Positions 1 through 35,487 of a DNA stretch of 35,487 nucleotides are shown one piece after another (the stretch's first letter is position 1; each line of letters begins with the position of its first letter). Source of the stretch: a bacterium (GTDB taxonomy: Bacteria > JAMCPX01); NCBI GenBank assembly GCA_021787665.1, contig JAJYLN010000023.1:1-35487 (forward strand), read 5' to 3'. Under the pieces are notes generated by a model. It did not search any database, was not told where the DNA came from, and was given only the letters and a program-made list of their open reading frames with translations. A program made the position numbers and the translations under genes.

Positions 1-117
1 ACGATCACCGATGAAGCGATACAGGAATATATCAAGCAGCAGGAAGGGGAGCAGGTTGCCGATGACAGTCAATTTCAAATTGACGGGTCTCCGAACCTAC
101 CGCCTTCAAGGCGGTAG
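1..117 (+). CDS. tnpA: IS200/IS605-family TnpA transposase, C-terminal end (partial)
   Basis: An open frame enters from the left edge and stops with TAG at 115-117, leaving 38 residues. It reads TITDEAIQEYIKQQEG and then a polar tail. This matches the last helix that follows the catalytic tyrosine region of IS200-type Y1 (HUH) transposases. The catalytic residues lie outside the window. The stop codon sits inside the right-end hairpin of the element, the usual arrangement in this family. The protein would cut and join single-stranded element ends. The call rests on the tail motif plus the hairpin; a full-length check needs the upstream sequence. Confidence 0.72.
   Translation, partial: TITDEAIQEYIKQQEGEQVADDSQFQIDGSPNLPPSRR
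97..117 (+). mobile_element. IS200/IS605 right-end hairpin
   Basis: CTACCGCC, a TTCAA loop and GGCGGTAG form a perfect 8-bp stem that overlaps the transposase stop codon. Subterminal imperfect or perfect hairpins at the right end are what the single-strand transposase of this family recognises. The true right boundary lies a few bases downstream, near 118-135, where a lipoprotein frame on the other strand is cut. Confidence 0.72.
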
Positions 118-290
118 TCATTCAGTAGTCGATTATAACTTATTGCATATCCTGCATTGTTTCGAGGTGAAATGACCAGATAAGCAGGGCCACAGTAATT
201 ATTATTCGGTGTGGATGCCTCTTGGTTTGTGGGACATCCAGTCATTAAAACCAAACATACTATTATGTTAATAATAGCGACTCTTCGCAT
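118..290 (-). pseudogene. Small lipoprotein gene truncated by the IS200-like element
   Basis: From ATG at 288-290 the minus strand encodes MRRVAIINIIVCLVLMTGC, a signal peptide with a clear lipobox (LMTGC, lipidated Cys19). About 40 mature residues rich in Asn and Pro follow. The frame then runs into the right-end hairpin of the IS200-like element, so its last dozen residues are element sequence and the native 3' end is missing. No family is recognised. The surviving part is too short to assign a role beyond membrane-anchored export. A short functional lipoprotein is possible, but truncation by insertion explains the data better. Confidence 0.55.
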
Positions 291-360
291 GCCTCATCAC
301 TTTTTGTGTCGCTTTGCATATTTCGCCGCCTTTAAGAGGAAGGTTACCGCGGAGCAGAAT

Positions 361-376
361 AGGGGTCAAGTCTTTA
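361..376 (+). repeat. RAYT-flanking inverted repeat, left copy
   Basis: AGGGGTCAAGTCTTTA lies 38 bases before the transposase start. Its exact inverse (15 bases) overlaps the stop codon of the pseudogene at the other end. Confidence 0.7.
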
Positions 377-414
377 TTTATGACATTCCTTGTCCTCCTT
401 GGTAACAATACTGT

Positions 415-1271
415 ATGGCAAGGCCTTTACGCATACAATATCCTTTTGCAGTGTACCATATTACAGGTCGCGGCAATGAGAAAAAGGCAATATTCCGAAA
501 CGATTCCGACAGAGCGCTGTTTCTGAATATCCTGGCTCAGGCGGTCAAACGATATCACTGGTTGTGTCATGCATATTGTCTCATGGACAACCATTATCAT
601 CTGCTGATTGAAACCCCGGATGGTAATATCTCAGAGGGGATGCGACAGCTCAACAGTGTCTATACCCAGACATTCAACAGACTGCACAAGCGTGCGGGTC
701 ACCTGTTTCAGGGAAGATATAAAGCGATACTGATACAAAAAGACAGTCATCTTCTTGAAGTGATCCGCTATGTGGTAGTAAACCCCGTACGGGCAGGTCT
801 ATGCACCAACCCGCAACACTACCCATGGAGCAGTTACACTGCAACTGCGGGTATAACAGACAAACACGCATGCTTGAGTACAGAGTGGATACTGGGACAG
901 TTTCACAAGAATAAGGGACAGGCAGAGAGGCGATACAGAGCATTTGTAAAGAAGGGATAGGCAATATTCTCTGGCAAGGGTTACAGGGGCAGAGTCTGCT
1001 CGGGGAGGACGATTTTGTAGAACAGCTAAAACCATATCTTCGTGAGAAAGCAGACATTGAGGAGATACCCAAGGTGCAGTGATACACGGATAGGCCAGCA
1101 TTGGGAGAGCTTTTCAAGAGCGGAGAGAAGTTAAATAGGACCAAGCGGAACAAAACAATATATGATGCAGTGATGCTGTACGGGTACCGTCAGAAAGAGA
1201 TTGCCAACATACTCGGATTCGATTACTCGACGATAAGCCGGTTATTGAAGAATTGGAATGATCAAAAGTAA
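415..1271 (+). pseudogene. RAYT transposase (Y1/HUH family), inactivated by a frameshift and a nonsense codon
   Basis: The first frame (415-960, 181 residues) starts MARPLRIQYPFAVYHITGRG. It carries the HUH-type motif MDNHYHLLIETP and the family segments HLFQGRYKAILI and VVVNPVRAGL. It stops at a TAG just after RAFVKKG. Reading on in frame 3 from about 949 gives EGIGNILWQGLQGQSLLGED and more of the family's C-terminal part. A TGA at 1080-1082 sits where relatives have Arg, consistent with a CGA to TGA change. Beyond it lies an intact helix-turn-helix end (YRQKEIANILGFDYSTISRL) up to TAA at 1269-1271. Full-length relatives are roughly 280-320 residues, which fits the restored gene. The N-terminal catalytic half is still open, so residual activity of a short form cannot be excluded. 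Confidence 0.82.
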
Positions 1272-1283
1272 AGACTTGACCCC
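1269..1283 (-). repeat. RAYT-flanking inverted repeat, right copy
   Basis: TAAAGACTTGACCCC is the exact reverse complement of bases 362-376. Its first three bases are the TAA stop codon of the original transposase frame. Confidence 0.7.
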
Positions 1284-1325
1284 GTTGTTGATCCCGTTGT
1301 CTTCCAATACATGTGTCAAATGTGT

Positions 1326-1340
1326 AGGCTTGACCCCTAT
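1326..1340 (-). repeat. Second, diverged right copy of the RAYT repeat
   Basis: AGGCTTGACCCCTAT is the inverse of ATAGGGGTCAAGCCT. It shares the ATAGGGGTCAAG core with the left copy and diverges after it. It probably marks the outer edge of the element. Confidence 0.5.
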
Positions 1341-1399
1341 ATTTTCCTGGCTACTATTTGCGGGCATGGCATCGATGTGAACCAATAGCAGGTTACCAC

Positions 1400-1433
1400 A
1401 AAAAGACGGCCCCGCTAAGCCGGCGGGGCCGTC
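1400..1433 (-). terminator. Rho-independent terminator after thi4
   Basis: On the minus strand an 11-bp perfect stem, GACGGCCCCGC paired with GCGGGGCCGTC around a 7-base loop, is followed directly by TTTTTGTGG. It lies about 35 bases past the thi4 stop codon and faces the right way for it. Confidence 0.9.
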
Positions 1434-1468
1434 GGGATCTGATGTTTGGTCTGGTGCCGAAAGGGGCG

Positions 1469-2266
1469 CTATACCCGTACCAGGAGCTTCGTCTTCACGA
1501 CCTCTGCCGCCTTCCTGCCGGACAGCAGCATGGCCCCGAAGGTAGGTCCCATACGCGGCAGACCATAGGTCGTCGAGACCGACATGCCGGTCACGATCAA
1601 CCCGGGGAACGCTTCTGATGTGCGCTCCACCACGCTGTCCTCTGACTCGTCCACGTCCATGGGTCCCATGCCCTTTGTCTTCAGGAGCCCCCTCTCCTCG
1701 AGCTTCCTCACGGCGACCGCATCGTGACCGGTGGCGTCGATAACGGCCTTCGACTCGATGGCGACCGGATCGACGCATGTGATCTGCCTCGGCATAGCAG
1801 ATACCGGGGCATAGTTTATGACCGCACCGGTGACCCTGCCCTGTTTGACGATGAGGTCGTCGAGCTGCGTCAGGCTCAAGAACTTTACGCCGGCGTCGCA
1901 CGCGTGCGCGATAAGCTTCGAGGTTGCGTGCGGTCCGTCCGCCACGTAGAGGCCCTCGACGGCCTCTTCATAGGGTACCCCGAGTTCCTCGAGAACCTTC
2001 TGGCCGGGGGCGCGCAGCGTCACCTTGTTCATGAGATAGCCGCCGATCCAGAACCCGCCGCCCAGGTAATTGTTCCGCTCTATGATCAGCGTTTTTAACC
2101 CGGCACCTGCAAGCCCGGCTCCTGCAGTAAGCCCGCTCGGTCCCGCGCCCACGATGACCACATCGCACTGTGCGTACTCCTCGAGCTGCTTCAGATATGC
2201 CCCTGTGATCGCCCTTGTTATGTCTGCCTCCGCAACGGAGGCAAACAGGCCCTGTTTCTTTTCCAT
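1469..2266 (-). CDS. thi4: Thi4-type thiamine thiazole synthase
   Basis: Thi4 enzymes build the thiazole phosphate half of thiamine from NAD, glycine and a sulfur donor in the cytoplasm. The 265-residue product has the FAD/NAD-binding motif VVIVGAGPSGL (36-46), the family segment ERNNYLGGGFWIGG (63-76), VIDATGHD (175-182) and a GxxxMxxTYGLPRMGPTFGAM end. ATG at 2266 is chosen because GGAGG lies 7 bases upstream; a longer frame back to 2341 runs towards the riboswitch. The residue that is His in the sulfide-using Methanocaldococcus jannaschii enzyme (xHVDP) is Cys164 here (TCVDP), as in yeast Thi4, which donates its own Cys sulfur. A TPP riboswitch precedes the gene and a terminator follows it, so it forms a single-gene unit. 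A ribose-1,5-bisphosphate isomerase role, the other archaeal family function, is less likely given the riboswitch. Confidence 0.93.
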   Translation of the reverse strand: MEKKQGLFASVAEADITRAITGAYLKQLEEYAQCDVVIVGAGPSGLTAGAGLAGAGLKTLIIERNNYLGGGFWIGGYLMNKVTLRAPGQKVLEELGVPYEEAVEGLYVADGPHATSKLIAHACDAGVKFLSLTQLDDLIVKQGRVTGAVINYAPVSAMPRQITCVDPVAIESKAVIDATGHDAVAVRKLEERGLLKTKGMGPMDVDESEDSVVERTSEAFPGLIVTGMSVSTTYGLPRMGPTFGAMLLSGRKAAEVVKTKLLVRV

Positions 2267-2348
2267 AGAAACCTCCAGATTGTTATTTCCCGGGAAGGTG
2301 CCGGATGGCTGAGGCCTGCAGGACACGACGTTGAAAAACATCGAGAAT

Positions 2349-2460
2349 ACGCATGCTCGCTCCCTGCGCTGGTATTGTCCAGATCAGGTTCATAGGGTTT
2401 ATCCCTTCAGGATTCTCAGCTTCTTACAGCTCCCCCGGATAGGGATATTCAAGCATGCGT
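2349..2460 (-). promoter_or_regulatory. TPP riboswitch (THI element) controlling thi4
   Basis: The minus strand carries the THI-box landmarks in order: GGGGGAGC, GCTGAGA, the CCTGAAGGG...ACCCT arm, GAACCTGATCTGG, then ACAATACCAGCG and AGGGA. The core spans about 2359-2438, some 90 bases before the thi4 start. It binds thiamine pyrophosphate and should shut off thi4 when TPP is plentiful. An outer inverted repeat, ACGCATGCT at 2452-2460 and AGCATGCGT at 2349-2357, could extend helix P1 if transcription starts far enough upstream. No clear terminator hairpin with a T-run lies between aptamer and gene, so control of translation is the better guess. Confidence 0.93.
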
Positions 2461-2475
2461 GGTCCGGCGTGTCAA
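2447..2475 (-). promoter_or_regulatory. Candidate sigma70 promoter for thi4
   Basis: TTGACA (2470-2475) is followed by a 17-base spacer and TTGAAT (2447-2452). Transcription would start near 2440, just before the GGGGGAGC core of the riboswitch. The -10 is weak, and this start would leave out the 5' arm of the outer inverted repeat. Confidence 0.45.
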
Positions 2476-2515
2476 GTGCCGGAGAGGTAGCCTCTTTAAT
2501 AATCCGTAAGACGCC

Positions 2516-2527
2516 CTATACTTATAG
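2516..2527 (+). promoter_or_regulatory. Candidate -10 region for slp, near-palindromic
   Basis: CTATACTTATAG contains TATACT on the plus strand, about 25 bases before the slp start codon. The 12-base block is almost its own reverse complement, so a TATAAG -10 also faces thi4. No good -35 is visible at the right distance on either side. Confidence 0.3.
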
Positions 2528-2546
2528 CATGGTCAAGGGAGGCGGT

Positions 2547-3089
2547 ATGAACAGGAAGATAGAATACGCAGGACTGGTGATCGCGTTGCTCGTGGCTTCC
2601 GGATGCGTGCCGGCAATTCCCGGGAAGGTGCTCTCCAACGTGGATAGGTCCATAACCTTCGGGATGTTGAATGCAGACCCGTCGGCTTACAAAGGCAAGA
2701 TGGTCATGGTGGGGGGCTCGATAGTCAAAGCCACGAACGAAAAAAACGGCTACACCCGGCTCGAGGTCATGCAACTCCCTCTGGACACCGACGAAGAGCC
2801 CATAACAGGTGACAGGTCGTATGGCAGGTTCATGGTTCTTTGCAAGGGCTACCTCGAGACCAAGATATTCAGCCCCGGCAGGCTTGTCACCGTTGTAGGG
2901 ACGGCCGGTGAGGTTCAAAAGGGGACCGTGGGAAAGATGCCGTATGAATTCCCTGTCATAGCGTCGACCTACCTGCGTCTGTGGCGGGTGCCGCGCCGGC
3001 CGATACGGTTCGGCTTCGGGATCGATTACGGGCCGCCGCCACCGTGGTGGTACTATCCGTATCCATACTACGGGCCGTTCTGGTACTGA
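2547..3089 (+). CDS. slp: Slp-family outer-membrane lipoprotein
   Basis: The 180-residue product begins MNRKIEYAGLVIALLVASGC, a signal peptide ending in a lipobox with Cys20. The mature part follows the Slp pattern: a VDRSITFGMLNADPSAYKGK segment, VGGSIVKATNEKNGYTRLEV, MQLPLD, then KGYLETKIFSPGRLVTVVG and PYEFPVI. It ends in an aromatic and Pro-rich tail (PPPPWWYYPYPYYGPFWY). Slp is an outer-membrane lipoprotein induced in carbon starvation and stationary phase in enteric bacteria; its exact role is unclear. ATG at 2547 is chosen for the AAGGGAGGCGG ribosome site just upstream; the open frame extends further back over the riboswitch, which is not plausible. It ends 17 bases before the convergent glycosidase gene. 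Confidence 0.88.
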   Translation: MNRKIEYAGLVIALLVASGCVPAIPGKVLSNVDRSITFGMLNADPSAYKGKMVMVGGSIVKATNEKNGYTRLEVMQLPLDTDEEPITGDRSYGRFMVLCKGYLETKIFSPGRLVTVVGTAGEVQKGTVGKMPYEFPVIASTYLRLWRVPRRPIRFGFGIDYGPPPPWWYYPYPYYGPFWY

Positions 3090-3106
3090 GAGAGCGCTTT
3101 TTTTGC

Positions 3107-4468
3107 TCAAAGCCTGACAGCGTACACAGGCGAGGTGGTAACGGTCAGTTCGTATGCTGCGCCCGTGCTTGACGGGGTGAAGGTCGTACCGGATAGGTCA
3201 TAGAAGGCGAGGCCGCTTATCGGGATGGGCACGGTCTGTGGAAGGGTGCCGTGCGGGGAAAAGAAAACCCAGACCTCCTTCATATTGGCCGGCGTGGTAA
3301 AATACATTGCCCGCGCACCCCCGCTGAGCTTGAACTTCGAAGCAACATCGGAATTGAATGTTGTACCGGAGAGCAGCGAGGTCATGGTCTCCAACGCTAT
3401 GAAGGCCTGCTTTGGCTGGGGCGGCGTCGAGTACGAGGGCGCCGTGATGTAATCGAAGAGGCCAAAGTAGCACTCCTGAACAGGGAAAGAGCAACCCGAT
3501 CCATCGATAAAGTCATACCAGTACACGCTATCGATACCTTGCTCGACAGCCTCGAGATACTCGCGCACCAGCCACCGCGCCTGCATTGAATCGTTTACCG
3601 GCGGATAGGTGGGCCATCCGACCTCCGTTATCCACAGAGGCTTCGATAGGTTGTGCTTCTTCATGACGGCTTTGACGTTTTCGCACATCTGATCCAGCGA
3701 GAGCTGCGTCGTTGATCTGAAGTCCGGTGCCACCGAGGGAGGGTAGTTCTGGTACGGGTGAAATGCCACGGCATCGATATACTTACCCATGTCCGGGTAC
3801 AGATCCAGCACGGCATCGATAAACGTGTCCCCGGTATAGTTCAGCCCGTACGCCTTCATGAGTACGCCGCCGAACGCCACCTGTGCATCCGGGTCTGCGG
3901 ACTTTATTGCCTTGGATGCGTCCTCCAGCAGCAGGCCGTATGCCTCCGGGTCGGGGGCCGGCGGCCAGAAGCCCACGCCAAATGCACCGGTATTCTCCTC
4001 GTTCCAGATCTCGTACAGGTGTATCTCTCCTTTGTAGTGCAGCGCGACCTGATATGCGAAGTCGGCGAATGTCTGCGGGTTGTCCGGCGGGTACGAACCG
4101 GAGCCTGCGGCATCGGCCCACGCGTTGCCGTAATCGAGTATCGCATCGAGTTGCAGGCCGTTGCTGAGAACCGCATGAACAAGGTTGTCGTAGCCGGTAA
4201 AATCGAATCCTCCCTGCTGCGGCTCTATCTCCGACCAGTTGAAGTCCGTCCGTACGAGCAATACACCTGCGGACTTTAACTGCTGAAGCTGGAAGGTGCA
4301 GGCCGCCCTATCGGTTGCGTTGGATGGATCCTCGCACATGCCGAGGTGCGTGGCTATCCCGATCATCTGTGAGAAGGGCGGATACGTGGCTGTAGCCACG
4401 TGCTTCGGTGCAGAACAGCCCGCAAGGACGAGCAGAAGGACGGGAATGTATAGGTGAATCTTTGCCAC
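3107..4468 (-). CDS. Exported clan GH-A glycoside hydrolase (GH39/GH5-like) lipoprotein
   Basis: The 453-residue product starts MAKIHLYIPVLLLVLAGC, a signal peptide with lipobox Cys18. A (beta/alpha)8-type sequence follows: LVRTDFNWSEIEPQQGGFDF (71-90), HLYEIWNEEN (150-159) with the acid/base Glu157, and PLWITEVGWPT (277-287) with the candidate nucleophile Glu282. The end looks like a small beta domain. It should act on a polysaccharide or glycoside in the periplasm or at the cell surface; the substrate cannot be read. The start is GTG without a ribosome site, and a promoter-like pair ends right at it. No sugar transporter or other glycosidase lies nearby. The family within clan A is uncertain; the two catalytic Glu motifs are clear. 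Confidence 0.83.
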   Translation of the reverse strand: MAKIHLYIPVLLLVLAGCSAPKHVATATYPPFSQMIGIATHLGMCEDPSNATDRAACTFQLQQLKSAGVLLVRTDFNWSEIEPQQGGFDFTGYDNLVHAVLSNGLQLDAILDYGNAWADAAGSGSYPPDNPQTFADFAYQVALHYKGEIHLYEIWNEENTGAFGVGFWPPAPDPEAYGLLLEDASKAIKSADPDAQVAFGGVLMKAYGLNYTGDTFIDAVLDLYPDMGKYIDAVAFHPYQNYPPSVAPDFRSTTQLSLDQMCENVKAVMKKHNLSKPLWITEVGWPTYPPVNDSMQARWLVREYLEAVEQGIDSVYWYDFIDGSGCSFPVQECYFGLFDYITAPSYSTPPQPKQAFIALETMTSLLSGTTFNSDVASKFKLSGGARAMYFTTPANMKEVWVFFSPHGTLPQTVPIPISGLAFYDLSGTTFTPSSTGAAYELTVTTSPVYAVRL

Positions 4469-4474
4469 GCTATA

Positions 4475-4503
4475 GGCATAGCAAGATCGCGCGTTCGTGT
4501 CAA
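4475..4503 (-). promoter_or_regulatory. Candidate promoter of the glycosidase gene, start at the start codon
   Basis: TTGACA (4498-4503), a 17-base spacer and TATGCC (4475-4480) place a transcription start at about 4468, the G of the GTG start codon. No Shine-Dalgarno sequence is present between them, so a leaderless message is possible. The -10 matches only three of six consensus bases. Confidence 0.4.
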
Positions 4504-4529
4504 ACCATCACAGGGAGATCGCCCCAGTC

Positions 4530-5879
4530 TTATGGAAAGAGACGGACCATCAGTGCCTCGATGTCTTTTATGGCGATCGCCTCGATGCCCTGTACGGTTA
4601 CCCCCTTCATGCCGTTGTCCGGCACGTACGCCTTTTTGAACCCGAGTTTCTGCGACTCCTTCAGTCTCTTCTCCATCATGCCCACCGGGCGCACCTCTCC
4701 GGTGAGGCCGATCTCTCCGATGAATACCGCATCCACGGGCACAGGCTTGCGCCGGGAGCTCGATGCCAGAGCAGATACGACGCTAAGATCCGAGGCGGTC
4801 TCGTCTATGCTCACACCGCCGACGACGTTCATATAGATATCCTCAGCGCCGAGGTTGAGCCCGGCCCGCTTGTCCAGTACGGCAATGAGCATGGACAGCC
4901 GTGTCTGGTCGATGCCTACGGCGGTCCTGCGCGGCATGGCGAGGTAACTGTGGCTGACGAGCGATTGGATCTCCACGAGCAGTGCCCTGGTGCCTTCGAT
5001 ACCGGGGAAGACTGCAGAGCCCTCCTTGCGTGCCTGCCTGTCGGAGAGGAATAGGGCGGACGGGTTCCGCACCTCGTTCAGCCCCCCTTCCAGCATCTCG
5101 AACACGCCTATCTCGTTCGTGGATCCGAACCTGTTCTTTATGGCACGCAGGATCCTGAAGTTCATGCCCCTGTCACCCTCGAAATAGAGGACCGTGTCCA
5201 CCATGTGCTCGAGCAGCTTGGGTCCCGCTATGGCACCTTCCTTCGTAACATGACCTACGATCACGAAGCTCACCTGGTTCTGTTTCGAGTACCGCATCAG
5301 CGTGTCCGTGATTTCCTTGAGCTGTGCCACGCTGCCCCTGGGGGCTGCGGTCGTAGGGCTTTCCATGGTCTGGATGGAGTCGAGCACGACCACGTCCGCA
5401 CCGTTCTTCCCGACTACCCCGAGTACGGCGTCGAGATCTGTTTCAGCGAGCGCTTCCATGGATTCGTCTATGCCGAGGCGCTGGGCCCTGAGCCTGAGCT
5501 GCTGGAGAGACTCCTCGCCGGTAACATAGAGCACCTTTTGTCTGTCCTTCAGCAGCCCGTTCATGGCCGTGAGGGCAAGGGTCGACTTGCCGATCCCCGG
5601 GTCGCCCCCCACGAGAATCAGTGCCCCGCATACGATGCCGCCGCCGAGCACCCGGTCAAGCTCGCCAATGCCGGTAGAGAGCCTATCGTAGCCCCGTGTC
5701 GCTATGGCACCGAGTCTCGTGCTCTCCGCATGCCGGGACTCCCCCTTGCCTTCTGCGGCATGCACGGCCTGTACGAGGGTATTCCACTCCCCGCAGTTCG
5801 GGCATCTGCCCAGCCATTTCGGTGAGGCGTAGCCGCACGATCCGCAAACGAACGAAATATTTTTCGCTCCGGGTGTCAT
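4530..5879 (-). CDS. radA: DNA repair protein RadA (Sms)
   Basis: RadA is a RecA-related helicase that drives branch migration during recombination repair. Numbered from the longer GTG start at 5891, the protein has the C4 zinc motif CGSCG...CPNCGEWNT (Cys16, 19, 30, 33), Walker A GGDPGIGKST (95-104), Walker B VVVLDS, the RadA signature KNRFGSTNEIG and a C-terminal Lon-like domain. The total of about 450 residues is usual for the family. Neither candidate start has a ribosome site; ATG at 5879 gives MTPGAKNISFVCGSCG, closer to the common spacing to the first Cys. It follows the Opp-type ATPase gene by 28-40 bases and is probably part of the rho-led run. Confidence 0.96.
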   Translation of the reverse strand: MTPGAKNISFVCGSCGYASPKWLGRCPNCGEWNTLVQAVHAAEGKGESRHAESTRLGAIATRGYDRLSTGIGELDRVLGGGIVCGALILVGGDPGIGKSTLALTAMNGLLKDRQKVLYVTGEESLQQLRLRAQRLGIDESMEALAETDLDAVLGVVGKNGADVVVLDSIQTMESPTTAAPRGSVAQLKEITDTLMRYSKQNQVSFVIVGHVTKEGAIAGPKLLEHMVDTVLYFEGDRGMNFRILRAIKNRFGSTNEIGVFEMLEGGLNEVRNPSALFLSDRQARKEGSAVFPGIEGTRALLVEIQSLVSHSYLAMPRRTAVGIDQTRLSMLIAVLDKRAGLNLGAEDIYMNVVGGVSIDETASDLSVVSALASSSRRKPVPVDAVFIGEIGLTGEVRPVGMMEKRLKESQKLGFKKAYVPDNGMKGVTVQGIEAIAIKDIEALMVRLFP

Positions 5880-5919
5880 AGCTTTAAGCACGTTCGGGAT
5901 CTTAAACCCTTATGTATCG

Positions 5920-6852
5920 TTATACCAGATAGCATGCCACTTCGTGTCCGGGGGACACCTCTTTCAGGAGAGGCTCCTCGTCTCTGCATTTGTCCATAGC
6001 TGCCCCGCACCGCGGGTAAAACCTGCAGCCCCGGACGTACGCCGGAGGTTCTCCGGTCTGCTGGGGCGGGCGGCGCTGCCGGGAAGGTATGCTCGAGAGC
6101 AGCAGCCGGGTGTATGGATGGAGCGGCCCGGCGATAAGCTCTTTTTTGGGTGCGAGCTCCACGATCCTTCCGAGGTACATGACCGCGATCCGGTGCGCAA
6201 TAAATGCAACGGTCCTGAGGTCGTGCGATATAAACAGATAGCTCACGCCCTGCTGCTCCTGTATCTCCCTGAAGAGGTTCAGGAGCTGCGCCTGGATGGA
6301 GATGTCCAGGGCCGATACCGGCTCGTCCGCGACGATAAACCTGGGGCTTATGGAAAGGGCCCTCGCTATGCTTATCCGCTGCCGCTGGCCTCCGGAAAAG
6401 GCATACGGGTACTTGCTGTATGCGGAAGCAGGCAGGCCCACGAGATCGAGAAGGCTCAGGACGCGCTCCCGTATCGCACGCCTGTCGCCGGTCCTGTGCA
6501 CGCGCATGGGATCGGCTATGATATTGCCCGCCTTCATCCTCGGGTTCAGGGAGCTGTACGGGTCCTGGAACACTATCTGTGCCTGTGTCCTGAACTGCTT
6601 GAGCGTCCGCCTGTCGGCGCGCAGCAGATCGATGCCGTCGAAGACGACGCTGCCCCCGCAGGGCTTCACGAGGAGCAGGAGGGCCCTTCCAAGGGTTGAC
6701 TTGCCGGACCCGCTCTCGCCGACGAGCCCGAGCGTCTCGTGCTCGTCGATGTGCAGGGTCACTCCATCGACGGCCCTGACCTCGGAGCGCCTCCGGAAGG
6801 TCCCGGCGTTCGTGTAGGAGACCTTCAGATTATGTACCTGTACAAGGGCCAT
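5920..6852 (-). CDS. Oligopeptide/dipeptide ABC transporter ATP-binding protein (OppF/DppF-like)
   Basis: The 310-residue product has Walker A GESGSGKST (45-53), Q-loop VFQDPYSSLNPRM, signature FSGGQRQRISIARAL (153-167), Walker B FIVADEP (173-179) and the OppF/DppF C-terminal region PHPYTRLLLSSIP followed by the Cys-rich RGCRFYPRCG...C segment. Such proteins hydrolyse ATP on the cytoplasmic face to power uptake of peptides or nickel. The usual partners (two permeases, a second ATPase and a binding protein) are absent from the window. The gene instead lies between prmC and radA. It may serve a transporter encoded elsewhere. A -10/-35 pair in front suggests its own promoter. Confidence 0.92.
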   Translation of the reverse strand: MALVQVHNLKVSYTNAGTFRRRSEVRAVDGVTLHIDEHETLGLVGESGSGKSTLGRALLLLVKPCGGSVVFDGIDLLRADRRTLKQFRTQAQIVFQDPYSSLNPRMKAGNIIADPMRVHRTGDRRAIRERVLSLLDLVGLPASAYSKYPYAFSGGQRQRISIARALSISPRFIVADEPVSALDISIQAQLLNLFREIQEQQGVSYLFISHDLRTVAFIAHRIAVMYLGRIVELAPKKELIAGPLHPYTRLLLSSIPSRQRRPPQQTGEPPAYVRGCRFYPRCGAAMDKCRDEEPLLKEVSPGHEVACYLV

Positions 6853-6860
6853 ACAACCTC

Positions 6861-6888
6861 AGTATACTGGAACCGCTCCATGAAGCAA
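6861..6888 (-). promoter_or_regulatory. Candidate promoter of the solitary ABC ATPase gene
   Basis: TTGCTT (6883-6888), 16 bases, then TATACT (6861-6866). The predicted start is only about two bases before the ATG at 6852. A GAGG at about 6857-6860 would work as ribosome site only on a longer message read through from prmC. Confidence 0.4.
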
Positions 6889-6901
6889 ACGTGTGCCTGT
6901 T

Positions 6902-7756
6902 CTACGTATTGAATATGCTTATGCGGGGGAGACCGGCGAGGTCGTTTATGGTCTTTGCATACCGCAGACCGGGGCGCTTTTCCCCGGTGTACAAGTCCCG
7001 GAAGTATCCCGCATGCGTATCGTCGTGTTCCATAATGAGCATACCTTTCCTGTTGAGAAACCCGTCCGCCTCTTCGATAATTTTCCGAATGACATCCAGC
7101 CCTCTCCTGCCACCGTCTAAGGCATTTGCAGGCTCCTCGAGCACCTCGGCCTGCAACCGCTTCATCCTCTCGTGGGGTACATACGGCGGGTTTGAGACGA
7201 TCAGATCGAAGGTCATGGGCCGGGGGAGTGCGGAGAACAGGTCCCCGGTAAAGAACCGTACGCGCTGCCCCAGCCGAAGTATCATGCTGTTCTTCTTTGC
7301 AAGCCGGATCGCTGCCCGGGACAGATCGGTCAGGGCAATGTGCGTCCCGGTACTCATCCGCGCGATGCCGAGTCCGACGGCGCCGCTGCCGCAGCACAAA
7401 TCGAGAACCGTCGTATAGCCGTACGCCTCAATCGCATGCAGGGCCGTCTCCACGAGCAGCTCGGTCTCCGGTCTCGGTATGAATACGCCGCGGGTGATCG
7501 AGAAGTTTATCCCCATAAATTCCACGGAGCCGGTGATATACTGGAGCGGATAGTTTGCCGCCCTCTTCCGTATCGCCCGCCTGAGCCTGAGCATCTGTCT
7601 GTCCGACAAATGCAGGTCCGGCTCCAGTGAGAGGCGCTCCACCGGCAGGCCTGTGATCCATGCGATCAGGAGTCTGACCTCCCTGAAAGGAACGTCGATG
7701 TTGTACGCCGTCACGAATCTCCGTATCTGTCCGTACAGCATGCTTGGCCGGGGCAT
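6902..7756 (-). CDS. prmC: Peptide chain release factor N5-glutamine methyltransferase
   Basis: PrmC (HemK) uses S-adenosylmethionine to methylate the Gln of the GGQ motif in release factors. The 284-residue protein has the helical N-terminal domain, IPRPETELLVE (93-103), the SAM-binding DLCCGSGAVGLGIA (119-132) and the catalytic NPPY (189-192, in VSNPPYVPHE). Its substrate gene prfA ends three bases upstream of its start, the usual pairing. Length is normal for the family. Confidence 0.96.
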   Translation of the reverse strand: MPRPSMLYGQIRRFVTAYNIDVPFREVRLLIAWITGLPVERLSLEPDLHLSDRQMLRLRRAIRKRAANYPLQYITGSVEFMGINFSITRGVFIPRPETELLVETALHAIEAYGYTTVLDLCCGSGAVGLGIARMSTGTHIALTDLSRAAIRLAKKNSMILRLGQRVRFFTGDLFSALPRPMTFDLIVSNPPYVPHERMKRLQAEVLEEPANALDGGRRGLDVIRKIIEEADGFLNRKGMLIMEHDDTHAGYFRDLYTGEKRPGLRYAKTINDLAGLPRISIFNT

Positions 7757-7759
7757 GCG

Positions 7760-8836
7760 TCACTTGTCGGAGGCCGCAGCCCTGGAGAGCTCGTTGGTCC
7801 TGTAGTACTCGGTAACCGCGTCGATGAACTCGTCTATATCCCCGGACAGTATCGAGCCGAGCGTGTGTACGGTATAGTTGATCCGGTGGTCCGTGACCCT
7901 GTTCTGCGGGAAGTTGTACGTCCGTATCTTCTCGCTACGGTCGCCGGTCCCGACCTGGCTCCGCCGGTCCTGCGCCCTCTCCGATGTCTGTTTATCCCTG
8001 CTCATGCTCAGGAGGCGAGACTTGAGGATCGTCATCGCCTTCATCCTGTTCTGGTACTGGGAGCGCTCGTCCTGGCACACGACCACCATGCCCGTGGGCA
8101 GGTGGGTAATCCGTATGGCCGTTTCGAGCTTATTGACGTTCTGTCCGCCATGACCGCCGGCCCTGAAGGTATCGATCTTTAAGTCTTCTGATCTGACTTC
8201 GATCTCCACGTCATCGGCCTCCGGCAAAATTGCGACCGTGGCAGTCGAGGTGTGGATCCTTCCGCTCGCCTCGGTCTTTGGCACACGCTGCACCCGGTGG
8301 ACGCCGCTCTCGAACTTCAGCCTGCTGTAGACCTTCTCGCCCTCGATAAGGACGATGACCTCCTTGTACCCGCCTATGCCGGTGGTGTTGGCACTCAGGA
8401 CCTCGGTACGCCATCTCTTTTTTTCCGCGTACTTCAGGTACATCCTCAGCAGGTCGCCGGCAAACAGCGCGGACTCCTCTCCGCCGGCGCCGGCCCTGAT
8501 CTCGAGCAGGACGTTCTTCGCATCCAGCGGGTCCTTCGGGAGGATGAGCTCCTTCAGCCGGGCCTCGATGGACTCCCGCTGCCTCTCCAGGGACTGCAGC
8601 TCCTCTTTCGCAAGCAGCTTTATGTCTTCGTCCCCTGTATCGAGGAGCTGCCTGGCGGACCCTATCCCCTGCTCGATTTCCTTGTATGTCCGGTACGCCA
8701 GCGCGAGCGGCTCTATCTCGTTGCGCTCCCTGATGTATCTGGTGTATTCCTTCGGATTATTGAAGACCCCCGGCTCCGTGAGGAGGCCGCCGAGCTGGTC
8801 GTAGCGCTGCAAGACCTTCTCGATGTTCTCGAACAT
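7760..8836 (-). CDS. prfA: Peptide chain release factor 1
   Basis: RF1 ends translation at UAA and UAG. The 358-residue product has the peptidyl-hydrolysis motif GGQ (230-232, in AGGHGGQNVNK) and the stop-recognition tripeptide of the P-x-T type, here PKT at 186-188 (Escherichia coli RF1 has PAT). GAGGEESALFAGDL (116-129) is also typical. The arrangement thyX-prfA-prmC is tight: one base separates the thyX stop from this start, three bases separate this stop from prmC. Confidence 0.97.
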   Translation of the reverse strand: MFENIEKVLQRYDQLGGLLTEPGVFNNPKEYTRYIRERNEIEPLALAYRTYKEIEQGIGSARQLLDTGDEDIKLLAKEELQSLERQRESIEARLKELILPKDPLDAKNVLLEIRAGAGGEESALFAGDLLRMYLKYAEKKRWRTEVLSANTTGIGGYKEVIVLIEGEKVYSRLKFESGVHRVQRVPKTEASGRIHTSTATVAILPEADDVEIEVRSEDLKIDTFRAGGHGGQNVNKLETAIRITHLPTGMVVVCQDERSQYQNRMKAMTILKSRLLSMSRDKQTSERAQDRRSQVGTGDRSEKIRTYNFPQNRVTDHRINYTVHTLGSILSGDIDEFIDAVTEYYRTNELSRAAASDK

Positions 8837-8837
8837 C

Positions 8838-9527
8838 TCACAGATTCCGGTAGAAGGCCCGTACCTCTTTCAGCTTACCGCAGTAAAAATCGCCCTCCGG
8901 GCAGGGGCCGGAGATACATGCCGGTCCTGCTTTCCTGAATATTACCGGTGCTGCCGGCCTTGCGAGCCTGAGCATCTCTGCGGCCATACCCCGTATTTCC
9001 CACTGTGCCCTGAGACACGTCCTCAGCCGGAAGAAGTGCAGGAGCTCCCTCGCGTTCATCGTCACGATAATCCTCGTGTTGGCCGCGTTCGGGAGGATAT
9101 ACCTCGCGTCCTCCGCAGGTATGCCGCTCTCCAGCATATCGAGATACAGGGCGAGCGCCTTCTTCGACAGCTCCGTAAATCTGGCGTCCATCTCCGGGTC
9201 TTCCCTGATGCTCTCAGGGACGATGAAGGCGGACTGCCTGTCCATCCTGGTGTATCTCTGACTTTGCTGCGAGTACGAGGCCAGCCTGTGTCGTACGAGC
9301 TGGTGGGTGGTCACGCGCGATATGCCCTCGATCCCGAAGGTGAAAGAAGCGTGCTCGAGTACGGAGTGGTGGCCGGACCTCAGGATGCCTGCGATGAGCC
9401 GCTCTATCCTTTCCCGGGTAAGCTCCTCGCGCAGTTCCTTGACAGCATGCTTCGAATAACACAGCCGCGCCGCTACCGCTACGGTCCTGTCGGCGTCACG
9501 TGTATGATTGAGTAGCAGAACCTCCAT
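8838..9527 (-). CDS. thyX: Flavin-dependent thymidylate synthase
   Basis: ThyX makes dTMP from dUMP with FAD and methylenetetrahydrofolate. The family motif RHRxxSxxxxSxRY is present as RHRLASYSQQSQRY, and the GHHSVLEHASFTFGIEG and ARYILPNAANTRIIVTMNAREL segments fit. ATG at 9527 is chosen because GGGGACAGGG lies just upstream (229 residues); an ATG at 9548 would add seven residues. The end is Cys-containing (GPACISGPCPEG). It lies inside the rho-rpmE...prfA-prmC run. Use of ThyX instead of ThyA is common in anaerobes and thermophiles. Confidence 0.96.
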   Translation of the reverse strand: MEVLLLNHTRDADRTVAVAARLCYSKHAVKELREELTRERIERLIAGILRSGHHSVLEHASFTFGIEGISRVTTHQLVRHRLASYSQQSQRYTRMDRQSAFIVPESIREDPEMDARFTELSKKALALYLDMLESGIPAEDARYILPNAANTRIIVTMNARELLHFFRLRTCLRAQWEIRGMAAEMLRLARPAAPVIFRKAGPACISGPCPEGDFYCGKLKEVRAFYRNL

Positions 9528-9577
9528 TCCCTGTCCCCTTCCGGACATCGTGTCCGACCGCCCCGGCTAAAGAGGGT

Positions 9578-9805
9578 TTACTTTGCCGGTGATGCTTTCT
9601 TCGTAGACTTCTTGCTGTACTTTCTTCGGTACTTCTCGACCATGCCGGCCGAGTCAACGAACTTCTGCTTGCCCGTAAAAAAGGGATGACAGCTCGAGCA
9701 GATCTCTACGGTATAGCTGCCCTTCGTGGACCTCGTTTCTATGACATTGCCGCACGCGCACTTTATGGTCGCCTTCACATAGTTGGGGTGAATGCCGTTT
9801 TTCAT
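9578..9805 (-). CDS. rpmE: 50S ribosomal protein L31, zinc-binding type
   Basis: The 75-residue product starts [20 protein letters not shown] and carries four cysteines, Cys16, 18, 36 and 39 (CAC and CSSC), the zinc-binding form of L31. The core ends at about residue 65 and a Lys/Ser tail follows. Position directly after rho is a widely conserved neighbourhood. Confidence 0.97.
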
Positions 9806-9820
9806 GTTGCCTCCAGCACC

Positions 9821-11080
9821 TTAATCAAGATCAACCTTGTTCATTGAGTCAAGGAAATCTTTGTTCGCCTTTGTTTTGGCGATCTTGCCGGTCAGGAACT
9901 CCATGGCTTCCACGACCCCCATGGGCTGTAGTACCCTTCTGAGAATCCACACCTTGTTGATGATGTTCTTGTCCAGCAGAAGCTCCTCTTTCCGTGTTCC
10001 GGACTTGCTGATGTCCATGGCAGGGAACACTCTCTTGTCCGCGAGCTTCCTGTCGAGGACAATCTCCATGTTGCCGGTACCCTTGAACTCTTCGAAAATG
10101 ACCTCGTCCATGCGGCTCCCGGTATCTATCAGCGCGGTGGCTATGATCGTGAGACTGCCGCCTTCCTCTATATTCCTTGCAGCGCCGAAGAACCTCTTGG
10201 GCCTTTGCAGCGCGTTGGCGTCGACACCGCCGGAGAGCACCTTGCCGCTCGACGGGACGATAGTGTTGTGTGCCCGCGCGAGGCGGGTAATGCTATCGAG
10301 CAGTATGACGACGTCCCTGCCGTGCTCAACGAGCCTCTTCGCCTTTTCCAGTACCATGTCCGCCACCTGTACGTGCCTCTGTGCCGGCTCATCGAAGGTG
10401 GAGCTTATGACCTCGCCCTTGACCGACCTCTGCATGTCCGTCACCTCTTCAGGCCGTTCGTCTATCAGCAGCACGATAAGGTGGGCTTCAGGGTGGTTCT
10501 TCGTTATGGCATTCGCGATGTGCTGCAGCAGTATGGTCTTTCCTGTACGGGGTTGTGCTACGATAAGCCCCCTCTGGCCCTTGCCGATAGGTGCAAGGAG
10601 GTCAATGATCCTTGTGGACATCTCCGCGTGATTGTACTCGAGCTTGAACTTCTCTTCCGGATAAAGCGGTGTAAGGTTATCGAACAGGATCTTGTTCCTC
10701 GCCGTCTCCGGGTCGTCATTGTTGATGCCTTCGACCTTCACGAGCGCAAAGTACTTCTCGCCCTCTTTCGGCTGGCGTATCTGCCCGGTGACGCTGTCCC
10801 CGGTCCTGATACCGAACTTCCTTATCTGTGACGGCGACACGTAGATGTCGTCCGGGCCCGGCAGATAGTTGTAGTCCGCCGATCTCAGGAAGCCGTAGCC
10901 GTCCGAAAGAATCTCGAGCACCCCTTCGCCGTAGATCACGCCGTTATTCGCACTCTCGACATTGAGTATTCCGAAGATGAGCTCCTGTCTGCGCAAGCTC
11001 ATCGCGTTCTCGACATTCAGTTCTTTTGCTATGTTAGCAAGCTCTGCAATGGATTTCGTCTTGAGTTCTTTTAGGTTCAA
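9821..11080 (-). CDS. rho: Transcription termination factor Rho
   Basis: Rho is a hexameric RNA-dependent ATPase that ends transcription. The 419-residue protein has the Rho N-terminal helical domain, the cold-shock-like RNA-binding segment [20 protein letters not shown] (61-80), Walker A AQPRTGKT (175-182), Walker B VVILLDS (257-263), the Q-loop [13 protein letters not shown] and the R-loop region [20 protein letters not shown]. Translation starts at TTG (11078-11080) with AAAGGTGG six bases before it; no in-frame ATG nearby fits. A strong promoter lies 66 bases upstream. It heads the minus-strand run rpmE-thyX-prfA-prmC. Its short leader could allow self-attenuation, known in enteric bacteria. 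Confidence 0.98.
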
Positions 11081-11146
11081 TTGTGTCCACCTTTTTTATG
11101 GGATTGTTTCGCAAGGGAAGAGAGACTCTTACCTTTGACAGGATCG

Positions 11147-11175
11147 ATCATACTACCTTCTGAAGACAATTGCAA
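11147..11175 (-). promoter_or_regulatory. Sigma70-type promoter of rho
   Basis: TTGCAA (11170-11175), a 17-base spacer and TATGAT (11147-11152) form one of the best promoter matches in the window. The transcript would start near 11140 and have a leader of about 60 bases before the TTG start codon of rho. Confidence 0.75.
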
Positions 11176-11201
11176 CATTTATTTGAGTGCCGATTTGCAG
11201 G

Positions 11202-11957
11202 TCACCCGGCGGTCACCGACCTTAGGATGTCTACGAACTCCAGAAAACCGTGGCCCTGCTCTTTCGACAGGATCCAGCGGGGCCGATGCCTCATCACATC
11301 GAGATAGCCCCGTATGTTCGCGACACCAACGGACAGCGGGAAGAGGTCTCGATCGAACAGGGACTCATCGTTGGCAGAGTCGCCTATCGTGACGGTGCTT
11401 CTGCCCCGGGTCACTGACTGCAAAGTTGTGGCCTTGCTGTACGCCGGGGACAGCAGGTGGGTCTGCACGGAGCTTACCGTTACCGTAAGACCGTAGGAGC
11501 GCGCCATGTCCCCGAGCTTTTCGAGGGCGTGTTCAGGGATAGAGCGGTTGTCGATGGAGCGGTCCGTCAGCCTGAACGGGTTGTCCTGCGCCTGCCTCAT
11601 GCCGGGGAACGCCCGCAGCATCTCCGCGAAACACCTGTCCAGCCTTGTGGTATGGTCCTGCGGTAACCTGACCGGCACGATGTCATGGTCCGTTATGATG
11701 ACTCCTCCGTTCTCCGCAATGACCGTCTCCACAGGCAGGTATTGTGAAAGCGTGGTGCATGCCCCTCCGGAACGTCCGGTATCGAGGATGACCTTTCTGC
11801 CGGTCCTGTTGATATACTCGATCCCCTTTATGACGTCCGAGGTGAGCAGCCCGTCTATCGTGAGTGTATCGTCGACATCGGTCGCTACGACCTCGACCTT
11901 CGCCAAACATACCTTGAGCGCTTCGAGACTGTCCATGGTCATCGCCATACCTGTCAT
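11202..11957 (-). CDS. HAD-superfamily phosphatase (Cof/SPP-like, type IIB)
   Basis: The 251-residue product has HAD motif I DVDDT (27-31), motif II region VILDTGRSGG, and motif IV GDSANDESLF, with the type IIB cap between. Such enzymes dephosphorylate small sugars or phosphoglycolate; the substrate cannot be told. Four ATG codons lie within the first eight codons (11957, 11948, 11942, 11936) and none has a strong ribosome site, so the start is uncertain. It diverges from pfkA, and its stop lies about 27 bases from the rho -35 region, so rho is not clearly its co-transcript. Confidence 0.8.
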   Translation of the reverse strand: MTGMAMTMDSLEALKVCLAKVEVVATDVDDTLTIDGLLTSDVIKGIEYINRTGRKVILDTGRSGGACTTLSQYLPVETVIAENGGVIITDHDIVPVRLPQDHTTRLDRCFAEMLRAFPGMRQAQDNPFRLTDRSIDNRSIPEHALEKLGDMARSYGLTVTVSSVQTHLLSPAYSKATTLQSVTRGRSTVTIGDSANDESLFDRDLFPLSVGVANIRGYLDVMRHRPRWILSKEQGHGFLEFVDILRSVTAG

Positions 11958-12026
11958 AGATAACGTGTTACAACAGATTGCCTTTTAAGTAAACAAATGA
12001 CATCTGTGTCTGTGAGGAGGTGTGTC

Positions 12027-12986
12027 ATGAAAAGGATAGGGATCCTGACAAGCGGCGGCGATTCGCCGGGCATGAATTCGGCATTACGGGCGAGTGTGCG
12101 GGCAGCCCTGGCACTCGGCTGGAAGGTCATCGGTATACACCGGGGGTACTCGGGCCTGATCAACGAAGAATTCCAGGAGCTCGATTCAAGATCCGTTAGC
12201 GGCATCCTTCAGTTCGGGGGCACCATATTGCAGACCGCCCGATCGAAAGAATTCTTCCTCGATGAAGGCAGGAGGAAGGCGGCAGACATCATCAGGAAAA
12301 ACGGCATAGATGCCCTCGTCGTCATAGGGGGCAACGGCTCCCTGACGGGTGCCCTGAAGCTCCACGAGCTCGGGGTGATCACGGTCGGCATACCTGGGTC
12401 GATAGATAACGACCTGTACGGGACCGATATGGCGATAGGCGTGGACACAGCGCTGAACACCATCATCCAGGCGGTCGATAAGATCAAGGACACGGCCTCG
12501 TCCCATGACCGGGCATTCATCATCGAAGTCATGGGCAGGGAGTCCGGCTACCTGGCGGTCATGTCAGCGATGGCGAGCGGAGCGGAGTTTGCGATAGTGC
12601 CGGAAGTCCCGTATGACATCAAGGTGATTTCCGAAAAGCTCCGGCGGCGATACGAGGAGAAGCGCTCCAACAGTATCATCATCGTAGCGGAGGGGGCCAC
12701 GAGCGCGTACCAGATTGAGAAAGAGCTCCGGGACGAGGTAGGTTTTGAGACGAGGGTAACGGTCCTGGGTCACATCCAGAGGGGCGGGTCACCCACCGTA
12801 TTCGACAGGATCATTGCATCGCAGTTCGGCTACTTCGCTATCGACTTTCTCAAGAAGGGCGGCAGCGGGAACATGGTCGGCCTCGTGAATGACAACATCG
12901 TTTTTACGCCGTACCAGGAAGCGATCAGCAAGGTGAAGCCTATCAAGAAGGAGCTCCTCGCGATCATGGAGCTCCTTGGTACCTAG
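12027..12986 (+). CDS. pfkA: 6-phosphofructokinase, ATP-type
   Basis: The enzyme phosphorylates fructose 6-phosphate, the committed step of glycolysis. The 319-residue product has ILTSGGDSPGMNSALRA (6-22), GGNGS (101-105), PGSIDND (123-129) with catalytic Asp127, and MGRESGYLAV. Gly at the E. coli Gly104 position and Gly124 instead of Lys point to ATP rather than pyrophosphate. The E. coli Asp103 position is Asn here. ATG at 12027 follows GAGGAGGTGTGTC; an upstream ATG at 11997 lacks a ribosome site. The gene converges with comEC with two bases between stops. Confidence 0.93.
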   Translation: MKRIGILTSGGDSPGMNSALRASVRAALALGWKVIGIHRGYSGLINEEFQELDSRSVSGILQFGGTILQTARSKEFFLDEGRRKAADIIRKNGIDALVVIGGNGSLTGALKLHELGVITVGIPGSIDNDLYGTDMAIGVDTALNTIIQAVDKIKDTASSHDRAFIIEVMGRESGYLAVMSAMASGAEFAIVPEVPYDIKVISEKLRRRYEEKRSNSIIIVAEGATSAYQIEKELRDEVGFETRVTVLGHIQRGGSPTVFDRIIASQFGYFAIDFLKKGGSGNMVGLVNDNIVFTPYQEAISKVKPIKKELLAIMELLGT

Positions 12987-12988
12987 GC

Positions 12989-15475
12989 TTACCACCCGCC
13001 ATCCTCTACGTACCTCCGTATTCGTAGCCGGGTACCGTCGGTGGTGATCCGAATTGCGCCGCTGCGGTCTGTCCTCAGCACACAAACTCTCCTCCGGAAG
13101 AAGCGGCGCAAGACGACCTTTGCCGGGAGATGAAACCTGTTGTTCTCCCCTGCGGAGATGACGGCGATGGCCGGCCTGACCGTGTCGATAAACCGTCCGG
13201 TACTCGAGGTCTTGCTGCCGTGGTGTGCTACTTTCAGGATCGACGCTCGCAGCACGCCGTGCCCTCCATAGGCGTCCACGAGGAGCTGTTCCGCCTTCTT
13301 CTCGATGTCGCCGGTGAACAGGAAGCTCACACGGCCGTAGGCTATCCTCGTCAATACCGGGTAATTGTTTGCGTCCCTGTTCGAGCCCGGGTTGCATGCC
13401 TCGTGCGGCACGGAAAACAGCGTGACATCGACACCGCTTATGCGCCTCGACAGCGCTGCCGTCGTAATCGTGTGAACCGCTACACCTGAGATCCGGATTG
13501 CATCCATAAAGTCTCTGTAGATCGCCGTATCCGGCCCGCAGTCGCTCCGGTAGACCTCTCGTGCATGCAAATGCCTGATGACGAAGCCGAGACCGCCTAT
13601 ATGATCTACCTGCGGGTGTGAGGCGACCACATCGTCAATGGAAGTTATCCCCAGAGACCACAGGTACCTGGCAACAACCGACTCGCCGGTATCGTAGCTG
13701 CCGGTAAGGCTACCGCCTCCGTCGATCAGCATGGTCCTGCCGTGTGGGAACTCTACCAGCGCGCTGTCGCCGTGTCCGATGTCGAGGAACGTTATGGAGA
13801 GGTCTTTGCCGGAGTGCGTCGTATACACATGGTATCCTACAGCGGCGAACAGCGCCGTAGCGAGCAGCGTGACAAGGACCGCGGCCAGCCTTGGTCCTAT
13901 CCTCTTGACGTTGATCACTACCAGGACGATCGCATAATAGAGGACCAGTTCCGGGATCGAGGGCGTAGGGACCCGTATCGAGGCCAGCGGTATGCGTGAG
14001 ATGCGCCCTATTACCCCGATACTCCCCTGGATTAGCCACGAGGTCAGCGCGAAAAGTTCGCGGGGTATCCCTTGCAACGCAGGGGGGAGTGAGATGCCGG
14101 CTACGGAGGACAGCAGGGACAGGGGCAATACGCCATAGCCGAAGACCGGTATAACGACGACGTTCAGCAGGATACCGAGCAGCGGGACTGTATTGAAGTA
14201 AAAGGCGAGCAGCCCGGCAAGGCCAATCGTTATGAAAAGGCTCACCAGGAGCATGCCCAGTACCGCCCTCACGGCCCTCGGCAGGAGCGCTGCCCGCTGC
14301 AGGCCTGGTATCGATGTCATTCTCTCGATGAGTCTCGTCATCGCAGGCATAAACGCGATGATGGAGCCGACCGAGACGAATGACAGTTGGAACGAGATGC
14401 TGTAAAGAGCGCCCGGCTCCATGGCAAGGATAAGAAAGGCGGCGACCAGGATGCCGATCCACCGCGACTGATGCCTGTCGGCGAGGAAGATGAGGCCGTA
14501 GACCGTTAGCATGATGCTGCTCCTTATAACGGGTGGGTGTGCCCCGCTTATCAGCAGATAGGCGATCATCGGAATCAGGGACAGTGACAGTGAGAGCTTC
14601 GGTATGTTTGCGTGCAGACACAGGTACCTCGACCGGGACAGGAGGAGCTTGAAAAGCAGGTAGGCGAGGTGCGTGATGATACCGAGATGCAGGCCGGCAA
14701 CGATGAGGATGTGGATAATCCCGGTCGACGCGAACATCCTCCTTACCTCCCGGGATATACGGCCCTGGTCGCCTATGACGAGCGCGGTGATGACGCCCCG
14801 TGCGCCCTCATCCTGCACGTGCTCGTCTATCGTGCGTCTGATCCGGCGCCGGGAGGCGTCGGCTGCCCTGAGCACCCGTGTGCCCGGCCCGGTATGCTCC
14901 TTAGGATGTTTCCCCGTCAGAAAACCCGATCCGCTCCCGTACGCGACCAGAAAGATACCGCTCCTCCCGAGTGCCTGCCGGTAGTCGAAGGAACCGGGGT
15001 TTTTGTAATTCCGCGGCCGCCTGGGTATCACGGATACGGTTACGTAGTCTCCTCTGACCGGCAAGAACGTGCCTGTTGCGGGGATATCGCTGCCGGTAAT
15101 AAGCGTGAGGTGGAGAAGGCATCCGTCCATGCCGACGACCTTGCCGTCGAGCCTGTCCACCTCCAATACCATCTTCTCCATTCCCGGCGAAATCGATACC
15201 GGTCTGTCCACCCAGCCCGACAGGGATATCTTTCTGCTGTGCCGGCGGGACAGGATCCTGGCCGAACAGCCGTCGGTCCTGTAACTCAGAAGGCCGGCAC
15301 CGAGGAACGCGAGAAAAGATGCAAGGAGTATCCATACCTTCCTGTCCCTCACCCATACGAACGAAAGGGCAAGGGGAGTCAGCGCGAGGGCGTAGGCATA
15401 ACCGGGTATGCGAAACGCGTGATCATGCAGTACGATACCCACCGCGAACGCAATGAAAACAGGCAAAAGCCCCAT
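12989..15475 (-). CDS. comEC: ComEC/Rec2 DNA uptake channel
   Basis: ComEC carries single-stranded DNA across the inner membrane in natural transformation. The 828-residue product has N-terminal membrane helices with the DUF4131 region, the multi-helix Competence domain (including GVITALVIGDQGRIS and ISGAHPPVIRSSIML) and a C-terminal metallo-beta-lactamase-like domain starting LDIGHGDSALVEFP, with the metal motif HPQVDHIGGL around residue 620 and VAHHGSKTSS further on. All three parts are intact, so the protein is probably functional. No other competence genes are in the window. It follows the SDR gene at 15542 on the same strand after 66 bases without a terminator. Confidence 0.95.
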   Translation of the reverse strand: MGLLPVFIAFAVGIVLHDHAFRIPGYAYALALTPLALSFVWVRDRKVWILLASFLAFLGAGLLSYRTDGCSARILSRRHSRKISLSGWVDRPVSISPGMEKMVLEVDRLDGKVVGMDGCLLHLTLITGSDIPATGTFLPVRGDYVTVSVIPRRPRNYKNPGSFDYRQALGRSGIFLVAYGSGSGFLTGKHPKEHTGPGTRVLRAADASRRRIRRTIDEHVQDEGARGVITALVIGDQGRISREVRRMFASTGIIHILIVAGLHLGIITHLAYLLFKLLLSRSRYLCLHANIPKLSLSLSLIPMIAYLLISGAHPPVIRSSIMLTVYGLIFLADRHQSRWIGILVAAFLILAMEPGALYSISFQLSFVSVGSIIAFMPAMTRLIERMTSIPGLQRAALLPRAVRAVLGMLLVSLFITIGLAGLLAFYFNTVPLLGILLNVVVIPVFGYGVLPLSLLSSVAGISLPPALQGIPRELFALTSWLIQGSIGVIGRISRIPLASIRVPTPSIPELVLYYAIVLVVINVKRIGPRLAAVLVTLLATALFAAVGYHVYTTHSGKDLSITFLDIGHGDSALVEFPHGRTMLIDGGGSLTGSYDTGESVVARYLWSLGITSIDDVVASHPQVDHIGGLGFVIRHLHAREVYRSDCGPDTAIYRDFMDAIRISGVAVHTITTAALSRRISGVDVTLFSVPHEACNPGSNRDANNYPVLTRIAYGRVSFLFTGDIEKKAEQLLVDAYGGHGVLRASILKVAHHGSKTSSTGRFIDTVRPAIAVISAGENNRFHLPAKVVLRRFFRRRVCVLRTDRSGAIRITTDGTRLRIRRYVEDGGW

Positions 15476-15541
15476 GCCTGTCCATAATACTATTTCTATG
15501 CGTATGCAAGCGATATCTCCGTTTCATGGTGCGTCGGCAGG

Positions 15542-16618
15542 TCAGGCGAGCCACCGATGCTCTCTGTACCACTGGACCGTGGCCTTCACGCCGTCCCTGA
15601 ACAGGGGATATTTGAGCTGGTACCCGATCTCTCGGAGTCCGGAGGTGTCGTAGATATGGTCACCCTTGAAGTACCCGAGCCAGTCTTTGTCGAAGCGCGG
15701 TTTCAGGGCGGGCTCGAGACTGTTCTTCTTGCAAAGCCACGACCACTTCTTTCCTACGTCTGCGTTGAGCCGATTGAAGATGAAGTCAGGGAAGTGGGTA
15801 AATAAGCTGATGCCGATGTTCCAGAGTATCCGCGGGACGTTCACCTGGAAGCCGTAGCTAAACTGCAGGGCGTCGAGGAGGCTCTTGTAGAACCCTTCCA
15901 CGCCTTGGGGCTCTGTGTCCGCTATATTGTATATCTTCCCGTTGACGATGTCCGGACGTCTCGCTATCTGTAGGACGGCGCCCACGACGTCGTCTACATG
16001 CACATGGTGGTTCTTATACGTCGTTGCCAAGACCGGCAGCCTCTTCTTCCTCAACCCCAGCAGTTCGAAGATCGAGAGAAACATCGCATGACCATACTTG
16101 CTTCCCGGGCCGTACACCAGCGTGGGCCTTACCGCGGTCGCACACAGGGGCCTGTCCTTTACCAGGCTCCAGAAGAGCTGCTCGCCTTCCCACTTCGTCT
16201 TCTCATAGTTGTTCCTGGGATTTTTGGGCGAGTCCGTCCTGCACGGTATCTCGGCCGGAAGGCCGTATACCCCCACCGTGGAGAAATGGATGTACTGTTC
16301 CACAGTATGTTTTAACGCGGCATCCACGAGGTTCTGCACACCGTCGACGTTCGCCGCCCTCATGAGTGCAAGGGGAGCACCGAGGTCGAAGACCGCGCCT
16401 GCGGCAACGACTATATTGACGCCGGCCACAGCGTTCAGGACCGCGTCCCTGTCCTCGAGACGTGCGGCCACGGGTTCCGCGCCCAGGGCGGCCGGCTCCT
16501 TCAGGAACTCCGCGGCTATGTCCATTGCCCGGACAGAAAAACCGCTTTCGATAAACGCCCTGGTGAGCTTCTTTCCTATAAAGCCCCCGGCGCCGGTGAT
16601 TAAGACCTTCTTCTCCAT
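15542..16618 (-). CDS. Extended SDR enzyme, 3-beta-HSD/epimerase-like (first of a pair)
   Basis: The 358-residue protein has the Rossmann motif TGAGGFIG (8-15), the STVGVYG segment (113-119), and the catalytic YxxxK as YEKTK (138-142). RPTLVYGPGSKYG and HHVHVDDVVGAV follow, typical of extended SDRs of the 3-beta-hydroxysteroid dehydrogenase or UDP-sugar epimerase kind. The C-terminal half contains aromatic segments (ILWNIGISLFTHFPDFIF) that may touch the membrane, and ends QWYREHRWL. It oxidises or reduces a hydroxyl on an unknown, possibly lipid, substrate. It ends a three-gene unit with 16655-17062 and 17053-18129; the latter encodes a paralogue of equal length. The precise reaction is not assigned. 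Confidence 0.8.
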   Translation of the reverse strand: MEKKVLITGAGGFIGKKLTRAFIESGFSVRAMDIAAEFLKEPAALGAEPVAARLEDRDAVLNAVAGVNIVVAAGAVFDLGAPLALMRAANVDGVQNLVDAALKHTVEQYIHFSTVGVYGLPAEIPCRTDSPKNPRNNYEKTKWEGEQLFWSLVKDRPLCATAVRPTLVYGPGSKYGHAMFLSIFELLGLRKKRLPVLATTYKNHHVHVDDVVGAVLQIARRPDIVNGKIYNIADTEPQGVEGFYKSLLDALQFSYGFQVNVPRILWNIGISLFTHFPDFIFNRLNADVGKKWSWLCKKNSLEPALKPRFDKDWLGYFKGDHIYDTSGLREIGYQLKYPLFRDGVKATVQWYREHRWLA

Positions 16619-16654
16619 GTGCCCCTCCCGAGAGTCAGACCCGCCCTCAACCCT

Positions 16655-17062
16655 TTATTTTTTGTCCCGTATGTCCTGGGTGTTGTACCATGCCGGCTTG
16701 AATGGAGCAGTTTTGTCCTTCAGCGTGATGGGCCAGAGCAGCCCGCCCTGCGACTTCGACCTGCCGAACAGACTGAGCGATCGCTCGCCACCCCAGATGA
16801 ACCACAGCGGATAAGAAAGCACATAGAAGATACCGACCGTGGCATTGACCGATACGACCATCCTGTCCGTAAACCATGGGCCGCTGATGACACCGAGGTT
16901 CGACAAGACAGCATTGAGCCAGAACAATAGTATCACGAGCAACCCGGACAGGACATAAGCGTCCGGGTGCTTCTCGCGCAGGTATTTCGCATACGCATAG
17001 GCGGATACCAGACCGACGATGATGACGATCGGTACATCGAGTATATATATCCTCATAGCCAT
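16655..17062 (-). CDS. Small membrane protein between two SDR genes
   Basis: I do not recognise the family. The 135-residue product has about three predicted membrane helices: IVIIVGLVSAYAYA (12-25), a second at VLSGLLVILLFWLNAVLSNL, and a third at VVSVNATVGIFYVLSYPLWF. A polar C-terminal tail ends in Lys. Its start overlaps the end of the upstream SDR gene by 10 bases and its stop lies 36 bases before the next SDR gene, so translation is likely coupled. It may anchor the two enzymes or present a membrane substrate to them; this is inference from position only. Confidence 0.7.
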   Translation of the reverse strand: MAMRIYILDVPIVIIVGLVSAYAYAKYLREKHPDAYVLSGLLVILLFWLNAVLSNLGVISGPWFTDRMVVSVNATVGIFYVLSYPLWFIWGGERSLSLFGRSKSQGGLLWPITLKDKTAPFKPAWYNTQDIRDKK

Positions 17063-18129
17063 CCCCTTTCTTTACACCACGTGATATAGTCCCACATACC
17101 CTTCCTCGGGTCCTGGTACGTGAACCTGAAGCCGAGCTTTCTGAGCTTTTCGTTTGAAAACCAGTACTGGTGTGTCATATATTCCACCATGGGCACGTCC
17201 ACCTTGGGTCTCTTTCCCTGAGCCCTCGCATGAGCATCGATGCCCCGTACGAGCTTCAGGCCTACCTTCGTGAGGACCTTGTATACGGGCCACCACATCG
17301 GTATCCGGATCACCCTTTCCATGCCGAGCGATCGGTAGATGAATTCGATCATCTCCGTCTGGGTTATACAGTCGCTCAGGACGTTGTACGCCTGTCCTAC
17401 TGCCTCTGGCTTCTCGGCGGTGAACAGGGCCGCGTTTACCAGGTCCTTCACATGGACGGACGGGAACATGAGCGTATGTTTCTTCGGGTACCACGAAATG
17501 ACGAAACCCATACCCATCTTCTCTACCCCGTACAGGATATGATACACGCCATACCTGTGCCGGGGTCCGTAGATAGGCGCTGGTCTGAGCACGGTCAGCG
17601 GCAGGCCCTTGGCCCTGTGGAGCTCCCACAGAACCTTCTCCTGCTCCATTTTCGACTTCGAGTAGAGGTTCGGCGGGTCATAGGGCTCGTCCTCGTCACC
17701 GGGGAGCTTCTTCGTTTCTCCGTACACGCCGTCCGTGCTCCAGTGGATAAACCTCCCGACCTTATTCTCGAGAGCGAGCTCCGCGAGGTTGCGTCCCCCG
17801 TTGACGTTCACGTTGTAAAGGACGTCCCACTTGGCGAAATAATCGTACAGAGAGGCGATATGGAACACCGCATCGTACTGCCTCGTCTTGAAGAGGGGGG
17901 CCATGGTTTCTTTCTTGGTAAGGTCCGCCGGGATGAACTGTACCCCGAGTTTCGAGATGTATTCCTCGTAGTGTACAGGATGGAGGTCGCCCTCCTCGCA
18001 GTAATACTGGGCGTGCTCTTCCTTCTTGAGGTCCGTCGCGACAACGTCCCACCCGCGCTCCTTCAAGAGCTCGACCATGTGCGTACCCGTGAAACCACAC
18101 GCGCCGGTTACAAGAGCCAGTTTCGTCAT
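17053..18129 (-). CDS. Extended SDR enzyme, epimerase/3-beta-HSD-like (second of a pair)
   Basis: The 358-residue product has TGACGFTG (8-15), WSTDGVYGE (130-138), YSKSK (156-160) as YxxxK, and RPAPIYGPRHRYG. The middle part (ITQTEMIEFIYRSLGM) and the end (MWDYITWCKERGWL) follow the same plan as its downstream neighbour, and both are 358 residues long. Two ATG codons lie in tandem at 18132 and 18129; the second is chosen for its spacing to AGGAGGG. The gene has its own promoter-like pair at 18155-18183 and diverges from a Crp-family gene. Substrate unknown. Confidence 0.82.
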   Translation of the reverse strand: MTKLALVTGACGFTGTHMVELLKERGWDVVATDLKKEEHAQYYCEEGDLHPVHYEEYISKLGVQFIPADLTKKETMAPLFKTRQYDAVFHIASLYDYFAKWDVLYNVNVNGGRNLAELALENKVGRFIHWSTDGVYGETKKLPGDEDEPYDPPNLYSKSKMEQEKVLWELHRAKGLPLTVLRPAPIYGPRHRYGVYHILYGVEKMGMGFVISWYPKKHTLMFPSVHVKDLVNAALFTAEKPEAVGQAYNVLSDCITQTEMIEFIYRSLGMERVIRIPMWWPVYKVLTKVGLKLVRGIDAHARAQGKRPKVDVPMVEYMTHQYWFSNEKLRKLGFRFTYQDPRKGMWDYITWCKERGWL

Positions 18130-18148
18130 CATTCCCTCCTGCAAAGTT

Positions 18149-18183
18149 TTGACATTTTTATCAATACCGGCAAGCGCTGTCAA
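18149..18183 (-). promoter_or_regulatory. Promoter region of the SDR unit with a TTGACA/TGTCAA inverted pair
   Basis: On the minus strand TTGACA (18178-18183), a 17-base spacer and TAAAAA (18155-18160) precede the SDR gene, with the start near 18148. On the plus strand TTGACA at 18149-18154 mirrors the -35, and TTGACATTTTTATCAA forms an imperfect FNR-like palindrome over the -10. The spacing is two bases longer than the FNR consensus. A site for the divergent Crp-family regulator is possible. Confidence 0.45.
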
Positions 18184-18270
18184 GGAAATATGTCAGATGG
18201 TCCGGTACTGCAATTTTCAAGAGACAGGAACCGGGAATGGACTTCCTTCATGTTATGGAAAAAACGTGCG

Positions 18271-18289
18271 TGATCTGCTAAACAGATCA
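18271..18289 (+). promoter_or_regulatory. Perfect palindrome in front of the Crp-family gene
   Basis: TGATCTG, CTAAA and CAGATCA form a perfect 7-bp inverted repeat ending three bases before the ATG at 18293. It could be an autoregulatory operator or a hairpin that hides the start region. Confidence 0.4.
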
Positions 18290-18292
18290 TCT

Positions 18293-18934
18293 ATGGAAAC
18301 CTACCGCAAAGAATTATGGTTCGACGTGCTCATCGATAAGATCGGAGGCATAGGCGTCGAGAGGTCTTATGCGAAGGACGGATGTATTTTCAATGAGGGA
18401 GAGAGCCCCCGATTGATGGGGTTGATCATCGAGGGGAGGATCAAGGTCGTCAAGCATTCCCCGGAAGGCAAGGACGTTATCGTACGTATCATCGAAAAGG
18501 GGCAGATATTCGGCGAGGTGGCCGTCTTCGACAACAGGCCGTACCCCGCTTCAGCCGTCGCCATGGTAGATACAAAGGCATTCGTACTCGAGAGGCATAA
18601 GCTCACAGAGCTGCTCAACCATGAGCCACAGATAGCGCTCGACATCATCAACGACCTTGGAAGGAAGCTGAGGGACCTTATCGATACCGTCAAGAACATA
18701 GCGACGGAGCACGTGGACAGACGAATCGTATTTACCTTCCTGAAGATGTATGAGGCGAGTGCCAGCCCGGTCCTGAAGCTGAAGAGGCAGGATGTCGCCG
18801 AGATGTGCGGTACGACTGTCGAGACTGCGATACGGGTCACGAGAGAACTGGAGAAGAGCGGCTACATAGCGACGGACCGCGGCGAGATTACGCTGTCGAA
18901 TATACCTGCACTAAGAGCCTACGTGGAGAAGTAA
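18293..18934 (+). CDS. Crp/Fnr-family transcriptional regulator
   Basis: The 213-residue product has a cyclic-nucleotide-type beta-barrel with GEVAVFDNRPYPASAVA (74-90) as the phosphate-binding cassette, a dimer helix (about 105-145), and a winged HTH with RQDVAEMCGTTVETAIRVTREL (165-186). The recognition helix keeps Glu and Arg (ETAIR) but not the FNR Ser, so the target is neither plain CRP nor plain FNR. No N-terminal cysteine cluster is present, so it is not an iron-sulfur oxygen sensor. The start is uncertain: ATG 18293 lacks a ribosome site, and an in-frame GTG at 18266 is possible; the longer open frame overlaps the opposite SDR gene. It probably controls the divergent SDR unit, by position. 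Confidence 0.85.
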   Translation: METYRKELWFDVLIDKIGGIGVERSYAKDGCIFNEGESPRLMGLIIEGRIKVVKHSPEGKDVIVRIIEKGQIFGEVAVFDNRPYPASAVAMVDTKAFVLERHKLTELLNHEPQIALDIINDLGRKLRDLIDTVKNIATEHVDRRIVFTFLKMYEASASPVLKLKRQDVAEMCGTTVETAIRVTRELEKSGYIATDRGEITLSNIPALRAYVEK

Positions 18935-18957
18935 ACGACCGCGGCCATAGACGAGAC

Positions 18958-18978
18958 GGTGGCTTCTGAAAAACCACC
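18958..18978 (+). terminator. Weak stem-loop after the Crp-family gene
   Basis: GGTGG and CCACC pair around an 11-base loop, 23 bases past the stop codon, followed by TCTTACTTTCT. The stem is only 5 bp and the T-run broken, so terminator function is doubtful. Confidence 0.3.
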
Positions 18979-18991
18979 TCTTACTTTCTGT

Positions 18992-19173
18992 TCAGGACAG
19001 TACCCTGCCCAGTAGGGCGACCAGCAGGACCGCCATGCGCAGGCTCATAACGCCGTAAAGCCTATGACAGGAGGGATAGCACCGGCGATCGAGCCGGGCA
19101 CAGACGCGAACGCGCTCTTCCTCTTAATATGCAGGTACACCGCGTTGTACCAGAAGACCGCGAGCAGGCCCAT
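18992..19173 (-). pseudogene. ctaB: Heme O synthase (ctaB/cyoE) remnant
   Basis: From 19173 down to a TGA at 19045 the minus strand reads 42 residues, including LLAVFWYNAVYLHIKRKS, then AFASVPGSIAGAIPPVIGFTAL. This is the conserved middle of protoheme IX farnesyltransferases (WYNxVYxxxKRKTAFAxVPGxxxGAIPPxIGW). The frame stops where the family continues. A second short frame (19048-18992) reads SLRMAVLLVALLGRVLS, which resembles a last membrane helix of the family. Both the N-terminal part, with the first Asp-rich prenyl-binding motif, and the part between are gone. The gene cannot make a working enzyme. Confidence 0.8.
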
Positions 19174-19174
19174 G

Positions 19175-19249
19175 CATGCCGAAGAACATGATCTCCGAGA
19201 ATATGAACAGCTACATGCCGAGCTTGCCGCCGGTGGCGCCGTCGCGCAC
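19175..19249 (-). pseudogene. ctaE: Cytochrome c oxidase subunit III (ctaE) N-terminal remnant
   Basis: The minus strand reads GATGGKLGM, a TAG at 19211-19213, then LFIFSEIMFFGM. In subunit III of heme-copper oxidases the stretch is KLGMWLFxxSExMFFGG, so the TAG replaces the conserved Trp, consistent with a G to A change. The frame ends at 19175 and runs directly into the ctaB fragment, so nearly all of subunit III is deleted. Confidence 0.72.
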
Positions 19250-19254
19250 TCCCG

Positions 19255-19367
19255 AGGGGGCGACGGTATACTCTACTCGAGCGTGACCCCGCCCACGGGT
19301 CGGCGGGCGCCTTTTTACCTCTGTACAGGGCATAGATTAGGTTGGCGAACATGAGGGTAAGCGCGGG
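19255..19367 (-). pseudogene. ctaD: Cytochrome c oxidase subunit I (ctaD) C-terminal remnant
   Basis: The minus strand reads ALTLMFANLIYALYRGKKAP and then ADPWAG. A one-base loss at about 19287 is followed by TLE, TAG (19273-19275) and SIPSPP. Subunit I proteins end with (helix)xxSLxxGxxAPADPWGAxTLEWxIPSPPP, so the last helix, the Pro-Trp block and the TLEW-IPSPP block are all recognisable, with Trp again changed to TAG. The heme- and copper-binding body of the protein is missing. Confidence 0.78.
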
Positions 19368-19565
19368 CACACAGCGAAGCTGGGTCGGGCGACCTCTACG
19401 ATTGACCTGTTCAATGCCAACGAAGAATCCACGCTCTTCCACAAGAGGACGGACCATGATAAGGAGGAGGTGGCTATACTTATATCACGTGAAGTGCTAT
19501 TACTGACTTCAGGATACACGTAACCATAGATAAATAAGGGAACGAGAGAAGGAGGTAGTGGATTT
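19368..19565. other. Intergenic stretch upstream of the NYN gene
   Basis: Nothing here matches a gene. The minus strand is open across part of it in the frame of the ctaD fragment but shows no recognisable oxidase sequence. The last 15 bases contain AAGGAGGTAGTGG, the ribosome site of the NYN gene. No convincing promoter was found. Confidence 0.4.
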
Positions 19566-20471
19566 ATGACAGGTGAAAGGAAGTGCGCGATGTTCGTGGA
19601 TTTCGAGAACGCCTATGTAGGGTATGTCGATTTCTATGGGAACGGCGACAAGGCCCTGGACAATCTGCTAGACACGCTCAAGCGGATAATAAAGAAGCAC
19701 GGGGGCGAGAGCCAGAGCCTGCTGATAAAGAGGGCGTACGCCGATTGGGAAAAGCTCCACGAGAAGTCGGACAGCGATTTCCAGCGGCCTCTCGCTTTTC
19801 TGGGGATAAAGCCTTCCTACGTGATGAGCAGCTACCGGAAGAACAGCACGGACATCGTGCTGTCGATGGCTGCTCAGGAAGTACTGCTGACCAAAGAGGA
19901 CTTTACGGACTTTATCATCATAGGTGGCGACCGGGACTACATGCCCATCGTCGCTATACTGAAGGAGAACGGCAAGGCGGTAACGGTGTACGGCAGCAAG
20001 GAGTCGACGGCCGGCGACCTCATAGAGATTGTCGGCGAGGCGAACTTCTTCTACCTGCAGGACATGCTGTCGCAGCCCGGCGAGGTGGCGGACGATGCCG
20101 GGCCGGAAGCGCAGAATGTCCCGGACGTCCCCCAGAACAATGCGAAGGGGCGCCAGCGCGGCGCCTCCCGCAGGCGATCACTCCTCCCGGAGCACCTCAC
20201 CGAGGCGAACTTCAGGAAGACCGTCAGGTTGATCCAGGATGCGGAGGAGAGCTATTCGAGCAAGGAGATATGGCTTGGTCACTTCTACCGGAAACATATG
20301 AACGAGGCTTTTGCGAACCTCTCCGACGAGCAGAGGAAAGAGATCATTACCCGGCTCGAGCACGACGGTATTTTAACGGTGACGAACACCGGGTCGCGCT
20401 CGATCCTGCGCCTGAACAGGGAGCACCCCAGGGCCAGGAAGCTGATGGAGCCGTCCGCGGAGAGGAAGTAG
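19566..20471 (+). CDS. NYN-domain (LabA/DUF88-like) protein with winged-helix end
   Basis: NYN domains are PIN-like nucleases that cut RNA using a cluster of acidic residues. Here they are seen as FVDFEN (10-15; Asp12), [12 protein letters not shown] (94-105; Asp96) and GGDRDYMP (120-127; Asp122, Asp124). Residues 160-205 are a polar, low-complexity linker. The end (about 210-290; [25 protein letters not shown]) looks like a winged helix of the kind often fused to NYN domains for RNA binding. AGGAGGT lies about ten bases before the ATG. It stands alone, followed by a strong terminator. Its RNA target is unknown. Confidence 0.85.
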
Positions 20472-20502
20472 GAAGCGGACCTGTCCCATCGTCGATCTTG
20501 GA

Positions 20503-20535
20503 GGGGAAGAAGTTTTCGACAATAACTTCTTCCCC
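20503..20535 (+). terminator. Strong terminator between the NYN gene and nuoA
   Basis: GGGGAAGAAGTT and AACTTCTTCCCC form a perfect 12-bp stem around a 9-base loop. TGTCACAG and then TTTCCTTTTTTC follow, so the T-run is offset by eight bases. It should end the NYN transcript and isolate the nuo promoter just downstream. Confidence 0.75.
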
Positions 20536-20555
20536 TGTCACAGTTTCCTTTTTTC

Positions 20556-20584
20556 TTGACAAAGGAAAGGAGTGCTACTTAAAT
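20556..20584 (+). promoter_or_regulatory. Candidate sigma70 promoter of the nuo operon
   Basis: A perfect TTGACA (20556-20561), 17 bases, then TTAAAT (20579-20584). Transcription would start near 20591, leaving about 16 bases before nuoA. No clear ribosome site is visible in that leader. Confidence 0.65.
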
Positions 20585-20606
20585 GTCGTGAGTTCTGAAT
20601 CGTATT

Positions 20607-20966
20607 ATGGGCGAGTACAGCTTTATAAACATTGCAATATATGCAACGATCGTGATAGGCTTTGCGGGCCTCACCGTCGTGCTCTCCGCGCTCGTCGGCC
20701 CCAGCGTAAAGTCGAAAGAGAAGCTCTCACCCTACGAGTGCGGTGTCGAGCCGGTCGGCAACGCACGAATCAGTTTCCCGGTGAGGTACTACGTCATAGC
20801 GCTGATGTTCCTGGTCTTCGACGTCGAGGTTGTCTTCATGTACCCGTGGGCGATCGTAGCACGGGCCCTCGGCGCTTTCGGCATGTACGAGATGGGTATC
20901 TTCATCTGTATCGTGCTCGTTGGTTTTGTCTATGCGTGGAAGAAGGGGGCCTTCGAATGGGATTAG
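20607..20966 (+). CDS. nuoA: NADH-quinone oxidoreductase subunit A
   Basis: NuoA is a three-helix membrane subunit near the quinone channel of complex I. The 119-residue product has the loop [13 protein letters not shown] (38-50), whose Cys is the loop residue that switches in mitochondrial complex I, then [21 protein letters not shown]. Its last ten bases overlap the start of nuoB. First gene of the operon. Confidence 0.97.
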
Positions 20967-21457
20967 AGGAGAGGCTCGGAGACAGCGTCCTTACCACGAA
21001 GCTCGACGCCCTGATCAACTGGTCGAGGAAGAACTCCCTGTGGCCCATGCCCTTCGGCACCGCGTGCTGCGCGATAGAGTTCATGGCCGCGGTGGGCACG
21101 CGGTTCGACCTCGCGCGGTTCGGGGCGGAGGCCATGAGGTTCTCGCCCCGGCAGTCGGACTTGCTCATCGTCGCGGGCACGATATCCGTCAAGATGTCGC
21201 CCGTCCTCAGGAAGATATACGACCAGATGGCTGAGCCCAAGTGGGTCGTATCCATGGGGTCCTGCGCGACGTCCGGAGGTATATTCGATTCCTATCCAAC
21301 GCTGCAGGGTATCGATACGATTATCCCGGTCGACGTCTATGTGACCGGCTGTCCTCCCAGGCCGGAGGGCCTGATAGACGGCATCATGCTGCTCCAGGAC
21401 ATGATCAGGCAGGAGTCCGTACGGAGACCAAGGAAGTCACTGGTCGTAGGCCAATAG
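20957..21457 (+). CDS. nuoB: NADH-quinone oxidoreductase subunit B
   Basis: NuoB holds cluster N2, the last iron-sulfur centre before quinone. The 166-residue product keeps all four ligands: Cys37-Cys38 ([10 protein letters not shown]), Cys103 (MGSCATSGG) and Cys132 (TGCPPRPE). The start is the ATG at 20957 inside the nuoA end; the open frame runs much further upstream through the NYN gene but that part is not coding in this frame. Confidence 0.97.
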
Positions 21458-21469
21458 AGGAACAAGGAT

Positions 21470-21973
21470 ATGTCAGAGCTGATCGACAGTATAAAGGCCA
21501 GGTTCAAAGGAAAGATCGTCTCCGTGCAGGAAGACTTCAGGCCGCGGTCCATAAAGGTCCTGCCGGGGGACCTCGTTGAGGTGATGACCATGCTGAAGGG
21601 CGAAGAGCCCTTCAGGTTCGATCAGATACTTGATATCACCGGCGTCGACTTCCTGAACCGCAAACCGCGGTTTCTGGTCGTGTACATCCTGATATCGACC
21701 GAGAAGAACCGGAGGCTGATCGTCGAGACCGACGTGGACGAGTCGGAACCGGTCCCGAGCCTTACCGGGATATGGTGCGGCGCAGACTGGTTCGAGCGGG
21801 AGCTGTACGACATGTTCGGCATTCAGGTAACAGGTCACCCGTGGCTCAAGAGGATACTCATGTGGGACGGGTTCGAGGGCCATCCCTTACGGAAGGACTT
21901 TCCGGTGCGGGGTACCACACCCAGGGATCAGCGGTATGCTCCTTGGGACCAGAGAAGAACAAGGGAATATTGA
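21470..21973 (+). CDS. nuoC: NADH-quinone oxidoreductase subunit C
   Basis: NuoC is the 30-kDa-type subunit that packs against NuoD and NuoB in the peripheral arm. The 167-residue protein has the signature ERELYDMFGIQVTGHP and LMWDGFEGHPLRKDFPV near its end. It is separate from nuoD, unlike the fused nuoCD of E. coli. Its stop overlaps the nuoD ATG by one base. Confidence 0.96.
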   Translation: MSELIDSIKARFKGKIVSVQEDFRPRSIKVLPGDLVEVMTMLKGEEPFRFDQILDITGVDFLNRKPRFLVVYILISTEKNRRLIVETDVDESEPVPSLTGIWCGADWFERELYDMFGIQVTGHPWLKRILMWDGFEGHPLRKDFPVRGTTPRDQRYAPWDQRRTREY

Positions 21974-23160
21974 TGTTCAGCTTTGAGAGAAAGCGGAAGG
22001 ACACGATGGTCCTGAACATGGGGCCTTCGCACAACGCCACCCACGGCACCCTGCGGATCGTGCTGGAGCTCGACGGTGAGATCATCGTGAATGCCTCGCT
22101 CGAGATAGGGTATCTTCACCGCGGCATCGAAAAGATGGCCGAGCACAGGACATACAACGGCTTTATCCCCCTCACGGACCGGATGAACTATGTATCTCCG
22201 ATCATGAACAACGTCTCGTACGCGCTGGCAGTAGAGAAGCTGCTCGGCATCGAGGTGCCGAAGAGGGCCCAGTACATACGGGTCATCATGAACGAGATAA
22301 CCAGGATAGCCGATCACCTCGTGGCTATCGGTACCAACGTGGTCGATATGGGGGCACTGACAAACTACTTCTACTTCTTCAAGGAGCGGGAGCGGATCTA
22401 CGACCTTATAGAGAAGTCCGTCGGCGCGAGGCTGACGACGACCTTTACCAGGATAGGGGGGATCGCAAGGGACGTGCAGCCGGACTTTGCCCATGATGTC
22501 AAGGTCCTGCTCACCGAGATACCGAAGTCGATCCGCGACGTGGACAAACTCCTGACAAAAAACCGTATATTCATGGACAGGACCATGGGCGTCGGTGCAA
22601 TCACGCAGGAGCGGGCCCTGGAGTACGGGTTTACCGGACCGGCACTACGTGCTACCGGGCTCCCGTGGGACCTGAGGAAGAAGCAGCCATACTCGAGCTA
22701 CGAGGACTTCCAGTTCGACGTGCCGACAGGCGAGAACGGCGACACGTACGACCGGTACCTCGTGCGGATGGAGGAGATGCGCCAGAGCCTCAGGATCATT
22801 GAGCAGGCTATCGACAGGCTGCCCGACGGCCCGGTGAGCGTGGATGACCCGCACATCACGCTTCCGCCCAAAGAGGAAGTCTACAATACCATGGAAGGAC
22901 TCATACATCATTTCATGCTCATCATGTATGGTATCAAGGCAAAGCCGGGGTATGTGTACTTCGGTACCGAGGTGGCCAACGGCGAGCTCGGATTCTACAT
23001 CGTGAGCGACGGGGAGCAGTACCCGTACCGTCTGAAGGTGAGACCGCCGTGTTTCGCCCTGTTCCAGGCGTTTCCGGAGATGGTCCGGGGCCGCCTTATA
23101 TCGGACGCCATTGCGATACTCGGGAGCCTCAACATCGTGGCAGGGGAGCTCGACCGATGA
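21973..23160 (+). CDS. nuoD: NADH-quinone oxidoreductase subunit D
   Basis: NuoD forms the quinone pocket with NuoB. The 395-residue protein keeps the quinone His (His24) and Tyr (Tyr73) positions, within GPSHNATHG (17-25) and TDRMNY (68-73). Most relatives read GPQHPSTHG or GPxHPATHG and RMDY, so the Pro and Asp beside these residues are Asn here. Segments IGYLHRGIEKMAEHRTY and the C-terminal ELGFYIVSDG...ILGSLNIVAGELDR are typical. The start ATG shares its A with the nuoC stop. Confidence 0.97.
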   Translation: MFSFERKRKDTMVLNMGPSHNATHGTLRIVLELDGEIIVNASLEIGYLHRGIEKMAEHRTYNGFIPLTDRMNYVSPIMNNVSYALAVEKLLGIEVPKRAQYIRVIMNEITRIADHLVAIGTNVVDMGALTNYFYFFKERERIYDLIEKSVGARLTTTFTRIGGIARDVQPDFAHDVKVLLTEIPKSIRDVDKLLTKNRIFMDRTMGVGAITQERALEYGFTGPALRATGLPWDLRKKQPYSSYEDFQFDVPTGENGDTYDRYLVRMEEMRQSLRIIEQAIDRLPDGPVSVDDPHITLPPKEEVYNTMEGLIHHFMLIMYGIKAKPGYVYFGTEVANGELGFYIVSDGEQYPYRLKVRPPCFALFQAFPEMVRGRLISDAIAILGSLNIVAGELDR

Positions 23161-23633
23161 TCCAGTTCACGCAGGAAGCCATGAGCAGGGTCGAGAGGCT
23201 GAAGCGGCAGTACCCGACAAAGGACGCGTGCCTGTTGCCGGTACTGCATATTGCGCAGCGGGAGTTCGGCCACATCTCCCCGGAGGTCATGGAGTATGTC
23301 GCAGGGCTTGTCGGCGTATCGCCTGCACGGGTCTACGGCGTGGCGACCTTCTACACCATGTACAACAGGAAGCCAGTGGGCACGTACCATGTGCAGGTGT
23401 GCACGAACATCTCGTGTCATCTCGAGGGCTCTCCGAAGATGCTGGACACGCTCAGGTCCGTGCTGGGCATAGAAGAGGACCAAACCACGCCGGACAAGAT
23501 GTTTACGCTCAGCACGGTGGAGTGCCTCGGGGCGTGCGGTTTCGGACCGGTCGTTCAGATCAACGACGACTACTATGAGCAGGTCACGGAGCAGGGGATC
23601 AAGGACATAATCAAGGGACTGAGAAGCAAGTGA
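23157..23633 (+). CDS. nuoE: NADH-quinone oxidoreductase subunit E
   Basis: NuoE carries the off-path [2Fe-2S] cluster N1a of the NADH module. The 158-residue protein has the four ligands Cys82, Cys87 (CTNISC), Cys123 and Cys127 (CLGAC). ATG overlaps the nuoD stop by four bases, and TGATG joins it to nuoF. Confidence 0.97.
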   Translation: MIQFTQEAMSRVERLKRQYPTKDACLLPVLHIAQREFGHISPEVMEYVAGLVGVSPARVYGVATFYTMYNRKPVGTYHVQVCTNISCHLEGSPKMLDTLRSVLGIEEDQTTPDKMFTLSTVECLGACGFGPVVQINDDYYEQVTEQGIKDIIKGLRSK

Positions 23634-24952
23634 TGGAACAGATACTCTTTAAAGGCGTGGAAGGAGCGAAGCTCGCCGATGTACAGAGCTACCTTGCCAT
23701 CGGCGGCTATGGAGCGGCACGGAAGGCCGTGGGCTCCATGACCCCGGGCCAGATCATCGACGAGATGAAGAAGTCCGGCCTCAGAGGCAGGGGAGGGGCT
23801 GGGTTCCCGGCAGGGATGAAGTGGGACTTCGTGCCCAAGGACTTCAAGGGCCCCCGGTACCTGTGCTGCAACGCCGACGAGGGAGAGCCGGGCACGTTCA
23901 AGGACAGGGAGATACTCGAGAAGAACCCGCACCTGCTCATCGAAGGCATGATCATAGCGTGCTATGCGATCGGCGCGGAGCTCGGGTTCATTTACATACG
24001 CGGCGAGTTTGTAAAAGGCGCGAACGTCGTCGAGGCGGCCGTGCAGCAGGCACGCTCGCAGGGCTTCCTCGGGGATAAGGTGTTCGGTACGGACAGGCGG
24101 GTCGATATCATCGTCCACCGTGGCGCGGGCGCCTACATCTGCGGCGAGGAGACCGCCCTGATAGAGTCCGTGGAGGGCGCTCGGGGAAACCCGAGGGTGA
24201 GGCCGCCGTTCCCGGCCGTCGTCGGCGTGTTCAAGAAGCCCACGGTCGTGAACAACGTCGAGACGCTCGCGGCGGTCCCGTCCATCGTTAACAACGGCGG
24301 CGAGTGGTATGCGAAGATCGGCCTCCCCCCGCGGAACACCGGGACGAAGCTCTTTGCGGTGAGCGGCCATGTGGAGAAACCGGGCGTGTACGAGCTGCCG
24401 ATGGGCATAACCCTGCGGCAGCTCATCTTTGAGCATGCGGGCGGGATAAAGGGCGGCAGGAAGCTGAAGGGCGTCATCCCGGGCGGGTCGTCCACGCCGG
24501 TGCTTGTCCCGGAGGACATCGACGTCAGTATGGATTTCGATGCCCTTGCGAAGGCCGGCTCGATGTTGGGCTCCGCGGCTGTCATCGTGATGGACGAAAG
24601 CGTCTGTATGGTCGAGCAGGCGCACAGGCTTGCGGAATTCTATGCGCATGAGTCGTGCGGGCAGTGCACACCGTGCAGGGAAGGCACGATCTGGCAAGTA
24701 AAGATACTGGAGAGGATCGAACACGGGAACGGCAAGCAGGGCGACGTGGAATTGCTGGGGAGGGTATCATCGAACATTCTCGGCAACTCGCTGTGCCCGC
24801 TCGGCGATGCCGCGGCGATGATGGTAAACGGCTTTTTGAAGAAGTTCAGGAACGAGTTCCTCACACACATCAGTGCCGGCAGATGCGCGGTGAGATCTGT
24901 GGCCGGAGGGACCGGGGCGGGACAGAAGGTGACAATCAATGCCGACCTTTGA
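23633..24952 (+). CDS. nuoF: NADH-quinone oxidoreductase subunit F
   Basis: NuoF oxidises NADH with FMN and cluster N3. The 439-residue product has the FMN/NADH loop RGRGGAGFP (51-59), NADEGEPGTFKDRE, GEETALIESVEG, and the N3 ligands Cys342, 345, 348 (SCGQCTPC) and Cys388 (GNSLCPLGD). It has no extra ferredoxin domain, so it is the complex I form and not a hydrogenase HydB or formate dehydrogenase version. ATG at 23633 overlaps the nuoE stop; a GTG directly before it is possible. Confidence 0.97.
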   Translation: MEQILFKGVEGAKLADVQSYLAIGGYGAARKAVGSMTPGQIIDEMKKSGLRGRGGAGFPAGMKWDFVPKDFKGPRYLCCNADEGEPGTFKDREILEKNPHLLIEGMIIACYAIGAELGFIYIRGEFVKGANVVEAAVQQARSQGFLGDKVFGTDRRVDIIVHRGAGAYICGEETALIESVEGARGNPRVRPPFPAVVGVFKKPTVVNNVETLAAVPSIVNNGGEWYAKIGLPPRNTGTKLFAVSGHVEKPGVYELPMGITLRQLIFEHAGGIKGGRKLKGVIPGGSSTPVLVPEDIDVSMDFDALAKAGSMLGSAAVIVMDESVCMVEQAHRLAEFYAHESCGQCTPCREGTIWQVKILERIEHGNGKQGDVELLGRVSSNILGNSLCPLGDAAAMMVNGFLKKFRNEFLTHISAGRCAVRSVAGGTGAGQKVTINADL

Positions 24953-26582
24953 AATAGACGGAAAAAAGATAACGGTCGAGCAGGGTAAAACGGTGCTTGA
25001 AGCCGCGAGGGACAACGGTATCGAGATACCGTACTTCTGCTTCCATGAGTCGTTCAAGAGCGGTGGGTTGTGCAGAATGTGCCTCGTAGAGATTGAGAAG
25101 ATGCCGAAGCTCCAGACCGCATGTACCACGGTAGCGACCGAGGGTATGGTGGTGAAAACGACCACGGACAGGGTCAGGCAGGCGCGCAGCGCCATCCTCG
25201 AGTTCATCCTCACGAACCATCCGCTGGACTGCCCGGATTGCGACCAGGCAGGCGAGTGTGTCCTGCAGGAATACGCGCACCGGTACGGCCCGGACAGGAG
25301 TGCCTTTACTGAGCCGAAGCAGCTCAGGGAGCACATAGCGCTGAGCGAGCTGATAGCGTACGACCCGGAGCGCTGCATCATGTGCGAGCGGTGCGTACGG
25401 TACTACCGGGACATCGTTGGGTCTGAGGAACTCGCCGTCATGTACCGTGGCGCTCACGCGGAGATAACGACATTCCCCGGCAAGCTGTTGACGTATGGAT
25501 ATGTGGGCAACATCGCCGACCTATGTCCTGTCGGCGCGCTCACCACGAGTGATTTCAGGTTCAAAGAAAGGGTCTTCAACCTCAGGGCAACGGAGACCGT
25601 GTGCCCGCTGTGCGAGGCCGGGTGTCTCATCTACGCGGATGCGAAGCTGTACACGGTATACCGGGTGCGCTCGCGTAACCCCATGGTCCGGAGCATCCAT
25701 GCACACGAGAACAGGAACGTTACTTCGTTCTACCCGAAGCCGTACATAGACGCTATCTCCCGCAGTTCATATATATGTGATGACGGAAGACTGGGGTACA
25801 AAAAGCTGCTGAACGATAACCATCGTGCGATACCTGCAGGACCCGACAACAGGCTCGCGTCCGGGAATAATGACTGGAGCAGCATCATCGCCTTTGTTGC
25901 GCAAAAGATAAAACAGTCCGGCGCGAAAACGGCAGGCATCATATCCCCGTTCGCTACCAACGAAGAGGCGTACGCGTTCATGTATATGATAAAACATGCG
26001 GCAGGTGGTAGCGCGATAGGCATGCTCAGGTTCCCCGAGGCAAAAGAGTACGTCAGTGCAGGTAAACTGAGGCTGCGCAGGGGCATGCAGGCACCGAACG
26101 CTAACGGTATAGGGCAGATCGCCAAGGCATTCGATATCCGGCTCCTTTCTCATGACGAGGTCATCGGTTCAGGGCCGGCGTTCCTTTATATCCTCGGCCC
26201 GTCGTTCGATCAGATGGACCCGCTGGTGGACAGGCTGGGCGCGATACCCTGCGTGGTTGCGCAGGACTTCAGGCCGTCGCGCCTCACGGAAAGGGCGCAC
26301 ATCGTCATGCCGGGTATGAGCTATGCGCAGAAGGACGGGACGTACACGAACGGCGAGGGCAGGGTGCAGAGATTGCGGAAGGTCGTCCGGACGGAGGGCG
26401 AGGCCAGGGACGATCTCTCGATCCTCTCGGACATCATCGCCGGCATAACCGGGAAGCGGATCGGCGGTTTCGATCAGGTGCTCGGTACGCTCATGAAGGA
26501 GGTGCCGTCCTTCGCATCTATCGACTTTGATGGACTCACCGGTGACGTGGGGCTGAGGAAGGCTGCGGGTAGACTATGGTAG
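24939..26582 (+). CDS. nuoG: NADH-quinone oxidoreductase subunit G, short form
   Basis: NuoG wires electrons through several clusters. Ligand sets seen: [2Fe-2S] Cys34, 45, 48, 62; His94-Cys98, 101, 107; Cys146, 149, 152, 196; and a further set Cys222, 225, 229 (CPLCEAGC) with Cys280 in ICDDGRLGY. The last set matches cluster N7 of E. coli and Thermus, but the spacer before its fourth Cys is 50 residues instead of 27. At 547 residues it is much shorter than the 680-900 usual for long forms, because the molybdopterin-oxidoreductase-like C-terminal part is reduced. It overlaps nuoF by 14 bases and nuoH by 7. Confidence 0.95.
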   Translation: MPTFEIDGKKITVEQGKTVLEAARDNGIEIPYFCFHESFKSGGLCRMCLVEIEKMPKLQTACTTVATEGMVVKTTTDRVRQARSAILEFILTNHPLDCPDCDQAGECVLQEYAHRYGPDRSAFTEPKQLREHIALSELIAYDPERCIMCERCVRYYRDIVGSEELAVMYRGAHAEITTFPGKLLTYGYVGNIADLCPVGALTTSDFRFKERVFNLRATETVCPLCEAGCLIYADAKLYTVYRVRSRNPMVRSIHAHENRNVTSFYPKPYIDAISRSSYICDDGRLGYKKLLNDNHRAIPAGPDNRLASGNNDWSSIIAFVAQKIKQSGAKTAGIISPFATNEEAYAFMYMIKHAAGGSAIGMLRFPEAKEYVSAGKLRLRRGMQAPNANGIGQIAKAFDIRLLSHDEVIGSGPAFLYILGPSFDQMDPLVDRLGAIPCVVAQDFRPSRLTERAHIVMPGMSYAQKDGTYTNGEGRVQRLRKVVRTEGEARDDLSILSDIIAGITGKRIGGFDQVLGTLMKEVPSFASIDFDGLTGDVGLRKAAGRLW

Positions 26583-27655
26583 ACCATGTAACCGTACTCA
26601 TATACGCGCTGATGTGCGTCGTCGTGTTCGCGGTCCTGCTGACGACCGTAGCGTTCCTCACGCTCGCGGAAAGAAGGATAAGCGCGTTCATGCAGGATAG
26701 GCTGGGACCGAACAGAGTGGGGCCGTGGGGACTCTTGCAGCCGGTCGCGGACGGCATAAAGTTCATCATGAAGGAAGACATCGTGCCGCGCGAGGCGAAC
26801 AGGCTGCTCTATATTGTCGCGCCCCTGATGACGATAGTGCCGGCGCTGCTCACGTTTGCGGTTGTGCCATTCGGCCATGACCTGTTCCTCCCCGGCAGGG
26901 TCATAAACTTCCAGATTGCGAATTTCAACGTCGGCATACTCTATATCTTTGCTATTGCGGCTATGGGCATATTCGGCATCATTATCGGGGGATGGGCCTC
27001 GAACAACAAGTACTCGCTTCTCGGAGGGCTGCGGTCCGCGTCGCAGTTCATAAGCTACGAAATCGCCATGAGCCTCGCGGTGATAGGCGTGCTCATGGTC
27101 TACGGCTCGCTGAGACTGAACAACATTGCGCAGTATCAGGGCAGCCTCTGGTTCGGCTTCCTCCCGAAGTGGGGTATTCTGGTCCAGCCGCTCGGTTTTA
27201 TCATCTTCATCGTCAGCGTGTATGCGGAGACGAACAGGGTCCCCTTCGACCTGCCGGAGGCCGAGGCCGAGCTCGTGGGGGGCTATCACACGGAGTACTC
27301 CAGCATGAAGTTCGCGTTCTTTTTCATGGGGGAGTACGCGAACATGATCACCGCATCAGCGCTCCTTGCTACGCTCTACTTCGGGGGCTGGCAGGTGCCG
27401 TACTTGCATAACATCGGCTTCATCTTCCCGGGCATGGGTATGCTCGCCATGCCGCAGTGGCTCGTCGCAATCATAGAGGTACTATCGTTCGCGGTGAAAG
27501 TGGGGTTCTTCCTGTTCCTGTTCCTCTGGGTGCGGTGGACCCTGCCCCGGTTCAGATTCGACCAGCTCACGGACCTTGGGTGGAAGGTCCTGATACCGCT
27601 GGCCCTGCTGAACGTCGTTATAACCGCGGTGCTCATCGTGCTGAGGGTACTATGA
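26576..27655 (+). CDS. nuoH: NADH-quinone oxidoreductase subunit H
   Basis: NuoH is the eight-helix subunit that joins the peripheral arm to the proton pumps and lines the quinone tunnel. The 359-residue product has AERRISAFMQDRLGPNRVGP, the loop EDIVPREANR, and the acidic loop PFDLPEAEAELVGGYHTEYS that carries the conserved glutamates. Its stop overlaps the nuoI start by four bases. Confidence 0.97.
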   Translation: MVDHVTVLIYALMCVVVFAVLLTTVAFLTLAERRISAFMQDRLGPNRVGPWGLLQPVADGIKFIMKEDIVPREANRLLYIVAPLMTIVPALLTFAVVPFGHDLFLPGRVINFQIANFNVGILYIFAIAAMGIFGIIIGGWASNNKYSLLGGLRSASQFISYEIAMSLAVIGVLMVYGSLRLNNIAQYQGSLWFGFLPKWGILVQPLGFIIFIVSVYAETNRVPFDLPEAEAELVGGYHTEYSSMKFAFFFMGEYANMITASALLATLYFGGWQVPYLHNIGFIFPGMGMLAMPQWLVAIIEVLSFAVKVGFFLFLFLWVRWTLPRFRFDQLTDLGWKVLIPLALLNVVITAVLIVLRVL

Positions 27656-28182
27656 CCACGGGCGACAGAAACAAAAGATATGGGCTGAGGGAAGCGGTCT
27701 ACCTGATTGAGATAGTCAGAGGGCTCGGGGTCACCATACGGCATTTTTTCAGGAGGCGGAAGTTCGCAATGAACTACCCGGAGGAGAAGCTGAGCATCGT
27801 CGGCAACACGAAGCAGATCATCAAGACGATGGATAAGGACGCCCAGAGGCTCTCCGAAAGGCCGGAAATCGTCATGAACGCCAGGGGCAAGCACAAACTG
27901 CTGTTCGATGGCGATCTGATCAGATGCGTTGCGTGCAAGATGTGCGAGACCGTGTGTCCGTTCTTTGCAATATACATAGAGCCTGAGGAGTCCCGGGACC
28001 CGAGGAAGGAGAGGGCCCCGAAGGTGTTCGAGCTCGACCTCACGCGCTGTGCGTACTGCGGGTACTGTGTGGAAGCATGTCCGGAGAACGCCATTACGAT
28101 GACGTCGGATTACAGCCTCATCGCGAAGCAGAGGCCGGAGCTTGTGCTGCAAAAAGAAACATTGAAGAGGGTTATAGAATGA
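27652..28182 (+). CDS. nuoI: NADH-quinone oxidoreductase subunit I
   Basis: NuoI carries clusters N6a and N6b. The 176-residue protein has two ferredoxin motifs: Cys92, 95, 98, 102 (CVACKMCETVCP) and Cys133, 136, 139, 143 (CAYCGYCVEACP). The N-terminal half has an amphipathic stretch that lies on the membrane. The start is the ATG overlapping the nuoH stop; the open frame extends upstream without support. Confidence 0.97.
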   Translation: MTTGDRNKRYGLREAVYLIEIVRGLGVTIRHFFRRRKFAMNYPEEKLSIVGNTKQIIKTMDKDAQRLSERPEIVMNARGKHKLLFDGDLIRCVACKMCETVCPFFAIYIEPEESRDPRKERAPKVFELDLTRCAYCGYCVEACPENAITMTSDYSLIAKQRPELVLQKETLKRVIE

Positions 28183-28682
28183 TAAGCCACGTGCTGATCG
28201 CCATAATCTCCGTACTGCTCGTGGCGGCGTATCTCGCTGCAGTGCTCGCGGGCAACCCGGTGTACAGCGCACTTTCCATGGGGATAGCGTTCTTTCTCAC
28301 CGCCCTCCTGTTCGTTCTGCTCGGTGCCCCGTTCCTGGCGGCCGTACAGGTCATCATCTACGTCGGTGCTATGCTCGTGCTGTTCCTGTTCATCGTGATG
28401 ATGTTCGATCTCAACAAGTCGTCGCTCACGCCGGTCAGGTTCAAGCCATCCACTATTCTCTCGTATTTCCTCATCATGCTCGTCCTGCTGACGGGCTTCT
28501 TCGTGGCGAGGTCGGTGGTAAGGATGCCGTCGGGCTTTGCGATCACGGGCTTCGGGTCCGCAAGGAACATAGGGTTCAACCTGATGCATTACTATCTGCT
28601 TCCGTTCGAACTCGCATCGTTCGTCCTGCTCGTGGGCGTGTTCGGCGCGATAGCCTTTATCAAGAACAGGAGGGGAACATGA
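28179..28682 (+). CDS. nuoJ: NADH-quinone oxidoreductase subunit J
   Basis: NuoJ is a membrane subunit of about five helices next to NuoK. The 167-residue product has the typical AVQVIIYVGAMLVLFLFIVMM helix (about 55-75) with the conserved Tyr and Gly of the flexible helix that changes state in turnover. Overlaps nuoI and nuoK by four bases each. Confidence 0.96.
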   Translation: MISHVLIAIISVLLVAAYLAAVLAGNPVYSALSMGIAFFLTALLFVLLGAPFLAAVQVIIYVGAMLVLFLFIVMMFDLNKSSLTPVRFKPSTILSYFLIMLVLLTGFFVARSVVRMPSGFAITGFGSARNIGFNLMHYYLLPFELASFVLLVGVFGAIAFIKNRRGT

Positions 28683-28978
28683 ACTATCAATTGCTCTTCG
28701 TCCTCAGCTTTGTGCTGTTTGTCGTGGGCATGATCGGCGTGGCCATGCGTCGTAACGTGATCATCGTGCTCGTTTCCCTCGAGCTCATGCTCAACGCGGT
28801 CAACATCCTGTTCGTTTCGGCGTCCAAGTACCTCCATACGCTGGATGGCCAGGTGTTCGTCATCATGGTCATAACCATAGCGGCCGCGGAAGCGGCCATA
28901 GCGCTCGCCCTCGTCGTCAGGCTGTTCAGGACGATGGGCATGGTAAAGATAGACGACCTGAAGAGGCTGAAGTGGTGA
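28679..28978 (+). CDS. nuoK: NADH-quinone oxidoreductase subunit K
   Basis: NuoK is a three-helix antiporter-like subunit. The 99-residue protein keeps the two proton-path glutamates, in VSLELMLNAVN and TIAAAEAAIALAL. Four bases separate it from nuoL. Confidence 0.97.
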   Translation: MNYQLLFVLSFVLFVVGMIGVAMRRNVIIVLVSLELMLNAVNILFVSASKYLHTLDGQVFVIMVITIAAAEAAIALALVVRLFRTMGMVKIDDLKRLKW

Positions 28979-28982
28979 TGCG

Positions 28983-30920
28983 ATGGAGCTGAACGTCCTC
29001 CGGTACATCGTGCTGTCTCCCCTGATAGGCTTCCTCATCAACGGCATCGGCGGGAAGAGGCTGGGCCACAGGGCGGTGGGGTTGGTAGCCAACGCGACGG
29101 TACTGATAAGCTTCCTGATAGGCGTGTACGCCTTTACGGTCCTCCTGAGCATGCCCGTCAATGAGCGGCTCCTCACGGACACCGTCTATACCTGGATCAG
29201 TGCCGGCGCGCTCACGATAGACGTTAAGCTCATGATGGACCCCCTCAGCGTCGTGATGGCCCTCGTGGTATCCGGGGTCGGGTTTCTGATCCACGTTTAT
29301 TCCCTGGGGTACATGCACGAGGACCGTGGCTATGCGCGGTACTTCTCGTTCCTCAACCTGTTCATGTTCTCGATGCTTCTGCTCGTCCTCTCATCGAACA
29401 TCGTTCTGATGTTCGTGGGCTGGGAGGGCGTGGGGCTGTGCTCGTATCTCCTGATCGGCTTCTGGTACGAGAAAGACTCCGCGGCCAATGCCGGGAAGAA
29501 GGCGTTCATCACCAACAGGATCGGCGACTACGGGTTCCTGCTGGGGCTGTTCCTGCTCGCATCATCGCTCGCGTCAAAGGGCGTACTATCGCTCGACTTT
29601 ACGGCCATGGCGGGCCACGTAGCGCTCCTTTCGCCCGCAGTCCTCACGGTGATCGGGGTGCTTCTGTTCGTGGGAGCGACCGGCAAGTCCGCTCAGCTCC
29701 CGCTGTACGTATGGCTGCCGGACGCGATGGAAGGTCCCACGCCGGTCAGTGCGCTGATCCATGCCGCGACGATGGTCACGGCCGGGGTGTACATGATAGC
29801 GAGGATGAACTTCCTCTATGTGCTCGCGCCGACCGCGCTCGAGGTCGTTGCAGTCGTGGGCGCGCTCACCGCACTGTATGCAGCGACCATCGGACTTGTG
29901 CAGAACGACATAAAGAGGGTTCTCGCGTACTCCACGATCAGCCAGCTCGGATACATGTTCATGGGTGTCGGGGTGGGTGCGTTCAGCGCAGGGATCTTCC
30001 ACCTCATGACCCACGCTTTCTTCAAGGCCCTCCTGTTCCTTGCGGCCGGCAGCGTAATGCACGCGCTCTCCGGCGAGCAGGACATGAGAAAGATGGGCGG
30101 ACTGAGGACGAAGATACCCGTGACCTACGCCGTGTTCCTCGCAGCGGCGCTCGCCATAGCCGGCATACCCGGGCTGTCCGGCTTCTTCAGCAAGGACAGC
30201 ATCCTTGCAGCGGCGTACGGCTCCGGGCACACGGTCGTATGGCTACTGGGCTTCATCACCGCGCTGCTGACCGGGCTGTACATCTTCAGGCTCATGAGCA
30301 TGACCTTCTACGGCGAGAGCAGGATTGACGAGCATACGGCGCACCATATCCACGAGTCTCCGAAGGTCATGACCGTACCCCTCATCATACTCGCGGCGTT
30401 GTCCATCATCGGTGGCTATGTGGGCGTGCCCCGGCTGCTCGGCAACATCTTCGGCTGGCACGATTCGGATATGTTCGTCCATTTCCTCGCCCCGGTCTTC
30501 CCTGTGGTGCCGGCGCATAAGATGCCGGTCGCGGTCGAGACGTGGCTGATGATCGGCTCGATCGCAATGGCAGTACTGGGCGTATTCGCCGCATTGTATG
30601 TCTATGTAACGAAGCGGATGCAGCCTGCAAAGAGCGCCGCACAGGCGGTGCCGGGCCTGTACAGGCTGCTCCTGAACAAATACTATGTCGATGAACTGTA
30701 CAACGCCGTCATCATCAGGCCGCTCATGGCCCTTTCCAGGTCGTTCCTCTGGAAGTTTTTCGACGTGTGGATCGTTGACGGCACAGTGAACGGCTCCGCC
30801 TATGTCACGGAATGGGCGTCCGCGAGGCTCAGGAAGATACAGACCGGCGACTTCCAGGTATACGTGACGATCTTCCTGATAGGCGTGTTCTCTGTCCTTG
30901 CATACTTTGTTTTGAGGTAG
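28983..30920 (+). CDS. nuoL: NADH-quinone oxidoreductase subunit L
   Basis: NuoL is the distal Mrp-antiporter-like proton pump and carries the long lateral helix. The 645-residue protein has the pump glutamate in FVGWEGVGLCSYLLIGFW, the lysine region KSAQLPLYVWLPDAMEGPTP, and THAFFKALLFLAAG. The C-terminal 130 residues contain the lateral helix and a last membrane segment (VYVTIFLIGVFSVLAYFV). Length is normal. Confidence 0.97.
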   Translation: MELNVLRYIVLSPLIGFLINGIGGKRLGHRAVGLVANATVLISFLIGVYAFTVLLSMPVNERLLTDTVYTWISAGALTIDVKLMMDPLSVVMALVVSGVGFLIHVYSLGYMHEDRGYARYFSFLNLFMFSMLLLVLSSNIVLMFVGWEGVGLCSYLLIGFWYEKDSAANAGKKAFITNRIGDYGFLLGLFLLASSLASKGVLSLDFTAMAGHVALLSPAVLTVIGVLLFVGATGKSAQLPLYVWLPDAMEGPTPVSALIHAATMVTAGVYMIARMNFLYVLAPTALEVVAVVGALTALYAATIGLVQNDIKRVLAYSTISQLGYMFMGVGVGAFSAGIFHLMTHAFFKALLFLAAGSVMHALSGEQDMRKMGGLRTKIPVTYAVFLAAALAIAGIPGLSGFFSKDSILAAAYGSGHTVVWLLGFITALLTGLYIFRLMSMTFYGESRIDEHTAHHIHESPKVMTVPLIILAALSIIGGYVGVPRLLGNIFGWHDSDMFVHFLAPVFPVVPAHKMPVAVETWLMIGSIAMAVLGVFAALYVYVTKRMQPAKSAAQAVPGLYRLLLNKYYVDELYNAVIIRPLMALSRSFLWKFFDVWIVDGTVNGSAYVTEWASARLRKIQTGDFQVYVTIFLIGVFSVLAYFVLR

Positions 30921-30926
30921 GATGAG

Positions 30927-32480
30927 ATGGACTTTTTGAGAGAAAACATACTTTCCGTCGTAATCTTTCTCCCGCTCGCCGGGCTGCTGGCCGGGGCGTT
31001 CATAAACAGGGAGAGCAAGTCTGCCCTGCGATGGCTTACGCTCGCGGTGGCCGTGATCGAGTTCGCCGTGTCGCTGCTCCTGGTGGTATGGTTCGACCCG
31101 TCTGCCACCGGCATGCAGCTCGTCGAGCGGTACACCTGGATACCGGCATACAACATCGAGTACCATGTAGGCGTGGACGGCCTCAGTCTGCTGCTGATAC
31201 TCCTGACGACCTTCCTTACCCCGCTGGTCCTGCTCGGATCGTGGACGTACATCAAGAAACAGGAGAAGGACTACTACCTGTGGTTCCTTGCGCTGGAGAC
31301 CGGCATGGTCGGCGTGTTCGCATCGCTCGACCTGATCCTCTTCTACGTGTTCTGGGAGGCGATGCTCGTCCCCATGTACATCATCATCGGCGTGTGGGGC
31401 GGCCCGCGGCGTATCTATGCGGCGGTGAAGTTCTTCATCTATACGATGTTCGGCAGCCTCCTCATGCTTATCGCGATCATCTATCTGTACTTCGCTCACG
31501 GTTCTCAGACCGGCGCATACACCTTCGACGTACTGAAGCTGTACGGCACCTACCTGCCGGCCAGCGTGCAGGGATGGCTCTTCGCCGCGTTCGCCCTGTC
31601 GTTCGCGATCAAGGTGCCCCTGTTCCCGTTTCACACATGGTTGCCGGACGCGCACGTCGAAGCACCGACCGGGGGCAGCGTCATACTTGCGGGCGTCCTG
31701 TTGAAGATGGGGACGTACGGGTACATGCGGTTCGCGATGCCGCTGTTTCCGGCCGCGGCAAACGCGTTCCTTCCCTACCTGGCCGTTCTCGCGATCATCG
31801 GCATCATCTACGGCGCGCTTGTCGCGATGATGCAGCCGGACATCAAGAAGCTTGTAGCGTATTCCTCGGTGAGCCATCTGGGCTTCGTCATACTAGGGCT
31901 CGTGGCGCTGAATATACAGAGCGTCGATGGCGCCGTCCTCCAGATGGTCAACCATGGCCTATCGACCGGGGCACTCTTCCTGCTCGTGGGCATGCTGTAC
32001 GAGCGCAGGCATACCAGGGAACTCTCGGAGTTCGGGGGCATCGCGAAGAAGATGCCCGTGTTCGCAACGATATTCATGATCGCGACCCTGTCTTCCATAG
32101 GGCTGCCGGGACTCAACGGATTCGTGGGAGAGTTCCTGATACTCATAGGCTCCTTCTTCGCGAAGCCGGCGTACGCCGTCTTCGCGGGTACCGGGGTCAT
32201 CCTCGGCGCCGTGTACATGCTGCGGACATATCAGAAGGTATTCTGGGGCAGGACGACGAATGCGGCGAACGAGGGTCTTAAAGACATGAGTCCCCGGGAG
32301 ATTATCGTCATGGTACCGATACTGATCATGATCGTCTGGATCGGTGTCTACCCCAAGCCCTTCCTCGCTATCATTCAGAGCGCGAGCAAGTCGTATATCC
32401 AGTACGTCAGGCCCAGGGCTGCGGCACTGCCTGTGTATCGGCAGGGACCCGCCTTCCGGACGCCAGAGAGGTTAAAATAA
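30927..32480 (+). CDS. nuoM: NADH-quinone oxidoreductase subunit M
   Basis: NuoM is the middle antiporter-like pump. The 517-residue product has VFWEAMLVPMYIIIGVWGG with the conserved Glu, KVPLFPFHTWLPDAHVEAPT and the GVLLKMGTYGYMRF helix with its Lys, and NHGLSTGALFLLVG. Six bases follow nuoL; one base precedes nuoN. Confidence 0.97.
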   Translation: MDFLRENILSVVIFLPLAGLLAGAFINRESKSALRWLTLAVAVIEFAVSLLLVVWFDPSATGMQLVERYTWIPAYNIEYHVGVDGLSLLLILLTTFLTPLVLLGSWTYIKKQEKDYYLWFLALETGMVGVFASLDLILFYVFWEAMLVPMYIIIGVWGGPRRIYAAVKFFIYTMFGSLLMLIAIIYLYFAHGSQTGAYTFDVLKLYGTYLPASVQGWLFAAFALSFAIKVPLFPFHTWLPDAHVEAPTGGSVILAGVLLKMGTYGYMRFAMPLFPAAANAFLPYLAVLAIIGIIYGALVAMMQPDIKKLVAYSSVSHLGFVILGLVALNIQSVDGAVLQMVNHGLSTGALFLLVGMLYERRHTRELSEFGGIAKKMPVFATIFMIATLSSIGLPGLNGFVGEFLILIGSFFAKPAYAVFAGTGVILGAVYMLRTYQKVFWGRTTNAANEGLKDMSPREIIVMVPILIMIVWIGVYPKPFLAIIQSASKSYIQYVRPRAAALPVYRQGPAFRTPERLK

Positions 32481-32481
32481 T

Positions 32482-33939
32482 ATGTACGAAGGCCTTACCT
32501 ATTCGACGACGTTTTCTTCTATACTCCCGCAGGTGATCATCGCCGCAGCAATTGTCGTGTGCGCGATGTTCGACGCGTTCGTTGCGTCGAAGAAATGGCT
32601 GGTAGGAATCATTGCGTTGCTCGGGCTCGGCGCCGGCATCGCCGCCTCGATGTCTCTGTGGGGACAGAACATCGTCGAATTCTCGAACATGCTATCGACG
32701 AACGACTTCTCCCTTATCGTCTCCATCACGGTCATGATCGCCGGCATCGTGAGCGTGCTGGTGTCCCTGCGCTATGTCGACGCTATCGACGGTGAGTCAG
32801 GACATTACTACCTGCTGCTTCTGAGTTCGGTGCTCGGGATGCTATTCCTCGTGTCGGCGATGAACCTCATCGTACTGGTGCTCTCGCTCGAGCTGATGAG
32901 TCTGTCCGTGTACCCTTTGGTTGGCATGACCTACGAGCGGCAGGCGAGTCTGGAAGGATCAATGAAATACCTCATACTCGGGTCGTTTGCCACGGCGTTC
33001 CTGCTGTACGGCATCGCACTCGTCTACAGCGTGATCGGGACGACGAACATGTACGCCATAGCGAGAGTACTTGCCAGCAGGCGGGATCTCGCGGTGAACG
33101 TGGTCATGATGGCGGGCATCGCCCTCATACTCGTTGGCTTCTCGTTCAAAGTCGCGCTCGTCCCGTTCCACACGTGGACGCCGGACGCGTACCAGGGAGC
33201 GCCCGCGCCGGTCACCGGTTTTATGGCGGCTGCGGTCAAGGCGGCGAGCTTTGCCGCGATTATAAAGCTGGTCATCGTCGTCCTGAGTTCGTACCATGTC
33301 CCGGTGTCCGGTGCCCTGTGGTGGCTGAGCGCCGTGACGATGTTCGCTGGTAACATCATCGCGGTCCTTCAGAAGAACGTGAAGCGTATGCTCGCGTACT
33401 CGAGCATAGCGCACGCCGGGTATGTCGTGGTTGGTCTGGTGCCGGGGAGTGCGTTCGGCATGTCGTCCGCGATCTTCTATCTCCTCTCGTACACCTTCAC
33501 CGTCACCGGCGCTTTCGCGGTGATCACGTACCTCGAGAAGAAGGACGGTACCGGCAACGACCTGTCGGACTACAGCGGCCTCTCCAGGAGCCACCCGGTC
33601 CTCAGCCTGATCATGTCCGTGTTCATGCTGTCTCTCGGGGGTATCCCGCCCACGGCAGGGTTCATGGCGAAGTTCTACGTGTTCGGTGCCGCGATCCGGT
33701 CAGGCTACGTGGGGCTCGCCGTGTTCGGTATCCTGACGAGCGTGGTTTCGTTGTACTATTATCTGCACGTCGTATATGCGATGTACTTCGAGGAGCCGGA
33801 GCACGCGACCGATGTCCCTGTTGCCGTGGGGATATCCACGGGTATCGTGATAGCACTGTGGGGCGTGATCCAGCTCGGCATCCTGCCTTCCGACATCATG
33901 GACCTCGCGATGAAGTCCGTCCAATCGCTCATACACTGA
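32482..33939 (+). CDS. nuoN: NADH-quinone oxidoreductase subunit N
   Basis: NuoN is the third antiporter-like pump. The 485-residue product has LSLELMSLSVYPLVG with the conserved Glu, KVALVPFHTWTPDAYQGAPA, and the AAVKAASFAAI helix with its Lys. It closes the full nuoA-N set. No terminator is visible after it; a DUF488 remnant begins at its stop. Confidence 0.97.
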   Translation: MYEGLTYSTTFSSILPQVIIAAAIVVCAMFDAFVASKKWLVGIIALLGLGAGIAASMSLWGQNIVEFSNMLSTNDFSLIVSITVMIAGIVSVLVSLRYVDAIDGESGHYYLLLLSSVLGMLFLVSAMNLIVLVLSLELMSLSVYPLVGMTYERQASLEGSMKYLILGSFATAFLLYGIALVYSVIGTTNMYAIARVLASRRDLAVNVVMMAGIALILVGFSFKVALVPFHTWTPDAYQGAPAPVTGFMAAAVKAASFAAIIKLVIVVLSSYHVPVSGALWWLSAVTMFAGNIIAVLQKNVKRMLAYSSIAHAGYVVVGLVPGSAFGMSSAIFYLLSYTFTVTGAFAVITYLEKKDGTGNDLSDYSGLSRSHPVLSLIMSVFMLSLGGIPPTAGFMAKFYVFGAAIRSGYVGLAVFGILTSVVSLYYYLHVVYAMYFEEPEHATDVPVAVGISTGIVIALWGVIQLGILPSDIMDLAMKSVQSLIH

Positions 33940-33940
33940 T

Positions 33941-34069
33941 GGTCGGGAAGGGAACGTCACGCTGCTGTACGGGGCAAAGGACGATACACACCCAAACGTC
34001 GTGGCACTGAAAGAGTACCTGCGGGCGAGGTATAAGATCTCAGGGATACTTGTACGTGTTTACGGCTGA
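33941..34069 (+). pseudogene. DUF488-family gene, 3' remnant
   Basis: Directly after nuoN a frame reads GREGNVTLLYGAKDD, then THPNVVALKEYLRARYKISG, and stops with TGA at 34067-34069. The G-x-VTLLYxAKD-xxHNxAVxLKExL pattern is the C-terminal end of DUF488 proteins. There is no start codon in this frame outside nuoN, so about two thirds of the gene is missing. The last ten bases overlap the stop of the minus-strand propeller gene. The role of DUF488 proteins is not settled. Confidence 0.7.
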
Positions 34070-35130
34070 CCTGCCGGGAACTGGGGACCTCCGTAGGGCC
34101 AGTACTGCGGGCCTGCTGCTATGCCGACCCACTTGGTTACCGTGCCGTCAGTCGTGTTCGCCACCCATACGTTCCCGTAAGCGTCTATTGCAACGCCGCC
34201 CGGGCCATTACCAACGGCATAAGCTGCAAGCAGTATGCCATTCGGGTTCAGCTTTAAGACTGTGCCGGTAGAATCATCGGTGACCCACACGTCGCCTACC
34301 CGGTCTATCGCTATGCCCTTGAGGTTTGCACCGCTTGCTGAGTACATGAGCACCGGGGCATTCGATGGGTTCAACAGATAGATGGAATCGACGTCCGTTA
34401 CCCATGCGTCGTTGTTCGGATCTATGGCAATGCTCCCCGGGCTCGGGTTGTTGGTCTTGACGAAGTCATATTGACCGTTCAAGGGGGTGCCGGTCGATCC
34501 ATCGATCATATAGACGTAGCCGCAGCCAGAGAGCCATACGACGTTGTACTGGTCGATCGCAACGGACTCTGCGCAGTTCGAGTTAAAAGACGTCGTCGAG
34601 CTGGCAGGGTATTTCGTGATAGTGTTTGTCCCGATCTCCGTTACATCGCTGTAGTACGGGGGCGTGAGGGAGTGGGAACCATTGTCCCCGACCCATGCAT
34701 TGCCGGCGTAGTCAATCGCTATGCCGTACGGCGCTACGCCGGTATCGAAGTGGCTCAATGAATTGTTGGAGGGTGTCAGCTCGTCGACGAAATCGCATGC
34801 ATAGTTGACCGCCCATACGTTCCCATAGGCATCGATAGCTATGCCGTAGTAGCCAGTTAACGAGCTGCCGCCGCTGCCCGTGCATGAGTCCAGGGGCATC
34901 TGTCCCATCAGGGCTCCGTTGGGGCTGAGCTCTCCAAGGTCGCCTGCCTCCCCGAGTACCCAGATGTAGCCGGAGGAATCGATCGCTATACCGTCCGCCG
35001 CTGTCACTGCGGAATAGGTGTAAGCCTCCGGACCTCTGTGCTTGGCCGCCGGCGCGCACGATGCCGCCCCGAATGCGAGAACAAATGCGAGTGCCGGGAT
35101 GCCCACGAACGTAAGGGCCGTTCTTCTCAT
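34060..35130 (-). CDS. Exported seven-repeat beta-propeller protein (NHL/Vgb lyase-like)
   Basis: The 356-residue product starts with a signal peptide (MRRTALTFVGIPALAFVLAF, then GAASC). Cys25 gives a weak lipobox, so it may be lipid-anchored or cleaved by ordinary signal peptidase. The rest is seven copies of a GIAID-x-xGNxWV...LxPNG unit of about 40 residues, as in NHL, SMP-30 and streptogramin-lyase-type propellers. One blade carries a loop with Cys and Gly (CTGSGGSSL). No catalytic residues can be assigned; a binding or scaffolding role is as likely. The ATG follows AAGGAGAT and lies 52 bases after the stop of the repeat-protein gene upstream. Confidence 0.82.
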   Translation of the reverse strand: MRRTALTFVGIPALAFVLAFGAASCAPAAKHRGPEAYTYSAVTAADGIAIDSSGYIWVLGEAGDLGELSPNGALMGQMPLDSCTGSGGSSLTGYYGIAIDAYGNVWAVNYACDFVDELTPSNNSLSHFDTGVAPYGIAIDYAGNAWVGDNGSHSLTPPYYSDVTEIGTNTITKYPASSTTSFNSNCAESVAIDQYNVVWLSGCGYVYMIDGSTGTPLNGQYDFVKTNNPSPGSIAIDPNNDAWVTDVDSIYLLNPSNAPVLMYSASGANLKGIAIDRVGDVWVTDDSTGTVLKLNPNGILLAAYAVGNGPGGVAIDAYGNVWVANTTDGTVTKWVGIAAGPQYWPYGGPQFPAGQP

Positions 35131-35182
35131 AATCGTATCTCCTTTCCTTTGTTATTTACCGGTCATTTCCGGGGTCTTCTCG

Positions 35183-35487
35183 TTAGTTATGGTTTCCTCT
35201 CCCGTTGCCATTACCGTTTCCCCTGCCATTGCCTCTGCCATTACCATTGCCGTTTTCATTATTCCCCTCGGACTGATTGGGCGACGAGGACGATTCGACC
35301 TTCTTTGCCTGACCGGGCGGTATGAAAGGCCGCGGGGCCGGGGGCTGCTCGATCTTACGCGCCTGACCGGGCGGTATGAAAGGCCGCGGGGCCGGGGGCT
35401 GCTCGATCTTACGCGCCTGACCGGGCGGTATGAAGGGCCGCGGGGCCGGGGGCTGCTCGATCTTACGCGCCTGACCGGGCGGTATGA
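35183..35487 (-). CDS. Pro-rich tandem-repeat protein with Asn/Gly/Arg tail (3' end)
   Basis: The minus-strand frame enters from the right edge and encodes 100 residues to TAA at 35183-35185. Three identical copies of an 18-residue unit, FIPPGQARKIEQPPAPRP, are followed by a partial fourth that ends IPPGQAKKVESSSS. A tail of alternating Asn, Gly and Arg follows (GNGNGRGNGRGNGNGNGRGN), ending HN. I do not recognise the protein. PPGQAKK-type units occur in various exported proteins of unknown function. It is followed by the propeller gene on the same strand, so the two may be one unit. The start is outside the window. Confidence 0.75.
   Translation of the reverse strand, partial: IPPGQARKIEQPPAPRPFIPPGQARKIEQPPAPRPFIPPGQARKIEQPPAPRPFIPPGQAKKVESSSSPNQSEGNNENGNGNGRGNGRGNGNGNGRGNHN
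35308..35487 (-). repeat. Perfect 54-bp tandem repeats
   Basis: Units lie at 35308-35361, 35362-35415 and 35416-35469, with 18 bases of a fourth to the window end. They are in frame (18 codons each). The only difference seen between units is A to G in the AAGGCC/GGGCC stretch of the third. Such identity means recent expansion or ongoing slippage and copy-number change. Confidence 0.95.

Follow-up and report, generated by a model that had tools for sequence, protein, structure and literature searches.

The gap between a gene for a Crp-family regulator (ending at 18934) and an NYN-domain gene (starting at 19566) raises the question of whether this bacterium once possessed a heme-copper terminal oxidase that has since decayed in place. 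The gap lies in a window of 35,487 nucleotides, the whole stretch of DNA analysed here. A preliminary description, made from the letters of the window, had read the gap as a minus-strand fossil of ctaD, ctaE and ctaB that retains their order. Our analysis leads to much the same answer: very probably, the gap holds what is left of an A-family heme-copper oxidase operon (ctaD-ctaE-ctaF-ctaC-ctaB) that was functional in this lineage and was then inactivated and mostly deleted.

Four collinear pieces of a cta operon

Comparison by blastn with the intact operon of G001, a genome of the same genus (contig C133, locus L041), reveals four pieces on the minus strand in operon order, which together span 19370 to ∼19022, or ∼350 bases. 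The 3′ end of ctaD (19254–19370; oxidase subunit I residues ∼479–517 of 542) has 71% nucleotide identity to L041:10826–10943 and scores 57.2 bits. It is followed by the 5′ part of ctaE (19174–19234; subunit III residues ∼23–42 of 213), which is 95% identical over 61 nucleotides to L041:11055–11115 (97.8 bits). A ctaB piece (19051–19181; heme O synthase residues ∼113–156 of 293) matches L041:13195–13310 with 72% identity over 116 nucleotides (19181–19066; 66.2 bits), and a second one (19022–19061; residues ∼229–242) matches L041:13541–13580 with 82.5% identity over 40 nucleotides (41.9 bits). The ctaD, ctaE and first ctaB pieces also match the operon of G003, a genome from another genus of the same family, with the ctaE piece showing 87% identity over 69 nucleotides.

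All four pieces, including the second ctaB piece as the weakest, score above the 35.6 bits that are the best result from 1000 dinucleotide-preserving shuffles of 18940–19565. The translated search proposed in the preliminary description likewise recovers the expected proteins, with 46.6 bits for CtaD residues 479–506, 40.8 bits for CtaE residues 23–42 and 73.2 bits for CtaB residues 113–156. The CtaD match has an E value of 2.1×10−6 in a whole-genome search. The second CtaD match (residues 498–517; 24.6 bits) and the second CtaB match (residues 229–242; 23.9 bits) do not exceed the best protein-level shuffles (26.2 bits for both proteins), and thus these segments are identified from their collinearity and from their similarity at the DNA level. 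A plasmid collection searched with the remnant gave no match.

Lesions and deletion junctions

Alignment with the intact copies reveals two TGG codons that have become TAG stops, one in the KLGMW motif of CtaE and one in the TLEW motif of CtaD, as well as a one-base deletion in the NPWGG codons of CtaD, all as the preliminary description had reported. The large internal deletions that it proposed are also evident. Relative to G001, all of ctaD before residue ∼479 is missing, including the portion with the active-site residues of subunit I, and the ctaD/ctaE boundary is reduced from ∼104 bases to ∼15. A deletion of ∼2.08 kb has removed the rest of ctaE, ctaF, ctaC and the start of ctaB, and another of ∼0.2 kb lies within ctaB. 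At the ctaE/ctaB junction (19174–19181, minus strand), comparison with both parental ends in G001 reveals the letters CGGCATG common to the two, which would fit illegitimate recombination between short repeats. At the junction within ctaB, the two ends overlap imperfectly by about ten bases. An 11-nucleotide direct repeat (19012–19022 and 19384–19394; 91%) lies on either side of the remnant. It could be read as the scar of a deletion or an insertion, but we did not adopt this reading, since the repeat is probably due to chance.

These lesions are known from one draft assembly of the species, and they might conceivably be absent from the organism if an intact operon had been collapsed or mis-joined during assembly. 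The genome is in 35 contigs, and we found no independent assembly of this species. However, the pieces are 71–82% identical to the intact copies (95% for one short piece) rather than near-identical, and the substitutions, the two stops and the one-base deletion are spread over several places, a pattern that collapse would not create. Moreover, other contigs hold no leftover intact cta sequence. An assembly artefact is therefore very improbable.

A different reading would be that old pieces have been built into a small functional gene or RNA, for example through the open reading frame of 131 codons at 19062–19457 on the minus strand. The length of this frame carries little weight against chance, as 106 reading frames of at least 100 codons occur over the 35 kb, mostly overlapping others, in a window with 57.6% G+C. 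Past the ctaD frameshift this frame reads the remnants out of frame, and the same junction is present in no relative, so that a functional product of this kind is scarcely credible.

What the locus does present is homology in operon order on one strand, disruption by stops, a frameshift and deletions, and intact counterparts in relatives, which is the profile of a pseudogene. Young pseudogenes in Salmonella are removed quickly by deletion (Kuo and Ochman 2010; PMC2916853), and the two situations are alike in that disrupted genes are eroded by deletions to scraps. Here, in contrast, four pieces are left of an entire operon, and the lineage is uncultivated. A literature search for oxidase pseudogenes turned up no directly comparable case among the papers listed. 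The cta remnant is a well supported but ordinary pseudogene remnant, and not a new kind of thing.

Intact counterparts and the history of the operon

In G001, the genes SCO1-ctaD-ctaE-ctaF-ctaC-ctaB occupy L041:8518–13739, each confirmed by Pfam, and ctaC carries a cytochrome c domain. The same order, as read from open reading frames, is found in G003 (L042:8178–13366). Only these two of the nine family genomes have an intact CtaD match, and the genome under study has the fossil only. The two intact operons share gene order and strand with the remnant, in line with the preliminary description, and have 71–95% nucleotide identity to the retained pieces. They differ from it in being complete and open-framed, and in residing in another neighbourhood. 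A cta operon at the same chromosomal place, which had been suggested as a check, is absent in the relatives, where the surrounding blocks are rearranged; a counterpart at the same place is not a requirement for pseudogene status.

The timing of the loss was addressed with 348 sites aligned among this genome, G001 and G003. There are 54 changes unique to this genome, distributed as 8, 12 and 34 over codon positions 1, 2 and 3. The share at third positions is well above the neutral expectation of one third (p = 8×10−6) and equals that of the intact copies (30 of 45). Thus, most of the divergence appears to have accumulated while the cta genes were under selection. The neutral share of the divergence, estimated from only these 348 sites, is 0.11 and could be as large as about 0.5. 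These values support a late loss of the oxidase within wide limits. The preliminary description had called the loss fairly recent, and this holds in a relative sense only: recent is meant in comparison with the time since this genome and those of G001 and G003 diverged, and does not provide an absolute date.

The third-position bias also bears on whether the pieces were ever part of a working operon in this lineage, or whether rearrangement or transfer brought them here as a scrap of some other organism or contig. Gene order among the relatives breaks at this site, and a shortened copy of a dispersed repeat (19363–19438) borders the ctaD remnant at the upstream edge of the locus. In addition, lateral exchange seems to have affected the intact operons of G001 and G003, which have 85–92% identity per gene versus 77% for the Crp genes of the same two genomes. 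Against this, the concentration of changes at third codon positions implies that the sequence diverged while functional, though possibly in another host before transfer, and the sequences that match it best come from its own genus and family. We consider the arrival of a scrap unlikely. Under the favored explanation of decay in this lineage, the operon would have worked for most of the time since divergence from the G001 and G003 versions. It would then have been inactivated, if we infer the order of events correctly, and mostly lost through deletions, of which at least one presumably arose by illegitimate recombination between short direct repeats. What is left would now be without function.

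On the G001 contig, the genes that flank the operon have matches of 71–73% in G003. The higher identity of the operons, compared with that of the flanks and Crp genes, suggests that the cta operon was transferred between the G001 and G003 lineages. The remnant is more distant from both operons than these are from each other. Tentatively, the operon could have moved between genera in the family, and the pieces kept in this genome would come from a separate version that is more divergent. If so, lineages would repeatedly acquire and lose the oxidase as an accessory module.

Two multi-copy repeats are located just downstream of ctaB in G001 (L041:13863–14105 and L041:14998–15142), and the first of these is also found directly beside ctaB in G003 (contig C11, 8048–8180). 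This first repeat may thus have travelled along with the operon. The dispersed repeat adjoining the ctaD remnant is 84–88% identical to many copies in relatives. It reaches ∼130 bp at full length elsewhere, has short internal palindromes and is present in many copies in all family genomes, with longer copies in loci L013, L014, L016 and L020. No Rfam family reached its gathering score in five loci carrying this repeat, and one copy, pieced together manually from copies in the family, does not fold in an unusual way (z −1.77). The repeat resembles a small, non-autonomous mobile element.

Respiratory genes left in this genome

Neither COX1 (PF00115) nor COX2 (PF00116) has a match in this genome, for which the assembly is 92.7% complete, and a DNA search of the genome with the whole G001 contig detected no other cta DNA outside the window. 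The loss of the oxidase, which the preliminary description had stated outright, is accordingly best given as likely, as the portion of the genome absent from the assembly might hold an intact copy. A search for other oxidases had also been proposed, and it uncovered a divergent cytochrome-bd-like protein of 507 amino acids (locus L052:1258–2781, on contig C6 of this genome) with a weak C-terminal cytochrome c match. This protein is a candidate for the remaining terminal oxidase. Because its gene remains, loss of all aerobic respiration does not follow from the remnant.

The preliminary description had termed the lost enzyme aa3-type, a label that implies heme A and that is not supported. Heme A synthase (COX15/CtaA; PF02628) was found in none of the nine family genomes, not even in the two that have an intact operon. 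The same model gave matches in seven control genomes, though it could miss a divergent synthase. The fragments themselves cannot reveal the heme type.

An open frame of ∼150–174 amino acids in all eight relatives has a COX1 match limited to the first third (positions ∼2–149). These frames are situated on G001:C42, G002:C109, G003:C66, G004:C30, G005:C265, G006:C52, G007:C349 and G008:C72. Two of the eight score below the family cut-off, and this genome has no such match.

Complex I was described earlier as intact beside the remnant, and this holds for the subunits covered here, A to H, J and L to N, all of which we recognized in open frames. One uncultivated lineage would thus have lost its heme-copper oxidase while keeping complex I, and relatives still have the enzyme. 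Beyond the annotation of this locus, the case provides a caution for inferring metabolism from the presence of genes. Complex I-like stretches with 67–77% identity to the window genes, in the same order range, are also found on contig C20 of this genome (14100–23467) and likewise on G001:C66, and suggest a second complex I cluster.

At the end of the contig, a 54-base tandem repeat (35307–35487) is present in 3.4 copies with 99% matches. Contig C34 of the same genome starts with this repeat sequence, and the repeat probably caused the contig break.
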